Positions 1 through 64,000 of a stretch of 64,000 nt of DNA are shown piece by piece. How positions within the stretch are numbered: position 1 is the first letter of the stretch; every line of letters begins with the position of its first letter. Below the pieces are notes generated by a model, which ran no database searches, was not told where the DNA came from, and was given only the letters and a program-made list of their open reading frames with translations. The DNA comes from Amniculibacterium aquaticum (lineage in GTDB: Bacteria > Bacteroidota > Bacteroidia > Flavobacteriales > Weeksellaceae). The position numbers were made by a program, and so were the translations under genes. The DNA lies in contig NZ_REFA01000005.1 in assembly GCF_003852705.1 (NCBI RefSeq), forward strand, positions 1 through 64,000, in the 5' to 3' direction.

Positions 1-92
1 TTTTTCAATCCTAAGGATACAATTTCACATATTTCTTTTATAACTTCTGATAAATCATTATTTTTACAACTTCGACTGGTATTCTTTTGCAT
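1..92 (-). CDS. 5' end of an unrecognised protein, cut by the window edge
   Basis: Reading the minus strand from the ATG whose complement is at 90-92, the frame stays open to position 1 (30 codons) and begins MQKNTSRSCK, followed by a stretch that looks helical and ends near EIVSLGLK. Nothing in these residues identifies a family. The frame is too short to prove coding; an AT-rich region could stay open this long by chance. One arm of a 10-bp inverted repeat overlaps its codons 4-6. Confidence 0.35.
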   Translation of the reverse strand, partial: MQKNTSRSCKNNDLSEVIKEICEIVSLGLK

Positions 93-138
93 AGAGAAAT
101 TTGTAGTTATTTTTCCTCTAATATACTAAATACCAGTC
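74..138. repeat. 10-bp inverted repeat around a possible start region
   Basis: GACTGGTATT at 74-83 is exactly repeated in inverted form as AATACCAGTC at 129-138, with 45 bases between the arms. The spacing is too wide for a simple terminator; it could be a pair of binding half-sites for the partial gene at 1-92, or chance. Confidence 0.3.
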
Positions 139-152
139 TTTTAAACAAATAA

Positions 153-698
153 TTAACGCCTTTTTTTAAAGGTGTTTATCGATTTTTTTACTTTAAACAA
201 GTTCAATGCTAAGCGCTCTCCCCCACGAAAATAAACTTTTCCGCAATAGACATATCCCAATTTTTCTGCTATTTTCAACATGGGCAAATTATCGAAATTG
301 GTATCCATTTTTATACTGAAAATACCTTGTGAAACGGCATACGCTTCTATTTGTTGAAACAAAACTTTCACCAAACCTTTACCCAAAAAGCTTTCAGAAA
401 CCGCAACTCTATGGACCACTAAAAAATCTTGATGGCTGATCCACTGACCTTTTATTTCCTCATAAGCCGGCTCGAAATTCTTGATCAAAGCTGCATAAAC
501 TGCAACCTCATCACCGACCTGCAGCACAAAACCCCATTGATTGTCAATATCATTATCGACCGTTTCCGGATTGGGATATCCGTCTTGCCACTGCTGGCTT
601 CCATCGTTTTTTCTTCTGATGATGGCTTGTGACAGTATTTTCCATATTGCTTGTGCGTCATCAGGATTGGCTGGTCTGAAAACTATTTCCTTTTCCAT
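153..698 (-). CDS. GNAT-family N-acetyltransferase
   Basis: 181-residue cytosolic protein with the GNAT fold layout: an N-terminal strand opening FRPANPDDAQAIWKIL, a central strand ending VVHRVAVSESFLGKGLVKVL, where GKGL is a loose version of the acetyl-CoA pyrophosphate loop (Q/RxxGxG/A), and the C-terminal MLKIAEKLGYVYCGKV segment typical of motif B. GNAT enzymes move an acetyl group from acetyl-CoA to an amine; the substrate cannot be told from sequence. The insert around residues 30-60 (QQWQDGYPNPETVDNDI) matches flavobacterial GNATs of unknown substrate. The start is the only ATG compatible with a full motif. It runs in the same direction as the 802-1014 gene, but a hairpin terminator (720-750) lies between them, so it is probably transcribed alone. 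Confidence 0.85.
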   Translation of the reverse strand: MEKEIVFRPANPDDAQAIWKILSQAIIRRKNDGSQQWQDGYPNPETVDNDIDNQWGFVLQVGDEVAVYAALIKNFEPAYEEIKGQWISHQDFLVVHRVAVSESFLGKGLVKVLFQQIEAYAVSQGIFSIKMDTNFDNLPMLKIAEKLGYVYCGKVYFRGGERLALNLFKVKKSINTFKKRR

Positions 699-719
699 GG
701 CTTATCGTTTTGAAATGCA

Positions 720-750
720 AAAATCGGAATTCATTACAAATTCCGATTTT
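720..750 (-). terminator. Hairpin terminator after the 802-1014 gene
   Basis: AAAATCGGAATT (720-731) pairs perfectly with AATTCCGATTTT (739-750) around a 7-base loop. Read on the minus strand it follows the stop of the 70-residue gene and ends in a T run (CCGATTTTTG). Confidence 0.7.
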
Positions 751-801
751 CTAATAGTAAAATTTAAAATTATGATAGAAATTATTTGGTGTCCATTAAT
801 T

Positions 802-1014
802 TTAGGGCTGTTCTAAATAATCATCAATAAAAGTGAATGCTTTTTGTTCGTCCAAAAGAGCAACTTTTATTTGATAGTATTCAAAATCATCGTCTTCATC
901 TACTTTTTTTTCTACTTCAGTTGCGATGTTTTGTTTTTCCAATAGTTGAAGAATTTCTTCAACTTCTTTAGGATTATCGGTTTCGAATACATTTACTTTA
1001 TCTTCCCTTTTCAT
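802..1014 (-). CDS. Small acidic protein, possible DUF2007-like signal-transducing protein
   Basis: 70-residue cytosolic protein beginning MKREDKVNVFETDNPKEVEEILQ. The pattern 'V-E-T-N-x-x-E-x-x-x-I-x-x-L-L-E-x-x-x-I' near the N-terminus resembles the DUF2007 (putative signal transducing protein) fold, in which a short strand, a helix and further strands form a ferredoxin-like unit. The C-terminal half (YYQIKVALLDEQKAFTFIDDYLE) fits the last strand and helix. It is strongly acidic in the middle (VDEDDDFEYY). Family placement is from pattern memory and is tentative; the gene itself is well supported by composition and by the terminator at its 3' end. Confidence 0.6.
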   Translation of the reverse strand: MKREDKVNVFETDNPKEVEEILQLLEKQNIATEVEKKVDEDDDFEYYQIKVALLDEQKAFTFIDDYLEQP

Positions 1015-1335
1015 ATTTCATTTTCGTTTGATAAAAGTATAAATTATTTTTAATACAGCAAAATAATTTTACTTTTTTTATTAATTATTTTAAATATTCA
1101 ATTATTTTAACAGTTTTACAATAAATTCAATTTTCTCATTTTCAACACACTATCGTGGTTTTATGACACCAAAAAAAAATACAATAATTTTTGCATCGAC
1201 GGATGTGAAAAACAAATGGATCTAACCATTCTATAAATTATTAAAATCTTATTTTATCAATAAAAAAACAGTCGAAATTTAATATTTATAAAAAAATAAT
1301 AGCATATTTTTGCATTAACCAAATATTTAACCCCA
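1015..1335. other. AT-rich divergent intergenic region
   Basis: About 320 bases between the small acidic gene (leftward) and the ClC gene (rightward). It is very AT-rich with no convincing reading frame. The only signal I can name is a TAnnTTTG-type element, TATTTTTG at 1305-1312, suitably placed as the -7 box for the ClC gene, though with no good TTTG at -33. The rest must hold the promoter of the leftward gene. Confidence 0.5.
1305..1312 (+). promoter_or_regulatory. Flavobacterial -7 element for the ClC gene
   Basis: TATTTTTG matches the Bacteroidota -7 consensus TAnnTTTG and lies 23 bases before the ATG. No clear -33 TTTG accompanies it, so this is a half-supported promoter. Confidence 0.45.
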
Positions 1336-2595
1336 ATGAATCGAAAGCAAATCCAAAGAAAACATTATTACAGATTGATCCTTATTTCCTTTGCGATTGG
1401 TTGCATAACCGCTGCTTTAGCCTATTCTTTGAAACTTTTAACCGAACATTCCGAAGAGTTTATCTTTCATTTGGCTCATCAATACCACACTATTAGCCTT
1501 ATATTTCTACCAACAATTGGGATAACCGCCATTTATTTTCTAAGGAAATATCTTTTTCAAAATCGAAAGAATAAAGGGATTGCCGAAATTTACAAAACGG
1601 TAGATCAAAGAAAAGATCATTTGCCATTTTTCAAGATTCCATCGCACTATCTCAACGGATTTTTAACCGTAATTTTTGGAGGTTCAACTGGGATTGAAGT
1701 TTCTACAGTTGTGGCTACAGCAACCGTTGGAAATGCCTTTTACGAAAAAAGTTTTACCGCCAATGTGTACAAGTTGGAGCTGATCTGTGCCGGTGTATGC
1801 GCCGGGATTTCTATTTTATTTGGCTCTCCATTGGTGGGTTGGTTGTTCGCCTTGGAAGTGATTGCAAGAAAAGTGAATAAAACACTTTTTATCAGTTGTA
1901 CGACTGCTGCATTTGCATCTTGGTTGGCACTTTATTTATTTCCCACAAAGCCCATCATTTCTACACCCATTGGCGATTGGACTTGGGTTGCACTTCCTTT
2001 TATGATTGTGTTGAGCCTAATTTCGGGACTTCTTTCGGCTTACTTTACTTTATTGGTTGTTCATATTAAAGATTTCTTCAACCAAATTAACAACAACTTT
2101 TTGAGGGTAAATTCCGGAGCCATTTTGGTAGGTATCCTGTTGTTCTCTTTTCCATTTTTGTACGGCGACAGCTATCATTCACTCAACGAAATTTTCAAAA
2201 ATCCGTACCAAAATTCCATACTTTTCTTACTTATTTTGGCGTTGCTAAAGCCCATCGCATCTTCACTAACTTTAGGTGCAGGTGGCGATGGCGGAGTTTT
2301 CGCACCAAGTATTGTTGCAGGAGCTTATCTTGGAGTTGCTTTCACTTTGATGTGTAATTCTATTTTTGGGACGAATCTCAACCCGTTAAATTTTGCTTTG
2401 ATTGGTGCCGCCGCAACATTGTCCACCTCCATTTATGCGCCACTCACCACACTTTTTTTAATTTGCAATTTGGTCCCTAACGGCTTCAACTTGGCGTTTC
2501 CAATCTTGGTGGTAAGTTTTATTTCAAAATTATTTACCCAAAAATTCATCCTACCCTACAATGTTTATACTTACCTTAGTAAGCCTACAAAATAG
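1336..2595 (+). CDS. ClC-family chloride channel or H+/Cl- antiporter
   Basis: 419-residue inner-membrane protein with about ten hydrophobic segments and no regulatory CBS domains. Family motifs are visible: FGGSTGIEVSTVV corresponds to the GREGP filter segment and keeps the glutamate that acts as the external gate; FGSPLVGWLFALEV is the helix containing the GxPxxGxxFxxE signature; LGAGGDGGVFAPSIVAGA matches GGxFxPxL. ClC proteins pass chloride or exchange it for protons; which of the two applies here is not settled by sequence. The start ATG is preceded by a short leader after the -7 element. A strong terminator follows at 2601-2636. It is transcribed alone. Confidence 0.9.
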   Translation: MNRKQIQRKHYYRLILISFAIGCITAALAYSLKLLTEHSEEFIFHLAHQYHTISLIFLPTIGITAIYFLRKYLFQNRKNKGIAEIYKTVDQRKDHLPFFKIPSHYLNGFLTVIFGGSTGIEVSTVVATATVGNAFYEKSFTANVYKLELICAGVCAGISILFGSPLVGWLFALEVIARKVNKTLFISCTTAAFASWLALYLFPTKPIISTPIGDWTWVALPFMIVLSLISGLLSAYFTLLVVHIKDFFNQINNNFLRVNSGAILVGILLFSFPFLYGDSYHSLNEIFKNPYQNSILFLLILALLKPIASSLTLGAGGDGGVFAPSIVAGAYLGVAFTLMCNSIFGTNLNPLNFALIGAAATLSTSIYAPLTTLFLICNLVPNGFNLAFPILVVSFISKLFTQKFILPYNVYTYLSKPTK

Positions 2596-2600
2596 AATAA

Positions 2601-2636
2601 AAAAACCGTCTCATAACACAATGAAACGGTTTTTTT
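2601..2636 (+). terminator. Terminator of the ClC gene
   Basis: AAAAACCGT (2601-2609) pairs with ACGGTTTTT (2626-2634), with an inner TCAT/ATGA pairing, followed by a T run. A-rich on the left and T-rich on the right, so it may also serve the opposite strand. Confidence 0.75.
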
Positions 2637-2697
2637 GTACTCCTTTCAACAGGAATTTAAGATCCATTATTTAAAAATAACACGATTTTTTATTGAA

Positions 2698-3297
2698 TTA
2701 TTTTTTTCCAGCGTCCCATTCAATTTTTTTAGCTTCTTTTAGTTTTTCAATCATTTTGTTGGTAACCTCAGCTTTTGCCACGCGGATCGGCACAACTACT
2801 TTAGAGTTTTCCCATTCTACCGTCATGTCCAATTGATCGTCTTTTGCTGGATTTAGTTCAATTGTAAACCATTCCATAGTCTGTGGCAATTTTTGAACAG
2901 GAACATCGATATCGGTAACATTCAGCTTGTCGTTGTATCCATAAGCGCCCCATTGCTGAGAATCTTTATTCAAAATTAATTTCCATGATTGTGCTTGAGG
3001 TACGATAAACAAAGCATAAGTCCCTGCAGGAACTGTTTTACCACCAAAACTCACCTCTTGTCCAAATGTTATTTTGGTTGATGAATTGGCACCCGTTCTC
3101 CACACTTCGTTGAAGGGAACTAGTTTTCCGAAAATTTCTCTGCCTTTTACGCCCGGTCTTCCGTAATCTACACTTACTTTGGATATGGAAAATTGATGTT
3201 CAATTTTATGTCTGGGACTAGCTGCAGGCACTGAATAATCCTGAGAAAATGCCAATGAAGAAATCCCCAATGCTAGGGTTAAAATATACTTTTTCAT
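2698..3297 (-). CDS. DUF2911 family exported protein
   Basis: 199 residues with a clear N-terminal signal peptide (MKKYILTLALGISSLAFSQ, cleavage after the FSQ region). The body shows the DUF2911 signature: SVDYGRPGVKGREIFGKLVPFNEVWRTGANSSTKITF, followed by GKTVPAGTYALFIVPQ and WGAYGYN. The family is abundant in Bacteroidota, is predicted periplasmic or surface-associated, and has no established function. It is read divergently from the response regulator at 3461; the 163 bases between carry that regulator's promoter. Confidence 0.9.
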   Translation of the reverse strand: MKKYILTLALGISSLAFSQDYSVPAASPRHKIEHQFSISKVSVDYGRPGVKGREIFGKLVPFNEVWRTGANSSTKITFGQEVSFGGKTVPAGTYALFIVPQAQSWKLILNKDSQQWGAYGYNDKLNVTDIDVPVQKLPQTMEWFTIELNPAKDDQLDMTVEWENSKVVVPIRVAKAEVTNKMIEKLKEAKKIEWDAGKK

Positions 3298-3396
3298 AAT
3301 TTTAAAATAATTTGAGGCTAAAATTAATCAAAATTTACAGATATATGCCTTGGGTTGATATAATTCATGATAGAAATCTGAGAAATACCCCTCGTA

Positions 3397-3444
3397 TGAA
3401 AGTGCACGATTTGAAAGTGCACTTGTAATAGATTTATATATTTG
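3397..3444 (+). promoter_or_regulatory. Control region of the response regulator: 11-bp direct repeat plus -7 element
   Basis: TGAAAGTGCAC occurs twice, at 3397-3407 and 3412-3422, on a 15-base period. TATATTTG at 3437-3444 fits the TAnnTTTG -7 consensus, 16 bases before the GTG start. A TTTG lies at 3410-3413, overlapping the second repeat, with a spacing (23) slightly longer than usual. The repeats are therefore placed where a regulator could block or assist polymerase. Confidence 0.45.
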
Positions 3445-3460
3445 TATAAAATTATTTTTT

Positions 3461-4798
3461 GTGACCAAAGTACTCATCATAGACGACGAAGAAAAATTAA
3501 GAAGCCTCCTTGTAAAAATAATATCTCTGGAAGGTTTTGAAGTATGCCAAGCATCAACCATAAAATCGGGGCTAAAACGATTGGAGTTAGCAGATATTGA
3601 TGTGGTAATTTGCGATGTTAAACTCCCGGATGGCAATGGAGTAGAAACGGTTAAAGAAATAAAAAAACTTTATCCAGCACTAGAAATCATCCTACTTACG
3701 GCATTTGGAAATATTCCGGATGGTGTTTTGGCCATAAAACATGGAGCTTTCGACTACATCACCAAAGGAGATGATAACCACCGCATTATTCCCCTGCTCT
3801 ATAAAGCTCAAGAAAAGGTAAATCAAAACAAAAGAATTGAAAAACTGGAACAACAGCTGACCAAGAAATATACTTTTGAAAATATTATAGGCCAATCCAA
3901 ATGTTTGCAAAATGTAATTTCTTTAGCTCAAAAAGTTGCAAATACAGACACCACGGTGCTTCTAACTGGAGAAACCGGAACCGGGAAAGAAGTTTTTGCA
4001 CAAGCCATACACCAATCCAGTGGCAGAAACAAAGGAAATTTTGTAGCCATCAACTGTTCGGCATTCAGTAAAGATCTTTTAGAAAACGAACTTTTCGGAC
4101 ATAAATCTGGAGCATTTACAGGGGCAAACAAAGATCAGATGGGCTTGTTCGAAGAAGCAAATAACGGCAGCATTTTCTTAGACGAAATCGGTGAGATGCC
4201 TTTGGAACTACAGGCAAAAATTTTGAGAGTTTTAGAAACCGGTGAGTTTCTTCGTGTGGGCGATACCAAACCTAGAAAAGTTAATATCCGAATTGTTGCT
4301 GCTACCAACAGAAACCTGGAAGAAGAAGTCGAAAAAGGAAATTTCCGAAGTGATTTGTTCTATCGACTTTCCGTATTCAGCATTGCTCTACCTGCTTTGC
4401 GGGAGCGAAAAGAAGATATCCCACTTTTGGCAAAATATTATGCAGATATGTTTGCACACAAATCCAACAGAAAACAACTGCAACTGTCCCCCAAATTTAT
4501 TGGCGCCTTACAAAATAACAATTGGAAAGGAAATATCCGTGAACTAAAAAACATCATCGAAAGAAGTGTTATATTATCCGATACCGATATTTTGGGAATT
4601 GAAAGCCTTCCACAAGAATTGCAATTTAACCCAACAATGGGCAAATCGCTTTCTGCCTTTTCTATGGCCAGCGCAGAAAAACTGCATATTCAAAAAATCC
4701 TCAATCATACCGGAGGCAACAAGGCCGAAACAGCCCGACTTTTAGAAATTGGCATTGCCACTTTGTATCGAAAGATTGATGAATACCAGATAAAATAA
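3461..4798 (+). CDS. Sigma-54-dependent NtrC-type response regulator (probable former kdp regulator)
   Basis: 445 residues in three parts. Receiver domain 1-120 with acidic pocket D8-D9, phospho-acceptor D52 (in ICDVKLPDG), T80 and K102. AAA+ domain about 140-370 with Walker A GETGTGKE (170-177), the sigma-54-contacting GAFTGA loop (217-222) and Walker B FLDEIGE (239-245). The C-terminal Fis-type helix-turn-helix ends KAETARLLEIGIATLYRKI. All catalytic residues are intact, so it should be able to activate sigma-54 promoters when phosphorylated. The start is a GTG that directly opens the receiver domain; no better upstream start exists. In Bacteroidota this regulator type often sits upstream of kdpFABC with its kinase downstream; here the kinase is present but the transporter genes are missing. 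Confidence 0.92.
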   Translation: MTKVLIIDDEEKLRSLLVKIISLEGFEVCQASTIKSGLKRLELADIDVVICDVKLPDGNGVETVKEIKKLYPALEIILLTAFGNIPDGVLAIKHGAFDYITKGDDNHRIIPLLYKAQEKVNQNKRIEKLEQQLTKKYTFENIIGQSKCLQNVISLAQKVANTDTTVLLTGETGTGKEVFAQAIHQSSGRNKGNFVAINCSAFSKDLLENELFGHKSGAFTGANKDQMGLFEEANNGSIFLDEIGEMPLELQAKILRVLETGEFLRVGDTKPRKVNIRIVAATNRNLEEEVEKGNFRSDLFYRLSVFSIALPALRERKEDIPLLAKYYADMFAHKSNRKQLQLSPKFIGALQNNNWKGNIRELKNIIERSVILSDTDILGIESLPQELQFNPTMGKSLSAFSMASAEKLHIQKILNHTGGNKAETARLLEIGIATLYRKIDEYQIK

Positions 4799-4824
4799 GC
4801 ATTACAACCTGAACTTAATTCATG

Positions 4825-4857
4825 TACCCACGAAATATTTCGTGGGTATTTTTTTTG
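4825..4857 (+). terminator. Terminator of the response regulator gene
   Basis: A perfect 24-bp palindrome (TACCCACGAAAT then its complement, 4825-4848) followed by an unbroken T run. It separates the regulator from everything downstream. Confidence 0.85.
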
Positions 4858-4863
4858 TATCAA

Positions 4864-4897
4864 TATCATTTTGATAAACACCCCTTTCATTTTGATA
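4864..4897 (+). promoter_or_regulatory. Pair of dyad sites, candidate enhancer sites for the NtrC-type regulator
   Basis: TCATTTTGATA occurs at 4866-4876 and 4887-4897, exactly 21 bases apart, i.e. two helical turns. The first copy extends to a palindrome TATCA-TTT-TGATA (4864-4876); the second has one mismatch in its left half (TTTCA-TTT-TGATA). Two dyads on one DNA face upstream of a target operon are what sigma-54 activators of this class use. I found no convincing -24/-12 element downstream: TTGGCA at 4987-4992 lacks the TTGC partner. Confidence 0.45.
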
Positions 4898-5018
4898 GGC
4901 TTCCTACATTTCAAAAAATAATAAAATCAATTATACAACTTATAGCCAATGACTTACAACTTCTCATTCCGCAACGGAACATAATTTGGCATAAGAACCA
5001 TGAACAAAATTAAATAAA

Positions 5019-5171
5019 ATGAGAAACCAGAACTCCCATTGGAATGAAAAGAAAATTCCTCCGTCCACAAGAAAAGGATTTACGCCATTTCACCTACTCG
5101 TCATCATCTATGCCATCCTCATCATTTTTGGTTTTTGCATACGATACAACAAAACCATTTTTAACACCTAA
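5019..5171 (+). CDS. 50-residue single-span membrane protein
   Basis: A small frame that starts ATG AGA AAC and encodes a basic N-terminus (MRNQNSHWNEKKIPPSTRKG), one hydrophobic span (HLLVIIYAILIIFGFCI) and a short charged tail ending NKTIFNT. It begins at the right place for the first gene of the operon controlled by the dyads at 4864-4897 and stops three bases before the ATG of the KdpF-like start. I do not recognise the family; the position suggests a small membrane protein of the lost kdp operon. Positive-inside charge on the N-terminal side and codon use look genuine. Confidence 0.55.
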   Translation: MRNQNSHWNEKKIPPSTRKGFTPFHLLVIIYAILIIFGFCIRYNKTIFNT

Positions 5172-5174
5172 ATT

Positions 5175-5318
5175 ATGATTACCATTTTATTATTGATCGC
5201 AGGAAGACACCAACAACATCCTGAAAGCCAATTACAATACACTTTTGTATTCAAGAAATATGATCTTGGCTTTGGAAGACATGAAAAAAAATCCTCAAGT
5301 TGCTCTATTCAATTTTGA
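5175..5318 (+). pseudogene. Remnant of kdpF fused out of frame to kinase sequence
   Basis: The frame starts MITILLLIAG, which fits the opening of the tiny KdpF peptide (one membrane span, about 26 residues). After roughly nine codons hydrophobicity stops and the frame runs through the kinase coding sequence in the wrong phase to a TGA at 5316-5318. Kinase-type sequence in its own phase can be read from about 5197 (SQEDTNNILKANYNTLLYSR). The join at about 5195-5203 therefore looks like a deletion junction. The KdpF match covers few residues, so the identification depends on context. Confidence 0.5.
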
Positions 5319-6837
5319 AAATAATTTAAAAAATCAAAGTAAAAACATTACGGAGGTTGGAGAAAAAGAGGCAACTCAATTGGTCTATCAACACTACCAT
5401 CAACTAAGAAAAGACCTTGAAAATCCCCACTTGGTTTCCTCTGTACGAAAGGATCTCACCGAGCTGATGCGACTGAATATGGATGCCATAGAAAGGAAGA
5501 GTTTCATAGCCGAAGATACCGCACAAGATGCTATTGTTGTCATCTCTGTTGTTGGGACGCTTTGTTTCATTTTTGCATTCATACTCTTGGTAAATTTACC
5601 ATCCAGTATTGCCGATCCCATAAAAGAACTTACCGAAAGTACAAAGCAAATTGCCAATCAGAATTATAAAAACAGAGTTCATTTTCAAAGCAATTCAGAG
5701 TTTGGAGATTTGGCCAATTCTTTCAATACCATGGCAGAAAAACTGGAAGAATATTCCGAAAGTAAACTGGAGAAAATATTAAAAGGCAAGAAAAGAATAG
5801 AAACGCTAATCGATAACATGCACGATCCTGTAATCGGGATAGATGAAGATAAAATTATTCTTTTTATAAATGAAGAAGCACTGATGATTAGTGGGTTAAA
5901 AAGAGAAGACCTCATTGGCAAACCCATTCAAAACATCGCTGTAAACAATGATTTGATCCGTGAAATCATTAAAGATATATTTCCAGATAAAGATCAAAAA
6001 AAGAATAATTCGCCACTGAAAATCTATGCACATAACAAAGAAAGTTATTTCGAAAAAGAAGTTATTAACATAAATATTGTACCAACAGGAGAACAAGACT
6101 CTCGTTTCATTGGACAAGTAATCATGCTCAGAAACATTACCGCCTTCAAGGAATTGGATCTTGCAAAAACCAATTTTTTAGGAACGGTTTCTCATGAATT
6201 CAAAACCCCAATTGCCTCCATACAACTGGGTACACAATTGCTTCAAAATCAAAATATTGGAAGTCTAAACACAGACCAGCGAGAACTTGTTTTGGGAATC
6301 ATGGAAGATTCTAATCGGTTGTTGAAAATTACCCGAGAACTGCTCAACATAACGCAAGTAGAAAGTGGTGCGATACATATTGAACCTCAAATAACCACCA
6401 TACAACCCATTCTAAAAGATGCTGTAGAAACGGTAAAATCTGTTGCTGAACAAAAAAACATAAGCATAAAAAGTCCAACCGTACAAGATGATATAAAAAT
6501 AATGGCCGATGCTGAGAAAACATCGTGGGTGCTAACCAATTTACTCTCTAATGCCATTCGATATTCTTATGAAAATTCAGAAATCAATTTAAGAATTGAT
6601 ATAAAAGAAAATCAAGTCATTTTCTCTGTAAAAGACCATGGACAAGGAATGCAACAACAATATCTGGATCGTATTTTTGATAAATATTATAAAATCCCCG
6701 GTAATAAAAAAGACGGAACCGGTCTGGGACTAAGCATCTGTAAAGAATTTATAGAAGCACAAGGCGGAAAACTTTGGGTAGAAAGCAGCTACGGCGAAGG
6801 CAGCACTTTCTATTTCCAACTGCCACTTTGCACATAA
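5245..6837 (+). CDS. Sensor histidine kinase, N-terminally truncated (kdp-associated type)
   Basis: From the first available start (TTG at 5245; ATG at 5260) 530 residues. Order: remainder of an extracytoplasmic helical sensor (1-95), one membrane span (about 96-119), HAMP linker (to about 170), PAS domain (about 185-305), HisKA with the phospho-acceptor H317 in VSHEFKTP, then HATPase with NLLSNAIRYS, DHGQGM and GTGLGLSICKEF. The frame is open upstream to 5197 but hits a stop at 5194, and there is no first membrane span, which this kinase family normally has before the sensor region. All catalytic boxes are intact. The loss of the N-terminus should disturb topology: the remaining sensor half may stay cytosolic. 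Likely partner of the regulator at 3461. Confidence 0.8.
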   Translation: MYSRNMILALEDMKKNPQVALFNFENNLKNQSKNITEVGEKEATQLVYQHYHQLRKDLENPHLVSSVRKDLTELMRLNMDAIERKSFIAEDTAQDAIVVISVVGTLCFIFAFILLVNLPSSIADPIKELTESTKQIANQNYKNRVHFQSNSEFGDLANSFNTMAEKLEEYSESKLEKILKGKKRIETLIDNMHDPVIGIDEDKIILFINEEALMISGLKREDLIGKPIQNIAVNNDLIREIIKDIFPDKDQKKNNSPLKIYAHNKESYFEKEVININIVPTGEQDSRFIGQVIMLRNITAFKELDLAKTNFLGTVSHEFKTPIASIQLGTQLLQNQNIGSLNTDQRELVLGIMEDSNRLLKITRELLNITQVESGAIHIEPQITTIQPILKDAVETVKSVAEQKNISIKSPTVQDDIKIMADAEKTSWVLTNLLSNAIRYSYENSEINLRIDIKENQVIFSVKDHGQGMQQQYLDRIFDKYYKIPGNKKDGTGLGLSICKEFIEAQGGKLWVESSYGEGSTFYFQLPLCT

Positions 6838-6840
6838 AAA

Positions 6841-6880
6841 AACAGTCTGTTAGAATAGGACCTAACAGACTGTTTTTATC
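6841..6880. terminator. Bidirectional terminator between kinase and carbonic anhydrase
   Basis: AACAGTCTGTTAG (6841-6853) pairs perfectly with CTAACAGACTGTT (6862-6874) around an 8-base loop, with A residues before and T residues after. The two flanking genes converge on it. Confidence 0.85.
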
Positions 6881-6902
6881 ATTTTTCAAGAGACGAAATT
6901 TG

Positions 6903-7628
6903 TTAATGAACAAATTCGATCTTCCCGGTAGAAACCTGATAATAAGCTCCTACAATTTTTATTTCTCCTTGATCTTCCATTTGCTTTAGGACAGGACTTT
7001 TCTCACGGATTTGGTTCATGGTGTATCGAACATTGTTTTCAGAAACATGTTTTACATACTTTTCATTTTTTGTCGTTTTTTCAGCATCAAATGATGCGCT
7101 CATCTGTACAGCCGGTTTTAGCTTTTCCAACATCGGAGTGATGTTTCCCAATTTCACATCGTCAATCGCACCTTTTATGGCACCACAATGTTGGTGTCCC
7201 AGTACCATAACCAATTTGGATCCTGCAACTTTACACGAATATTCTATACTCCCCAACATATCTTCGTTGACAAAATTTCCTGCCACTCTCCCAACAAAAA
7301 TATCTCCAATACCCTGATCGAATACATGCTCCACAGGAACACGACTATCGATACAGCTCAACACTACTGCCTTTGGATGTTGTCCGTAACTGGTCTTACT
7401 GATGTGCAGTTGGTGGTCTCTATCTATACCTTTTCCATTTTGAAATCGAAGATTACCGTCCACAAGATCCTTCAAAACCTGATCCGGACTTGTCTGGGTT
7501 TGTTTTTCTTTTGTCATCACATGATGTGTTGCATTTTCTTTTGATTTGCTTGTCTTTGCTGTAGAAACTTGTTGGCACGAAAGAATCGCAAGACCAATGA
7601 ACAGTGCAGAAAGGGATTTTATATTCAT
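6903..7628 (-). CDS. Beta-class carbonic anhydrase with a lipoprotein signal
   Basis: 241 residues. The N-terminus MNIKSLSALFIGLAILSC ends in a lipobox with acceptor C18, so the enzyme should be anchored in the envelope. Zinc ligands and catalytic dyad of the beta class are present: C92-x-D94-x-R96 (SCIDSRVP), H145 and C148 (GHQHCGA). It interconverts CO2 and bicarbonate. Beta enzymes are usually cytosolic; envelope-located versions are known in Bacteroidota and would supply bicarbonate or buffer the periplasm. A dyad AACACA-atta-TGTGTT lies 49-64 bases upstream of its start. Confidence 0.92.
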   Translation of the reverse strand: MNIKSLSALFIGLAILSCQQVSTAKTSKSKENATHHVMTKEKQTQTSPDQVLKDLVDGNLRFQNGKGIDRDHQLHISKTSYGQHPKAVVLSCIDSRVPVEHVFDQGIGDIFVGRVAGNFVNEDMLGSIEYSCKVAGSKLVMVLGHQHCGAIKGAIDDVKLGNITPMLEKLKPAVQMSASFDAEKTTKNEKYVKHVSENNVRYTMNQIREKSPVLKQMEDQGEIKIVGAYYQVSTGKIEFVH

Positions 7629-7676
7629 AACTTTAATAATTGAAATTCATTTTCGGATATTTTTATCTTATTTTCA

Positions 7677-7692
7677 AACACAATTATGTGTT
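7677..7692 (-). promoter_or_regulatory. Dyad upstream of the carbonic anhydrase gene
   Basis: AACACA-atta-TGTGTT, a perfect 6-bp inverted repeat with a 4-base spacer, in the expected promoter zone. A possible operator; short enough to arise by chance in AT-rich DNA. Confidence 0.3.
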
Positions 7693-7901
7693 CAAAATTA
7701 TTTGGTAAAAATAGTTTAGAAATCTATTGCATCACGATACAAATACATGATTTTTCTCCATACAATCTGCTAAAACAACATGATTTTTAGCATACCAATC
7801 ATCAAATCCTCTCCTATTGTTTTCAAAAAACGCTGTGTTTGTACAAAAGTTAGAAAACAAGATTTATCGATAAAATTTCAAAACCAGCTTCCAGCAATAT
7901 G

Positions 7902-7931
7902 CAAAAAAAAACCGTCCAAAAAGTTGGACGG
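7902..7931 (-). terminator. Terminator of the C1 peptidase gene
   Basis: CCGTCCAA (7912-7919) pairs with TTGGACGG (7924-7931) around AAAG; on the minus strand the stem is followed by nine or more T residues. Confidence 0.85.
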
Positions 7932-7958
7932 CTCTCATAACTTATACTTTTAAAAAAA

Positions 7959-9155
7959 TTACAATCCGATATCGGTTTTCACTTTCAATTTAGAAACGAT
8001 GTCTTTCGGAATTCCATTTTTATTGAGCAAAATTCCAGTAGATTTAAACTGTACATACGGTTTAGAAACATAAAGATATCCTTTGTAATCGTTGGTAGCA
8101 CCCCAAGAATTTTTCACGATATAATACTCTTTACCGCTTTGGTCTTTTGCCAATCCTACGATGTGCATACCGTGGTCGTCTGTTGTGGTAAGATCATTCA
8201 GACCTTCCTGACGCATTTCTTCGGTAATTTTTTTATCCGGTTTTGGCCCTTTAAAAAGTTCAGCTTTGGTTTTGGCATCGATCTCGTCCAAGTTGATATC
8301 CGGAACATAGGCTACCCCATTTTTATACGAAAAATACGGCTCCGAAACATCGGTTGCCCAACCTACGGTATATCCTTTTTCCAAAGCATAGTCGATAATT
8401 TTTGTAAGATCCGTCATCGGTACATTCCACATCATGTCGTGGCTCCAGTTATCCGGGATTGGGGTTACAAATTTTTCGTAATACGGATAATCTTTGTACG
8501 AAGTCAGCTCTACATAATCATCGGCATTGATGCCCACCACTTCTTTGGCAAACGATTTTGGGGTATATTTTTTTCCTTTGTACTCAAATTCTTTTGGATA
8601 TTCGCCCAAATAACTGTCCATAATCGCATCGATGTTCGACAACCAATTTGGAGATAATTTTTTAGACGGATTTTTAGCATAGGTATCCAACATATTTTTT
8701 ACCACGGCTTGCATTTCGGTAAAGTTGTTACGGCTCTGTCCAAACTGCAATCCGGTGTACACCTCTTGTGGTACAGCTCCGTATTTTTTATACATATTGA
8801 TCACATCGTGCAACTCGCCTCCATCGCCCCAAGAGATGGCTCCACCAAACAAAACAAATCTTTTTGCTTTGTCGTGATATACATTTCTCGCCGTAAAAAT
8901 CTCTGCAATATCCACAGGTTGCTTACCATTTTTGATCATTTCCGACTCCAAAAAAGAATTCCCGGAATACGACCAACAAGTCCCCGACGAACCCTGATCT
9001 TTAACATTGGTATTTCCGATTTCCTTTAGGATGGTAAATTTAAAATCCGGATTTTCCGAAACATTATTTTTTAGGCTGTTCACCAAATGATCTTGTGCCA
9101 TTGAAAAAGTCCCCACAGCAAGCAAGGCCATCATCAACATTCTTTTTTTGTTCAT
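7959..9155 (-). CDS. Exported papain-family (C1) cysteine peptidase, bleomycin-hydrolase-like
   Basis: 398 residues. Signal peptide MNKKRMLMMALLAVGTFSMAQ. The mature protein carries the catalytic cysteine at C60 in DQGSSGTCWSYS, the histidine in DDHGMHIVGLA and the asparagine in YYIVKNSWG, i.e. a complete Cys-His-Asn triad. Overall layout is close to aminopeptidase C/bleomycin hydrolase (C1B) with an inserted helical segment between Cys and His, though shorter than the cytosolic 450-residue enzymes. Expected to act in the periplasm on peptides. There is no type IX sorting domain at the C-terminus. Single-gene transcript, ending at the 7902-7931 terminator. Confidence 0.9.
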   Translation of the reverse strand: MNKKRMLMMALLAVGTFSMAQDHLVNSLKNNVSENPDFKFTILKEIGNTNVKDQGSSGTCWSYSGNSFLESEMIKNGKQPVDIAEIFTARNVYHDKAKRFVLFGGAISWGDGGELHDVINMYKKYGAVPQEVYTGLQFGQSRNNFTEMQAVVKNMLDTYAKNPSKKLSPNWLSNIDAIMDSYLGEYPKEFEYKGKKYTPKSFAKEVVGINADDYVELTSYKDYPYYEKFVTPIPDNWSHDMMWNVPMTDLTKIIDYALEKGYTVGWATDVSEPYFSYKNGVAYVPDINLDEIDAKTKAELFKGPKPDKKITEEMRQEGLNDLTTTDDHGMHIVGLAKDQSGKEYYIVKNSWGATNDYKGYLYVSKPYVQFKSTGILLNKNGIPKDIVSKLKVKTDIGL

Positions 9156-9557
9156 AATTTTTAGTTGAAAATTTTACCGCACAAATTTAATCATCACAAG
9201 CATACAAACACGGTTTTTAATTAATTTTTAATCATATTTTTCAAAAAAATCCATAAAAATATCGCTTTTTTTGGGAGCATCAAGACGGATCCCCAATTCT
9301 CTACCCGTCCTATTGTCCGCTCTATCTTTTGTGCCAAGCCCTTTCCACAGCTTACAAAAGGATGCCGCTACCACCAGGGCTAGGATGTCTGGGCTTGCTT
9401 TGCTTCATCTTTTTCAAAATCGCACACATTGTCATAACCCAGAAATCAAACTCCATGTAAAACAAAAAATATTCAACAAAAACAGCTGACAAACGACATA
9501 AACCTTCAAAAAAAACATTTTTTTTCATATATTCGTAAACCTATAAGATTAGTGAAG
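9156..9557. other. 400-base divergent region containing a structured repeat
   Basis: Between the C1 peptidase (leftward) and the (p)ppGpp enzyme (rightward). The left part is AT-rich promoter DNA. The middle (about 9275-9420) is distinctly richer in G and C and holds the structured element described at 9305-9384. A TATATTCG near 9531-9538 is one mismatch from the TAnnTTTG box and could start the rightward transcript. A 72-codon frame over the GC-rich part is not considered a gene. Confidence 0.5.
9305..9384 (-). ncRNA. Structured intergenic element, Flavo-1-like RNA (copy 1)
   Basis: Read on the minus strand it runs TAGCCC...GCGGCATC, then CTTTTGT paired with ACAAAAG around a loop with an internal GGC/GCC-type region, then ATAGAGCGGACAATAGGACGGG. 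The same architecture with different loop sequence is found on the plus strand at 25491-25572. From memory, this pattern (AGCCC..., T-rich hairpin arm, A-rich arm, GCGGA...GGA) is widespread in Flavobacteriia and resembles the Flavo-1 motif, a conserved RNA of unknown function. Identity with Flavo-1 was not checked. Confidence 0.45.
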
Positions 9558-11765
9558 ATGGCTTACGACTTAGAAAAAGAAAACAAAGAGATCCTTGCTC
9601 GTTACAAAGACCTCATTTCCAGCACATACAGAACTCTCGATGAAGATCAAAACAAACTGATCCGAAAAGCATTCGACATTGCCTTGGATGCTCACAAAGA
9701 TCAACGCAGAAAGACCGGCGAACCCTACATCTATCATCCCATTGCGGTAGCCAAAATTGTGGCTAAAGAAATTGGTTTGGGGGCAACATCCATCGCATGT
9801 GGACTTCTACACGATGTGATCGAAGATTCCGAATACACCTACGAAGATCTGGAAAAAATATTTGGAGATAAAATTGCAAAAATCGTTCAGGGATTGACCA
9901 AAATCTCCATCATGAACCACCAAAACATCTCCATACAAAGTGAAAACTACAGAAAACTTCTGCTCACCCTTTCAGAAGATTTCCGTGTGATCCTGATCAA
10001 AATTGCCGACCGACTTCACAACATGAGAACTTTGGAAAGCATGAGACCCGACAAGCAAATGAAAATTGCTTCGGAAACCGTGTACATCTACGCTCCACTT
10101 GCCCATCGTTTGGGGCTATACAACATAAAGTCCGAATTGGAAGACCTTTCCATGAAGTACAACAATCCGGATGTGTACACAGAAATTACAGAAAAATTAA
10201 AACACGATAGAGAGCTTCGCCAAACTTATATTGACGAATTTACCAAAGAAGTTTCCAGCCATCTGAAAGAAGAAGGGCTTCATTTCAACATAAAAGGTCG
10301 TGCAAAAGCCATTTCGTCCATTTATAGAAAAATGCAAAAACAAGGCGTCCCTTTCGAAGAAGTCTTTGACAATTACGCCATTAGGATCATTTATAAATCC
10401 GATGCCAAGAATGAAAAATTCATCGCTTGGAAAATTTATTCCATTGTCACCGACCTGTACCACAGCAATCCGTCCAGGATGCGAGATTGGATCACCCAAC
10501 CCAGAGCCACAGGCTATGAAAGTTTGCACCTAACCGTTTTGGGTCCGGATAAAAGATGGATAGAAGTACAGATCCGATCCGAAAGAATGGACGATGTTGC
10601 CGAAAAAGGAGTTGCGGCACACTACAAATACAAGGAAGGTTTTAGGCAAAACTCCGACGATACCAATTTTGAATCTTGGGTATCCGAAATCCGTGAGGTA
10701 TTGGAAAATCAACAATCCCTTTCCACCACCGAATTGTTGGACAACATCAAACTAAACTTATACTCCAAGGAAGTTTTTGTGTTCACCCCAAAAGGAGAAA
10801 TAAAAATTTTACCAACCAATTCTACCGCTTTGGATTTCGCCTTTAGCGTACACTCGGATTTGGGATTTCATTGTTTGGGTGCCAAGGTCAACGGCAAGCT
10901 GGTACCGATCTCTTATGTTTTACAAAACGGTGACCAGATCGACATTCTGTCTTCAAAAAATCAGAAACCAAAATTGGATTGGTTAGAATTTTTAGTAACT
11001 TCCAAAGCCAGAGCGAGGATAAAAACCTACCTGAATACCGAAAAAAACAATCTCGTATCCGAAGGAAAAGAAATCCTACAAAGAAAACTGCGCCATGCCA
11101 AATTGCCCTACAACGACAAGGAGATCAATAAAATGCAAAAGTTCTTTGGTTTCAAAACCTCACAAGACCTTTTCATGGGCTTCCAAGACGGCAGTTTGGA
11201 TGCGTCGGATATCCGAAAATATGTGGAGCACAGCAAAAATGTGCTGAACAATATCTGGACCAGAATTAGAAAATCGCCCACTAAAAATACCGCTTTTGAA
11301 GAACAACCCAAAGAAAATCTGGACATGATTGTCTTTGGAAAAGATGAGGAAAAACTCAACTATTCCTACGCAAAATGCTGTACGGTAATTCCTGGTGATA
11401 AAATTTTTGGATTTATTACCATTTCCGAAGGCATCAAAGTACACAACGACAATTGCCCGAATGCCATCAACCTAAGAGCTCAATACGATTATCGGGTATT
11501 AACAGCCAAATGGGTGAACGAGGAAAGCTTTAAAAATCGTGTTAAAGTTGACATTGAAGGTTTGGATAGAATGGGCATGATCTCCGACATCACCCAAGTC
11601 ATCACCAACTCCATGAGCATGGACATGAAGAGCATGTCCATTGCATCCAACGATGGTATCTTTACAGGAACCATAATTTTGGAAGTTAAAAATAAATTAC
11701 AGTTGGAAGAAACCATCAAAAAATTAAAAACCGTAGCCGGAATTAACAAAGTCATCCGCTCTTAA
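9558..11765 (+). CDS. rel: Bifunctional (p)ppGpp synthetase/hydrolase (RelA/SpoT family)
   Basis: 735 residues from the ATG at 9558 (a GTG two codons earlier is possible but less likely). Domains: HD hydrolase (about 30-190) with H60 and the intact HDVIED motif at 85-90, so ppGpp hydrolysis should work; synthetase (about 240-350) with the RMRD version of the basic charge motif and GYESLHLTV; TGS domain (VFVFTPKGEIKILPTNSTALDFA); zinc-finger-like helical region with AKCCTVIPGD; C-terminal ACT domain. This is the single long Rel of Bacteroidota that makes and destroys the alarmone in the stringent response. nhaA follows after nine bases, suggesting co-transcription. Confidence 0.95.
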   Translation: MAYDLEKENKEILARYKDLISSTYRTLDEDQNKLIRKAFDIALDAHKDQRRKTGEPYIYHPIAVAKIVAKEIGLGATSIACGLLHDVIEDSEYTYEDLEKIFGDKIAKIVQGLTKISIMNHQNISIQSENYRKLLLTLSEDFRVILIKIADRLHNMRTLESMRPDKQMKIASETVYIYAPLAHRLGLYNIKSELEDLSMKYNNPDVYTEITEKLKHDRELRQTYIDEFTKEVSSHLKEEGLHFNIKGRAKAISSIYRKMQKQGVPFEEVFDNYAIRIIYKSDAKNEKFIAWKIYSIVTDLYHSNPSRMRDWITQPRATGYESLHLTVLGPDKRWIEVQIRSERMDDVAEKGVAAHYKYKEGFRQNSDDTNFESWVSEIREVLENQQSLSTTELLDNIKLNLYSKEVFVFTPKGEIKILPTNSTALDFAFSVHSDLGFHCLGAKVNGKLVPISYVLQNGDQIDILSSKNQKPKLDWLEFLVTSKARARIKTYLNTEKNNLVSEGKEILQRKLRHAKLPYNDKEINKMQKFFGFKTSQDLFMGFQDGSLDASDIRKYVEHSKNVLNNIWTRIRKSPTKNTAFEEQPKENLDMIVFGKDEEKLNYSYAKCCTVIPGDKIFGFITISEGIKVHNDNCPNAINLRAQYDYRVLTAKWVNEESFKNRVKVDIEGLDRMGMISDITQVITNSMSMDMKSMSIASNDGIFTGTIILEVKNKLQLEETIKKLKTVAGINKVIRS

Positions 11766-11774
11766 CTATACCAC

Positions 11775-12941
11775 ATGAAGATCAGCCGATATTTTAGCCA
11801 ATTTTTTCACAACTCCCAATCGTCTGGGATTGTACTCCTTGTCTGTGTTTTTATTTCCTTATTGCTGGCCAATTCGTCTTTGGGCACCTTGTTTCAGTCG
11901 CTTTTGGATACAGAATTGGGTAACGAAAGCCTGCACTTAAAATACCCTGTAAGCATCTGGATCAACGATGGTTTGATGGCCATTTTCTTCCTATTGGTCG
12001 GACTGGAAATAAAAAGAGAATTGGTAGAAGGCGAACTTTCTAACTTAAAAAATGCCTCACTTCCGATTTTTGCTGCAATAGGCGGCATGGTTATCCCTGC
12101 CGTTATCTACATGTTTTTCACCCAAAATACAGAATACGCCAACGGATGGGGAATTCCGATGGCTACCGATATAGCATTTTCTTTGGCAATCATTTCCATG
12201 TTGGGTAATAAGGTTCCGGCTGCTGTCAAAATTTTTCTAACGGCACTGGCAATCGTCGATGATTTGGGAGCAATCTTGGTTATTGCACTGTTTTATTCGG
12301 AAAAGCTTGAGACTTCTTACCTTTTTATTTCACTGGGAATTTTTATTCTGTTGCTTTTGCTGAATTTTTTTAAAGTTAAAAAACATATTTTTTACATCAT
12401 ACCGGGAATTTTTCTTTGGTACTTCATGCACCACAGCGGTATTCATGCTACCATTGCCGGCGTTTTGTTGGCCTTTACCATACCGTGCAACACATCCGAA
12501 ACTGAAATTTCGCCCTTAGAAAAATTAGAAGAAAAGCTGCATTTGCCGGTTAACTTTCTCATCATGCCCATTTTTGCTCTTGCCAATACCAACATCAGTT
12601 TTCACAAAGGCATGGTCGATCATTTAGCAAGTCCCTTCAGTTTAGGAATTATTTTGGGATTGTTTGCCGGTAAGGTCATGGGCATCAATCTATTTTCTTT
12701 TATTGCCATCAAATTAAACATCTCACAGCTGCCCGACAAAAGCACTTGGACTCATTTGATCGGAGCCGGTCTATTGGCCGGAATTGGCTTTACCATGTCC
12801 ATTTTTATTGCCGTTATCTGCTTCAAAGATCCCATCATTCAGGACGAAGCCAAATTTGCCATCTTGATTGCGTCCATCGTTTCTGGTTTTGCCGGATACA
12901 GCCTTCTGAATGCGTTAGCAAAAAGAAAAAGAAATTCTTAA
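11775..12941 (+). CDS. nhaA: Na+/H+ antiporter NhaA
   Basis: 388-residue inner-membrane protein of about 12 spans, matching the usual 380-390 of the family. The paired aspartates that bind Na+ and H+ are seen in LAIVDDLGAILVIALFY, and the family signatures WGIPMATDIAFSLAI and FLLVGLEIKRELVEGELS are present. It expels sodium in exchange for protons and helps control internal pH. Only nine bases separate it from rel, so it is probably expressed from the rel transcript. No clear hairpin terminator follows. Confidence 0.96.
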   Translation: MKISRYFSQFFHNSQSSGIVLLVCVFISLLLANSSLGTLFQSLLDTELGNESLHLKYPVSIWINDGLMAIFFLLVGLEIKRELVEGELSNLKNASLPIFAAIGGMVIPAVIYMFFTQNTEYANGWGIPMATDIAFSLAIISMLGNKVPAAVKIFLTALAIVDDLGAILVIALFYSEKLETSYLFISLGIFILLLLLNFFKVKKHIFYIIPGIFLWYFMHHSGIHATIAGVLLAFTIPCNTSETEISPLEKLEEKLHLPVNFLIMPIFALANTNISFHKGMVDHLASPFSLGIILGLFAGKVMGINLFSFIAIKLNISQLPDKSTWTHLIGAGLLAGIGFTMSIFIAVICFKDPIIQDEAKFAILIASIVSGFAGYSLLNALAKRKRNS

Positions 12942-13263
12942 TATCGATGTGAAATTCATTTCAATACAAAAAACAAACAGATTCTTGGTCTTTTTTTGTT
13001 AGATTTGTTTTTATAAAACTCTAAGTACATTACTAAAATTGTAACTTAAAAACAATCAGTTCATTAAACCACACAGCCCATCGTGTATACAGGAATAAGA
13101 TTGTATAACTGCACTTAGTATCTGTCAAAGACGGAAATCTTATGCGTGCAATTACTTTTTATTTTTGCAAAAAGCGACACTTCCTTTGTGACCATCCCGA
13201 AAAATCGGGACAAGTTGTGGTTTTTATTAAGTTATTTTTTGTCATGCATTAAAAAATTCGAAC
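12942..13263. other. 322-base region upstream of the metal regulator
   Basis: Non-coding. Holds a TATTTTTG -7-like box (13160-13167) and a small hairpin TCCCGA-aaaa-TCGGGA (13195-13210) without a following T run, which lies in the leader of the DtxR/MntR-type gene. A 68-codon frame overlapping its 5' end shows no protein-like features. The first half shows only T-rich DNA after nhaA. Confidence 0.45.
13160..13210 (+). promoter_or_regulatory. Possible promoter and leader hairpin of the metal regulator
   Basis: TATTTTTG at 13160-13167 fits TAnnTTTG; the hairpin TCCCGA/TCGGGA at 13195-13210 would be in the 5' untranslated RNA about 55 bases before the start codon. No -33 TTTG at good spacing. 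Confidence 0.35.
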
Positions 13264-13920
13264 ATGTTAAGAAACACCCTAACCGAAGAAAATTATCTGA
13301 AAGCTTTTTTTCATCTTGCCAACGAGAAAAACGAAGTGAGTGTAAATGAAATCTCTAAATTTCTGAATGTAAAAATGCCAACGGTAAACAACATGATGAA
13401 AAAATTTGCCGAAAAAAAATGGATTGTTTACGAAAGTTACAAACCCATAAAAATAACAGAATCGGGAAGAAAAGAAGCGGCTTTGGTGGTGAGAAAACAC
13501 CGTTTGACAGAAATGTTTTTGGTAAAAAAAATGAACTTCGGCTGGGAAAATGTTCACGAAATTGCTGAACAACTGGAGCATGTGCACTCCCCTATTTTCT
13601 TTGATAAAATGGACGAGTTGTTGGACTTTCCAAAGATGGATCCTCATGGCGAACCCATTCCGGACAAGGATGGAAACATCATTTCTCAGGATTTTGTAAA
13701 ACTAAGCCAATGCAAGTTAAAGTCTAAAGTTATTTTCTCTGCTGTGACCACCTCCGAAGACGATTTCCTAACCTATCTGAACGAAAGAAACCTAAAACTG
13801 GGACAGAAATTAGAAATTGAAAAAATTGAAAAATACGACCTGTCCATGATCATAAAAATAGAAGACAGAACCGAAACTTTGAGCCACATGGTCTGCGAAA
13901 AACTTTTGGTAAAACTATAA
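13264..13920 (+). CDS. DtxR/MntR-family metal-dependent transcription regulator
   Basis: 218 residues. N-terminal winged helix (ENYLKAFFHL...VSVNEISKFLNVKMPTVNNMMKKF), then the dimerisation/metal domain with RKHRLTEMFLVKKM and VHEIAEQLEHVHS, whose Glu and His residues are family ligands, then a C-terminal FeoA/SH3-like domain (ISQDFVKLSQCKL...LEIEKIEKYDLSMIIKIEDR). Such proteins bind Mn2+ or Fe2+ and then shut off metal uptake genes. Choice between manganese and iron cannot be made here, and no transporter gene lies next to it. The next gene, a restriction enzyme, starts after only 24 bases. Confidence 0.9.
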   Translation: MLRNTLTEENYLKAFFHLANEKNEVSVNEISKFLNVKMPTVNNMMKKFAEKKWIVYESYKPIKITESGRKEAALVVRKHRLTEMFLVKKMNFGWENVHEIAEQLEHVHSPIFFDKMDELLDFPKMDPHGEPIPDKDGNIISQDFVKLSQCKLKSKVIFSAVTTSEDDFLTYLNERNLKLGQKLEIEKIEKYDLSMIIKIEDRTETLSHMVCEKLLVKL

Positions 13921-13944
13921 ACAACACAGCATCTTACACAACAA

Positions 13945-16383
13945 ATGAAATACAAAAACATCCGAGAAGAAGAACTCAAAAATAAAGTCGGGGCAGACTG
14001 GTTTAAAAATTTCGACACCACTGAAATCATTGGCAATATCGATTTTTCTGTTTTTCCAAAACTAGATAGTTTATTCGGCAGAACGCCACTCCTTTGGGCA
14101 GAAGCCAAAACCGGGAATTACGATGTAACCACCATGTTTGTACAACTCATCCTGACGATTGGCAAAGCCAGAACCTTCGACAAAACCCTGCCTCCTGCAT
14201 TTCTCGGGGCTTTCGACTTCAAAAAAATGGCGTTTGTATCTTACATCAGCATTCAGGATATTTTTTACCTTAACGATTTCAATTGGAATGTAACGCCCAG
14301 CAATCACGACACCAAAGAGTTTCAACTCATCAAAGACCGTGTAGAAGCCATCCTGAAACAAAGTACCTCGGTTTACGATTATCAAAAAGACGAAAAAGAG
14401 CTCAAATTCTTCATCGCCAATAATATTGCCAAAGCCACAGAAACCGCCAAAATAAAAATCGATAAAAACAACTTTATCCCCATCTACCTCCGTTGGTTAG
14501 AGTTTGTAAAACCCAATATAGAAGTCAATTGGGACGAGCTGAAAAAAGCCAACATCCTGGACAGCGATTTCTATCTGGCTGACCTTTTTGTGGACGACAG
14601 AAATACCCATAACATAGATGACGACCTCACCATCCGGGACAATCTCTTTGTCATCTACCAAAACCAAGGCTACAAGATAGCCAAAGAAAACATCAAGCAG
14701 ATGTTTGATGCCACCATTACCATCCGCAACAAGGACGGCTACCAACAGTTTTGGAAAAGATACAAAAGACCGCCCATCAAAGCGTATCAGGAATATATTA
14801 TCGAACGCCGAGACTTGCTGGTACCCCAAGATATTAGAGAACGCAAAGGGGCTTTCTTCACCCCAAGGCAGTGGGTTGAACTTTCCCAAAAATACCTCAC
14901 CGATTATTTGGGCGAAAACTGGCAAGACGATTATTACATCTGGGATTGTGCCGCCGGAACCGGAAATCTACTGGCAGGTCTTACCAACAAGTATAATATT
15001 TATGCCAGTACGCTGGACCAAGCCGATGTTAATGTGATGCACGAGCGGATAGACCACGGTGCCAACTTGTTGCAAAAAAATGTCTTTCAGTTTGATTTCT
15101 TAAACGATGATTTTAGCCCCGTTTCCAAAGGTGGGAAAATGCCCGATTCTCTGTTCGATATCATTAATAATACAGAAAAAAGAAAAAAATTAGTGGTCTA
15201 TATTAATCCGCCGTATGCGGAAGCAGGAACAGGTCTAGGAAAGATGCACAAAAAGGATATTACATTAATTTTTGGAATAAATGAAAGATTAAAACCAATA
15301 ATTGGTAATGCTGTAAACGAAATTTTTGCGTTGTTTATGGCTAGAATTTATGAAAAAATACCTAATTGTATTATCAGTCAATTTTCTAAAATGAAATTCA
15401 TTAACGGTTCTAATTTTAAAAAATTTAAAGAATATTTCCTTGCCGATTATAAAGGTGGTTTTGTGGTACCGGCAGATACCTTTGATAATGTAAAAGGCAA
15501 ATTCCCTATTGGTTTTACCATTTGGAATACTTCCGAAAAAGTAAAAATGGATACCATTATTACCGATGTATTTTCCAAAAATGGCGAATACAATACAACT
15601 AAAGGATTTTATGGTAATTTATCAAAAGGAATAAACCAATGGATAAATAAATTTCAAGATAAATCTAATTTGAATATAGGTTTTCTTGATTGTTCAACTC
15701 CTGATTTTCAAAATAAAAATTATGTTTTTGTAGATAATTTAGAAAATGAAAAAAATGACCATAGATTTCATTTATATTTTTCAAAAAACAATTTATTAAT
15801 TGGTGCTGTATATTTTTCAGTTCGTCATTGTATAGAAGCCACTTGGCTCAACGACAGAGATCAATTTTTATTTCCTAATGACGGTTGGCAGTCGGACACC
15901 GAATTTCAGAACGATTGTTTAGCGTTTACCCTTTTTCATGGACAAAACAGAATTACCAATAGCGAGGGCACCAACCATTGGATTCCGTTTACCGAGCAGG
16001 AAGTCAATGCCCAAGACAAGTTTGAAAGCGATTTTATGACTCGTTTTATAAAAGGTAAACTCCCTCAGTCGGAAGAAGCGTCTTTATTTGGAGAAACAAA
16101 GACCAACCATCAGCCTTTAGTATTTTCTCAGGAAGCCCAAGCGGTTTTTGATGCAGGAAGAGCACTTTGGTGTTATTATCATGCACAGCCCAATGCCAAT
16201 GCCAACGCTAGTTATTACGACATCAGAGAACATTTCCAAGGCAGAAACGACAAAGGGAAAATGAACGCTAAAAGTACTGATGAAACTTATACCGAACTGA
16301 ATGCAGCACTCAAAAACAAAATGGCGGTTTTGGCAGACAAAATAAAACCCAAAATTTATGAGTATGGATTTTTGAGGGAATAG
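13945..16383 (+). CDS. One-chain restriction endonuclease-methyltransferase (type IIG-like)
   Basis: 812 residues. N-terminal nuclease-like segment: a PD-(D/E)xK pattern can be read as KLDSLFGRTPLLWAEAKTG (D41 region, then E-x-K). A helical linker follows. The methyltransferase core has FFTPRQWVEL, motif I DCAAGTGNLLAGL (S-adenosylmethionine binding) and motif IV NPPY in VVYINPPYAEAG, the signature of N6-adenine methylation of the gamma order. The C-terminal part should be the target-recognition domain. No separate R or S subunit genes are nearby, so one protein probably does cutting, methylation and recognition. Base composition is mosaic: about 15240-15830 falls to roughly 17-37 % GC per 60 bases against about 45-53 % on both sides. 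It may share the transcript of the upstream regulator. Confidence 0.82.
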   Translation: MKYKNIREEELKNKVGADWFKNFDTTEIIGNIDFSVFPKLDSLFGRTPLLWAEAKTGNYDVTTMFVQLILTIGKARTFDKTLPPAFLGAFDFKKMAFVSYISIQDIFYLNDFNWNVTPSNHDTKEFQLIKDRVEAILKQSTSVYDYQKDEKELKFFIANNIAKATETAKIKIDKNNFIPIYLRWLEFVKPNIEVNWDELKKANILDSDFYLADLFVDDRNTHNIDDDLTIRDNLFVIYQNQGYKIAKENIKQMFDATITIRNKDGYQQFWKRYKRPPIKAYQEYIIERRDLLVPQDIRERKGAFFTPRQWVELSQKYLTDYLGENWQDDYYIWDCAAGTGNLLAGLTNKYNIYASTLDQADVNVMHERIDHGANLLQKNVFQFDFLNDDFSPVSKGGKMPDSLFDIINNTEKRKKLVVYINPPYAEAGTGLGKMHKKDITLIFGINERLKPIIGNAVNEIFALFMARIYEKIPNCIISQFSKMKFINGSNFKKFKEYFLADYKGGFVVPADTFDNVKGKFPIGFTIWNTSEKVKMDTIITDVFSKNGEYNTTKGFYGNLSKGINQWINKFQDKSNLNIGFLDCSTPDFQNKNYVFVDNLENEKNDHRFHLYFSKNNLLIGAVYFSVRHCIEATWLNDRDQFLFPNDGWQSDTEFQNDCLAFTLFHGQNRITNSEGTNHWIPFTEQEVNAQDKFESDFMTRFIKGKLPQSEEASLFGETKTNHQPLVFSQEAQAVFDAGRALWCYYHAQPNANANASYYDIREHFQGRNDKGKMNAKSTDETYTELNAALKNKMAVLADKIKPKIYEYGFLRE

Positions 16384-16483
16384 TTTGAAACCTTTGGACG
16401 GTAACATTGCGAAAATCGAACACTTTCAGAATTATGGATTATTTTTTTTCAAAAATTAAAAAATAGGAAATTATCCGTCACAC

Positions 16484-16515
16484 TTTGTTTCCTAAATAAG
16501 AAACTTCTATCTTTG
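16484..16515 (+). promoter_or_regulatory. Promoter and operator of the toxin-antitoxin pair
   Basis: TTTG at 16484-16487 and TATCTTTG at 16508-16515, spaced by 20 bases, give a full flavobacterial promoter. Between them lies an inverted repeat GTTTC (16487-16491) / GAAAC (16500-16504). A dyad between the two boxes is the usual place for an antitoxin to bind and repress its own operon. Confidence 0.6.
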
Positions 16516-16531
16516 TACAAAATATTCTTGA

Positions 16532-16879
16532 ATGGATGATTACAAATTTCGAGTTAACTTTTTGGAGGAGGCAAAATCCTTTCTTGATGAGCTTGATGAA
16601 AAATCAAGAAATAAAATCATTTACAACATCTGGAAAGCAAGAAGTACGAATGACAAAGAACTTTTCAAAAAATTACAAGATGAAATTTGGGAATTTAGAA
16701 CAAAATATAACAAAGCATATTATCGACTTTTTGCATTTTGGGACAAATCGGACAAACAAGATACGGTGGTAATTTCAAGTCATGGATTAATCAAAAAGAC
16801 AGATAAAATTCCGAAAAGTGAAATTGAACGAGCAGAGAAATTAAGAGAGGAGTATTTTAACAAGAAAAGCAAGAAATAA
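16532..16879 (+). CDS. higB: RelE/HigB-type toxin (phage Gp49-like family)
   Basis: 115 residues of the Gp49/HigB type: helical FLEEAKSFLDELDEKSRNKIIYNI, then the beta-sheet core EIWEFRTKYNKAYYRLFAFWDK with the arginine and tyrosine residues typical of the mRNA-cleaving RelE fold, and the TVVISSHGLIKKTDKIPKSEIERA segment that is diagnostic of this family. Such toxins cut translated mRNA on the ribosome. The toxin comes first and the antitoxin second, as in higBA. Start and stop are unambiguous; the next gene overlaps by one base. Confidence 0.88.
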   Translation: MDDYKFRVNFLEEAKSFLDELDEKSRNKIIYNIWKARSTNDKELFKKLQDEIWEFRTKYNKAYYRLFAFWDKSDKQDTVVISSHGLIKKTDKIPKSEIERAEKLREEYFNKKSKK

Positions 16880-17187
16880 TGAAAACATATAGTTTAGATG
16901 AATTAACTGACCAATACATTGGAAAAAAAGGCTCAAAAAAAAGAGACGAATTCGAAAATGAACTTCGTTTGGATTTATTAGGTCAAGCCATAAAACAGGC
17001 TCGTCAAGAAAAAAAATTGACACAAGAAGAATTGGGTGACCTTGTTGGTGTAAAGAAGGCTCAGATTTCAAAAATAGAAAACAGTACAACTGATGCGAGA
17101 TTTACAACTATTCTAAAGGTTTTTGAAGCTTTGGGCGCAAAAGTTCATTTTAATGTGGAAATTAACCATAAGAACCTTGCCTTATAA
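16879..17187 (+). CDS. higA: HigA-type antitoxin with XRE helix-turn-helix
   Basis: 102 residues. The helix-turn-helix is DLLGQAIKQARQEKKLTQEELGDLVGVKKAQISKIEN, preceded by a lysine-rich N-terminal region (IGKKGSKKRDEFENEL) that may contact the toxin. Its ATG overlaps the toxin stop codon by one A (TAATG), so translation is coupled. It should neutralise the toxin and repress the operon through the dyad at 16487-16504. Confidence 0.9.
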   Translation: MKTYSLDELTDQYIGKKGSKKRDEFENELRLDLLGQAIKQARQEKKLTQEELGDLVGVKKAQISKIENSTTDARFTTILKVFEALGAKVHFNVEINHKNLAL

Positions 17188-17274
17188 CCATGCCGAAGGC
17201 ACAACAAGAATTTTAAATAATACCTGCTACCGTTTTCTTGGAATCCCCCCTGAAAACTTACACATTATACAAAG

Positions 17275-17306
17275 AAAAAGCTACCCAAAAAGTCTGGACA
17301 GCTTTA
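17275..17306 (-). terminator. Terminator of the TPR protein gene
   Basis: AAAGCTACCCA (17277-17287) faces TGGACAGCTTT (17295-17305) with two mismatches; on the minus strand a T-rich run follows. A degenerate member of the GCTGTCC hairpin family seen elsewhere in the window. Confidence 0.6.
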
Positions 17307-17327
17307 TTCTTTTGAAATGGATAAAAA

Positions 17328-18698
17328 TTATTTTTTATTCATTGCAGCGGCTTTTGCTTTGTATTCAGCAGCTTTTGCTTCATTTTTTGTAGAACGATAC
17401 AGATCGGCAAGCAACTCAACAACATCTATATTTTTGTTATCGATTTCGTACCATTTTTCTGCGTAAGGAAGGGTTTTAGAAAAACGATTTCTTCTTTCTT
17501 GCAACAATTTATTGAAGAGTTCTGTCTTACCCGCTTTTCTTGCAGTTTCGATATCGGCAACCGCTTTTTCATCATCACCCATGGCTAAGAAAGTAAGATT
17601 TTGCCAAGCACTCACCATTTTAGGATCCAGGTCCAATGCTTTTTTGAAAGAAGCTTCAGCCTCTGCAACCGTTGCAGGATTTTTACTTTGCAGAACACCT
17701 AAATTGTACCAATTGGTTTTGTCGTTCGGATTTTTGGCCACTTGAGCTTTCAAACTTTCTAAGAACTGATCGTTTTTCCCGGACTTGTAATAGACCACTC
17801 CTTGCAATTCTGATAATCGTGCATTGTTTGGGAATTTTTTCAATCCTTTGTCAATCAAAGCAATGGCTTCGTCATTTTTACCTGCTTCAATTAGCAATCT
17901 TACGGTTTCTTCGTAGATTTCCGGCTCTATACTTTTTGTTGTTTCCGTTTTGAAGTCTGAGTAATCTGCTGATTTTTTCAACATTTCCCAAGTTGTTTTA
18001 TCGAAATTTTCAACTTTTCCCGCTTTATTTTTTGCTAAATAATTGGTTTCTACACCTGTATAACCGGAGTTCACCAATTGTTGCATGATTTCTAGGGCTT
18101 TGTCGTTTTTCTTAGCATAAGCATAGCTCAGCGCAGCGTTGTACAAAAACTGACCGTTGTTTTGTCCACCCACTTTTAGCAAGTAATAGGTTTCTTTAAA
18201 TTTGTCTCCAGCTTTGTCATAATTTTTTGCATTGTAGGCATCCACAGCATCTTGGTTGGCTTTTTGCAAAAATGGATTGATCAATGCGTTTAGTTTTGGT
18301 AAAGTAGTCGGAGCATAACGATCTTCTTTCAAACCGGCAATTCCAGAGGCTTTAGCAGCTTCTTCTCCCCAATAGTACACTTTGTTTTTCTCTGCATCTT
18401 TTCCGGTATAGACTTTTTGTCTTGCCATTTCGGAAATTTTGGAAAGCATGGTAGCCCCTTCGGAAGTTTGTCCGGCAGTCATTAGCTCAAGACCTTTTAC
18501 GAAATAATATTGCTCAAGAGTTTCCGGATCCAACAGATGAGTTTTCCCACCCAAGAGAGAGCTGGCTTCGTTAATTTTGGTTTTCGCTACCGTTGTTTCT
18601 CCACCTTCTAAAGCTTTGAAAGCCGCTTGTATTTCCTTTTTTTGTGCAAATGAAAAGCTGAAAGCTAATACCAATACACTTAGAACTATTTTTTTCAT
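17328..18698 (-). CDS. Exported tetratricopeptide-repeat protein
   Basis: 456 residues with a signal peptide (MKKIVLSVLVLAFSFSFAQ). The mature part is built of TPR-like helix pairs: DAVDAYNAKNYDKAGDKF, AALSYAYAKKNDKALEIM, LIEAGKNDEAIALIDKGLKKFPNN, LGVLQSKNPATVAEAEASFKKALDLDPKM, and a lysine/alanine-rich end. TPR proteins serve as scaffolds; no enzyme domain is present. Conserved in flavobacteria just downstream of gyrA on the same strand, but the gyrA terminator at 18723-18750 suggests a separate transcript. Function unknown; probably periplasmic. Confidence 0.85.
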   Translation of the reverse strand: MKKIVLSVLVLAFSFSFAQKKEIQAAFKALEGGETTVAKTKINEASSLLGGKTHLLDPETLEQYYFVKGLELMTAGQTSEGATMLSKISEMARQKVYTGKDAEKNKVYYWGEEAAKASGIAGLKEDRYAPTTLPKLNALINPFLQKANQDAVDAYNAKNYDKAGDKFKETYYLLKVGGQNNGQFLYNAALSYAYAKKNDKALEIMQQLVNSGYTGVETNYLAKNKAGKVENFDKTTWEMLKKSADYSDFKTETTKSIEPEIYEETVRLLIEAGKNDEAIALIDKGLKKFPNNARLSELQGVVYYKSGKNDQFLESLKAQVAKNPNDKTNWYNLGVLQSKNPATVAEAEASFKKALDLDPKMVSAWQNLTFLAMGDDEKAVADIETARKAGKTELFNKLLQERRNRFSKTLPYAEKWYEIDNKNIDVVELLADLYRSTKNEAKAAEYKAKAAAMNKK

Positions 18699-18722
18699 AA
18701 AAACTAAATTATCTTAAAAATT

Positions 18723-18750
18723 AAAAAAATGGACAAGCAAAAACCTGTCC
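18723..18750 (-). terminator. Terminator of gyrA
   Basis: GGACA (18731-18735) pairs with TGTCC (18746-18750); on the minus strand the hairpin is followed by seven T residues, 11 bases after the gyrA stop. Confidence 0.7.
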
Positions 18751-18760
18751 AAAGTTAGTA

Positions 18761-21322
18761 TTATTCGTTATCGTTGTTGATTTCTGTGTTTTCAGAAGTG
18801 TTTTCAGAATTGTTCAATTCTGTATTCTCAGGATTAATTTCATCACCTTCAACTACCTCTTCTTCTACCTCTTTATCCATTTCTACTTTTGCAATGGCTG
18901 CAATTTCGTCTTTGGCTTTTAGGTTGATGACCTTCACCCCTTGTGTATTTCTACCCATCACACGCATCTCGTCCATTCCCATACGGATGGCAACACCGGA
19001 TTTGTTAATGATCATCAAACCGTCTTCATCGGTAACATTCTGTATGGCAATCAACTGACCCGTTTTCTCAGTGATATTTAGGGTGATTACCCCTTTTCCA
19101 CCACGGTTGGTAATACGATAGTCTTCCACGGCAGTTCTTTTTCCGTATCCTCTTTCAGAAACGACCAAAACGGTTTCTTTCTCCACATCATTTACCACAA
19201 TCATGCCTACCACTTCGTCTCCGTCTTCCATGGTAATACCACGAACACCGATGGATCCACGACCTACTTCTCTTACTTTTTCTTCAGGGAAACGGATGCA
19301 TTTTCCGTTTTTGGTTGCGATCATAATTTCGGACTGTCCGTTGGTCAATCTAGCTCCTAAAAGCTGATCGTCTTCACGGATTTCTATGGCATTGATTCCG
19401 TTGGTTCTTGGTCTGGAATAGGCTTCCAATGAGGTTTTTTTGATGGTTCCGTTCTTGGTAATCATCACCACAGACATGGAGTTTACATAGTCGCTGTCTT
19501 TAAGATCGTTGGTACGGATGTAAGCTTTGATCTTATCGTCTGGATCTATGTTGATGAGGTTTTGCACGGCTCTACCTTTCGCTGTTTTGGAACCTTCAGG
19601 AATTTCGAACACCCTTAGCCAATAGCATTTTCCTTTTTCGGTAAAGAACAACATGTATTGGTGGTTGGTTGCCGAAACGATGTACTCCAAGAAATCTTCG
19701 TCTCTTGTAGTCGCAGCACGGTTTCCTACGCCGCCTCTGGATTGTATTTTGTATTCGGAAAGCGAAGTTCTTTTGATGTACCCGGCATGAGAAATGGTAA
19801 GTACCACCGTTTCATTCGGGATAAAATCTTCAATCGACATATCGCCACCTGCAAAGTCTATTTCGGATCTTCTTTCGTCTCCGTATTTTTCTTTAACTTC
19901 TAACAATTCGTCTTTGATGATCTGGAATCTTCTGGATTCGTTGGCCAGGATATCTTCCAAATCTTTGATTAACGCCATTATTTCTTCGTACTCAGCACGG
20001 ATTTTATCCAATTCCATTCCGGTAAGTCTTGCCAAACGGAGATCCAAAATGGCTTGAGCTTGAAGATCGGAAAGTTCGAATTCGGTCATTAATCCTTCTT
20101 TTGCTTCTTGAGGATTGGCAGAATGTCTGATGATGGCAATGGCTCTGTCCAAAGAATCTTGAGTTCCGATAACTTTCATAAAGCCCTCCAAGATGTGTGC
20201 TCTTTCTTTGGCTTTTTTCAGTTCAAATTCGGTTCTGCGGATGACCACTTCGTGTCTGTGATCTACGAAATGATGGATGATGTCTTTCAGATTCAGTTGT
20301 TCTGGTCTTCCTTTAACCAATGCAATATTATTCACCGAGAAAGAAGTTTGTAACGCCGTATATTTGTACAATAAATTGAGTACAACATTCGGGATGGCAT
20401 CGTTTTTCAGTTCATAAACGACTCTTAGTCCGTTTCTATCGGACTCGTCACGAATTTCGTAGATGCCCGGTATTTTTTCATCTTTCACCAACTCGGCCGT
20501 TCTGGCTATCATTTCGGCTTTGTTTACTTGGTAAGGGATTTCGGTAACGATAATGGCATTTCTGTTTCCTATTTCTTCAAAGCCTACTTTTGCACGAAGT
20601 ACAATCCTACCTCTTCCGGTGTGGAAAGCATCTCTAACCCCGTCATAACCGTAGATAATACCACCCGTTGGGAAATCCGGAGCAATAACATGCTTCATCA
20701 ATTCGTCAATGGTAATGTCTCTGTTGTCGATGTAGGCACAAATTCCGTCCACCACTTCTGTAAGGTTATGAGGTGCCATGTTGGTCGCCATACCCACGGC
20801 AATACCCGAAGTTCCGTTTACCAAAAGGTTTGGAATTTTTGTAGGCATTACGGTAGGCTCTTGCAAAGAGTCGTCGAAGTTATTTTGGAAATCTACCGTA
20901 TCCTTGTCCAAATCGGATAGGATATCGTCGGAAATCTTTTTCAGTCTGGCCTCCGTATAACGCATTGCTGCTGGTGGATCACCGTCCATGGAACCGAAGT
21001 TACCCTGTCCATCGACTTGTGGATAACGCAAGCTCCAAGGTTGAGCCATACGCACCATGGCATCGTAAACTGAGGAATCTCCGTGGGGGTGGTATTTACC
21101 CAAAACATCCCCAACGATCCTGGCCGATTTCAGATATTTTCTATTAGAAAAAACACCCAATCCGTACATACCGTAAAGTACTCTTCTGTGGACGGGTTTC
21201 AAACCATCTCTTACATCGGGCAATGCTCTGGAAACAATCACAGACATGGAATAATCGATGTAAGAAGATTTCATTTCATCAACAATATTGATGGGAATAA
21301 GTCTTTCTCCTTCTTTTTGCAT
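18761..21322 (-). CDS. gyrA: DNA gyrase subunit A
   Basis: 853 residues. Breakage-reunion domain with catalytic Y122 in [10 protein letters not shown], and the quinolone-resistance region [13 protein letters not shown] in which S83 and D87 have the susceptible (E. coli-numbered) identities. The C-terminal domain has the six-bladed DNA-wrapping propeller and the GyrA-box-like QSRGGVGNR that separates gyrase from topoisomerase IV. An acidic, asparagine-rich tail (about residues 815-853) closes the protein, as in other flavobacteria. With GyrB (not in the window) it introduces negative supercoils. The ATG start gives the standard N-terminus [14 protein letters not shown] perfect DnaA-box sequence lies 112 bases upstream. 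Confidence 0.98.
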
Positions 21323-21433
21323 ATTAATTTTTTAATAAAAACCTTCAACCGAAATGGGTCAAACGATTCTTTGAATTTTCAAAACGAAATAACGGGTAAA
21401 TTTACAAAATTTTACCGATTTTTGCAACGAAAT

Positions 21434-21442
21434 TTATCCACA
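21434..21442 (+). promoter_or_regulatory. Single DnaA-box match between gyrA and the DUF4286 gene
   Basis: TTATCCACA, the strict DnaA box, in the 143-base divergent intergenic region. One box alone would fit gene regulation rather than an origin. Confidence 0.4.
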
Positions 21443-21465
21443 TTAATCAAAAAATAAATATAAAA

Positions 21466-21780
21466 ATGAGCATACTGAGCCTTACCTTTCATTGCGTTGC
21501 AGAACGACTGACGGAATGGGAAGATTACTTCAACAACACCGTTTCGGAAATGGTTGAAAACCTGATGGATGTGGAGAAATACATTCTCTCTGAAGTGGAA
21601 AGTGACATGATACAAGAAGGTAAAAATTATAACCTTTTGATGGTTTTTGAGAACGCTGAATACCGACAACAATTCCTAGAAAGTGAGCTGGTCAATATTG
21701 AAGACCGAATTGCGTCTAAATTCGGAAATCAAGTCATGCTCTTTTGTACATTTCTCAATCCTAAAAAGTCAAAACTGTAA
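21466..21780 (+). CDS. DUF4286 family protein
   Basis: 104-residue cytosolic protein starting MSILSLTFHCVAERLTEWEDYF. The pattern of two strand-helix units with ENLMDVEKYILSEVESDMI and KNYNLLMVFENAEYRQQFLESELVNIEDRI agrees with the small ferredoxin-like DUF4286 family common in Bacteroidota. No function is known. It is transcribed away from gyrA and ends at the bidirectional terminator at 21890-21931. Confidence 0.8.
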   Translation: MSILSLTFHCVAERLTEWEDYFNNTVSEMVENLMDVEKYILSEVESDMIQEGKNYNLLMVFENAEYRQQFLESELVNIEDRIASKFGNQVMLFCTFLNPKKSKL

Positions 21781-21889
21781 GATTTTTCTGAGTACATGAC
21801 AAATTTGTAACACCTGTATAACCCGTTGTTTCAGACTAAAGTACGCTGTGAATTATCGTAAAATTTTGTCATTCTCGATAGATTAAAAA

Positions 21890-21931
21890 AAAATAAAGCA
21901 CCTTGAAAATTGGGTGCTTTATTTTTTATCA
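21890..21931. terminator. Bidirectional terminator between convergent genes
   Basis: AAAATAAAGCACC (21890-21902) pairs perfectly with GGTGCTTTATTTT (21913-21925); A tract before, T tract after. Serves the DUF4286 gene and the acetyltransferase/uvrA transcript. Confidence 0.85.
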
Positions 21932-21980
21932 TTGGTGTTTTCTTTTTCTATGATTTCTACTTCAAAAAAAAATACAGCCG

Positions 21981-22505
21981 TTAAGAAAAATCCTTCTCGC
22001 TTCGTCTTTCAAAAAGGAATACATCCTTCCAAACCCCATCGATCTGGTTGATTTTTTCTCGTTTTCCTACTTTACGAAAGCCAAATTTTTCAACTATTTT
22101 TATAGCGAGAACATTCTCCTCCATCAAATGGGTTTGTAAGGTCCAAATACCATTTTCTTCGCTATCCAAGATCAGTTTTTCTAAAAGTATCTTGCCCAAA
22201 CCTTTGCCTTGATATTCCTTTTCTAAAAAAATAGATATTTCTGCAACCCCATTGTACATTGTGGTATTTTCCGGTTTTTTCAGAGCGCACCAACCTACAA
22301 TTTCGTCGTTTTGATTTTCCAAAACAAATCGGCTGTGCTCCAAATGGATTTTCATCCACGATTTTTCATCGGATTGTTCTTGAAAAGTGGCGATTTTAGA
22401 AGAAATTCCTTCTTGGTATATTTCCAAAACCCGACCAAGATCGTTGTATTCCATCGTTCTTATTTCGTAAGAATTAACGGTTTGAGGGATGCTGATCTTT
22501 TTCAT
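21981..22505 (-). CDS. GNAT acetyltransferase, phosphinothricin-acetyltransferase-like
   Basis: 174 residues. EYNDLGRVLEIYQEGI near the N-terminus, the acetyl-CoA loop EYQGKGLGKILLEKLI, and the C-terminal AIKIVEKFGFRKVGKREKI segment with WKDVFLFERRS match the PAT/RimI-like branch that acetylates small amines such as phosphinothricin or methionine sulfoximine. Substrate here unknown. It begins one base after the uvrA stop codon region (uvrA ends at 22507), so it is translated from the uvrA transcript. Confidence 0.88.
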   Translation of the reverse strand: MKKISIPQTVNSYEIRTMEYNDLGRVLEIYQEGISSKIATFQEQSDEKSWMKIHLEHSRFVLENQNDEIVGWCALKKPENTTMYNGVAEISIFLEKEYQGKGLGKILLEKLILDSEENGIWTLQTHLMEENVLAIKIVEKFGFRKVGKREKINQIDGVWKDVFLFERRSEKDFS

Positions 22506-22506
22506 A

Positions 22507-25341
22507 TCAAGATTGCATTTCTTTTTTTAGAAAAACTCCGGTAACCGATTTTTTATTTTTTATTATTTCTTCCGGTGTACCTTCAGCAACGATCATTCCA
22601 CCGTGTTTTCCCCCCTCTGGTCCTACATCTATGATGTGATCGGCCAATTTGATGACATCCAAATTGTGTTCAATAATAATGAAAGAGTTGCCCAACTTAA
22701 CCAGTTGTTCTATGGCGTCCATCAGAACTTTAACATCTTCAAAATGCAGACCCGTAGTGGGTTCATCTAAAATATACAGCGTGTTTCCGGTTTGTTTTTT
22801 GGAAAGTTCTGTCGCTAATTTTATCCTTTGGGCTTCACCACCACTTAAAGTGGTAGATTGTTGCCCGAGAGTTATGTAGCCCAAACCAACATCGAAAAGT
22901 GTTTTTACTTTGTTATAAATTTTTGGGATGGGAGCAAAAAAATCTACAGCTTCGGTGATGGTCATGTCCAATACATCGGATATCGATTTTCCTTTGTACC
23001 TTACTTCTAAAGTTTCTCTGTTGAAGCGTTTTCCGTTGCAGGTTTCGCAATGTACGAAAACATCCGGAAGGAAATTCATCTCAATCACTTTCAGTCCGCC
23101 ACCCTGACAGGTTTCGCATCGTCCGCCTTTGACATTAAACGAAAATCGTCCGGCTTTATACCCTCGTATTTTACTTTCGGGCAGTTCTGCAAACAGGTTT
23201 CTGATGTCGGTAAACATTCCGGTATAGGTTGCAGGATTGGATCTTGGAGTCCTGCCAATTGGGGTCTGATCGACATCTACGATCTTATCAATGTTGTCTA
23301 ATCCTTCGATGCTTTTGTACGGTAAAGGTTCTTGAACTGCTCTATAAAAATGTTTGTTCAGAATGGGATAAAGTGTTCCGTTGATGAGTGAAGATTTCCC
23401 ACTGCCCGAAATTCCGGTAACCAAAACCAGCTTTCCAAGGGGGATTTCGAGATTTACATTTTTCAAATTATTTCCCGTTGCTCCTTTTAGGACAATGGAT
23501 TTTCCGTTTCCTTTTCTTCTTTCGGCTGGAATTTCTATTTTTCTTTTTCCGGTGATGTAATCTGCGGTGATGGTGTCGGCTTTTAGCAGATCTTTGGGGT
23601 TTCCTTGCCAAAGAATTTCACCACCAAACTTTCCTGCTCTTGGACCAACATCAAGGACTTCATCGGCTTCCAAAATCATATCTTTGTCGTGTTCGACCAC
23701 CAAAACGGAATTTCCTATATCTCGAAGGTTTTTAAGAGAATTTATCAATCTTTCGTTGTCTCTTTGGTGGAGACCAATGGAAGGCTCGTCCAAAATATAA
23801 AGTACATTGACCAGTTGAGAACCAATTTGTGTTGCCAAACGAATTCTTTGGGATTCGCCACCAGAAAGCGTTCTGGAACTGCGGCTCAGGCTAAGATAAT
23901 CCAAGCCTACATCCAACAAAAACTGAAGTCGGGTTTCAATTTCTTTTAGAATTTCCGTGGCGATTATTTTATTTTTCTCGGAAAATTTATCCTTGACCTC
24001 ATGCAACCAAATCTTGAGATCCGAAAGGCTCATGGCGTTGATCTCGGCAATGTTTTTGCCATCAATTTTAAAGCTCAAACTCGACTGAAGCAAACGCGTT
24101 CCTTTGCACTGCGGACAAGTTTCTTCTTGGGTAAAATGCCTTTCTAAAACCGTGGCTTCATAACTTTCTTTATCTTCGATAATCTGATCGATTGTGGGTA
24201 CTAAACCGTCAAAATTAATTTTTATTTTTTTGGTTATCCCAGCGTGCTTCAGCACTTTTTGTTCTTCTTTGTGAAGTCCGAAATACATCATTTCAAGAGC
24301 TTCACTTGGGATTTCCGAAAAAGGCGTGTTAAAATCCAACTCAAAAAGTTCCAAAATATTTTTAAGCTGAGACAGAATCCATTTGTTGCTTTTAATATCT
24401 TCCAAAGGCAATAACGCGCCTTGAGAAATGGATAATTTAGGATTTTCTACAAAAAAATTGGTATTCACTTTTTTAATGGTACCCAAACCTTTGCAGTGGT
24501 TGCAACTTCCTTTTGGTGAGTTGAAAGAAAAAGTATTGGGTTCGGGTAATGCCAAGGAATGTCCGGTATCGGTATCCATTAATTTTTTTGAAAAATAATC
24601 GACCTTATCACTGGATAAAATTTGAATTCCGATAATTCCTTCGCCCATATCCAAAGCCGTACGAAGGGATTTTTCCATTCTACTTTCGGAGGAACTCTCA
24701 CCGATAATCCAGCGGTCGATAACGATGTCGATATCGTGGGTTTTGTAACGATCCAATTTCAGGTCGTATTCAATGTCCATCAATTCGCCATCAATTCTAG
24801 CTTGACCGTAACCTTTTTTAGCCATCTGAACGAAAAGTTCATGGTAATGTCCTTTTCTTGATCGAACGACAGGAGCCAACAGCATGACTTTTTGTCCTTT
24901 GTAATTTACTTTTATGGCCTCCAGGATTTGTTCTTCTGTGTAGGAGGTTAATTTTTTTCCGCTTTGCAGGGAAAAGGCATCGGAGACTCTTGCGAAAAGT
25001 AGTCTTAGAAAATCGTACAATTCGGTAACCGTACCAACGGTAGATCTTGGATTTTTATTGGTTGTTTTCTGTTCGATAGCGATCACTGGGGATAGTCCGT
25101 CGATTTTATCGACATCGGGTCTTTCCATACCGCCAAGAAATTGTCTGGCATAGGCGGAAAAGGTTTCTATATATCGTCTTTGTCCTTCAGCGAAAATGGT
25201 ATCAAAAGCCAAGGAGGACTTGCCACTTCCGGATAGTCCGGTGATGACCACCAATTCGTTTCTTGGGATTTTGACATTGATGTTTTTAAGATTGTGTTCG
25301 CGGGCACCGTAAACTTCGATATATACTTTTTTCTGATCCAT
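22507..25341 (-). CDS. uvrA: Excinuclease ABC subunit A (UvrA)
   Basis: 944 residues, standard length. Two ABC ATPase halves: first Walker [10 protein letters not shown] at 35-43, second [13 protein letters not shown]; signature motifs LSGGESQRI and LSGGEAQRI; zinc modules CNHCKG/CPQCKG in the first half and [14 protein letters not shown] in the second. As UvrA2 with UvrB it scans DNA for bulky damage in nucleotide excision repair. The ATG used gives the typical [20 protein letters not shown] opening. A small acetyltransferase gene follows almost without gap. Confidence 0.98.
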
Positions 25342-25490
25342 GAAAGAAAGTTAAGCTTGGATTTTTAATTAAAAAATCTCACAAATTTAAGCATTTCAAA
25401 AGGAAAAAAATATTTTGAAAGTAAAAGAATGCAGAGAATTGTTGGAAAGGATCTGTAAATGATCTGTTGGGTTAGTAAACGGTGTGGTGG
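25342..25490. other. Upstream region of uvrA
   Basis: AT-rich DNA containing the uvrA promoter zone on the minus strand, then the edge of the structured element at 25491. No gene seen; a small minus-strand frame crossing it overlaps the repeat and is not protein-like. Confidence 0.4.
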
Positions 25491-25572
25491 GTGCAGCCCG
25501 ACTTGAGTGGAGCTCTTTTTGTGGAGCCTTGGCGGAGCAAAAAAGCGGGAACGGAAGGCGGTAAAGCTGCCC
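25491..25572 (+). ncRNA. Structured intergenic element, Flavo-1-like RNA (copy 2)
   Basis: Plus-strand order: GCAGCCCGA, GTGGAGCT, then CTTTTTG paired with CAAAAAAG around a GGAGCC..GGCGGAG loop, then GCGGGAACGGAAGGCGG. The same plan is found at 9305-9384 on the other strand; stems are kept while loop bases differ, which argues for a folded RNA or a mobile repeat rather than a gene. It sits between the atp terminator and uvrA, opposite to both. Confidence 0.5.
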
Positions 25573-25605
25573 AAATAAAAAAGCATCGAAAAAAAATCGA
25601 TGCTT
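25573..25605 (-). terminator. Terminator of the atp operon
   Basis: AAGCATCGA (25581-25589) pairs with TCGATGCTT (25597-25605) around an A-only loop; on the minus strand a T-rich run follows. It is 23 bases after the atpG stop. Confidence 0.85.
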
Positions 25606-25627
25606 GGTATGTTTACAAGTTGTTGTA

Positions 25628-26488
25628 TTAACTTTTTAGGGCTTCGGCTCCGGATACAATTTCCAAGATTTCGTTGGTAATTGCTGCCTGACGCGCTTTG
25701 TTGTAGTAGATCACCAAATCGTTCTTCAAAGCTTGTGCGTTATCGGTTGCCTTGTGCATGGCGGTCATCCTGGCTCCGTGTTCTGAAGCGATGGAGTCCA
25801 AGATTGCTTTGTACACCTGAGTTTTGATGGATTTTGGGATCAAAACATTAAGGATTTCTTCGGCATTCGGTTCGAAAACATATTCGGTAACTACAGGGTC
25901 GTTGCTTTGTTCCGGCATGGCAATAGGCAACAATTGTTCGGTCTGAACTTCTTGAGTTGCAGCGTTCACAAATTTGTTGTACACCAAATATACTTTATCA
26001 AAATTACCTTCGCGGAAATTTCTCATGACATTAGAAACGAATTTAGAAACCGCTTCGAAGGTTAAGAAATCGTAGATTGCACTTTGGTTTTCGAAAACCG
26101 TTCTGGATTTTCTAACGGCATCGAAGGCTTTTTTACCTACGGTAAGGATTTCTATTTCTGCATTAGGATTTTCTGCAATTTTCTGATTGAGTTCTTTGAT
26201 TACAGAAGAGTTGAAAGCACCAGCCAAACCTCTATTGGAAGTAATCGTTATGAAAAGGATTTTTTTAGTATCTCTTTGTACAGAGTAAGGAGATGCTATT
26301 TCCTGATCCGGATTTACATTCAGGTTTTCGATAATTTCTTGTAATTTTTCAGAATAAGGACGAAGCATTACAATGGCATCTTGTGCTTTTTTCAATTTAG
26401 CAGCAGAAACCATTTTCATAGCGCTGGTGATTTGCATCGTAGAGCTAATTGAAGCAATTCTTCCTCGTATTTCCTTTAAATTTGCCAT
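25628..26488 (-). CDS. atpG: F1 ATP synthase gamma subunit
   Basis: 286 residues, the usual size. The N-terminal coiled-coil arm (MANLKEIRGRIASISSTMQITSAMKMVSAAKLKKAQD) and C-terminal arm (EHGARMTAMHKATDNAQALKNDLVIYYNKARQAAITNEILEIVSGA) that form the rotating shaft are both complete. It is the last gene of the operon; atpD and atpC are not in this cluster, which is normal for Bacteroidota. A 12-bp hairpin (26521-26549) lies just upstream, between atpA and atpG. Confidence 0.97.
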   Translation of the reverse strand: MANLKEIRGRIASISSTMQITSAMKMVSAAKLKKAQDAIVMLRPYSEKLQEIIENLNVNPDQEIASPYSVQRDTKKILFITITSNRGLAGAFNSSVIKELNQKIAENPNAEIEILTVGKKAFDAVRKSRTVFENQSAIYDFLTFEAVSKFVSNVMRNFREGNFDKVYLVYNKFVNAATQEVQTEQLLPIAMPEQSNDPVVTEYVFEPNAEEILNVLIPKSIKTQVYKAILDSIASEHGARMTAMHKATDNAQALKNDLVIYYNKARQAAITNEILEIVSGAEALKS

Positions 26489-26520
26489 AGGGTTGGTGTC
26501 TGTTATCTTTTTTGTTTCGG

Positions 26521-26549
26521 AATTTAGGTTGAGGGTATCAACCTAAATT
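26521..26549 (-). promoter_or_regulatory. Perfect hairpin between atpA and atpG without a T run
   Basis: AATTTAGGTTGA (26521-26532) and TCAACCTAAATT (26538-26549) pair over 12 bp with a 5-base loop. On the minus strand no poly-T follows (CCGAAAC), so it is not an ordinary terminator. It could stabilise the 3' end of the upstream mRNA or be a processing site. Confidence 0.55.
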
Positions 26550-26564
26550 CTTCCACTTAATTTA

Positions 26565-28142
26565 TTAGTTATATTTACTTGCGATATCGGATGCAGCAGC
26601 TTTCAAAACATCGGTAATTGCGTTGTCAATTTTCCCAGCTTTGATTGCAGTCATGGTATCAGGATGTTTCGTTTTCAAGAACTCAACATAGTCCACCATA
26701 AATTCTTTAACTTTAGCTACAGGTACATTTCTCAAAAGGTTTTCTGTTCCTGCGTAAACCATTGCTACTTGACTTTCTACTGGAAGTGGAGAGTTAACAG
26801 GTTGCTTAAGGATTTCCACATTTTTTTCACCTTTAGAAATTACAGAAAGAGTTGCAGCATCTAGGTCAGAACCGAATTTAGCAAAGGCTTCCAATTCTTT
26901 GTATTGAGCTTGGTCCAACTTCAAAGTTCCGGATACTTTTTTCATGGATTTGATCTGAGCGTTACCACCTACTCTGGATACAGAAATACCCACATTGATT
27001 GCTGGTCTAACCCCTGAGTTGAACAAGTCAGACTCCAAGAAGATCTGTCCGTCTGTAATGGAAATTACATTGGTTGGGATGTATGCTGATACATCTCCCG
27101 CCTGAGTTTCGATAATTGGAAGTGCAGTTAAAGATCCGCCACCTTTTACGATAGGTTTTAGAGATTCTGGCAAATCGTTCATTTGCTTTGCGATGTTGTC
27201 ATCCGCAATTACTTTTGCAGCTCTTTCCAACAATCTAGAGTGAAGGTAGAATACATCTCCAGGATATGCCTCACGACCCGGTGGTCTTCTCAAAAGTAGG
27301 GAAAGCTCACGGTAAGCTACGGCTTGCTTGGACAAGTCATCATAAACGATAAGAGCCGGTCTTCCGGTATCACGGAAGTATTCTCCAATTGCAGCACCTG
27401 CCATTGCAGAATATACCTGCATAGGAACTGGATCTGAAGCATTAGCAGCAACAACTACGGTATAAGACATTGCACCTTTGTCGGTTAGGGTCTTAACGAT
27501 TTGTGCTACAGTAGATGCTTTTTGTCCAATTGCTACATATATACAATATACTGGTTGTCCAGCATCATAAAATTCTTTTTGGTTAAGGATGGTATCGATA
27601 GCAACAGTTGTTTTACCGGTTTGTCTATCCCCGATGATCAACTCTCTTTGTCCTCTACCTACCGGGATCATGGAATCCACGGCTACGATACCTGTTTGAA
27701 GAGGTTCGTTTACCGGTTGTCTGAAGATAACACCTGGAGCTTTTCTTTCCAAAGGCATTTCGTACAATTCTCCAGAGATAGGGCCTTTTCCGTCGATAGG
27801 GTTACCCAAAGTATCTACAACTCTACCCAACATACCTTCACCAACTTTGATGGATGAAATTCTGTTGGTTCTTTTTACAGTATCTCCTTCTTTTACCAAT
27901 TTAGATTCACCCAAAAGGGCAACACCAACATTGTCTTCTTCCAAGTTAAGAACGATACCTTCTACCCCTGAATTGAATTTTACCAATTCACCGTACTGTA
28001 CTTTATCAAGACCGTAAACACGAGCGATTCCGTCCCCGATTGTCAGTACCGTACCAACTTCTTCTACATTAGATTGTGTGTCGAAATTGGCTAACTGTTG
28101 TTTTAAAATTGCTGAAACTTCAGCCGGATTTATTTCTGCCAT
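26565..28142 (-). CDS. atpA: F1 ATP synthase alpha subunit
   Basis: 525 residues. P-loop GDRQTGKT at 171-178 (the non-catalytic nucleotide site), the alpha/beta signature in [14 protein letters not shown], and [12 protein letters not shown] with the arginine-finger region SVSRVGG. Three copies alternate with three beta subunits around gamma. Start gives [17 protein letters not shown], the conserved delta-binding N-terminus. Located 17 bases after atpH in the same transcript. Confidence 0.98.
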
Positions 28143-28159
28143 TGTATGGTTGTTTTATC

Positions 28160-28699
28160 TTAATTTAATTGAAATTCTTTTTTCAAATTAGAAAGTTTGG
28201 TTCTAACCGAAGCGTCAACTTGTTGATCACCAATTCTTAGTACGAAACCGCCTAAAATTTCGGGTTTGATGATGGTTTCTAATTCGTATTTTTTAGAAGC
28301 ATCAAACAAAGAAGTTGATTTTAGGATTTTGTCCAAATTGTCCGGTGACAATGTCGTTGCGGAAGTCAAAGTAATTCTTTGTACTCCGTTGATGTCTTCA
28401 ACTTTATTGATGAATTCTTGAGCGATATTCTTAAGTTGAGTTTCACGACCTTGTTTGATAACCAAAGAAATGAATTTCTTGGATGGATCTGAAAAAGATG
28501 CAAAGATTTGTGCAGCGGCGGCCTCTTTCTTTTTAGCATCGATGAAAGGAGTTGCAAAAAAAGCATTGAGGTCTTTAGAAGCATCCAATACTTTAACGAC
28601 TTCCTTCATTTCATTAAAAACGGTAGATACATTTCCGGTATCTGTGGAGAAATCCAACAGACCCTGTGCGTATCTTTTTGCTACTTTCGATATCAACAT
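28160..28699 (-). CDS. atpH: F1 ATP synthase delta subunit
   Basis: 179 residues with the typical all-helical N-terminal domain (VAKRYAQGLLDFSTDTGNV) and the C-terminal signature ILGGFVLRIGDQQVDASVRTKLSNLKKEF. Connects F1 to the b-subunit stalk. Its start overlaps closely with the atpF stop (one base between 28699 and 28701). Confidence 0.96.
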   Translation of the reverse strand: MLISKVAKRYAQGLLDFSTDTGNVSTVFNEMKEVVKVLDASKDLNAFFATPFIDAKKKEAAAAQIFASFSDPSKKFISLVIKQGRETQLKNIAQEFINKVEDINGVQRITLTSATTLSPDNLDKILKSTSLFDASKKYELETIIKPEILGGFVLRIGDQQVDASVRTKLSNLKKEFQLN

Positions 28700-28700
28700 C

Positions 28701-29201
28701 TTAGTTCAAGTTTGATTTGTTAAGAATGTTTTCTACCAAAGCGTTTTGAGCGTCAGCATTATCTAATTTTTGCTTTAGAATTTGTTCAGCAATAGAGATC
28801 GACAAAGTACCGATTTGCATTTTGATGTCTGCCATTGCAGCATTTTTCTCTGCTTGAATGGTTTGTCTAGCTTGGTCGATTAGTTTATCTCCTTCAGATT
28901 TTGCAGCATCTTTAGCTTCGCTAACGATTTTATCTTTGATTTCTCTAGCTTCTTTCAAAATAGCATCGCGTTGGTTTTTAGCCTCACGAATGATATTTTC
29001 GTTTTCAGTTTTCAAGTTCTGAACTTCTTGTTTAGCTAATTTAGCCTGATTAAGAGCATCTACGATAGAAACTTCTCTTTCGTTGAGTGCTTCTGTAATT
29101 GGTCCCCAAGCAAATTTCTTTAATATCATTAACAATACCAAGAAAATAATAGTTTGAATAATAAACAAACCTGATGAAAATTGTGCTAATAACTCGCCCA
29201 T
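28701..29201 (-). CDS. atpF: F0 ATP synthase b subunit
   Basis: 166 residues. One N-terminal membrane span (GLFIIQTIIFLVLLMILKKFAW) followed by a long charged helix (ALNEREVSIVDALNQAKLAKQEVQNLKTENE...) that forms the peripheral stalk. Only one b-type gene is present, so the stalk is probably a homodimer. A strong hairpin lies just upstream, between atpE and this gene. Confidence 0.96.
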   Translation of the reverse strand: MGELLAQFSSGLFIIQTIIFLVLLMILKKFAWGPITEALNEREVSIVDALNQAKLAKQEVQNLKTENENIIREAKNQRDAILKEAREIKDKIVSEAKDAAKSEGDKLIDQARQTIQAEKNAAMADIKMQIGTLSISIAEQILKQKLDNADAQNALVENILNKSNLN

Positions 29202-29245
29202 AATAAATTATGTTATACTTTTATAATTCTTTTAATAAATTTTTT

Positions 29246-29290
29246 AAAATAAAACCGCCAATCACAACCAACCGTTGCAGATTGGCGGTT
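29246..29290 (-). terminator. Terminator-like hairpin between atpE and atpF
   Basis: AACCGCCAATC (29253-29263) pairs perfectly with GATTGGCGGTT (29280-29290); the loop itself can form a small CAAC/GTTG stem. On the minus strand the hairpin, 18 bases after the atpE stop, is followed by TTTTATTTT. It looks like a weak intrinsic terminator inside the operon, which would give more atpE than atpF message. Confidence 0.65.
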
Positions 29291-29307
29291 AACCTTTTGT
29301 AGATCGA

Positions 29308-29502
29308 TTAGTTAACAGCGAACAATGCTGCGAATGCAAGACCTTCAACAAGTGCAGCTGCAATAAGCATCGCTGTTTGTAGTTTTCCAGTTTGCTCTGG
29401 TTGACGAGCCATACCTTCAAGAGCTGCAGCACCGATCTTACCGATACCTAAGCTAGCTCCGATTACTACTAAACCTGCACCTACTAGTTTTGGAATTTCC
29501 AT
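29308..29502 (-). CDS. atpE: F0 ATP synthase c subunit
   Basis: 64-residue hairpin of two membrane helices with the polar loop ARQPEQ and ion-binding E53 in ALVEGLAF. The bases around the glutamate (no serine/threonine directly after, no glutamine at the Na+ position) argue for proton rather than sodium coupling. Many copies form the rotor ring, so high expression is expected, agreeing with the partial terminator that follows. Confidence 0.97.
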   Translation of the reverse strand: MEIPKLVGAGLVVIGASLGIGKIGAAALEGMARQPEQTGKLQTAMLIAAALVEGLAFAALFAVN

Positions 29503-29540
29503 AATATATAATTTAAAAAATTAGTTTTCTATTTTATTAA

Positions 29541-30653
29541 TTAGTGCAAAGCACCCTCTTCTCCTTCGTGTCCATGCTCTTCATTTGCCATTCCGAAATA
29601 CACAGCAGAAAGCATTGTAAAGATGTACGCTTGTAAGAATGCTACCAAAATCTCTAACATATAAAGTACCATGGTCAGAATTGGAAAAGCAATTCCTGCA
29701 ATTACATTTTTAAAATAATACACCATTGCGATTAGTGACATTACCACGACATGGCCTGCAGACATGTTAGCAAAGAGACGGATAAGCAATGCAAACGGCT
29801 TGATAATCATACCGATAATTTCGATAGGCATCATAATAATTTTCATAGGCCAAGGCAATCCCGGCATCCAGAAAATGTGTCCCCAATAATTTTTATTCGC
29901 TGTAAATTGTGTAATTAGGAAGGTGAACATTGCCAAAGCAGTTGTAATCGCAATATTACCTGTTACATTAATCCCGAAAGGGGTAAGACCAAAGATATTC
30001 AAGAATAAGATAAAGAAGAAAATCGTCAATAAATATCCTAAATATTTTCCGTGTTTGGCACCGATATTTGGTTTAGCAATCTCATCTCTTACGAACAATA
30101 CAAGAGGTTCAAACAATTTCGCAGCTCCTGTAGGCACCATAGATTTCTTATATCCTTTTGCCATAGATCCGAAGATCCAAATCATCAAGAATGCAGTTAC
30201 CAAAATCATCAAAACCGACTTTGTAATAGAAAGATCAATTACCTTTTCATTTTTAGCATGGTGATGCTCGTCCATTTCAATTGTACCGGCAGCATCAGTT
30301 TTATAAATTTTTTCGTGGAATAATTTATAATGAGCACCTTTGCTTTCTACCACATTTTCTCCATGATGAAAAGCAGAACTCATCATCATGTGCAATCCGT
30401 TTGACTGATCATAGAAAATCACAGGCAAAGGAAAACCGATATGATCACCCGATTTGGTCACCATAATATCAAAACTGTGCGCATCCATCAAGTGATGCTT
30501 TACAAATTCTTGGTTTTCTTGTTTTGTTTTTTCAGCTTCAGAAACCGCTTCTACCGCAGTTGTAGCTTCATGACCGGCCGCAGCCACTTCCGTTGCAGAT
30601 GCAAATGAAATTGTTGATAAAAATCCGACTAAAAGGATAACTCTTTTAAGCAT
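29541..30653 (-). CDS. atpB: F0 ATP synthase a subunit with long exported N-terminal extension
   Basis: 370 residues, about 120 longer than the E. coli subunit. An N-terminal signal sequence (MLKRVILLVGFLSTISFASA) and a histidine-rich region (HHLMDAHSF, AFHHGENV, EMDEHHHAKNEKV) precede the membrane part, so about 120 residues should lie in the periplasm. The proton channel arginine is in LLIRLFANMSAGH. The long form is characteristic of Bacteroidota. Histidines may bind metal; this is speculation. Confidence 0.95.
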   Translation of the reverse strand: MLKRVILLVGFLSTISFASATEVAAAGHEATTAVEAVSEAEKTKQENQEFVKHHLMDAHSFDIMVTKSGDHIGFPLPVIFYDQSNGLHMMMSSAFHHGENVVESKGAHYKLFHEKIYKTDAAGTIEMDEHHHAKNEKVIDLSITKSVLMILVTAFLMIWIFGSMAKGYKKSMVPTGAAKLFEPLVLFVRDEIAKPNIGAKHGKYLGYLLTIFFFILFLNIFGLTPFGINVTGNIAITTALAMFTFLITQFTANKNYWGHIFWMPGLPWPMKIIMMPIEIIGMIIKPFALLIRLFANMSAGHVVVMSLIAMVYYFKNVIAGIAFPILTMVLYMLEILVAFLQAYIFTMLSAVYFGMANEEHGHEGEEGALH

Positions 30654-30713
30654 TGATACTTGTCTTTTTAAAGTTTTGCAAAAGTACTATAAATATTCAA
30701 ATTATAAAAATAA

Positions 30714-31085
30714 CTAATCGTGATTTTTTTCACTTTTTTGAATCAAACCAACAGAATAAAGCGTTACCAAAGCCAAAGAAGCCAAATAGGGTAAAATAAA
30801 ATGATACTTATAATGAGGGACTTGGCTCAAGTTAAGCTTATTCATAACAACAAACATCATCGCCAACTTCAACATAACCAACCCCATAAACACAAAGCCT
30901 AAATACTCCGGGTAAAGATTTTTGAATATGGACATCACGGTAATCACCATGATAAACATCATGCTTAGAAACAAATAATACTTGATAAAAACCGTTTCGC
31001 AACATCCTGCCGTATTTTGAAACAAAAAGAAATGCACTATGAACATCACAAAATACAGTCCGATGTATAAAAAATTATTTTTCAT
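30714..31085 (-). CDS. Four-span membrane protein of the atp operon
   Basis: 123 residues with four hydrophobic helices (NNFLYIGLYFVMFIVHFFLF, YYLFLSMMFIMVITVMSI, YLGFVFMGLVMLKLAMMFVV, FILPYLASLALVTLYSVGLI) and a lysine-rich end. Position between atpZ and atpB and size match the AtpI role (assembly or Mg2+ handling), though no AtpI signature is clear. Its start overlaps the end of atpZ by 11 bases, so the two are translationally coupled. Confidence 0.8.
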   Translation of the reverse strand: MKNNFLYIGLYFVMFIVHFFLFQNTAGCCETVFIKYYLFLSMMFIMVITVMSIFKNLYPEYLGFVFMGLVMLKLAMMFVVMNKLNLSQVPHYKYHFILPYLASLALVTLYSVGLIQKSEKNHD

Positions 31086-31341
31086 TTTTCTCTATTTGAT
31101 TTAATTGTCTTAATAAATTATAAAATGCCAAACACATCCCCAACAAGCCTATCCCAACGGTCAATAAATTACTTTGAATTTCAAAATAATTGTTTAGTTT
31201 TTTCCCGCCCCAAAAAGACAAAGCCATGGTTGCCAACATCTGAAAAACAATGGAGGAATACCTGCCGTATTGCGACATACTGCTTGTATTTTTCTGATCG
31301 GTTTCGACCGGCTTTTTAGAATTAAAATCCTGGTTTTGCAT
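31075..31341 (-). CDS. atpZ: AtpZ/AtpI-family membrane protein, first gene of the atp operon
   Basis: 88 residues from the ATG complementary to 31339-31341. Basic, polar N-terminus, then two membrane helices (YSSIVFQMLATMALSFWGGKKLN and LLTVGIGLLGMCLAFYNLLRQL), the form of AtpZ proteins that accompany F-type ATP synthases. A longer reading from 31386 is unlikely because the best promoter -7 box (31351-31358) lies inside that extension. Confidence 0.8.
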   Translation of the reverse strand: MQNQDFNSKKPVETDQKNTSSMSQYGRYSSIVFQMLATMALSFWGGKKLNNYFEIQSNLLTVGIGLLGMCLAFYNLLRQLNQIEKNEK

Positions 31342-31350
31342 AATTTTTTG

Positions 31351-31379
31351 CAAAAATAAAGTATTAAAATCATTTTCAA
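31351..31379 (-). promoter_or_regulatory. Promoter of the atp operon
   Basis: On the minus strand TTG (31377-31379) then 18 bases then TATTTTTG (31351-31358), a good match to TTTG-N-TAnnTTTG. Transcription would begin only a few bases before the atpZ ATG, giving a very short leader. Confidence 0.6.
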
Positions 31380-31466
31380 TGGACAAATATCATATATCTT
31401 AAATTGAATTCCTAAGCAAATACTCAATTCTCCCCTTTTATATAAAATATTTTTAGAAAAAATACT

Positions 31467-31474
31467 TACTTTTG
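31467..31474 (+). promoter_or_regulatory. -7 element of ffh
   Basis: TACTTTTG fits TAnnTTTG and lies 19 bases before the ffh ATG. No clear -33 TTTG. Confidence 0.5.
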
Positions 31475-31493
31475 CAAATCATAAAAAAATAAT

Positions 31494-32861
31494 ATGTTCA
31501 ATAGTTTACAGGATAAATTAGACAAGGCGTTACACAATCTTTCCGGAAGAGGAAAAATTACAGAAATAAATGTTGCTGAAACGGTTAAAGAAATCCGTAG
31601 AGCCTTGGTGGATGCCGATGTTAATTATAAAGTAGCAAAAGACCTTACCAAAAGAGTCCAAGACAAAGCCATTGGCGAAAATGTACTTACCAGCCTTACT
31701 CCAGGACAATTAATGACCAAAATTGTACACGATGAGTTGGTAGATCTTATGGGAGAAACACAAGAAGGAATCAATCTTTCTGGGAAACCTACCATTATCC
31801 TTATTGCAGGTTTACAAGGTTCTGGTAAAACCACTTTTTCTGGTAAACTGGCCAATTATCTTAAACTAAAGAAAAACAAAAAACCTTTATTGGTAGCCTG
31901 TGATGTGTACAGACCTGCAGCGATAGACCAGCTAACCGTTCTATCAGAACAAGTTGGGGTAAACATCTACAAAGAAATTGAAAACAAAAACCCTGTCGAA
32001 ATTTCTCAGAATGCCATTCAATACGCACAAAAAAACAACCACGATGTGGTTATCATCGATACCGCAGGTCGTCTTGCAATAGACGAAGAAATGATGAACG
32101 AAATCCGTAAAGTTCATCAAGCAGTAAAACCACAAGAAACCCTTTTCGTAGTGGACTCCATGACCGGACAAGACGCCGTGAATACCGCTTTGGCATTCAA
32201 CCATGTCTTGGATTATAACGGAGTGGTCCTTACTAAATTGGACGGTGATACCCGAGGTGGAGCAGCACTTACGATTCGTTCAGTTGTGGACAAACCCATC
32301 AAATTTATTTCTACTGGAGAAAAAATGGAAGCCTTGGATCTTTTCTATCCGGAAAGGATGGCCGACAGAATCCTAGGAATGGGAGATGTGGTATCCTTGG
32401 TAGAAAGAGCTCAAGAGCAATTTGATGAAGAAGAAGCGAGAAAACTCCACAAAAAAATTGCAAAAAATGAATTTGGTTTTGATGACTTTCTAAAACAAAT
32501 TCAGCAAATTAAAAAAATGGGAAACATGAAAGACCTTATGGGCATGATTCCTGGAGTTGGAAAAGCGATAAAAGATGTGGACATCAGCGACGATTCTTTT
32601 AAACATATCGAAGCAATCATCCACTCTATGACACCGGAGGAAAGAAGAAGACCGTCCATCATCAACACCCAAAGAAAAGGTAGAATTGCCAAAGGAAGTG
32701 GTAGAAAAATTGAAGAAGTAAACCAACTGATGAAACAATTTGAACAGATGGGTAAAATGATGAAGGTCATGCAAGGCCCACAAGGAAAGCAACTGATGCA
32801 AATGATGAGCAAAGGAATGCCAAATATGCCAGGAATGGGAGGTAATCTTTTTGGAAGATAA
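31494..32861 (+). CDS. ffh: Signal recognition particle protein Ffh (SRP54)
   Basis: 455 residues. N domain 1-95, G domain with P-loop GLQGSGKTT (106-114), DTAGR and TKLDGD, then the methionine-rich M domain (ending MKVMQGPQGKQLMQMMSKGMPNMPGMGG), which binds signal sequences and SRP RNA. Delivers nascent membrane proteins to FtsY and SecYEG. Ends at a bidirectional terminator. Divergent from the atp operon. Confidence 0.98.
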   Translation: MFNSLQDKLDKALHNLSGRGKITEINVAETVKEIRRALVDADVNYKVAKDLTKRVQDKAIGENVLTSLTPGQLMTKIVHDELVDLMGETQEGINLSGKPTIILIAGLQGSGKTTFSGKLANYLKLKKNKKPLLVACDVYRPAAIDQLTVLSEQVGVNIYKEIENKNPVEISQNAIQYAQKNNHDVVIIDTAGRLAIDEEMMNEIRKVHQAVKPQETLFVVDSMTGQDAVNTALAFNHVLDYNGVVLTKLDGDTRGGAALTIRSVVDKPIKFISTGEKMEALDLFYPERMADRILGMGDVVSLVERAQEQFDEEEARKLHKKIAKNEFGFDDFLKQIQQIKKMGNMKDLMGMIPGVGKAIKDVDISDDSFKHIEAIIHSMTPEERRRPSIINTQRKGRIAKGSGRKIEEVNQLMKQFEQMGKMMKVMQGPQGKQLMQMMSKGMPNMPGMGGNLFGR

Positions 32862-32882
32862 ACAATCAATCATCGATAAATA

Positions 32883-32918
32883 AAAAACGCTTCGGAAAAA
32901 TTTCTGAAGCGTTTTTCT
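32883..32918. terminator. Bidirectional terminator between ffh and the DUF4258-like gene
   Basis: AAAAACGCTTCGG (32883-32895) pairs with CTGAAGCGTTTTT (32904-32916), one wobble, with A and T tracts outside. The flanking genes converge. Confidence 0.85.
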
Positions 32919-32923
32919 ATATT

Positions 32924-33292
32924 TTATCTCAACGATTTTAAGCTTTTAAACTGAGCATCGTCTTTGCATTTACTGAAATAAATTTCCATTCGTGGATTAT
33001 CCTTTGGATAGACCAAAAGATACTCAGAACAAGGCTCTGCTTGTGCTTTACTTTTATCAAAATCAATAGATCCTTTCGTCAAGATGGAGTCTTTGATAAA
33101 CTTTTCATCCATCTTCAGTTCGGTCATTTTTTGTTGAAACTCCGGTGTAAAGCTGAATTTTTTAGTTGCTGTTTCGGCGCGTACCCTATCGTTTGGAAAA
33201 TAAGAACAACTGGCTCCTTTTTTGTTTAGGAAAAATAAAACCACTAAAAGCCCCGGGATGAACCCTAATAAATAAAACTTAAGTTTTTTCAT
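32924..33292 (-). CDS. Small membrane-anchored protein, DUF4258-like
   Basis: 122 residues. An N-terminal span (FYLLGFIPGLLVVLFFL) is followed by a short soluble part: KMDEKFIKDSILTKGSIDFDKSKAQAEPCSEYLLVYP...MEIYFSKCKDD. The order helix, 'G-x-I-x-F', 'PC-x-x-Y' and a final strand with cysteine recalls the DUF4258 domain found in flavobacterial proteins of this size. No function known. It starts nine bases after the alanine dehydrogenase gene ends and probably shares its transcript. Confidence 0.65.
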   Translation of the reverse strand: MKKLKFYLLGFIPGLLVVLFFLNKKGASCSYFPNDRVRAETATKKFSFTPEFQQKMTELKMDEKFIKDSILTKGSIDFDKSKAQAEPCSEYLLVYPKDNPRMEIYFSKCKDDAQFKSLKSLR

Positions 33293-33301
33293 TTAAAATT
33301 T

Positions 33302-34495
33302 TTAGAAAATTAATAGATTAATATCGTGATAGGTCAATCCAAAACGATCGCAAAGAATTTTTTTGGTATGTCGGCCTTTGTACATGTACAACGATTGTTT
33401 CATCTCGTTATTTTTAAGCAGCATATTCTCAAAACCGCCCTCTTCATCGTAATTTAGAAGATAGCTGAGGAAGAAATTGGATATTGCTTTGGAAGTGGTT
33501 CTTGGCATTTTAGAAGTCAAGTTGGGCAAACCACAATGGATGACATCGTGTTTCACAAAAAATGGATTTTCTTGTGTTGTCAGTTCCGATGTTTCTATCA
33601 CTTTTCCGTTGTCTATCGTTACATCAATAATTACCGAACCTTTTTTCATCATGGTAACCATTTCCTCGGTAACCACCGGTGGAAAGTTAAGTCTTGGCAA
33701 ACAACCAATGACCACATCGGCTCTTCTCAGACTTTTAGAAAGCTCTTTGGGATCGATAATGGAAGTGGGTACCCTATTGTCCACCAAAGTATGCAATCTT
33801 CTAAGTTTGGACAAAGAGTTATCGAAAACTTTCACACTTGCACCCAATCCTACTGCGGCTTTCGTAGCAAATTCGCCGACAATTCCGGCTCCAATAATCA
33901 CGACTTCTGCCGGTCTAACTCCTGTGATGCCTCCTAACATCAAACCGTTGGACAGAGCCAAAAGTTCTGAAGCATAAAGTATGGATATATTTCCGGCAAT
34001 CTCACCAATTAGTCGTACCAAAGCTTGTTGTCTGTACTCGTCGGTTATAAACTCGAATGCTATGGCGTTGATTTTCTTTTCGGCCAAACGGCAAAAATAT
34101 TCTTTATCTCTAAGGTTGATTTGAAGTGCTGAAACCAAATAGGTATTCGGTTTCAGATAATCGATTTCTTCCAGAGTTGGCGGATTGACTTTCAGCACCA
34201 AATCTTGCTGAAATGCCGTAGCAGCATCGTGCACAATTTGTGCACCCACTTCGGAATATTGCAGATCGGTAAAAAAAGATCCGACTCCTGCACCGGACTC
34301 TACAATTATTGTATGGCCATGCCCGACCAAAACCTGTACGGCATCCGGTGTAATGCAAGTTCTCCTTTCGTTAAGGCAAGTTTCTTTTGGAACGCCAATA
34401 CTAAATTTTTTTCCTTTTTTCAAAACTTCCAATTTTTCTTCTTTCGGAATAAGATCTTGTTCGGAAAACGGAGTAAATACTTGGGTTGTACTCAT
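33302..34495 (-). CDS. ald: Alanine dehydrogenase
   Basis: 397 residues of the alanine dehydrogenase/PNT family. N-terminal KFSIGVPKETCLNERRTCITPDAVQVLVGHGHTIIVESGAG contains the substrate-binding arginine and lysine pattern; the NAD-binding fold has VVIIGAGIVGEFATKAAVGLGASVKVFD; the PNT-like DVVIGCLPRLNFPPVVTEEMVTMMKKGSVIIDV follows. Converts L-alanine, NAD+ and water to pyruvate, ammonia and NADH. Flavobacterial forms are about 400 residues, slightly longer than the Bacillus enzyme. TATCTTTG on the minus strand (34526-34533) is its likely -7 box. Confidence 0.92.
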   Translation of the reverse strand: MSTTQVFTPFSEQDLIPKEEKLEVLKKGKKFSIGVPKETCLNERRTCITPDAVQVLVGHGHTIIVESGAGVGSFFTDLQYSEVGAQIVHDAATAFQQDLVLKVNPPTLEEIDYLKPNTYLVSALQINLRDKEYFCRLAEKKINAIAFEFITDEYRQQALVRLIGEIAGNISILYASELLALSNGLMLGGITGVRPAEVVIIGAGIVGEFATKAAVGLGASVKVFDNSLSKLRRLHTLVDNRVPTSIIDPKELSKSLRRADVVIGCLPRLNFPPVVTEEMVTMMKKGSVIIDVTIDNGKVIETSELTTQENPFFVKHDVIHCGLPNLTSKMPRTTSKAISNFFLSYLLNYDEEGGFENMLLKNNEMKQSLYMYKGRHTKKILCDRFGLTYHDINLLIF

Positions 34496-34525
34496 GATAA
34501 ATTATGTACCTAAATTAAGCAAATA

Positions 34526-34533
34526 CAAAGATA
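34526..34533 (-). promoter_or_regulatory. -7 element of ald
   Basis: TATCTTTG on the minus strand, 30 bases before the ald ATG, an exact TAnnTTTG match; -33 element not clear. Confidence 0.45.
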
Positions 34534-34595
34534 CGGATGTTTCTACTTTTACTGAATAATAAAGTTTAAACTTTTAGTACCTCTATCGTTTATGT

Positions 34596-35003
34596 TTATT
34601 GAAAATGGATTGTCCTACTATCCCCATCAATTTCTATGGTCATTTCATGGTATCCATAGTACGAGAGTTCGTTTTCATAAATTTCCGGCCATTCTATGAT
34701 GCAAAGTTCTGAGTTTTCAAGATATTCATCCATACCAATATCGTACACCTCTTCGATGGTATTGAGTCGGTAAAGATCAAAATGAAAAACTTTTCCTTTT
34801 GGAGTATTGTATTCGTTGACAATGGCATAAGTTGGTGAGGTAACGGTATCGGTACTGCCCATTTTCTTCAACAAAAACTGAGAAAATGAAGTTTTACCAG
34901 CGCCCAAATTTCCTTTTAGAACAAGAATTTTATATTTCAGGTGCGGGTAAATTTCATCCACCACTTGTTGCCAATCACCTATGTTATTAATTTTGAAATT
35001 CAT
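34596..35003 (-). CDS. tsaE: tRNA threonylcarbamoyladenosine biosynthesis protein TsaE
   Basis: 135 residues with P-loop GNLGAGKTS (31-39), TSPTYAIVNEY and FHFDLYRL, plus LCIIEWPEIYENEL, all TsaE landmarks. It is the ATPase that supports TsaB-TsaD in making t6A at position 37 of ANN-decoding tRNAs. Located directly upstream of ald on the same strand, 100 bases apart, but the ald -7 box in the gap suggests an independent promoter for ald. Confidence 0.93.
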   Translation of the reverse strand: MNFKINNIGDWQQVVDEIYPHLKYKILVLKGNLGAGKTSFSQFLLKKMGSTDTVTSPTYAIVNEYNTPKGKVFHFDLYRLNTIEEVYDIGMDEYLENSELCIIEWPEIYENELSYYGYHEMTIEIDGDSRTIHFQ

Positions 35004-35055
35004 GCAAAATATTTTCTTTGAGATGCAAATTTAACCATAATAAGTACGAAAATAA

Positions 35056-35082
35056 AAAGTCCCGGAAAATTTCCGGGACTTT
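35056..35082 (-). terminator. Terminator of the 35104-35700 barrel gene
   Basis: AAAGTCCCGGAAA (35056-35068) pairs perfectly with TTTCCGGGACTTT (35070-35082). On the minus strand TTTTTATTTT follows. Confidence 0.85.
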
Positions 35083-35103
35083 ACACTATATTAGAATAGT
35101 TGG

Positions 35104-35700
35104 TTATTTGAATAAATATTTAACACCGAAAGTGATGCTGTTCAAATTCAAACCGATACCGAAGTTATCCGTACTGCTACCTCCTTCTGGTTTGAAAGAA
35201 TTGTAACCAAATTGACCGATTGTAGCTTCAAAAGACCAATTGTTGTTTACGAAATAATCCAAACCTGGTCTCAAGTTAACACCAAAAGAAGTGTAGTTAG
35301 CTTCTGTAGAAACACCAGCTACTTCATTTTTAACTTTTCCGAAAGCCATAGGCACATCCAATTGACCGAAAACGAACAATTTCTCACCTAAAGACCAATA
35401 TTTTCTAGCGAAAGGCATAATTACAAATGCACTGTTTGTGTTTTTTGTAGTTATTGCAGTTGTGTTTTCAACAATAGAAGATTGGTAACCTAAAGCACCA
35501 CCAACAGCGATAGTTGGAGTTACGAAAGTACCTACAGATGGTAAAATTGCAAAATTATCAACCGTTGTGTTAGATCCATTGTTATTGGTACGGTTGTACT
35601 CTACTTGTCCAGAGATGAATGAAGTTCCTTCGAAACCTGTAGATTGAGCTGAAGCCAATCCGAATGCAGCGATACCTGCTGCCATTAATAATTTTTTCAT
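35104..35700 (-). CDS. Small outer-membrane beta-barrel protein
   Basis: 198 residues. Signal peptide MKKLLMAAGIAAFGLASAQ, then alternating hydrophobic strands with glycine-aromatic ends (FISGQVEYNRTN, FVTPTIAVGGALGYQSS, SFEATIGQFGYNSF) and the terminal SITFGVKYLFK ending in phenylalanine-lysine, typical of barrels inserted by BamA. Length fits an eight-strand barrel of the OmpX/porin-like family (outer membrane beta-barrel domain). Function unknown; the related gene at 35867 suggests a local duplication of type, though the two proteins are not close copies. Confidence 0.85.
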   Translation of the reverse strand: MKKLLMAAGIAAFGLASAQSTGFEGTSFISGQVEYNRTNNNGSNTTVDNFAILPSVGTFVTPTIAVGGALGYQSSIVENTTAITTKNTNSAFVIMPFARKYWSLGEKLFVFGQLDVPMAFGKVKNEVAGVSTEANYTSFGVNLRPGLDYFVNNNWSFEATIGQFGYNSFKPEGGSSTDNFGIGLNLNSITFGVKYLFK

Positions 35701-35819
35701 TGTTCCTATCTTTAATTTTTAAAGTATTGCAAATTTAGATGAGATGGAATTTGAAAAAAATGACGAAAATCATCGTTTCACATTTTAGAATAGGAATAAA
35801 TTAAATTTTAGTCAAAAGA

Positions 35820-35844
35820 AAAGCCACCAACAATTGGTGGCTTT
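35820..35844 (-). terminator. Terminator of the 35867-36364 barrel gene
   Basis: AAAGCCACCAA (35820-35830) pairs perfectly with TTGGTGGCTTT (35834-35844) around CAA; on the minus strand the T run is short and interrupted (TTTCTTTT). Confidence 0.75.
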
Positions 35845-35866
35845 CATTATCAATATTTTTATTGAT

Positions 35867-36364
35867 TTACTTGATGTAATATGAATATCCTAAATTGATA
35901 GCAGAAATTGTGCTTCCATTTTTAGATAATCCTTGGTATCCTAGAGAAACTTCTCCATTTCCGATGTGGTAAGCCGCTTTTGGCTGGTAATAAAATCCGC
36001 CATCGCTACTGCCTCCGCTACCAAAAACGAAACCGTAACCCAAATCTGCTGCTAAACTGAAGTTTTCAGCAATTTTATACTGTCCTGTTGCAGCAATAGG
36101 AACCATGCTCATGGTGTCGTACTTTACAGAAACAGGTCCATAATTTACTGTTTTTCCTAACCAAGCAGAATATCCCGAAGTAATCCCTGCAGAAAAGCTA
36201 TCGGCTACAGGCCACATGTACGAAGCATCTGCTCCTAGTGTAAAGCTGTAAACATCTCCAGCGTCTCCTACCGGTAAACCAACATGTGCACCCAATTTAA
36301 AACCAGACTGTGCATTCATTGAACCAAAAAGTGCAAAAGCACCTAATAATAATAACTTTTTCAT
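35867..36364 (-). CDS. Small outer-membrane beta-barrel protein
   Basis: 165 residues. Signal peptide MKKLLLLGAFALFGSMNAQ, then short amphipathic strands (FKLGAHVGLPVG, FTLGADASYMWPV, FSLAADLGYGFVFGSGG, GEVSLGYQGLS) ending in INLGYSYYIK. Eight-strand barrel of the outer-membrane beta-barrel domain type. A minus-strand TATCTTTG at 36397-36404 is its probable -7 box. Function unknown. Confidence 0.83.
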   Translation of the reverse strand: MKKLLLLGAFALFGSMNAQSGFKLGAHVGLPVGDAGDVYSFTLGADASYMWPVADSFSAGITSGYSAWLGKTVNYGPVSVKYDTMSMVPIAATGQYKIAENFSLAADLGYGFVFGSGGSSDGGFYYQPKAAYHIGNGEVSLGYQGLSKNGSTISAINLGYSYYIK

Positions 36365-36512
36365 GATTTTGTAAATTTAATTTGTTAAACCTATATCAAA
36401 GATAATAAAAAAAATAATACAATTAACAAATTTTTAACAAATTTTTATTTTTATTTAACATAATACAAATCCTTAACAGCATGTATAACTTAGATAAGGA
36501 CTTATAGATAAC

Positions 36513-37472
36513 CTACTCTTCCCTTAACCGCTTCTCTTCTCTACCGTAGGCATTAATAATTTTCCTAACCACAGGATGTCGCACCACATCTTCCTCGGTT
36601 AGGTGTACAAAACCAATTTCATCAACATCTCTCAGAATTCTCATGGCTTCTTTCAATCCTGATTTTTGTTTTAATGGCAAATCGACCTGACTGGGATCTC
36701 CAGTAATGATAAACTTGGCATTCATCCCCATTCGGGTCAAAAACATTTTCATTTGAGAATGGGTGGTATTTTGAGCTTCATCGAGAATAACAAAGGCTTC
36801 ATCCAAAGTCCTCCCTCTCATGAAAGCCAAAGGAGCCACTTCTATAATTTTTTTCTCAATAAAGCCTTCTAATTTTTCGTGAGGTATCATATCTCTTAAT
36901 GCGTCGTATAGAGGTTGCAAATAGGGATCTAACTTTTCTTTTAAATCTCCGGGAAGAAAACCCAAACTCTCCCCCGCTTCTACCGCCGGTCTGGTCAGGA
37001 TAATTCTTTTCACCTCTTTATCGCGCAATGCTCTTGCTGCAATTGCAACCGAAGTATAGGTCTTACCGGTTCCTGCCGGACCGATCGCAAAAACCATGTC
37101 TTTTTTCTCCACTTCTTTCACCAATTTTTTCAAATTGGTGGTTTTGGCCTTGATGATTTTCCCATTGACTCCTTTTACAATAATATCTTGATCAAAGACC
37201 AATTGTTTTTCGGATTCGTCTTTCAGTTTTAGGATGCTTTCTACATCTTTTACCGTTATCGAATTGTTTTTAGAAATAAAATCAACAATATCGTTTAGTT
37301 TAATCTTCAAAACATCCAAGGCCTCTTGATTTCCCATGGCGAAAATAAAATGATCTCTGCCCGTAATTTTTAGAGTGGGAAAACTGGATTTTATTAAATT
37401 AAAAAATTGATTATTAACTCCGTAAAAAGATTTGGAGTCAATATCCTTTAGTTCAAAAGTTAGCTCGTACAT
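36513..37472 (-). CDS. phoH: PhoH-like ATPase
   Basis: 319 residues from the methionine at 37472 (MYELTFELKDIDSKSFYG), the usual flavobacterial start; upstream in-frame methionines would extend to 37601 but add an AT-rich, non-conserved segment. KH-like N-terminal region (LKITGRDHFIFAMGNQEAL) followed by the PhoH ATPase core: P-loop AIGPAGTGKTYTSVA, LTRPAVEAGESLGFLPGDL, AFVILDEAQNTT and ITGDPSQVDLP. PhoH2-type enzymes are RNA-associated ATPases/ribonucleases. Divergent from the SAM hydrolase gene. Confidence 0.9.
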   Translation of the reverse strand: MYELTFELKDIDSKSFYGVNNQFFNLIKSSFPTLKITGRDHFIFAMGNQEALDVLKIKLNDIVDFISKNNSITVKDVESILKLKDESEKQLVFDQDIIVKGVNGKIIKAKTTNLKKLVKEVEKKDMVFAIGPAGTGKTYTSVAIAARALRDKEVKRIILTRPAVEAGESLGFLPGDLKEKLDPYLQPLYDALRDMIPHEKLEGFIEKKIIEVAPLAFMRGRTLDEAFVILDEAQNTTHSQMKMFLTRMGMNAKFIITGDPSQVDLPLKQKSGLKEAMRILRDVDEIGFVHLTEEDVVRHPVVRKIINAYGREEKRLREE

Positions 37473-37604
37473 CATGTTCGTATTTAGATTCCTAAAGTTA
37501 TCGTTTTTTTTTATAACCTCTGTCAATTTGTTATCCACATTCATTTTACATTCATGTAATTTTAAATTACTTTTGCAATTGGAGGTAAAAATTAGGTTCA
37601 AAAC

Positions 37605-38441
37605 ATGTCAATCATCACTTTAACAACAGATTTAGGATACACCGACCACAAAGTGGCTGCTATAAAAGGAAATATCTTATCCTTGAATTTCGATGCGAAA
37701 ATCATAGACATCAGTCATAACATACAACCCCACAACCTTCTAGAAACTTCCTATATTGTAAGAAATGCCTACAAGCATTTTCCAAAAAACTCCATCCACA
37801 TCATTGCGGTTGATGCTCTTTATCATCCTTCTAGACGCTTTTTATTGTGCAAAGTCAATGGACATTTTTTTTTAACCGCCGACAACGGTCTTCTGTCTTT
37901 AATTTTTTTCGATCTAAAGCCCGAATCTATTTTCGAAATTACCATAAACAACCGTTTTGATGATGTTGTAAAATGCAGCATCCTGGATATTTTCTTACCC
38001 GTCGCCAATCACCTATTAAACGGTGGCGTTCCGGAATTGATTGGCAGAAAAATTAACGATCCAAAAGAGCTCTCATTGCCAAAAGCTCAGTTCCTGCCAA
38101 ATGAAAATATGATTGTAGGAGAAGTTATATACATCGATCATTATGGAAATGTGGTCTCCAACATTACCCAAGAAATGTTTAGCCAAAGCCATTCTGGGAA
38201 TGACGAATTTAAGATTACATTCAGAAATCTAAACATCAAAAAAATTCATCAACATTATACAGAATTCATCAAAGATTATCAGAAGGAAAACAAATTTCAC
38301 GGCAACCAATTGGCCCTGTTTAATGAGGCTGGATATTTAGAGATTTCCATCTATAAAGGCAGTAAGAACAACGGTGCCAAAACCCTATTTGGCTTGGACA
38401 TTGGAGAAAAAATCTATGTTGAATTTTCAAAATTAAAATAA
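37605..38441 (+). CDS. SAM hydroxide adenosyltransferase (DUF62 family)
   Basis: 278 residues beginning MSIITLTTDLGYTDHKVAAIKGNI, the TTDFG-like motif that binds the adenosyl group. Also ISHNIQPHNLLETSYIVRNAYKHFPKNSIHI, FLTADNGLLSL and GEVIYIDHYGNVVSNIT, which contain the conserved Asp, Arg-His region and Asn of the SAM hydrolase/fluorinase superfamily. Family members cleave S-adenosylmethionine to adenosine and methionine; physiological role is uncertain. Upstream ATG starts right after the divergent phoH region. Confidence 0.9.
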   Translation: MSIITLTTDLGYTDHKVAAIKGNILSLNFDAKIIDISHNIQPHNLLETSYIVRNAYKHFPKNSIHIIAVDALYHPSRRFLLCKVNGHFFLTADNGLLSLIFFDLKPESIFEITINNRFDDVVKCSILDIFLPVANHLLNGGVPELIGRKINDPKELSLPKAQFLPNENMIVGEVIYIDHYGNVVSNITQEMFSQSHSGNDEFKITFRNLNIKKIHQHYTEFIKDYQKENKFHGNQLALFNEAGYLEISIYKGSKNNGAKTLFGLDIGEKIYVEFSKLK

Positions 38442-38466
38442 CTCTAAAAAATAAACGAAATTTTTG

Positions 38467-38474
38467 TACTTTTG
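38467..38474 (+). promoter_or_regulatory. -7 element of the E2 gene
   Basis: TACTTTTG fits TAnnTTTG and lies 20 bases before the ATG; preceded by T-rich DNA without a clear TTTG at -33. Confidence 0.45.
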
Positions 38475-38494
38475 TGAAAATCTAAAATTTAAAA

Positions 38495-39802
38495 ATGGCA
38501 GAATATAAATTATTACTCCCTTCCATGGGAGAAGGGGTGATGGAAGCTACAGTAATCAGCTGGCTCTTCAACGAAGGAGACCTGGTAAATGAGGACGATT
38601 CCGTAGTAGAAATTGCAACCGATAAGGTAGATTCCGATGTTCCGACACCAGTTTCGGGGAAAATTGTAAAAATTCTGAAACAAAAAGATGAAGTGGCTAA
38701 AGTTGGTGAAGCCATCGCTATTTTAGAAACTGAAGGTGGAGAAGCAACAAGCACTGCACCGATTCAAGAAAATAAAGCTCCTGAAACTGCACAACCTAGT
38801 GCACAGATCGTTGCCGAGCTTGAACAACCTTTGCAAAAAGTAGATCCCACACAATTCTCTGATGACCTATACTTGTCACCGTTGGTAAAATCCATCGTTA
38901 CACAAGAAAACATCTCAGAAGCCGAACTTAAAACCATCAAAGGTAGTGGCTTAGAAAATAGAATTACTAAAGAGGACATTCTTCAGTTTGTTGCCAATAG
39001 AGGAAAGACGAGCCCTGCAGCAACTGCAGCTCCAGCAGCAACAAGTCCTGCTGTTGCACCTGCACCAACTCCTGTTGCCACCCCTGTTGGTGAAGGCGAC
39101 GAAATTATCCAAATGGATAGGGTGAGAAAGATCATTGCTGATGCCATGGTGAATTCTAAGAGAATTTCTCCGCATGTTACTTCCTTTATCGAAACCGATG
39201 TAACCAATGTGGTAAAATGGAGAGCTAAGAACAAAAATACTCTTGAAAAAAGAGATGGTGAGAAACTAACATTCATGCCAATTTTCGTGAGAGCCGTTGT
39301 GAAAGCCATTCAGGATTTCCCAATGATCAATGTTTCTGTTGATGGTGATAAAATTATCAAAAAGAAAAACATCAATATTGGTATGGCAACTGCATTGCCG
39401 GACGGAAACCTTATTGTTCCGGTAATTAAAAATGCCGATCAATTGTCACTTTCAGGGTTGGCAAAAGCCATCAACGATTTGGCATACAGAGCTAGAAATA
39501 AAAAATTAAGACCAGAGGATACACAAGGAGCTACCTACACCATTTCTAATGTAGGAAGTTTCGGAAACCTAATGGGTACACCGATTATCCCACAACCACA
39601 GGTCGCTATTTTGGCCATTGGTGCTATTGTAAAAAAACCAGCAGTGGTAGAAACTCCAGAAGGAGACTTAATCGGTATCCGCCAATTGATGTTCATGTCA
39701 CACTCTTATGACCACCGAGTGGTAGATGGATCTTTGGGAGGTATGTTCCTAAAACATGTACACGATTACCTGCAAAATTGGGATCTGGATACAGAAATAT
39801 AA
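38495..39802 (+). CDS. Dihydrolipoamide acyltransferase (E2) of a 2-oxo acid dehydrogenase complex
   Basis: 435 residues. Lipoyl domain 1-75 with acceptor K44 in EIATDKVDSDVP; peripheral subunit-binding domain about 125-165 (LYLSPLVKSIVTQENIS...GSGLENRITKEDILQF); an alanine-proline linker (about 170-192); catalytic domain with HxxxDG as HRVVDG (407-412). Only one lipoyl domain. Sequence resembles the E2 of the branched-chain or 2-oxoglutarate-like complexes of Bacteroidota; the substrate is not settled because E1 and E3 genes are not adjacent. Own promoter and terminator (39813-39850). Confidence 0.9.
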   Translation: MAEYKLLLPSMGEGVMEATVISWLFNEGDLVNEDDSVVEIATDKVDSDVPTPVSGKIVKILKQKDEVAKVGEAIAILETEGGEATSTAPIQENKAPETAQPSAQIVAELEQPLQKVDPTQFSDDLYLSPLVKSIVTQENISEAELKTIKGSGLENRITKEDILQFVANRGKTSPAATAAPAATSPAVAPAPTPVATPVGEGDEIIQMDRVRKIIADAMVNSKRISPHVTSFIETDVTNVVKWRAKNKNTLEKRDGEKLTFMPIFVRAVVKAIQDFPMINVSVDGDKIIKKKNINIGMATALPDGNLIVPVIKNADQLSLSGLAKAINDLAYRARNKKLRPEDTQGATYTISNVGSFGNLMGTPIIPQPQVAILAIGAIVKKPAVVETPEGDLIGIRQLMFMSHSYDHRVVDGSLGGMFLKHVHDYLQNWDLDTEI

Positions 39803-39812
39803 TTCTAAAAGC

Positions 39813-39850
39813 AATACCTCTGAAAATCCTTCGGAGGTATTCTTTTTTTT
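39813..39850 (+). terminator. Terminator of the E2 gene
   Basis: AATACCTCTGAA (39813-39824) pairs with TTCGGAGGTATT (39830-39841), one wobble, followed by CTTTTTTTT. Confidence 0.85.
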
Positions 39851-39869
39851 AAACCAAAATTATTGAAAC

Positions 39870-40346
39870 ATGTCGTACATCATTCGCCAAGCAAAACCCG
39901 AAGATATTGAAATTGTTTTTGAACTCATGAAAAGCCTAGCCATTTACGAGAAAATGGAAGACGAGTTTGTAACCAACCCCGATACTTTGAGAAAAAATAT
40001 TTTTGAAGACCAATTTGCATCTGTACTTATTCTAGAAGAAAGTGATGTTCCGGTTGGATTTGCGCTTTACTTTTTCAACTATTCCACATTTTTAGGGAAA
40101 CCCGGCCTGTATCTAGAAGATCTTTTTATAGATCCCGCTAGTCGAGGAAAAGGTTATGGCAAAGCACTATTGGCCGAACTTGCACGGATTGCAAAAGAAA
40201 AAAATTGCGGCAGAATGGAATGGGCAGTACTCAACTGGAACGATCCAGCGATAGAGTTTTACAAATCTTTAGGGGCAAAACCAATGGACACTTGGACTGT
40301 TTATCGATTGGAACACGATAAAATTGAAGAATTATCCAAAAAATAA
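39870..40346 (+). CDS. GNAT acetyltransferase, diamine/spermidine acetyltransferase-like
   Basis: 158 residues. YIIRQAKPEDIEIVFELMKSLAIYEKMEDE, then YLEDLFIDPASRGKGYGKALLAELARIA with the acetyl-CoA loop RGKGYGKA, and the C-terminal MEWAVLNWNDPAIEFYKSLGAKPMDTWTVYRL. This combination (EDLFV-x-x-x-RGKG, W-x-V-L-x-W-N-x-x-A-x-x-F-Y-x-x-L-G-A) is the pattern of SSAT-type diamine acetyltransferases. Polyamine or thialysine substrates are likely but not proven. Confidence 0.88.
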   Translation: MSYIIRQAKPEDIEIVFELMKSLAIYEKMEDEFVTNPDTLRKNIFEDQFASVLILEESDVPVGFALYFFNYSTFLGKPGLYLEDLFIDPASRGKGYGKALLAELARIAKEKNCGRMEWAVLNWNDPAIEFYKSLGAKPMDTWTVYRLEHDKIEELSKK

Positions 40347-40367
40347 ACAATAACGATTTAAAAATCT

Positions 40368-40398
40368 TTTGTTTATTTATAAAATAATTGTATTTTTG
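40368..40398 (+). promoter_or_regulatory. Promoter of the rpsF-rpsR-rplI operon
   Basis: TTTG (40368-40371), 19 bases, TATTTTTG (40391-40398): a full match to the flavobacterial promoter. Transcription starting near 40405 leaves a short leader before the rpsF ATG at 40432. Confidence 0.75.
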
Positions 40399-40431
40399 CA
40401 CCTCGAAATTTTAATTAAAATCATTAACATT

Positions 40432-40773
40432 ATGAACAACTACGAAACTGTTTTCATTTTAACTCCCGTTCTATCTGACGCGCAGGTGGAGGAAGCAGTG
40501 AAAAAATTTGAAGATCTTTTGACTTCACACAATTGCGAAATCGTTGCCAAAGAAAATTGGGGACTTAAGAAATTGGCTTACCCAATCCAATTGAAAAAGA
40601 ACGGTTTCTATACTTTGATCGAATTCAAAGGAGAAGGAACTGTAGTAGCAGATTTGGAACTTGCTTTCAAGAGAGATGAAAGAGTAATCCGTTATCTAAC
40701 TACTAAATTGGACAAACACGCTGTAGAATACGCTGTTACTAGAAGAGCGAAATTGAAAGCAGCTAAAGCTTAA
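40432..40773 (+). CDS. rpsF: 30S ribosomal protein S6
   Basis: 113 residues from the ATG at 40432 ([21 protein letters not shown]). A longer frame from 40369 overlaps the promoter and is rejected. [30 protein letters not shown] and [17 protein letters not shown] are typical S6 landmarks. Binds the platform of the 30S subunit together with S18. First gene of the operon. Confidence 0.97.
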
Positions 40774-40799
40774 TCATTAACCCATTAAAAGAAAAAGAC

Positions 40800-41102
40800 A
40801 TGGCAATAGACGAAATGGCAAAACAAGCCTCTAATGGTGGCGAATCTGAAGTAAAATTCCTTACACCACTAGATATCAATACAAAATCTGAAAAGAAATA
40901 TTGTAGATTCAAAAAATACGGTATCAAGCATGTTGATTATAAAGATGCTGACTTCTTGTTACAATTCGTAAACGAGCAAGGAAAAATCCTTCCAAGAAGA
41001 TACACCGGAACTTCTTTGAAATACCAAAGAAAAGTATCTGCAGCCATCAAAAGAGCAAGACACTTGGCAATGTTGCCGTATGTGGCTGACCTTTTGAAAT
41101 AA
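40800..41102 (+). CDS. rpsR: 30S ribosomal protein S18
   Basis: 100 residues with [64 protein letters not shown], the complete S18 core; the first 20 residues ([20 protein letters not shown]) are the extra N-terminus seen in Bacteroidota. Partner of S6. 26 bases after rpsF. Confidence 0.98.
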
Positions 41103-41230
41103 TAAAAAATTACAATTAGCCATTAGCCTCAAAGCTTTTGGCTATTTGTTGCTGAATATATCAATTAATTCTAACTGTTTTAGATCGTGATAACATCACT
41201 TCATTCTAAAATCTAAACAAGACAACAACA

Positions 41231-41725
41231 ATGGAAATTATCCTAAAAAAAGATGTAGAAAACTTAGGACTTGAGTTTGATACCGTAAATGTAAAACCAG
41301 GTTATGCAAGAAACTTCTTGATCCCTCAAGGTTATGCATTATTAGCAACTCCAAAAAACAAAGCAGCTCTAGAAGCAACTTTGGAAGAAAGAAAAGAAGA
41401 AGAAGCTAAATTGATCGCTGCAGCTAACGCTATTGTTGAGCAATTAAAGAAAACGACCATCACCATTGCTACAAAAGTAGGTTCTGGAGACAAACTTTTC
41501 GGTTCTATCAACAACGCTAACCTTTCTGAAGAATTGGCTAAAGCAGGTGTTATCGTTGACAGAAAATACATCAAAATCCCTGGTAACTCTATCAAGAGAA
41601 CTGGTAAAGTTGAGGCTTTGATCAGACTACACAGAAATGTAGAGTACAATTTCGAATTCGATATCGTATCCGATGCTCCAGTTGAAGCTCCTAAAAAAGA
41701 AGAAGTAAAGTCTGAAGAGGCTTAA
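41231..41725 (+). CDS. rplI: 50S ribosomal protein L9
   Basis: 164 residues. N-terminal IILKKDVENLGLEFDTVNVKPGYARNFLIPQGYA, the connecting helix rich in Ala, Glu and Lys, and the C-terminal RNA-binding domain. It is about 15 residues longer than usual because of an acidic tail (PVEAPKKEEVKSEEA). Located 128 bases after rpsR; the gap holds a weak TAGCC/GGCTA pairing but no firm terminator, so it is probably co-transcribed. Its terminator is at 41751-41783. Confidence 0.97.
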   Translation: MEIILKKDVENLGLEFDTVNVKPGYARNFLIPQGYALLATPKNKAALEATLEERKEEEAKLIAAANAIVEQLKKTTITIATKVGSGDKLFGSINNANLSEELAKAGVIVDRKYIKIPGNSIKRTGKVEALIRLHRNVEYNFEFDIVSDAPVEAPKKEEVKSEEA

Positions 41726-41750
41726 TTCTAAATTTTAAGAAATACCATGA

Positions 41751-41783
41751 GAAGCTGTCCGAAAAGGTCAGCTTCTTTTTTTT
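41751..41783 (+). terminator. Terminator of the ribosomal operon
   Basis: GAAGCTGTCC (41751-41760) pairs with GGTCAGCTTC (41766-41775), one mismatch, then a run of T residues. Member of the GCTGTCC hairpin family. Confidence 0.85.
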
Positions 41784-41830
41784 CTCCTAAAATAGAAAAT
41801 CAAGTATATTTGATGAACTAAAACTAAAGT

Positions 41831-43192
41831 ATGAATTTTGAGGTTCTGGTTCAGCAACAAAAATCCTTTTTTGAAAATCAAAATACGGCATCCATTCCGT
41901 ACAGATTAGAACAACTAAAAAAACTAAAAGATCTGATCATAAAACATGAAGAAGATCTGTACGAAGCGGTTTACAAAGATTTCAAAAAATCAAAATTCGA
42001 CACCTATACCACAGAGATTTCATTTGTAATTCATGAAATCAATTTTTATTTAAAAAATCTCAAAAAACTCTGCAAATCCAAAAGAGTTAAAACCAATTTA
42101 ATCAACCAAGTTGCCAAAAGCTGCATCTTGCCAGAGCCTTTGGGAAACATCTTGGTCATTGGAGCTTGGAACTATCCCATACAACTGTCCATTTTGCCCT
42201 CAATAGCTGCATTGGCTGCAGGAAATACCGTAATCCTAAAACCCAGCGAATTGGCCAGTCATACGGCTTCTGCCCTAGCCGGTATTATCAATTCCCACTT
42301 TGATGAAGGATATTTTAAAGTAATAGTAGGTGGAATTGAAGAAACAACTGAGCTTCTAAAGAATAGATTCGATAAAATATTTTTTACCGGAAGTACATCG
42401 GTTGGAAAACTCATATACAAAGCAGCCGCCGAAAACCTAAGCCCCGTTGTTCTGGAATTGGGCGGGAAATCTCCTGCAATTGTGACTAAAAACGCCGATC
42501 TAAAAATCGCAGCCAAAAGAATTGTTTGGGGTAAATTTCTAAATGCCGGACAAACCTGTGTGGCTCCGGATTATGTATTGGTGGACGATCAAGTTAAAAA
42601 TGAATTTCTAAAGGTATTGAAAGAATACCTCATCCTGTTTGATTATTCTAAAATTTCTGAACACTATCCTCAAATCATCAACACAAAAAATTTTCATAGA
42701 CTGACGAGTTATATTGATGGGGATAAGATTTTTTTTGGAGGTCAATACGATGAAAACAATCGATATTTTTCACCAACCGTCCTCTACCCTTCTACTTGGA
42801 CGGATAAAGCCATGCAAGACGAAATTTTCGGTCCTATCTTGCCCGTCATCCCTTACGATGATCTAGATTCGGTTCTTAAAAAAATTCGATCTTTAGAAAA
42901 ACCTCTTTCAGCCTATATTTTCACAAAAAATAAAGATGAGAAAAAACGATTTCTGAACACCATTTCTTGCGGAGGAACTTGCATCAACGATGTTGTCATG
43001 CACATCACCAATCCTCATCTTCCGTTTGGAGGTGTGGAAAATTCAGGCTTTGGAAATTATCACGGAATACACGGTTTCCAGACTTTTTCTCATTACAAAG
43101 CAGTATTGGAAAAGAGCTCTTTTCCAGAACCCAATTGGAAATACCCGCCTTACAATGAGAAAAAGCTAAAATGGATCAAACGGATTCAATAA
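41831..43192 (+). CDS. Aldehyde dehydrogenase (class 3-like)
   Basis: 453 residues. Catalytic E209 in VVLELGGKSPA and C243 in FLNAGQTCVAPDYV, with the NAD site around FFTGSTSVGK. The length and the sequence GAWNYPIQLSILPSIAALAAGN, GGTCINDVVMH and PFGGVENSGFGNYHG are those of the class 3/fatty-aldehyde branch. Oxidises aldehydes, probably medium-chain or aromatic, to acids. The next gene converges on it with only three bases between. Confidence 0.92.
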   Translation: MNFEVLVQQQKSFFENQNTASIPYRLEQLKKLKDLIIKHEEDLYEAVYKDFKKSKFDTYTTEISFVIHEINFYLKNLKKLCKSKRVKTNLINQVAKSCILPEPLGNILVIGAWNYPIQLSILPSIAALAAGNTVILKPSELASHTASALAGIINSHFDEGYFKVIVGGIEETTELLKNRFDKIFFTGSTSVGKLIYKAAAENLSPVVLELGGKSPAIVTKNADLKIAAKRIVWGKFLNAGQTCVAPDYVLVDDQVKNEFLKVLKEYLILFDYSKISEHYPQIINTKNFHRLTSYIDGDKIFFGGQYDENNRYFSPTVLYPSTWTDKAMQDEIFGPILPVIPYDDLDSVLKKIRSLEKPLSAYIFTKNKDEKKRFLNTISCGGTCINDVVMHITNPHLPFGGVENSGFGNYHGIHGFQTFSHYKAVLEKSSFPEPNWKYPPYNEKKLKWIKRIQ

Positions 43193-43195
43193 AAA

Positions 43196-43429
43196 TCATT
43201 GGGTAAGATAGGCATACAATTCATCTTTTAGATGCATGCGTTTCTTCCTAAGGTCGGTCAGATGATCGTCTGTGGTGTGATTGACTTCATCCTTTTCGTA
43301 GTGGAGAATGAGAGCATTCAACTCTTCATAATTTACAAACATTTTTTTGAAATTTTCATCAGAAACCTTTAACTCCGTAATTTTTTGGATGTGCTCTGGG
43401 AAGTCGTGTGCTAAAGTATGATTTTCCAT
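43196..43429 (-). CDS. YdcH/DUF465 family small protein
   Basis: 77 residues, mainly helical and charged: MENHTLAHDFPEHIQKITELKVSDENFKKMFVNYEELN and ending DLRKKRMHLKDELYAYL. This matches DUF465 (YdcH): short coiled-coil proteins with 'F-x-x-L-x-x-E-Y-x-x-L-x-x-x-I' and 'L-K-x-x-R-L-x-L-K-D-E-I'. Function unknown. Confidence 0.85.
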   Translation of the reverse strand: MENHTLAHDFPEHIQKITELKVSDENFKKMFVNYEELNALILHYEKDEVNHTTDDHLTDLRKKRMHLKDELYAYLTQ

Positions 43430-43500
43430 GATTCAAAATTTAATAATTGGTTAGGTTAAATTTAAGAAATAATTTATTGAAAATCACCACGATTCTGTAC

Positions 43501-43541
43501 AAAAAAAACAAAAAAACAACGACATATATCATACATCGTTG
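43501..43541 (-). terminator. Terminator of the tRNA-Arg gene
   Basis: CAACGA (43517-43522) pairs with TCGTTG (43536-43541), with a partly paired AT-rich loop; on the minus strand this is followed by long T runs, just downstream of the tRNA. Confidence 0.7.
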
Positions 43542-43548
43542 CTTTCAG

Positions 43549-43620
43549 TAGCCCCATGAGGAATCGAACCTCAACCTAAAGAACCGGAATCTTTAATTCT
43601 ATCCATTAAACTATAGGGCC
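43549..43620 (-). tRNA. tRNA-Arg, anticodon CCG
   Basis: Minus-strand sequence starting GGCCCTATAGTTTAATGG folds as a full cloverleaf: 7-bp acceptor stem with a G-U at the end, D-arm, anticodon arm AAAGA-TTCCGGT-TCTTT (anticodon CCG, reading CGG), T-arm GAGG-TTCGATT-CCTC, discriminator A. CCA is not encoded, as usual in Bacteroidota. Confidence 0.95.
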
Positions 43621-43656
43621 AAAAAATTGGGAAAATTAATTCCCTAATTTATCTTT

Positions 43657-45435
43657 TTAAAATACAATTTTTACTCCACCTGTGATTTGTGCTCCAAGAA
43701 CTTTGTAGCCTTGAAATCTTTGGTATTTCGAGTTTAGCAAATTGTTTCCGAGCGCGAAAATACTGAAATTTTTGTGGACTTTGTACTCAGCGGACAAATT
43801 CAGATCGGCATAGCCTCCGATTTTGGCATCTTTCTTTTCAACAGAATCGTACAATATAGGATTGATGGCATTCTGTGTCAATTCAAAACCATTGCTGTGT
43901 GCATCCGTTCTAAAAATTCCTTTGAAACCCAAAAGTAATTTATTGTCCAAAACTGCATATTTTGCACCAATACTGGCGTTCAACAAAGGTTTGTTGTAGA
44001 TTTCATCGTAATGATCCAATTTGTATTGTGTGAATTGAGCTTCGGCATCCAAGGACAAATTCTGCATCGGAAAATACTGTATTGATCCTTTTATATGGCT
44101 TAGATTTCCACTATCGTAGGTAGCTGAAAAAACATTGGCATAGTTGTACGCCGAACGATTTTGGGTATATAAATTGTCGAAAATTGAATTGGCTTGGTAA
44201 AATAAAATATTTTCCAATTTTCCGAAACCTGCCGACACATCGTACTTCAACTCTTGGTTAATGTCCCCCTTCAAACCAAAATAAAATTGATATTTGGTTT
44301 TTGTCGGTAACAAAAGTTGGTCCGAAACCAAAAAAGGATTTTCCTTCAACATTTCGGAATACGAATTCAGTTTTATACCGCCATCAACTCCTGTGTAGAA
44401 TTTGAACATGTCATCGGCATCGTACTGAAATTCGGCTTTTGGAAACCATTTGAATTTAAACGACTCCGAATAATTGGGCACCATCAAACTTTCAAATTCA
44501 CTGTTTAACAAACTGAAATGAGAACTGATGGTAAGTTTGGATCGGTCATAACCCAAGACAAATTTGGGTACAAAATCCAACAATAAATATTTAGAATTGT
44601 TTTTGTTGAGCAAATCAAAACGGGTATCTTGACCTTGGACATTAATCCCAAAATCCATACGAAAATTGATGTCGTCTTTGAAAGTCGTTTCGTATTTCGA
44701 CAAATTCAGATGAGCTTCTGAAGAGCTTTCTTTTGCCGAAAAATGATCCGAAAGAAAATTACTCTTAAAGCTTAAGTCTTTGAAAATGGGATTATCGTAA
44801 AACTCGTACATACCTCTTACCCCAAATTGGTTTACTTTCTGTTGCAAATCGATAGAACCAACGGTTGGAAAGGCGTAGATGCCGTAATAATTATAGTTGT
44901 CCAAACCGTATTCTGCAGTGACATTCAGTCTTCCCAATTTACCATAATGGTTTAAAAACGCCGCAATATCTGCCTTGGTCGATTTGGAATCCCAATCGTA
45001 CTCGTTCTTCAGGCCGGTTGTGGAGAGGTAATGCACATCGGCTCCGACTTCAAAATTATTCTCCAAAGCTGTAGAAATATTGGCATCGCCCAAGATTTTC
45101 CCATAATTTCCCATACCAAAACGAACATAATTGCTGTAATTTTCTGTTTTAAATTTTGGTGAAATGTCCGTTCTTTCTATGGTCGAAGTTTTGAAATCCG
45201 ATACGGCTTCTACATCTTTGATTGAATATTTCAAATTCAAAGAGTCTTCAACTTTTTTGGATTGTGGCGGATAATTTTTGACCAAGTTAACCGCTGTTTT
45301 CTTTTTTTCGATTTTTTTAATTTCCGGTTCTCTTTTTCGGTCCAAGATCAATTTTTCTTCCTTGATTTGAGCTTGAGCCAACATTGAAATTCCTAAAAAC
45401 AACAACGAAAATGCTTTTATGCCTACAGCCTTCAT
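43657..45435 (-). CDS. Outer-membrane beta-barrel protein, TonB-receptor-like without plug
   Basis: 592 residues from the methionine at 45435, which gives a proper signal peptide (MKAVGIKAFSLLFLGISMLAQAQ); the upstream in-frame start would add a histidine-rich leader. A short basic linker follows (ILDRKREPEIKKIEKKKTAVN), then a long series of barrel strands such as YSNYVRFGMGNYGKI, FEVGADVHYLSTT, FKFKWFPKAEFQYDAD and NKLLLGFKGIFRTDAH. The last strands (NFSIFALGNNLLNSKYQRFQGY...GGVKIVF) resemble the C-terminus of TonB-dependent receptors, but no plug domain is present. Next to the TPR protein at 45527; the two are probably one operon (43 bases between the TPR stop and the longer frame). Function unknown. 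Confidence 0.8.
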   Translation of the reverse strand: MKAVGIKAFSLLFLGISMLAQAQIKEEKLILDRKREPEIKKIEKKKTAVNLVKNYPPQSKKVEDSLNLKYSIKDVEAVSDFKTSTIERTDISPKFKTENYSNYVRFGMGNYGKILGDANISTALENNFEVGADVHYLSTTGLKNEYDWDSKSTKADIAAFLNHYGKLGRLNVTAEYGLDNYNYYGIYAFPTVGSIDLQQKVNQFGVRGMYEFYDNPIFKDLSFKSNFLSDHFSAKESSSEAHLNLSKYETTFKDDINFRMDFGINVQGQDTRFDLLNKNNSKYLLLDFVPKFVLGYDRSKLTISSHFSLLNSEFESLMVPNYSESFKFKWFPKAEFQYDADDMFKFYTGVDGGIKLNSYSEMLKENPFLVSDQLLLPTKTKYQFYFGLKGDINQELKYDVSAGFGKLENILFYQANSIFDNLYTQNRSAYNYANVFSATYDSGNLSHIKGSIQYFPMQNLSLDAEAQFTQYKLDHYDEIYNKPLLNASIGAKYAVLDNKLLLGFKGIFRTDAHSNGFELTQNAINPILYDSVEKKDAKIGGYADLNLSAEYKVHKNFSIFALGNNLLNSKYQRFQGYKVLGAQITGGVKIVF

Positions 45436-45526
45436 TGGTTTTTCAAATAATAATGATGATGAAATTATGTGATGATGATTCATTTTTTCTGATTTAAAAA
45501 TTTTTGAAATAGCGAAAATTAAAAAA

Positions 45527-48487
45527 TTATTTTATCGATTTTTTAATGGCTTGAGCTTCGTTTACAATCTCTGGATAATCTCCGTAATGATTGATGATTT
45601 GATCGCAAGTATAACTGGCTTGGTAATGATCCTTCAGGCCAACATAATTTTGCGCCATCAACACCAAAGATTTAGCTCCCCAATATTCTTCAGTTGCATA
45701 ATTATTTGCCAACTTAAAGATGGTTTCGTTGGATGCTTTATAACTTTTCGATTGATTTTGGTAATAGGCTTTGGCATAGGTTGCTTCTGCTGCCACTGCG
45801 GTATTGCTGGATTTTTCCAAACTTGCAAATTGAGCTTTCGCTTCTTTGTCTCTACCTTTTTGCATCAAAATTCTCGCTTTCAGTACCTTCGCCGATTCCT
45901 GAACGGCAATGGAGTTTTTGGTATTCGCAATCACCAGATTGGCATATTTTTCGGCTTTCGAATAGTCTTTTTTCAAACCATAAATTTTCATCAATTCCAA
46001 ATTGGCGAAATTTTTAATGGTGACATTGGCCGAATTTTCTAATGCCAACAACTGCTTTTCAGCTTCAGCAATATTGTTTTGAGCCAAATAAATCTGTGCC
46101 ACTCTGGTCTGTGCATCTTCTTGATAATCGTTCTGGATCTGAGCTACCTCTTGCAATACCAATAAAGATTTTGCTGTTTCTTGGGTTTGATACAAGCTCT
46201 CTCCCAATTCATATTTGGCTTGGTACAATCCCTCACCTGTTGGGTTTTGGCTTAAGTATTTTTCAAACAACGGAATGGCTTTTTTATAGTCTTTTTTAGT
46301 AAAATTGCTTTTGGCCAAATTCAAATTCAGCTCTTCTTTATCCGAAGCATTCAGCTTGATGCCCAAAGAATTGGCAAATTTTTCGTATCCATCGCTATCG
46401 CTCGTTTTTAGATAGGCCGGTTTTGCAGCTTGTACAATTTTCTCGGCAAAAGCGGTATTTTTATACTCAGCTCCTAATTTATTGAACTCGGCGATGGCTT
46501 TGTCGCTCTCGTTTTGTTCAATCAAATTCTGTGCTTTATAAATTTTGGCATTCGCCAGTAAATCTCTATCCTGACTTTCGGCAATCACCTTGATCAAGAA
46601 ATCGTTGGATTGCTTAAACTCATTTTGTGCAGCATAAGCCGATCCAATTTCGAACCAAGCATCATCCACATAATCGGATTTGGGATATTTGGAAACCAAT
46701 GTTTTTAGTTGTTGTATTTTTCCAGAATAATCGCCCTTGAAACCAAGAGCCAACGCTTTTTGGTATTGAGAATAATCGTCCAGATTTTCTACTTTGTTGT
46801 AAATGGCAATGGCTTCATCCAAATTGTTCAAAGCATAATAAGAGTCGGCCAATCGAAGTTCTGCATCGTTTTTAAACTCGGATTTTGGATTTTTTAAATA
46901 ATCGGTAAAATAGAGTTTGGCATTATTAAAATCTTTGGATTTAAAATAAGCATAGCCCAAGTCGTAATTGAGCTGACCCTTTTCTTCAAAATTTTGTCCA
47001 GACAATTGTTTGAAATTGTCAATTGCATCATTTAATTGACCCTTTTGGTAATAGGTCTGTCCCAACCAATACAGTGCACGATTGTAAAAATCTTGGTTCA
47101 AGCTAAACGCCAACGATCTTTTGAAGTAGTTTTCTGCACTGTCGTAATTGCCTTTGTTGTACTCTTCCGTACCCAGTAAGAAAGATACTTCTTGATTAAT
47201 TTTTTCGGTTTCAGAAGTTTGCTTTGGCAACTTGTCTATAGCATCCAAAGTTTCTTTAAAATTTCCAGAATACAAATAGGATTTTACCAACAATTTTCTG
47301 ATTTCATCGGTTTTCTCGCTTTTAGGATATTTAGCAATGTATTTTTGAATGACTTGAGGGGCACTCTCAAAAGGGTTACCTATTTCATAACTCAATTTTG
47401 CATATTGTTCATGTGCATATTGTTGCACCAACGGATCGTATGACATTTCGTAAGACGATCTGAAAGCTGAAAGTGCTTCTTGCTTTTTACCGGTTTGCAA
47501 ATACGCATTTCCCAATTGGTAATAGGCATTTTGTGCCATTGCCGAATTGGAGTTAAGCAATTGGTTGTAGTAAGAAACGGCTTCGTCGTACTTCTGCAGC
47601 TTGGCAGCAACAAATCCCATTTCATACAAATCGCTTTCCGACGGTTTTTCTTGATGCTGTATGTATTCTTTTAGATGAGGATACGCCGCTGAGTAATCGT
47701 TTTTCATAAAATAACTTTCACCGATAATTTTATGAACTTCCTGCTTGTACGAGTCGGATACATTTTCATTTAGCAACAACTGTCCTTCGGTAATGGCTTT
47801 TGTAAAATCGCCTTGGTTGTAGTATAGTTGTACATAATACGGTTGTAGCAATTGTCTGTATTTTTCATTGTTTTTGATCTGATCAAAATACAAAAAGGCT
47901 TTATCGTTCTGCTGTTTGGCATAATAAAGATGTCCCAACATGTAGGCCACCGATGGTTTTTCATTTTCATCCACCACATCGTAAGCATCTTCCAAGGTAT
48001 GAATGGCATTTTTGGTGTTGCCGGTCATGAATTGTGCATAGCCCAACTTAAGTATATACTGGGTATTCTCGGATCTTGAAAGTTGATACTGATTTACTTT
48101 TTTCAGCGTTTCTAAGGCTTTAGGAAAATCTCTTTTTGACAAATAATAATCGGCCAAAGGCAGATGAGCTTGAGAAAAATAAGCCGATTGTGGATATTCT
48201 TTCATGAAGGCTTCCAGCCCTTTTTCGCCGTATTTTTTTTGCATCAATACCCCAATGATGGTGTCGTAAAAGTAGGCTGCTTCTTTTTTAGAATGATCCA
48301 AAGTTTGATTATAAAAATACTGCTGGGTATAATTGTATTGGGCAGCATTGAATACTTTGGTTTTGAAAAGGTTGTCGGAAAAATCCCAATGATAATCCTC
48401 TTGATTGTTGTAATATGTCGATTGTTGGGCATTGCCTAGGGTATAAAAAAATACGGCAGTTGCCAAAAGCATCTTTTTTGTGTCCAT
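45527..48487 (-). CDS. Large exported tetratricopeptide-repeat protein
   Basis: 986 residues with a signal peptide (MDTKKMLLATAVFFYTLGNAQQ). Nearly the entire mature part is TPR/TolA-binding-type repeats: ALETLKKVNQYQLSRSENTQY, GDFTKAITEGQLLLNE, YDEAVSYYNQLLNSNSAMAQNAYYQLGNAYLQTGKKQEALSAF, and many more. Such long TPR solenoids in Bacteroidota are periplasmic or outer-membrane-associated scaffolds. The neighbouring barrel gene suggests that the two form an envelope complex; no known system is named. Start codon is an ATG directly before the signal peptide. Confidence 0.87.
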   Translation of the reverse strand: MDTKKMLLATAVFFYTLGNAQQSTYYNNQEDYHWDFSDNLFKTKVFNAAQYNYTQQYFYNQTLDHSKKEAAYFYDTIIGVLMQKKYGEKGLEAFMKEYPQSAYFSQAHLPLADYYLSKRDFPKALETLKKVNQYQLSRSENTQYILKLGYAQFMTGNTKNAIHTLEDAYDVVDENEKPSVAYMLGHLYYAKQQNDKAFLYFDQIKNNEKYRQLLQPYYVQLYYNQGDFTKAITEGQLLLNENVSDSYKQEVHKIIGESYFMKNDYSAAYPHLKEYIQHQEKPSESDLYEMGFVAAKLQKYDEAVSYYNQLLNSNSAMAQNAYYQLGNAYLQTGKKQEALSAFRSSYEMSYDPLVQQYAHEQYAKLSYEIGNPFESAPQVIQKYIAKYPKSEKTDEIRKLLVKSYLYSGNFKETLDAIDKLPKQTSETEKINQEVSFLLGTEEYNKGNYDSAENYFKRSLAFSLNQDFYNRALYWLGQTYYQKGQLNDAIDNFKQLSGQNFEEKGQLNYDLGYAYFKSKDFNNAKLYFTDYLKNPKSEFKNDAELRLADSYYALNNLDEAIAIYNKVENLDDYSQYQKALALGFKGDYSGKIQQLKTLVSKYPKSDYVDDAWFEIGSAYAAQNEFKQSNDFLIKVIAESQDRDLLANAKIYKAQNLIEQNESDKAIAEFNKLGAEYKNTAFAEKIVQAAKPAYLKTSDSDGYEKFANSLGIKLNASDKEELNLNLAKSNFTKKDYKKAIPLFEKYLSQNPTGEGLYQAKYELGESLYQTQETAKSLLVLQEVAQIQNDYQEDAQTRVAQIYLAQNNIAEAEKQLLALENSANVTIKNFANLELMKIYGLKKDYSKAEKYANLVIANTKNSIAVQESAKVLKARILMQKGRDKEAKAQFASLEKSSNTAVAAEATYAKAYYQNQSKSYKASNETIFKLANNYATEEYWGAKSLVLMAQNYVGLKDHYQASYTCDQIINHYGDYPEIVNEAQAIKKSIK

Positions 48488-48546
48488 TGAAATCCGGAAT
48501 TTTTAACAGATTAATTATTTGAGTTACGAATAAAATAGATTAAATT

Positions 48547-48626
48547 TTATCCACAATTTTATCAACGAAAATATAAAAAACTTATTGCTTGACCAAATAA
48601 AACTAACATTGTGGAAATGTGGATAA
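48547..48626. promoter_or_regulatory. Cluster of DnaA boxes, possible replication-related site
   Basis: Perfect box TTATCCACA on the plus strand at 48547-48555; perfect box on the minus strand at 48618-48626 (TGTGGATAA); one-mismatch box on the minus strand at 48610-48618 (TGTGGAAAT); two-mismatch box at 48559-48567 (TTATCAACG). The pairs face each other across about 45 bases of AT-rich DNA, in a gap between divergent genes. This could be oriC, a DnaA-titrating site or a DnaA-regulated promoter. Confidence 0.4.
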
Positions 48627-48804
48627 GTCATACCCTCTGATTCTACAAATTTTCTGTATTGACTTTTTTCTTTTAAAAAATCAATTCCTAACCAAAAGAA
48701 GATGGTAAGAAATCGTAATTAATAAAAGAAACATGAAAACCAACTTCAAATTGTTTTTTCATCAAAAATATCCCATTATATAGTTCATTTTTTATCGAAA
48801 TGAT

Positions 48805-48812
48805 TACTTTTG
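48805..48812 (+). promoter_or_regulatory. -7 element of the permease gene
   Basis: TACTTTTG, an exact TAnnTTTG match, 27 bases before the ATG at 48840. This placement supports the shorter start over an in-frame TTG at 48810. Confidence 0.5.
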
Positions 48813-48839
48813 TTTTTATCATTATTGAAAATATACAAA

Positions 48840-50522
48840 ATGAATCAGCTTTTTAGAAGAAAAATATACAATGCAAACGACCGTCCTTCTGGACTTTTAA
48901 GAGTTTTGGGCGTTTGGGACATCGTTTTTTTTGGAATTGCAGCCATTATTGGTGCCGGTAGTTTTTCCAGTTTGGGCGAAGCCATATTCAAAGGAGGACC
49001 CGGTGTTATTGTGTTGTATATCATTTGTGGTTTTGCTTGTGCTTTTACAGCGCTTTGCTATGCTGAATTTGCCAGTAGAATTCCCACGGCAGGATCGGCG
49101 TACACCTATGCCTATGCAAGTTTCGGAGAATTAATCGCATGGATTATTGGTTGGGCTCTCATCATGGAATACTCCTTTGGGAATATCTATGTTGCATTTT
49201 CATGGTCGGATTATTTTACTTCCTTCCTTGGAAGGTTGGGTTTTCATATTCCAGAATTTCTCACTTGCAGTTATTCCGAAGCACATAAAGCGTTTTTGGC
49301 TCAATCGACCAATAAAGACCTGATCACGGCTTGGACTTCTGCTCCAACAATTGGAGGCCTAAAGTTTATCGTTGATGTCCCTGCCTTAGCGATCAATGCT
49401 TTGATAACCTATGTCTGTTACCGTGGAGTAAAAGAGAGTAAAAACTTGAACAATCTCTTTGTTTTAATGAAACTTGCTGTTATCCTTTTGGTCATTTTTG
49501 TAGGGGGTGCTTATGTACAAACAGAAAATTGGACACCAATTAATCCGCAAACCGGAGATTCTGGTTTTATGCCCAACGGTTTTGCGGGAGTCATGTCTGC
49601 CATTTCAGGAGTTTTCTTTGCCTATATCGGCTTTGATGCCCTCAGTGTTTTGGCAGAAGAAACAAAAAATCCGGAGAAAAACCTTCCAAAAGGAATGATC
49701 ATCTCGTTGGTGCTTTGTACTTTAATCTACATTGCGCTCACATTGGTACTAACCGGAATGGTAGATTATAGAAAATTTGACGGCATTGGAGATCCTTTGG
49801 CTTTTATTTTTGAACAATCCAACGCCAACATTGCTTGGATGGAATTGGTGGTATCCTTTGTAGCCGTTGTCGCCATCACTACGGTATTGTTGGTATTCCA
49901 GATGGGGCAGCCAAGAATATGGTATGCCATGAGTAGAGACGGATTGTTGCCAAAAAAATTTCAAGACATACACCCAAAATACAAAACTCCGTCGTATGCA
50001 ACCATCATGACAGGTATTGTCGTTGGCTTGCCTATTTTATTTACAGACAAATCTTTCATATTGGACTTCACCAGTATAGGAACGATCTTCGCATTTGTCT
50101 TGGTGTGCGGAGGAGTTTTGCTGCTGCCAAGAAAAGAAAAACTTCCGGGTCGTTTTCACCTTCCATACATCAACGGTAAGTGGATATTTCCGATTCTTTT
50201 CATCGGCGGATTGTTTGGTTTTTATCTTTGGCAACCCGATTTTTTCAAAACTTTATTGGACTGGTCGGATCCAAATGAAGGCGAGTTTAGATTTTCCATG
50301 ACTATTTTCATCATTATTAATCTCATTTTGTGTGGAGTTGCTTTTGTAAAAAACCTATCGCTCATCCCATTAATTGGGCTTTGCTCTTGCCTTTATCTTT
50401 TAACCGGGATGACACACAACAACTGGTTTTGGTTCGGATTGTGGTTTTCCATCGGATTGGTAATTTATTTTGTATATGGAAAACGAAATTCTGTTTTGGG
50501 CAAAACACCAGAAAACGATTAG
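48840..50522 (+). CDS. APC-family amino-acid permease
   Basis: 560 residues from the ATG at 48840 (MNQLFRRKIYNANDRPSGLLRVLGVWDIVFFGIAAIIGAGSFSSLG). The first helix carries the GxGxxxF-like IIGAGSF substrate motif of the APC superfamily, and there are about 12-14 spans (PGVIVLYIICGFACAFTALCYAEFASRIP, GVFFAYIGFDALSVLAEETKNPEKNLP). The E-E-x-x-N-P-x-x-x-x-P signature is diagnostic for the cationic amino-acid transporter subgroup. Import of lysine/arginine-type or broad amino acids is likely; exact substrate unknown. Single gene, terminated at 50548-50580. Confidence 0.92.
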   Translation: MNQLFRRKIYNANDRPSGLLRVLGVWDIVFFGIAAIIGAGSFSSLGEAIFKGGPGVIVLYIICGFACAFTALCYAEFASRIPTAGSAYTYAYASFGELIAWIIGWALIMEYSFGNIYVAFSWSDYFTSFLGRLGFHIPEFLTCSYSEAHKAFLAQSTNKDLITAWTSAPTIGGLKFIVDVPALAINALITYVCYRGVKESKNLNNLFVLMKLAVILLVIFVGGAYVQTENWTPINPQTGDSGFMPNGFAGVMSAISGVFFAYIGFDALSVLAEETKNPEKNLPKGMIISLVLCTLIYIALTLVLTGMVDYRKFDGIGDPLAFIFEQSNANIAWMELVVSFVAVVAITTVLLVFQMGQPRIWYAMSRDGLLPKKFQDIHPKYKTPSYATIMTGIVVGLPILFTDKSFILDFTSIGTIFAFVLVCGGVLLLPRKEKLPGRFHLPYINGKWIFPILFIGGLFGFYLWQPDFFKTLLDWSDPNEGEFRFSMTIFIIINLILCGVAFVKNLSLIPLIGLCSCLYLLTGMTHNNWFWFGLWFSIGLVIYFVYGKRNSVLGKTPEND

Positions 50523-50547
50523 AATTTTACACTTAAAAATAGAAAAT

Positions 50548-50580
50548 AAGCTGTCCTGACTTTTTGGACAGCTTTTTTTA
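50548..50580 (+). terminator. Terminator of the permease gene
   Basis: AAGCTGTCC (50548-50556) pairs perfectly with GGACAGCTT (50566-50574), then TTTTT. Best-preserved GCTGTCC hairpin in the window. Confidence 0.88.
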
Positions 50581-50582
50581 TT

Positions 50583-50791
50583 AAAAAAACAAAAATTTGG
50601 ATTGTATAAAAAATAAACTGTAATATTGCAAAAGTAATCATCAAGAGTTTCTGATTTTTCAGAATACCAACCGAGCTTTAACCTGCCACGGTGGTTTAGA
50701 ATGAGGGCAAACCTGCCAAAACAATTAGGTTATCTCCCAAAAAATTTCTCTTGCGATGATTTGTAATTATTAACATTATAAATTATGCACT
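50583..50791. other. Leader of the unrecognised gene pair
   Basis: 209 bases without a gene. Around 50624-50633 lies TGTAATATTGC, one mismatch from a -7 box, so a leader of about 150 bases is possible. It contains a twice-written AACCTGCC (near 50682 and 50720) around a GC-richer stretch (ACGGTGGTTTAGAATGAGGG). I could not fit it to any riboswitch class; it may be a decayed intergenic repeat. Confidence 0.4.
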
Positions 50792-51466
50792 ATGACCCAT
50801 CATCCACATTTTAGTACAGAAAAAGCCACTGTACACAAAGAAGGCACAACCTACAAAGACGATTTCGGTGTTGGCAACATTTCTGATTTTCGAAAATTAG
50901 CCTTTATTGAATACGATCTTGGGATTGCCGAAGCACCCATCCTCTATTTTTATAGAATTACTGATGACGATTACCTACAATGGATCGATGTTTTTTTAGA
51001 TGACGAAAATGATGAAAAATCGATTCTTGAAGCTTCAAAAGAGCCACTAAAAATTGTTTGTCAGTACAAATATGATTATGATTTTAGCTTTATTGATAAT
51101 ATTCTCATTGCGTTTGCTGAATTTATTCATGGAAGAAGTATGTATGACGGACGCATTATCCAATTTAAATCAGAAATTATCTCAAACGCTCATTTTCTTC
51201 AAATTCAAAAAAATATTGCAGATCGAAAAAAGGGAATTGTAGAAAGCATACTTCTGGAATTCACGAAAGAAAACAATCTTTTTCCTAAAGTACATGATGC
51301 CAAAAAAGGATTATATTTTAGCCAATGTGTGAATTCAGAAAACCATTATTTACCGATTTCTATAAGTCCCGGAAAAGAAGAATGGGGCTGCGGATATTGC
51401 GGAAGAAAAGGCGGAATCGAAGAATTGAAACAATGGATATCAGAGAAAAAACAATCAAAAAATTAA
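50792..51466 (+). CDS. Unrecognised cytosolic protein with a C-terminal Cys-x-x-Cys
   Basis: 224 residues, acidic overall, with no signal peptide or membrane span. The N-terminal half is rich in aromatic and acidic residues (AFIEYDLGIAEAPILYFYRITDDDYLQWIDVFLDDENDEKSI); the middle has a helix (RSMYDGRIIQFKSEIISNAHFLQIQKNIADRKKG); the C-terminus EEWGCGYCGRKGGIEELKQWI contains CGYC, which could be half of a zinc site. I do not recognise the family. It is followed after four bases by the 84-residue gene at 51471, so the two form an operon. Confidence 0.7.
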   Translation: MTHHPHFSTEKATVHKEGTTYKDDFGVGNISDFRKLAFIEYDLGIAEAPILYFYRITDDDYLQWIDVFLDDENDEKSILEASKEPLKIVCQYKYDYDFSFIDNILIAFAEFIHGRSMYDGRIIQFKSEIISNAHFLQIQKNIADRKKGIVESILLEFTKENNLFPKVHDAKKGLYFSQCVNSENHYLPISISPGKEEWGCGYCGRKGGIEELKQWISEKKQSKN

Positions 51467-51470
51467 GAAT

Positions 51471-51725
51471 ATGGACACAAGATTTAACGAAAAAAGCAAT
51501 CAAGATTTAGTTGATATTTTCAATAAAGAAGTTGGAAATCCGGGTTGGTGCACTACTAGAGCAAAGTTTCTATCAGAACTAAGAGCAGAAATGCTTGGTA
51601 GAACGATAGATTTTAGTTTAATAACACATAAAGATTCATTGCATCTTTCAAAAAAAATAATTCTAGTGAAAGATAAAATTGTTTTTGAAAAAAATGGAGA
51701 AATTGACCCTAAAATAAGTTTGTGA
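51471..51725 (+). CDS. Unrecognised small protein downstream of the CxxC protein
   Basis: 84 residues. Opens MDTRFNEKSNQDLVDIFNKEVGNPGWCTTRAKFLSELRAEMLGR, mainly helical, then a short strand-rich tail (SKKIILVKDKIVFEKNGEI). Soluble. The spacing of four bases to the upstream stop indicates co-translation. I do not recognise a family; small proteins of this shape are frequent in flavobacterial genomes as uncharacterised singletons. A GCTGTCC hairpin without a T run follows at 51745-51769. Confidence 0.65.
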   Translation: MDTRFNEKSNQDLVDIFNKEVGNPGWCTTRAKFLSELRAEMLGRTIDFSLITHKDSLHLSKKIILVKDKIVFEKNGEIDPKISL

Positions 51726-51744
51726 AAGTGTTATAAAAACAAGA

Positions 51745-51769
51745 AGCTGTCCGAATAGCCCGGACAGCT
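51745..51769 (+). terminator. GCTGTCC hairpin after the unknown gene pair, without T run
   Basis: AGCTGTCCG (51745-51753) pairs perfectly with CGGACAGCT (51761-51769); an outer ACAAG/CTTGT pairing extends it. What follows (ACTTGCTTGTTAATC) is not a T run, so it is either a weak terminator or a decayed copy. Confidence 0.5.
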
Positions 51770-51862
51770 ACTTGCTTGTTAATCAAGGCGTTCGCATTTA
51801 AATTTTATGCTATTGTGAAAGCAATGCTTCTATGAAAAGAACTCTCTATTACAAACCAAAAA

Positions 51863-51965
51863 CTTATGTGACTATGTGGTGAAAATATTAAAGCACATAG
51901 ATTCATAGACTTTTTAAGTAAAATAATGAATAAAAGAGGTCATAGAAAATAAATTTTTCACATAG
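51863..51965. repeat. CTATGTG/CACATAG repeat cluster
   Basis: TTATGTGACTATGTGG (51864-51879), then CACATAG at 51894-51900 with ATTCATAG next to it, and another TCACATAG at 51958-51965. CTATGTG (51872-51878) and CACATAG (51894-51900) can form a hairpin. Similar words are, from memory, common between genes in Chryseobacterium-type genomes. Confidence 0.45.
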
Positions 51966-52009
51966 TTTTTTAAAAGTGAATGCCGTGGCTTGTTAATACT
52001 TGTTGAGGA

Positions 52010-52693
52010 TTATCCCAAAAAATCTTTTTCCAAATCCAAAGGCAACATGTAGCTTCCGTTTTTGTACACACGCATGTTACCACCGGAAATTTCATCGATT
52101 AAGATGATCTCTCCACTTTTTTTGCAACGACCAAACTCCAGTTTGATGTCGTACAAATCCAATCCTTTTCTGGACAGGTCATCCTTGATGATGTTGCAGA
52201 TGGTCTTTGTTTTTTCTTTTAGAATTTTATATTCATCTTTCGATAAAATTCCTAAAGCATCCAAAGCATCATCGGATATGGTAGGATCTCCCCTTTCATC
52301 GTCTTTAATGGTTACTTCAACAAAAGAATCCAAAGGTTGTCCTTCGGTAACATAAGCACCGTATCTTTTTAGGAAGCTTCCCACAGCACGATATCTACAG
52401 ATTACTTCTAAGCCTTTCCCGAAGGTTGTCGCTTCTTTTACCGTCATGGTTACCGCATCGATATCGGCATCTACATAATGCGTATCGATGTTACGAGATC
52501 CCAAAAGCTCAAAAAAATGTTTGGTCATTTTCAAGCCACTTTTCCCTGCTCCATCAATCGTAAGTCCTACGGTATTGGCACCTGGATCAAAAACTCCATT
52601 TTCCCCAGTGACATCATCTTTAAATTTTAGCAATACCAAATCGTTCTCTAGACTGTACACATTTTTTGTTTTTCCTTCGTACTTTAAGTTCAT
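52010..52693 (-). CDS. purC: SAICAR synthetase (PurC)
   Basis: 227 residues of the short bacterial type: MNLKYEGKTKNVYSLENDLVLLKFKDDVTG, then VICRYRAVGSFLKRYG, and LYDIKLEFGRCKKSGEIILIDEISGGNMRVYKNG, which contain the ATP-site lysine, the IxxKxEFG-type motif and the DEISP-like DE(I) segment. Joins aspartate to CAIR in purine synthesis. It is shorter than the roughly 300-residue eukaryote-like form but complete for this type. Promoter at 52716-52744. Confidence 0.93.
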   Translation of the reverse strand: MNLKYEGKTKNVYSLENDLVLLKFKDDVTGENGVFDPGANTVGLTIDGAGKSGLKMTKHFFELLGSRNIDTHYVDADIDAVTMTVKEATTFGKGLEVICRYRAVGSFLKRYGAYVTEGQPLDSFVEVTIKDDERGDPTISDDALDALGILSKDEYKILKEKTKTICNIIKDDLSRKGLDLYDIKLEFGRCKKSGEIILIDEISGGNMRVYKNGSYMLPLDLEKDFLG

Positions 52694-52715
52694 TTTTTTT
52701 AGATTTATTTAGGGT

Positions 52716-52744
52716 CAAAATTACATTAAATAATTAAAAACAAA
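52716..52744 (-). promoter_or_regulatory. Promoter of purC
   Basis: Minus strand: TTTG (52741-52744), 17 bases, TAATTTTG (52716-52723), a full TTTG/TAnnTTTG promoter, about 22 bases before the ATG. Confidence 0.65.
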
Positions 52745-52794
52745 TTCCCAATGTCCGTTTACTTTTTCTATTTTCTGTAATAAATGGTGTAAAT

Positions 52795-52820
52795 GAAAAA
52801 AGCTGCCCTACTGGACAGCT
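52795..52820 (-). terminator. Terminator of the SPFH gene
   Basis: GCTGCCC pairs with GGACAGC with one mismatch (about 52802-52819); on the minus strand it is followed by T residues. Another GCTGTCC-family hairpin. Confidence 0.7.
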
Positions 52821-52828
52821 TCTACATA

Positions 52829-53764
52829 TTATGTATTTGGAAAATTCGATTTTGAAGGTGGGAGTTTGGTTTCTAAACTTCCTTTGAAAGTCTCTGCCGT
52901 GGACATAGCGACTACCAAATCGTTGAGCATGGAACTGGCCGCTGTTGGTGAGTTGGGCAACAAGACCAAGTTGCTTCTGTTGTTGGCTCCTACCGATTGC
53001 AAGGTATCGTAATGTTGCGTTACCACAATAAGCGCAGAAGCTTCTTGGGCATTGATGTTTACGGAATTCAGCATATCTACAGATTCTTGTAAGCCTTTTG
53101 CTATCTCTCTTCTTTGGTCGGCAATCCCTTGTCCTTGCAATTTTTTAGACTCAGCTTCGGCTTTTGCTACGGCAACAATACGGATTCTTTGAGCTTCAGA
53201 CTCGTATTCTGCAGCTGTTTTCTCTCTTTCAGCAGCATTGATGCGGTTCATGGCGTGTTTTACTTGTTCATCCGGATCAATATCGGTTACCAACGCCTTG
53301 ATGATGTCGTATCCATAGCTTTGCATAGCTTCTTGCAGTTCTCCTTTTACAGCAACAGCGATATCATCTTTTCTTACAAAAACATCGTCCAATTTCAGTT
53401 TTGGCACTTCTGCTCTTACCACATCAAAGACATACGATGTAATTTGGCTTTCAGGAAATTCCAATTTATAATAGGCATCTGCTACTTGATCTCGAATGAC
53501 CTGATACTGCACAGAAACTTTCATCTTCAAGAAAACATTGTCCAAAGTTTTGGTGTCTATCATGACATCCAATTGTTGAATTCTAAGGTTCATTCTTTTA
53601 GAAATCTGATCGATGTACGGGATTTTCAGTTGCAGACCTGCATGTCGAACCGAGTGAAACTTCCCTAATCGTTCTACAATAGCAGCAGTTGCTTGTTTTA
53701 CGATAAAAAATGAGGCAAAAAGTGTGACCAGCCCCAAAAATAATAGTACTCCTAAAAACGCCAT
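52829..53764 (-). CDS. SPFH/Band 7 (stomatin-like) membrane protein
   Basis: 311 residues. One N-terminal membrane span (FLGVLLFLGLVTLFASFFIVKQ), then the SPFH domain AAIVERLGKFHSVRHAGLQLKIPYIDQISKRMNLR...DVMIDTKTLDNVFLKMKVSVQYQV, and a helical C-terminal part ending in an alanine-glutamate coiled coil (MNRINAAEREKTAAEYESEAQRI). Belongs to the stomatin/HflC-like group that forms oligomers and lipid-linked membrane domains, often guarding proteases. No partner NfeD gene is next to it. Confidence 0.92.
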   Translation of the reverse strand: MAFLGVLLFLGLVTLFASFFIVKQATAAIVERLGKFHSVRHAGLQLKIPYIDQISKRMNLRIQQLDVMIDTKTLDNVFLKMKVSVQYQVIRDQVADAYYKLEFPESQITSYVFDVVRAEVPKLKLDDVFVRKDDIAVAVKGELQEAMQSYGYDIIKALVTDIDPDEQVKHAMNRINAAEREKTAAEYESEAQRIRIVAVAKAEAESKKLQGQGIADQRREIAKGLQESVDMLNSVNINAQEASALIVVTQHYDTLQSVGANNRSNLVLLPNSPTAASSMLNDLVVAMSTAETFKGSLETKLPPSKSNFPNT

Positions 53765-54036
53765 AATTTTTTTATTTTTTTGTGTTAATTTATTAGAACC
53801 TGTTTAAACTTTATCGAAATATTTATTTTTAATCATTTTTGTATTTCTTATCTATTTTTTCGTTTTCTTTTCAGCGTATTTTCTCTTTTAATTTCTTGTT
53901 TTAGCCCGCTAAAACTTCGAATTTTAAATAGAAAATCCATCTAAAAACACCTACAAAGAAATGAGACACAAAATGTAAACAGACTCTTATTCGAAATGGA
54001 AAGATACAAATAAAAACCGTTCGGAAAAGATTTTTT
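53765..54036. other. Region upstream of the SPFH gene with a possible MITE
   Basis: 272 bases between dgt (whose 3' end is at 54037) and the SPFH start, both leftward. Nearly all of it is the imperfect inverted-repeat element at 53795-53987. It must also contain the SPFH promoter, which I cannot place with confidence. No dgt terminator hairpin is clear. Confidence 0.45.
53795..53987. mobile_element. Candidate miniature inverted-repeat element (MITE)
   Basis: Left end AGAACCTGTTTAAACTTT (53795-53812) and the right end reads on the other strand AGAGTCTGTTTACATTTT (53970-53987): 14 of 18 bases agree. The 193-bp interior has no gene and contains the small palindrome TTTTAG-cccg-CTAAAA. If the ends are taken at GAACC/GACTC, TTA stands directly outside both ends, a possible 3-bp target duplication. 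Imperfect ends suggest an old copy. Confidence 0.4.
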
Positions 54037-55398
54037 TTACATGGTCATTCCAATATCAATCCCTTTAATTTTTCTGTACAAATCGGTTGCAAAATTATCC
54101 GTCATACCGGAAACGAAATCCAATACTCCCAATACTTTTTGGTAAACCGTGCCCTGATCATAATGAAATTGAGAAGGCATTAATTGTAAGGCTTTCTTCT
54201 CATAACTTTTCCTGTCGTCTTTATTTTTGATAACCGGTGGTATAAAATGATTGAGCAACTCGTACATGACATTGTACCCGGCGTTCTCTATCTCTACCAC
54301 CGAACGGTGGTTGTATATTTTGGAGATGGAGAATTGTTCGATCTCGCTAAGAGATGGGCTGGATTGTTTAACCGTATCAATCAGACCGATGTTGTGCGTG
54401 CCGTTTACAATACTTTCAAAGTGTTTTTTGTACAAATCCATTCCCGAAACGATAAGAGAGCCAATAAGTTTGGCTCGGAGGTACGATATTTTTTCGTTTG
54501 AATTTTGCATAGAACAAAGTTTCTGTTCTATCCTTTTCATGTCGTCGCTCGTGGTTTGGTTGATGACTTCTAAAAACAACGATTCGCAATCGTGAGTAGA
54601 TATAATGCCCAATCTGTGAGCATCTTCCATATCGATAATGTTGTAGCAAATATCGTCTGCCATCTCTACCAACCAAACGAAGGGATTTCTCTTATAGATC
54701 AAGGGTTCTTCGCTTTCAATCGATAGGGCTGTTTGACTTGCTATTTTCTTAAAAGTTTCTTTTTCATTTTGGAAAAAACCAAATTTCTTTCTGTTGATTG
54801 CTCCTTTTTTCTTTGCAATAGCCTCACAAGGATATTTGGCAATACTGGACAAGGTAGAAAAAGTAAGTTGTACACCGCCTTCATCTTTACCATTTTGTTG
54901 ATGTGTTAAAACTCTGATGGCATTCGCATTTCCTTCGAAATTTATAAGATCGGCCCATTCTTTATCCGTGAAAAAAAACTTCAGCTCCGATTGATTTTTC
55001 TCAAAATAAGAAGCAATGGCATCTTCACCGGAATGTCCAAAGGCAGGATTTCCAACATCATGACAGAGACAGGCTGCCGCAACGACAGATTGCAAATCGT
55101 AAAGATAAAATTGCAACGACTCTGGACTTAGGTAATTTTCATACTCTTTTTGAATAAACTCACCAGCCAAACTTCCCAAACTCCTCCCCACAGAAGAGAC
55201 CTCGAGGGAATGCGTAAGTCTATTGTGCACAAAGACACTTCCCGGTAGCGGAAAAACCTGAGTTTTATTTTGCAATCTTCTGAAAGCGGAAGAAAAAATG
55301 AGCCTGTCAAAATCCCTCTGAAAATCTGTTCTGGACACTTTTCTCGGGCTGTGATCTCCTGTTCTTTGGTTGGTGTATAAATGATTAAGTTGTTCCAT
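54037..55398 (-). CDS. dgt: Deoxyguanosinetriphosphate triphosphohydrolase (dGTPase)
   Basis: 453 residues from the methionine at 55398 (MEQLNHLYTNQRTGDHSPRKVSRTDFQRDFDRLIFSSAFRRLQNKTQVFP). HD-domain motifs: H63 in NRLTHSLEV, H113-D114 in LCHDVGNPAFGHSGE, and a later D in VEMADDICYNIIDMEDAH. The N-terminal RTxFQRDxDRIIFSSAFRRLxxKTQV is the dGTPase signature. Hydrolyses dGTP to deoxyguanosine and triphosphate. Preceded by a dyad at 55414-55441. Confidence 0.94.
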   Translation of the reverse strand: MEQLNHLYTNQRTGDHSPRKVSRTDFQRDFDRLIFSSAFRRLQNKTQVFPLPGSVFVHNRLTHSLEVSSVGRSLGSLAGEFIQKEYENYLSPESLQFYLYDLQSVVAAACLCHDVGNPAFGHSGEDAIASYFEKNQSELKFFFTDKEWADLINFEGNANAIRVLTHQQNGKDEGGVQLTFSTLSSIAKYPCEAIAKKKGAINRKKFGFFQNEKETFKKIASQTALSIESEEPLIYKRNPFVWLVEMADDICYNIIDMEDAHRLGIISTHDCESLFLEVINQTTSDDMKRIEQKLCSMQNSNEKISYLRAKLIGSLIVSGMDLYKKHFESIVNGTHNIGLIDTVKQSSPSLSEIEQFSISKIYNHRSVVEIENAGYNVMYELLNHFIPPVIKNKDDRKSYEKKALQLMPSQFHYDQGTVYQKVLGVLDFVSGMTDNFATDLYRKIKGIDIGMTM

Positions 55399-55413
55399 AA
55401 TATAAAATACAAT

Positions 55414-55441
55414 CATCGGTAGATCTTGTACAATACCGATG
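55414..55441 (-). promoter_or_regulatory. Inverted repeat just upstream of dgt
   Basis: CATCGGTA (55414-55421) and TACCGATG (55434-55441), a perfect 8-bp inverted repeat with a 12-base spacer containing the palindrome TTGTACAA, 16 bases before the dgt start. A candidate operator or leader hairpin. Confidence 0.45.
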
Positions 55442-55556
55442 GAAATAAGGATATCAAAAGTAAGACAACCTCTCTATACTTACAAATTAGTTCTACAATA
55501 ATTCATAAATGTATTCCTAAAAAATTTTAACCTCTTTTATTACTTCTAAACACAAA

Positions 55557-55584
55557 CAAAAAAATCCCGATTGCTCGGGATTTT
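55557..55584 (-). terminator. Terminator of gcvP
   Basis: AAAATCCCGA (55561-55570) pairs perfectly with TCGGGATTTT (55575-55584) around TTGC; on the minus strand T residues follow. Confidence 0.87.
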
Positions 55585-55605
55585 CTATTATTATTTGATT
55601 GAAAA

Positions 55606-58464
55606 TTACATGTAAGCTTCAATAGGTTCGCAGGTACAAACCAAGTTTCTATCTCCGTAGGCTTCATCGATTCTAGAAACGGTTGCAAAGAATTTGTGAT
55701 CTCTAACCCAATCCAAAGGATAGGCTGCTTTTTCTCTGCTGTACGGCTTGTCCCAAGCATCAGAAATAACCAATTGTTCGGTATGCGGTGCGTTCTTCAA
55801 TACATTATTTGCAGCATCTGCTTCACCGTTTATTACTTCATCAATTTCTTTTTTGATGTTGATCAAAGCTTCAGCAAATCTATCGATTTCGGCTTTGCTT
55901 TCCGATTCAGTAGGTTCTATCATCAAAGTACCTGCCACTGGGAAAGATACTGTTGGTGCATGGTAACCGTAATCCATCAATCTTTTCGCAACATCTGCCA
56001 CTTCAATACCAATTGATTTGAACTGACGGAAATCTACGATACACTCGTGAGCCACTCTTCCGTTTTCATTAGCATAAAGAATTGGGAAATGTTCTGACAA
56101 TACTTCTTTCAAATAATTGGCATTCAAAATAGCATGAGCCGTAGATTTCATCAATCCTTCAGTACCCAACATTTTGATATACGCATACGAGATGTTTTGT
56201 ACCAAAGAAGATCCGTAAGGAGCTGCAGAAATCGCATCGATAGCAGTTTCTTCTCCAATTTTGATGTTCGGGTTAGATGGCAAGAACGGAACCAAATGTG
56301 CCGCAACACAGATAGGCCCAACTCCAGGTCCACCTCCACCGTGAGGGATTGCGAAAGTCTTGTGTAAGTTAAGGTGACAAACATCTGCTCCGATATTTCC
56401 TGGACTTGTAAATCCAACTTGGGCATTCATGTTAGCACCATCCATATATACTTGACCTCCGTTATCGTGAATTAGTTTTGTAATTTCCTTGATATTGGCA
56501 TCAAAGAAACCGTAAGTGGATGGGTAAGTAATCATCACACACGATAGGTTGTCTTTGTGCTGTTCTGCTTTGGCTTTCAAATCTTCAAAATCAATTTCTC
56601 CATTTTCAAGATTTTTAACCACCACCACTTTCAATCCTGCCAATACTGCAGAAGCCGGGTTGGTTCCGTGTGCAGATTGAGGAATCAAAACGACATTTCT
56701 ATGTCCTTCATTTTTGGATTTTTGGAATTCTCTGATGACCATTAACCCGGCATATTCACCTTGAGCACCTGAATTGGGTTGAAGAGAAGTACCCGCAAAA
56801 CCGGTAATTTCTGCTAAATCTTTTTCCAATTCGGCAATCATCGTTTGATATCCTTTTGCTTGATCTACAGGTACAAATGGGTGAACACCACCCCATTCTG
56901 CCCATGACAACGGTAACATTTCAGCTGCAGCATTCAGCTTCATGGTACAAGAACCAAGAGAAATCATGGAATGCGTAAGAGAAAGGTCTTTTCTTTCCAA
57001 TCTCTTGATGTATCTCATCAATTCGGTTTCTGTGTGGTATTTTTTGAAAACATCATCGGTCAGGATGGCATCTCTTCTCAACATTTCTGTTGGAATGCTT
57101 GTTTTATCTTCTAGAACAAGTGCAACTGTTGCTTGATCTTTAAACGAAGCCAAAGCAGCAACCAATTTTTCTAATTTGGCCACAGAAGTTGTTTCGTCCA
57201 AAGCGATGCTTACAAAATCGGTTGTGAAATAGTTAAGGTTGATTTCATTTTCTTCCATTTTAGCTTTTAACAATTGCTTGTCAATCTCGTTCATTTTAAT
57301 GGAAACGGTATCAAAAATTGTTTGATCTACCACATCATACCCCAAAGCCGTTGCTGCAGTTTTCAACGCATTGGCTTTTGCATGAACCTGATCTGCAATA
57401 TATTGTAGTCCAGATGCACCGTGATAAACACAGTACATACCTGCCATTACGGCCAATAAAACTTGGGCTGTACAAATGTTAGAAGTTGCTTTTTCTCTTT
57501 TGATGTGTTGCTCTCTGGTTTGTAGAGCCATTCTTAGTGCTCTCCTACCGTACATGTCTTGAGAAACCCCGATAATTCTTCCCGGAATATCTCTTTTATA
57601 ATCTTCTTTACAAGTGAAGAATGCAGCGTGAGGTCCACCGTAACCCATTGGGATACCAAATTTCTGGGTTGTACCAACAGCACAATCTGCACCTAGATCT
57701 GCAGGAGATTTTAATTTAACCAAAGCCAAAGGATCACAAGCAAGTGCTACTTGCAAAGACAATTCTTTGTATTTTTTAATAATTTCAGTATAATCGACTA
57801 CAACACCATTTTTACCAGGGTATTGCAATAAAACACCGAAGAATGTAGCATCCAATTCCATTGAATTGAAGTCTCCTACTACGATGTCGATGTCCAAACC
57901 ATCCGCTTTTGTCATAAGAACCGCTATGGTCTGTGGCAACACCAAATCCGAAACAAAAAACTTATTGGCGTTGGATTTTTTTTGATCTTTGGATCTGTTG
58001 CTGAAGAACATGTGCATTGCTTCTGCAGCTGCCGTACTTTCGTCCAGCAAAGAGGCATTAGCCAAAGGCAATCCTGTAAGGTTAGAAACCACCGTTTGGA
58101 AATTCAATAGAGCCTCCAATCTACCTTGTGCTATTTCTGCTTGGTAAGGTGTATAAGCCGTGTACCAGCTTGGGTTTTCAAAAATATTTCTTTGAATGGC
58201 TGCCGGTAAAATAGTTCCGAAATATCCAAATCCGATATAATTATCGTACAATTTATTTTGTGAAGCCAAATCTTTGGAATGAGCAAGCATTTCATATTCG
58301 GATAGAGGTGCCGAGATCTCCAAATCCTTTTCCAAACGGATGGATCCAGGAATGGTTTGGCTAACTAACTCATCGATTGAATTTACTCCAATTCGTTTCA
58401 ACATAGCCTCTGTATCGGCTTGTGAAAGGGAAATGTGACGGTTCACAAATTGTTGTGTGTTCAT
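55606..58464 (-). CDS. gcvP: Glycine dehydrogenase (decarboxylating), P protein
   Basis: 952 residues, a single chain joining the two homologous halves. PLP lysine lies in CHLNLHKTFAIPHGGGGPGVGP, with the other family landmarks FGYFGTILPAAIQRNI, GSCTMKLNAAAEM and QPNSGAQGEYAGL. It decarboxylates glycine and loads the aminomethyl group on the lipoyl H protein of the glycine cleavage system, feeding one-carbon units to folate. gcvH and gcvT are not adjacent. An 8-bp inverted repeat overlaps the promoter region. Confidence 0.97.
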   Translation of the reverse strand: MNTQQFVNRHISLSQADTEAMLKRIGVNSIDELVSQTIPGSIRLEKDLEISAPLSEYEMLAHSKDLASQNKLYDNYIGFGYFGTILPAAIQRNIFENPSWYTAYTPYQAEIAQGRLEALLNFQTVVSNLTGLPLANASLLDESTAAAEAMHMFFSNRSKDQKKSNANKFFVSDLVLPQTIAVLMTKADGLDIDIVVGDFNSMELDATFFGVLLQYPGKNGVVVDYTEIIKKYKELSLQVALACDPLALVKLKSPADLGADCAVGTTQKFGIPMGYGGPHAAFFTCKEDYKRDIPGRIIGVSQDMYGRRALRMALQTREQHIKREKATSNICTAQVLLAVMAGMYCVYHGASGLQYIADQVHAKANALKTAATALGYDVVDQTIFDTVSIKMNEIDKQLLKAKMEENEINLNYFTTDFVSIALDETTSVAKLEKLVAALASFKDQATVALVLEDKTSIPTEMLRRDAILTDDVFKKYHTETELMRYIKRLERKDLSLTHSMISLGSCTMKLNAAAEMLPLSWAEWGGVHPFVPVDQAKGYQTMIAELEKDLAEITGFAGTSLQPNSGAQGEYAGLMVIREFQKSKNEGHRNVVLIPQSAHGTNPASAVLAGLKVVVVKNLENGEIDFEDLKAKAEQHKDNLSCVMITYPSTYGFFDANIKEITKLIHDNGGQVYMDGANMNAQVGFTSPGNIGADVCHLNLHKTFAIPHGGGGPGVGPICVAAHLVPFLPSNPNIKIGEETAIDAISAAPYGSSLVQNISYAYIKMLGTEGLMKSTAHAILNANYLKEVLSEHFPILYANENGRVAHECIVDFRQFKSIGIEVADVAKRLMDYGYHAPTVSFPVAGTLMIEPTESESKAEIDRFAEALINIKKEIDEVINGEADAANNVLKNAPHTEQLVISDAWDKPYSREKAAYPLDWVRDHKFFATVSRIDEAYGDRNLVCTCEPIEAYM

Positions 58465-58506
58465 ATTTTTTTATTAGATTTTATACGAAAAATTGAAAGC
58501 GTAAAA

Positions 58507-58530
58507 GTACAATTTTTTGCATAATTGTAC
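58507..58530 (-). promoter_or_regulatory. Dyad overlapping the gcvP promoter zone
   Basis: GTACAATT (58507-58514) and AATTGTAC (58523-58530) form a perfect 8-bp inverted repeat with an 8-base spacer. A one-mismatch -7 box (minus strand TACTTTTA) lies next to it at about 58502-58509. Possible operator for gcvP. Confidence 0.4.
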
Positions 58531-58554
58531 AACGCAGTTTGTTGAGTTAAAATT

Positions 58555-59199
58555 TTAGCTAAAACAGTTTTTAACCACAATTAGCAGAATGAGTATCACA
58601 AGTAAAGCTTTTACCAAAACCACAAAATCCATTGTTTTTTTTCTGACAGGATTTTTCATGGTATCTGTGGCCTCGAAGTCTTGTTTTTCTTCGACAATTT
58701 CAGTTTCTCCAGGAAGCATTTCTAGAATACTAATCCCTTTTACCACCGATTTATTCAGTAAAGAGTTGGTTGCCTGAAGCACCACATGAAACTGTCCGTC
58801 TTTGAATTCTGTTATTTTAAAACTCCGTTCTCCATAGGATTTTTCCAATCCAAAAGGCAGAATTTTAACCACATCGGCATTGTGTGTTTGCCATTTTAGG
58901 TGAATGGTATCTCCTTTCTTAGCACGAACTTTACTGGAAGAAAAAGAACGAATATAGGGAGGCTGGCTGGATCTTTTACTTCGTTGTTGATGTCCAAAAT
59001 CTTGATCGTAAAATCTTCTTTTTTCGGGATCGCTCAACACATCATAAGCTTCTTGAATTTCCATAAAACGAGCTTCGAAAAAAGGATCGTTATCGTTTTT
59101 ATCAGGATGATATTTTAAAGATAATTTCCGATATGCTTTCCGTATATCCTCCTCAGTTGCTGTATGTTTTATCCCTAGAAAATAGTAATAATCTTTCAA
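58555..59199 (-). CDS. J-domain protein with a C-terminal membrane anchor
   Basis: 214 residues. J-domain 1-70 with HPD at 31-33 ([12 protein letters not shown]), so it can stimulate an Hsp70. Then a short charged linker and a middle region predicted beta-rich ([33 protein letters not shown]), and a C-terminal hydrophobic helix ([20 protein letters not shown]) that should anchor it in the inner membrane with the J-domain in the cytosol. It lacks the zinc domain of true DnaJ. Role unknown; recruitment of DnaK to the membrane is a guess. Confidence 0.85.
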
Positions 59200-59243
59200 A
59201 ATTTATGATTTATAAAGGATTATGATCCGGTCCAACTTTGTTA

Positions 59244-59278
59244 AAAAATCCCTGTCGACCATAGGCTGACCGACAGGG
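59244..59278 (-). terminator. Terminator of purL
   Basis: CCCTGTCG (59250-59257) pairs with CGACAGGG (59271-59278); on the minus strand ATTTTTT follows, nine bases after the purL stop. Confidence 0.85.
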
Positions 59279-59286
59279 TTAAATTG

Positions 59287-62200
59287 TTATTTAAAATACT
59301 CCACTCCGTTTTTGAAGATGTTGTGGTAATTGGCCGATGGAATATTTTTGAACAATCCGTCAGAGAATCGTTCAGGATGTCCCATTCTACCGTATATTTT
59401 ACCACTTTCGCTGGTAACTCCTTCTATTCCGAAAAGTGAATTGTTCGGGTTGAAAGGCATTCCGTGCGCAACATTTCCTTCAAAGTCAATGTATTGAGTA
59501 GCGATTTGTCCTTTTTTGTAAAGCTCGGTCAGCACCTCTTCAGAAGCCATAAAACGACCTTCGCCATGAGAAATCGGAATGGTGTACACTTCGTCTTTCA
59601 TCCCCTTCAACCAAGGAGAATTGTCGCTCACCACTTTCACATTCACCATTTGCGAGATGTGTCTTCCGATGGCATTGTGGGCAAGAGTTGGCGAGTTTTC
59701 GTCCAAATCTCTAATCTCGCCGTACGGCAACAATCCGGATTTTACCAAGGCTTGGAAACCGTTACAGATCCCTAAAATCATTCCGTCTCTACCCAAAAAC
59801 TCATGAACTGCATCTTTCATTTTGGCATTTTTCAACACATTCACAATGAATTTTGCAGAACCATCCGGCTCGTCACCGGCAGAGAAACCACCGGAAAATA
59901 CCAAGATTTGAGATTCTTTAATTTTAGAAACCCAACGGTCGATGGACTCTTCCAAAGTATTGTGATTGATGTTGACCAAAGGCAAACTTTCTACCAAGGC
60001 ACCTTCTTTTCTGAACGCATTTTTGGTTTCGAATTCACAATTTGTTCCCGGGAATACCGGAGCAAAAACTCTAGGACTTCCTAATTTATGCGAAATGATG
60101 TTGATGGATTTTTTCTCGATTCCATTCAAGTTTTCATCCAATTCGATGTCAATTTTTCTCGGTTCTTTCGTTGGAAATAATTTTTCAAAAGTACCAAAAT
60201 TAACTTCAACCAATTTTTTGATTTCAACAGTTAAATTATTGATTTTCAGACTTCCCGAATTTTCGACTTCACCAATCAGTTGAAGTAAATTATTTTCTAG
60301 TTTTTCTGTAGTTTCAATTATTAAACCTCCTATATTTTTGGTTAATGCTAATTTATCATCGATACCAACCGAAGCACCCAATTGGTTACCAAAAGACATC
60401 TTAGCCAATGCAACAGCTACACCGCCTTCTTTAATGGTCTTTACAGAAACCACTTTTCCGGCTTTAATTTGAGCATGGATAAAATCGTAGATTGCAATTA
60501 AATCTTGATAATTTGGCAACCCATTTTCCTGAGTTTTATGCTGGAAATGATAGATGTAATTTCCGGCTTTTTTAAACTCTGGAGAGATCACGGTTTTCTT
60601 TTCACCATGAGCACAAGCAAAAGAAATTAAAGTTGGTGGCACATGGATGTCTTGGTAAGTTCCGCTCATGGAGTCTTTACCTCCGATGGCTGCCAAACCA
60701 AAATTCATCTGAGCATCATAAGCACCCAAAAGCGAAGCCAAAGGCTTGCCCCATTTTTCCGGTTGGCTTCCTAATTTTTCAAAATATTCTTGGAAGCTCA
60801 AACGGATATTTCTGAACTCGCCACCCATGGCTACAATTTTCGCCACCGATTCAACAACCGCCATAGAGGCTCCTATCATGGAGTTTTGCTTAGAAACTTC
60901 CGCATCAAATCCCCAACTTGCAAAAGATACCGTTTCTACATTTTTAGCTCTAAGTACCGGGATGGCTTGTACGCTACCTTCGGTCTCAGTTAGCTGATAT
61001 TTTCCTCCAAAAGGAAGTGCAACCGTAGTTCCGCCCACGGTAGAATCAAACATTTCTACCAAACCTTTTTGTGAAGCAACATTTTTATCTTTAAGAGCAG
61101 CCAAGAAATTTTCTTGGTTAAATTCTATAGCTTTCTGCTCTACCTTTTCTAGATGATTTATTTTTGCAGATTGCGTTTTGCTACAACCGCTGGTATCCAA
61201 AAATTCTCTGCTTAGATCAACAATTTTCTGACCGTTCCAGAACATTTGCATTCTGCCACTGTCGGTTACTTTTGCAATTTCTACCGCTACAATATTTTCT
61301 TCTTTACAATATTGGATGAATTGGTCTTTGTCTTTAGCCTCGATCACCACAGCCATTCTTTCTTGAGATTCAGAAATTGCCAATTCCGTCCCGTTCAAAC
61401 CTTCATATTTTAAAGGAAGAACATCCAAATTAATTTCCAAAGAATCGGCAATTTCGCCAATAGCTACCGAAACACCACCTGCACCAAAATCGTTGGATTT
61501 TTTGATCAGTTTCGTAACTTCTGGTTTTCTGAAAAGTCGTTGAATTTTTCTTTCTTCTACCGCATTTCCTTTCTGAACTTCAGTAGAAAGTGTATGGATA
61601 GAGGTTTCATCTTGTTCCTTAGAACTTCCGGTTGCTCCACCAACACCGTCTCTACCGGTTGCACCTCCCAAAACAATAACCACATCTCCAGCTTCGGGCT
61701 GCTCTCTTCGCACCCAATCTTTAGGTACAGCACCGGCAACAAAACCTACCTCCATTCTTTTGGCTTTGTAGCCCTCGTCATAGATTTCGGAAACATGGGT
61801 TGTTGCCAAACCAATTTGGTTACCGTAAGAAGAATATCCGTTGGCAGCTTGTTTGGTAATGGTTCTTTGTGGAAGTTTCCCTGGTAAAGCTTTAGAAATA
61901 GGCTCCAACACATCGGCAGCACCGGTTAATCTCATCGCTTGGAAAACGAAAGATCGCCCGGACAAAGGATCTCTAATCGCACCGCCTAGACAAGTGGAAG
62001 CTCCACCGAAAGGTTCAATTTCCGTTGGGTGATTGTGGGTTTCGTTTTTGAATAATAAATACCACGGTTCTTTTTTACCATCGTATTCTACTTCTATCTC
62101 TACGGTACATGCGTTGATTTCATCTGAAACCACCATGTTTTCAAGATTTCCTGTCTTCTTGAAATATCTTGCAGAAACGGTTGCCAAATCCATCAAAGAA

Positions 62201-62976
62201 ATTGGTTTCGCTTCTCTTCCTAAGAATTTTCTTTTTTCTAAATAATCGTTGAAAATATTTTGTAAAGTCGATTGAAACTGACCTTCGAAAGAAATATCTG
62301 TAAGTTCGGTTTCGAAAGTTGTGTGTCGGCAATGATCACTCCAATAGGTATCCAAAACTTTCAGTTCGGTTTCGGTAGGGTTTCTGTTTTCGGATTTAAA
62401 ATAATCCTGAATCATTTGCAAATCATCAAAACCGAAGGCAAAACCATAAGAATTGTAGAAATTTTCTAATTCTTCGGTATTCCATGAGATAAATTGGTCA
62501 AAAACCACAATTGGATCTGGAGTTTCTTCCGCTGGAATTTCCAAGCGATCAAGGTTTTTCTCCTGAGATTCAACTTTATTGATGAGTAGATTTTTTACCT
62601 CTACCAACTCATTTTCTGTAAGCCCTGTCATCTCAATCAGCTTACCACTTCTAACAGTAACTTTGTCATTACCAGTTAGTAACGCAATACATTGTTGTGC
62701 CGAATCAGCTCTTTGATCGTACTGTCCCGGTAGAAATTCGGTTGCAAAATGCAAAGAAGTTGCAGGATTATTGTCGTGCAAAATATCAACCACAGGATCT
62801 ACAAATGTAGAATTGATGACCTTTGCAAAATCCTGATCGTCCATACCGAAGACATCATAAATATTGTAAACTTTTACCGATTCTACATTCGGTAAAATGC
62901 TTTTAATTTCGTTCAAAACTTTTGGACTTTCTACATCGAAAAGACCTCTTTTTTCTACAAAAATTCTTTTGTTCAT
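59287..62976 (-). CDS. purL: Phosphoribosylformylglycinamidine synthase, single chain
   Basis: 1229 residues, the large form in which the synthetase and glutaminase are fused. Synthetase landmarks: YWSDHCRHTTF, ETHNHPTEIEPFGGASTCLGGAIRD, GKDSMSGTY; C-terminal glutamine amidotransferase with MILGICNGFQAL (nucleophile cysteine) and ISHGEGRF. Converts FGAR to FGAM with glutamine and ATP in purine synthesis. No purS or purQ is needed. Follows purB on the same strand after a 156-base gap with a terminator and a tandem repeat. Confidence 0.97.
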   Translation of the reverse strand: MNKRIFVEKRGLFDVESPKVLNEIKSILPNVESVKVYNIYDVFGMDDQDFAKVINSTFVDPVVDILHDNNPATSLHFATEFLPGQYDQRADSAQQCIALLTGNDKVTVRSGKLIEMTGLTENELVEVKNLLINKVESQEKNLDRLEIPAEETPDPIVVFDQFISWNTEELENFYNSYGFAFGFDDLQMIQDYFKSENRNPTETELKVLDTYWSDHCRHTTFETELTDISFEGQFQSTLQNIFNDYLEKRKFLGREAKPISLMDLATVSARYFKKTGNLENMVVSDEINACTVEIEVEYDGKKEPWYLLFKNETHNHPTEIEPFGGASTCLGGAIRDPLSGRSFVFQAMRLTGAADVLEPISKALPGKLPQRTITKQAANGYSSYGNQIGLATTHVSEIYDEGYKAKRMEVGFVAGAVPKDWVRREQPEAGDVVIVLGGATGRDGVGGATGSSKEQDETSIHTLSTEVQKGNAVEERKIQRLFRKPEVTKLIKKSNDFGAGGVSVAIGEIADSLEINLDVLPLKYEGLNGTELAISESQERMAVVIEAKDKDQFIQYCKEENIVAVEIAKVTDSGRMQMFWNGQKIVDLSREFLDTSGCSKTQSAKINHLEKVEQKAIEFNQENFLAALKDKNVASQKGLVEMFDSTVGGTTVALPFGGKYQLTETEGSVQAIPVLRAKNVETVSFASWGFDAEVSKQNSMIGASMAVVESVAKIVAMGGEFRNIRLSFQEYFEKLGSQPEKWGKPLASLLGAYDAQMNFGLAAIGGKDSMSGTYQDIHVPPTLISFACAHGEKKTVISPEFKKAGNYIYHFQHKTQENGLPNYQDLIAIYDFIHAQIKAGKVVSVKTIKEGGVAVALAKMSFGNQLGASVGIDDKLALTKNIGGLIIETTEKLENNLLQLIGEVENSGSLKINNLTVEIKKLVEVNFGTFEKLFPTKEPRKIDIELDENLNGIEKKSINIISHKLGSPRVFAPVFPGTNCEFETKNAFRKEGALVESLPLVNINHNTLEESIDRWVSKIKESQILVFSGGFSAGDEPDGSAKFIVNVLKNAKMKDAVHEFLGRDGMILGICNGFQALVKSGLLPYGEIRDLDENSPTLAHNAIGRHISQMVNVKVVSDNSPWLKGMKDEVYTIPISHGEGRFMASEEVLTELYKKGQIATQYIDFEGNVAHGMPFNPNNSLFGIEGVTSESGKIYGRMGHPERFSDGLFKNIPSANYHNIFKNGVEYFK

Positions 62977-63004
62977 TTTTACTAATTATTGTTTTTTTTA
63001 ACAC

Positions 63005-63064
63005 AGGACTACGCCCTATACTAATGATTTCTACCATAGGACTACGCCCTATGCTAATGATTTC
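63005..63064. repeat. Two-copy 33-bp tandem repeat with hairpins
   Basis: A 27-base core from AGGACTACGCCCTA to CTAATGATTTC occurs at 63005-63031 and 63038-63064 on a 33-base period, differing at one base. The second copy contains ATAGG-actacgc-CCTAT, a short hairpin, and the flank has GCCAC-ttc-GTGGC. No frame; function unknown. Confidence 0.7.
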
Positions 63065-63097
63065 GCCACTTCGTGGCTTTATTGGTATACTTTAATT

Positions 63098-63127
63098 AAA
63101 AAAATATGCAGCCCAAAAGACTGCATA
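63098..63127 (-). terminator. Terminator of purB
   Basis: TATGCAG (63105-63111) pairs with CTGCATA (63121-63127); on the minus strand TTTTTTT follows, six bases after the purB stop. Confidence 0.8.
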
Positions 63128-63132
63128 CTATT

Positions 63133-64000
63133 TTATACTTTCAGGTCTGTTTCTAGTCCGATTAAATCTGCATATTTCTGTAAAATGGGTTGGATTTCGT
63201 TTTCCACAAACTGCTGGGTCTGAATAGGCGAAAATCCAATGAAATTTTTAGGATCCAAAACTTCCATCAATTTTGACTTATCAAATTTCAAGGAATTGTC
63301 GTTCATGATTCTTTCGATCAAATCGTTGTCCTTTCCTTCCATTTTTACTTGTTTGGACGCTTCCATGGAGTGTACACGGATGGTTTCGTGTATTTCTTGT
63401 CGGTCGCCACCGGCTTTCACCTCTTCCATAATGATGTATTCTGTTGCCATAAAAGGAAGTTCTTCCATGATGTGCTTGTGGATTCTGTTTTCGTAAACCA
63501 CAATTCCGCTCAGGATGTTGTTCCAGATCAACAAAATGGCATCTACAGCCAAGAAAGCTTGTGGAATGGCCAATCTCTTGTTGGCAGAATCGTCCAAAGT
63601 TCTTTCGAACCACTGAGTGGCTGCCACCATTGCTGATGAATTTTGCAAAGAAATAACGAACTTGGACAATGCCGAAATTCTTTCGGAACGCATTGGGTTT
63701 CTTTTATACGCCATGGCTGAAGATCCGATTTGGTTTTTCTCAAACGGTTCTTCTATTTCTTTTAGGTTCGCCAATAATCTAAGATCGTTGGTGAATTTAT
63801 GGGCAGACTGAGCAATATTCGACAATAAAGCCTGAACTTTTGCATCAATTTTTCTATCGTAAGTTTGTCCAGAAACTCCGAAAACTTTTTCGAAGCCAAA
63901 TCTTTTTGAAAGTTCTTTATCCAGATGTTGAACTTTGGAATAATCACCGTTGAAAAGCTCCAAAAAGCTAGCAGCGGTACCTGTAGTTCCTTTTACCCCT
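63133..64000 (-). CDS. purB: Adenylosuccinate lyase, 3' part (5' end outside window)
   Basis: The minus-strand frame is open from the window end to 63133. Visible residues include VKGTTGTAASFLELFNGD, QIGSSAMAYKRNPMRSE (fumarase/aspartase superfamily signature with the catalytic serine loop) and GGDRQEIHETIRVHSMEASKQVKMEG. It splits SAICAR and adenylosuccinate in purine synthesis. The size of the missing N-terminus is about 190 residues if the protein has the usual 475. The apparent start at 63963 is not real: coding continues upstream. Confidence 0.95.
   Translation of the reverse strand, partial: GVKGTTGTAASFLELFNGDYSKVQHLDKELSKRFGFEKVFGVSGQTYDRKIDAKVQALLSNIAQSAHKFTNDLRLLANLKEIEEPFEKNQIGSSAMAYKRNPMRSERISALSKFVISLQNSSAMVAATQWFERTLDDSANKRLAIPQAFLAVDAILLIWNNILSGIVVYENRIHKHIMEELPFMATEYIIMEEVKAGGDRQEIHETIRVHSMEASKQVKMEGKDNDLIERIMNDNSLKFDKSKLMEVLDPKNFIGFSPIQTQQFVENEIQPILQKYADLIGLETDLKV

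Follow-up and report, generated by a model that had tools for sequence, protein, structure and literature searches.

Recurrent exchange of an AT-rich, putative specificity cassette in a family of single-chain Type IIG-like restriction–modification enzymes

The window analysed here, a stretch of 64,000 nucleotides from Amniculibacterium aquaticum (contig NZ_REFA01000005.1, positions 1–64,000 of the forward strand), carries the gene of a predicted one-chain restriction–modification enzyme and a HigBA-like toxin–antitoxin pair (Table 1). The three genes are flanked by a dtxR-like regulator gene on the left and a TPR gene on the right. The two flanking genes adjoin, about 60–80 nt apart, in both genomes of the same genus and in three further genera, so that the unit between them in the window is an insertion relative to those genomes. 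Among the homologue loci fetched, L023 alone has a HigBA-like pair nearby that is similar to that of the window. Phage records held no match to the enzyme; plasmid records held 15 weak relatives, the best of them a 45% homologue on the H. pylori plasmid pUM157 (L103:3001–5900). This plasmid copy is unannotated, adjoins mobilisation genes and, recovered in three tblastn pieces, is probably broken.

Table 1. Features of the enzyme locus, in positions of the window.
Feature	Position	Strand	Basis or remark
dtxR-like regulator gene, left neighbour	13264–13920		
Insertion with enzyme gene and toxin–antitoxin pair, between two convergent genes	13921–17327		Flanking-gene spacing in relatives
One-chain restriction–modification gene, 812 aa, Type IIG-like	13945–16383	+	Open reading frame; motifs invariant in 70 homologues; AlphaFold2 fold matches
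Predicted order: N-terminal PD-ExK nuclease, gamma-class adenine methyltransferase, recognition region, conserved C-terminus	13945–16383	+	
PD-ExK nuclease signature, residues 28–74	14026–14166	+	E53, K55 and Q67 invariant, D33 at least 90% conserved (70 homologues)
SAM-binding motif I, DCAAGTGNLL, residues 334–343	14944–14973	+	D334, G338 and G340 invariant (70 homologues)
Catalytic motif IV, NPPY, residues 421–424; left border of cassette	15205–15216	+	Invariant (70 homologues)
Exchangeable AT-rich cassette, residues 427–633	15223–15843	+	GC3 0.164; segmentation; incongruent trees
Submodule V1, hypervariable loop after NPPY, residues 427–446; putative DNA-contact loop	15223–15282	+	Median pair identity 29%
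Submodule VM, second half of methyltransferase domain, residues 447–545	15283–15579	+	Exchangeable apart from V2
Submodule V2, putative target-recognition domain, residues 555–633	15607–15843	+	31 types among 70 proteins; M.TaqI superposition reaches residue 650
Conserved C-terminal region, residues 634–812 (WLNDRDQF onward); right homology arm	15844–16380	+	Identity to homologues mostly 55–75%
HigB/Gp49-like toxin gene	16532–16879	+	PF05973, E 6.5e-16
HTH antitoxin gene	16879–17187	+	PF01381, E 1.1e-13
TPR gene, right neighbour, convergent	17328–18698		

The enzyme was modelled with AlphaFold2 (pLDDT 83.6, pTM 0.61) and the model was superposed on solved structures. DrdV aligned over model residues 3–589 (Z 18.3, rmsd 12) and BpuSI over residues 6–640, both superpositions starting at residues 1–6; MmeI covered residues 295–666 and M.TaqI residues 304–650 (284 residues, rmsd 4.5). 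M.TaqI, HsdM and CamA all gave Z values of 15–16, and further fold matches were BrxX and LlaGI/LlaBIII, those to LlaGI/LlaBIII being limited to their methyltransferase parts. The DrdV and BpuSI alignments have a large rmsd, which points to differently arranged domains, and the order of the domains is thus better supported than the overall architecture. Residues 530–812 (15532–16380) were also modelled alone, with a pLDDT of 89; they had no clear match among PDB structures and are possibly an unsolved fold variant. The fold of the recognition domain is therefore read from the superposition of the whole model.

Searches of family models gave no significant match to the enzyme in Pfam, NCBIfam or PADLOC, and phmmer (E up to 1) found no sequence relative among solved structures. 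Six diverse homologues had no Pfam match above cut-off, PADLOC returned only weak MTase_II matches in two homologues, and a profile of 70 homologues compared with PDB sequences found Rab GTPases only, at chance level. Imm40, 4-hydroxyproline epimerase and Rab GTPase were dismissed as identities of the enzyme, being chance matches. No helicase or translocase family matched, and the 812 residues are fully taken up by the nuclease, methyltransferase and C-terminal parts. Signature and fold point to an N-terminal PD-(D/E)xK nuclease in the same chain as a gamma-class adenine methyltransferase that carries motif I and NPPY; the chain appears to have no ATP-dependent helicase/translocase domain, which would set it apart from Type ISP enzymes. 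Sequence homology to the solved MmeI/DrdV (Type IIL) family was not detectable, and the likeness to it is one of fold. As judged from sequence and model, the protein is a one-chain Type IIG-like enzyme, with predicted nuclease and methylase activity, from a family not covered by Pfam, NCBIfam or PADLOC models.

The gene is a mosaic in base composition. Mean GC and GC3 are 0.264 and 0.164 over codons 427–633, against 0.416 and 0.507 in the upstream flank (codons 1–426) and 0.408 and 0.397 in the downstream flank (codons 634–812). The lowest 200-nt GC value is 0.19, at 15600–15799, and the top value in the gene outside the dip is 0.47. Measured as the GC3 contrast over 207 codons, the dip (−0.31) goes deeper than in any other long gene of the window; the nearest of these reaches −0.14 and most lie between −0.01 and −0.09. 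Maximum-likelihood segmentation placed the low block at codons 407–631 (15163–15837) when run on GC3 and at 15250–15801 when run on all-position GC; the third-position shift begins slightly upstream of NPPY and the shift in total GC just downstream of it. An earlier note on this DNA had described such a mosaic, at about 15240–15830 (residues about 430–630), and had read it as the trace of a swapped recognition domain. The mosaic itself is real (GC 0.26 against 0.41–0.42), the observed 207-codon minimum being reached in 0 of 5000 codon permutations, and its proposed borders are close to the segmented ones. Amino-acid make-up was rejected as the cause of the low GC3, the residues of the cassette predicting a value of 0.45 against the observed 0.16.

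Across the 70 full-length homologues, identity drops steeply at NPPY and rises again around W634, at the borders of the dip, and is far from uniform along the protein. Median pairwise identity (2415 pairs) is 72% over residues 1–406, 29% over 427–446, 48% over 447–545, 31% over 555–633 and 60% over 646–812. Single linkage at 60% identity divides the 70 proteins into 31 cassette types. Even where the N-terminal region is at least 90% identical, V2 identity is below 50% in 50 of 58 pairs, and extreme cases are L031/L094 (N-terminal 100%, C-terminal 91%, V2 36%), L045/L046 (98%, 92% and 26%) and L085/L086 (99%, 90% and 24%). The pair identities of the two flanks are correlated (Spearman 0.67), against only 0.16 for the N-terminal region and V2. 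Borders were segmented in eight homologue pairs with N-terminal identities of 94–100%: the left breakpoint fell at residues 415–428, at NPPY, in all eight, and the right breakpoint at residues 621–679 in seven and at 753 in one. L031 and L094 are Flavobacterium isolates (Flavobacterium solisilvae and F. macrobrachii), and L009, L010 and L012 come from one-contig genomes, which argues against assembly chimeras. The segment between NPPY and about residue 633 has been exchanged recurrently throughout the family.

The cassette of the window gene has a different history from its backbone. By sequence, its type is also present in L022 (an uncultured Bacteroidetes MAG), L059 (a Desulfobulbaceae MAG, Thermodesulfobacteriota) and L064 (an Ignavibacteriota (Ignavibacteriae) MAG); several key relatives are MAG contigs, including the last two, which carry the window cassette on a divergent backbone. 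The window protein and L059/L064 share 56–57% identity over residues 1–406 and 60–64% in the C-terminal region, with 73–74% in VM and 83% in V2. L022 is similar in both parts (N-terminal 84%, V2 82%), and the closest backbone relatives, L031 and L094, are 87% identical in the N-terminal region and only 35–37% in V2. In quick LG+G4 trees, the cassette tree unites the window, L022, L059 and L064 with a support of 100 and rejects a grouping of the window with its N-terminal neighbours (p-AU 4e-59); the N-terminal tree rejects the clade of these four (p-AU 1e-68). The tested groups were picked after the identities had been seen, so these p-values are descriptive and the effect sizes carry the argument. 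Near-identical flanks with unrelated segments, and the reverse, are what recognition-domain exchange is expected to leave, and the sequences indicate that the window cassette was exchanged relative to its backbone. L059 and L064 themselves carry nearly the same enzyme gene in two phyla (N-terminal 98%, cassette 100%), so that either the whole gene was recently transferred from one phylum to another or the two MAGs share contamination.

Composition turned out to be a property of the whole family. Segment GC lies below the mean of its own flanks in 65 of the 70 homologues and segment GC3 in 68; among the 47 loci with enough flanking genes, segment GC3 is below that of the neighbouring genes in 44. 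A dip common to nearly all homologues, which the earlier note had itself named as one part of what would speak against its reading, is not by itself diagnostic of a swap in the window gene, and the compositional argument of the earlier note holds for the presence of the dip and not for its meaning. For the same reason it is unlikely that the dip records an AT-rich fragment of foreign origin recently imported into the gene in the window lineage. Such an import would agree with the separate history of the cassette and with the depth of the dip, the deepest in the window and the 4th (GC) and 8th (GC3) among the 70 homologues. However, the two homologues from other phyla that share the cassette, L059 and L064, have the same GC3 profile as the window gene (0.53–0.54, 0.17 and 0.43–0.45), and cassettes in GC-rich hosts mostly remain below their backbones (in L095, 0.65, 0.29 and 0.68). 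The cassette DNA of the window is, moreover, only about 80% identical to that of L022, L059 and L064, so the shared cassette is no very recent copy of theirs. AT-richness characterises the cassette class as a whole and is not the trace of one recent foreign import.

A segment that varies in every homologue and is AT-rich in most could also have evolved rapidly in place, under relaxed or diversifying selection and with its low GC arising by drift; the somewhat higher FYMINK fraction of the cassette (0.47, against 0.39 and 0.32 elsewhere in the protein) would fit this. We consider it very improbable. Rapid change in place cannot yield a cassette 83% identical on a backbone of 56–57% identity and yet one of about 36% on a backbone of 87%, and one shared history is rejected by the AU tests. 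In columns conserved in more than 95% of sequences, GC3 is still 0.166 in the segment against 0.34 elsewhere, and the region coefficient for GC3 stays unchanged once conservation is added. Variability or conservation was therefore rejected as the cause of the low GC3.

The exchange that the earlier note proposed is upheld by the incongruent trees and by near-identical backbones with unrelated cassettes, although the exchanged piece is larger than a recognition domain: it begins at NPPY and takes in the second half of the catalytic domain. Sequence comparison further shows that parts of the cassette can be exchanged separately. L023, L024, L026, L067 and L068 are 76–79% identical to the window protein over residues 446–553, approximately, and only 38–45% over residues 554–633, and L026 and L028 show a separate exchange of cassette parts between themselves as well. 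The loop after NPPY is modelled with low confidence (pLDDT below 50 at residues 425–440). In Flavobacterium aciduliphilum, a broken copy of the gene (L093:6001–8255) lies in two frames, with residues 392–474, approximately, around NPPY unmatched; this stretch falls right at the cassette border.

The diversity of cassettes in the family recalls shuffling loci such as phase-variable hsdS, in which silent cassettes or inverted copies elsewhere in the genome are moved to an expression site. For the window gene such a programmed switch seems exceedingly improbable. In its own genome (a 74-contig assembly), the cassette protein matched only itself at E values up to 10, and the cassette is bordered by no substantial repeats, only short low-identity two-copy matches. 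The list of open reading frames contains no recombinase gene next to the cassette.

These observations are very probably explained by a single-chain Type IIG-like enzyme with an exchangeable specificity cassette, reaching from NPPY to about residue 633, that is replaced by recombination in conserved arms. A single recognition region would serve both the N-terminal PD-ExK nuclease and the gamma-class adenine methyltransferase, and it probably touches DNA through residues 555–633 together with the hypervariable loop at 425–440. The conserved DNA on either side, encoding the catalytic core upstream and the C-terminal region downstream, would serve as homology arms, so that an incoming allele could replace the cassette by ordinary homologous recombination. 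Cutting and methylation would depend on the same segment for reading DNA, and a single swap would then change the specificity of both while leaving the enzyme self-consistent. Because nuclease and methyltransferase would be re-targeted together, the swap should be tolerable for the cell.

That recognition domains are exchanged is well established for the S subunits of Type I systems and for one Type IIG system of H. pylori whose S subunit is a separate protein (PMC3077401). In H. pylori, Type IIG enzymes made of one chain can also change specificity, by frameshift (PMC3936762). The window enzyme resembles the Type IIG/IIL enzymes DrdV, MmeI and BpuSI in the order of nuclease, gamma-class methyltransferase and recognition region within one chain. 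It differs from them in its 812-residue chain, with no sequence match to solved structures and no clear fold match for residues 530–812. With M.TaqI and other gamma-class adenine methyltransferases it shares NPPY and a catalytic domain that superposes together with the start of the recognition domain, whereas M.TaqI has no nuclease domain and a different C-terminal region. HsdS exchange and domain movement (DoMo; PMC3077401, PMC3983042) likewise swap unrelated recognition sequences within conserved flanks by recombination. In those systems the S subunit is a protein of its own, with repeats flanking its two recognition positions; the window enzyme is a single chain in which one variable segment, starting at the catalytic NPPY, has no substantial flanking repeats. 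HP1353-HP1354/JHP1272, an H. pylori Type IIG system compared by its description (PMC3936762), is also a single chain in which a change to the recognition part re-targets both activities. There, a phase-variable homopolymer adds a C-terminal domain by frameshift; in the family of the window enzyme, an internal segment is replaced. The CjeFV and Eco57I Type IIG families (PMC3936762) were considered by description only.

Low GC3 was also seen in the recognition domains of other restriction–modification systems. In related genomes (L104–L133), HsdS recognition domains (Pfam Methylase_S) have a GC3 of 0.22 against 0.32 in neighbouring open reading frames, and the Methylase_S region is the lower of the two in 27 of 30 cases; these neighbours may not be hsdM or hsdR. 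The EcoKI hsdS gene of E. coli K-12 (L152:4069–5463) contains two blocks with GC3 of 0.14–0.21 between blocks of 0.38–0.57, and hsdM of the same strain has a GC3 of 0.66. From the layout of HsdS, we take the two low blocks to be, by position, its two recognition domains. Among the papers listed by searches of an open library, we recognised none on the AT-richness of recognition domains. It is tempting, if somewhat less than an even bet, to propose that the recognition segments of unrelated architectures (the one-chain family, Bacteroidota HsdS and EcoKI HsdS) are intrinsically AT-rich at synonymous sites, largely independently of host, residues and conservation, and that a common process acts on specificity cassettes. 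In one possible process, each allele would be so rare, and paired so seldom, that neither GC-biased conversion nor codon selection could take effect. Candidate causes include a mobile AT-rich pool that adjusts slowly, a lack of GC-biased conversion in unpaired alleles, and selection.

Such exchange was already known in other restriction enzymes; the family is uncatalogued, and the apparently general AT-richness of recognition cassettes is the less expected observation. Natural exchange of putative specificity cassettes across phyla is documented here within a single-chain Type IIG-like family, and natural pairs with 98–100% identical N-terminal halves and unrelated cassettes offer material for mapping recognition residues. 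The cassettes are consistently AT-rich, which is a warning not to take GC dips in such genes for recent imports and prompts the question of how base composition evolves in rarely paired alleles. If recognition segments are indeed AT-rich in general, a GC3 profile could by itself be enough to find recognition domains.
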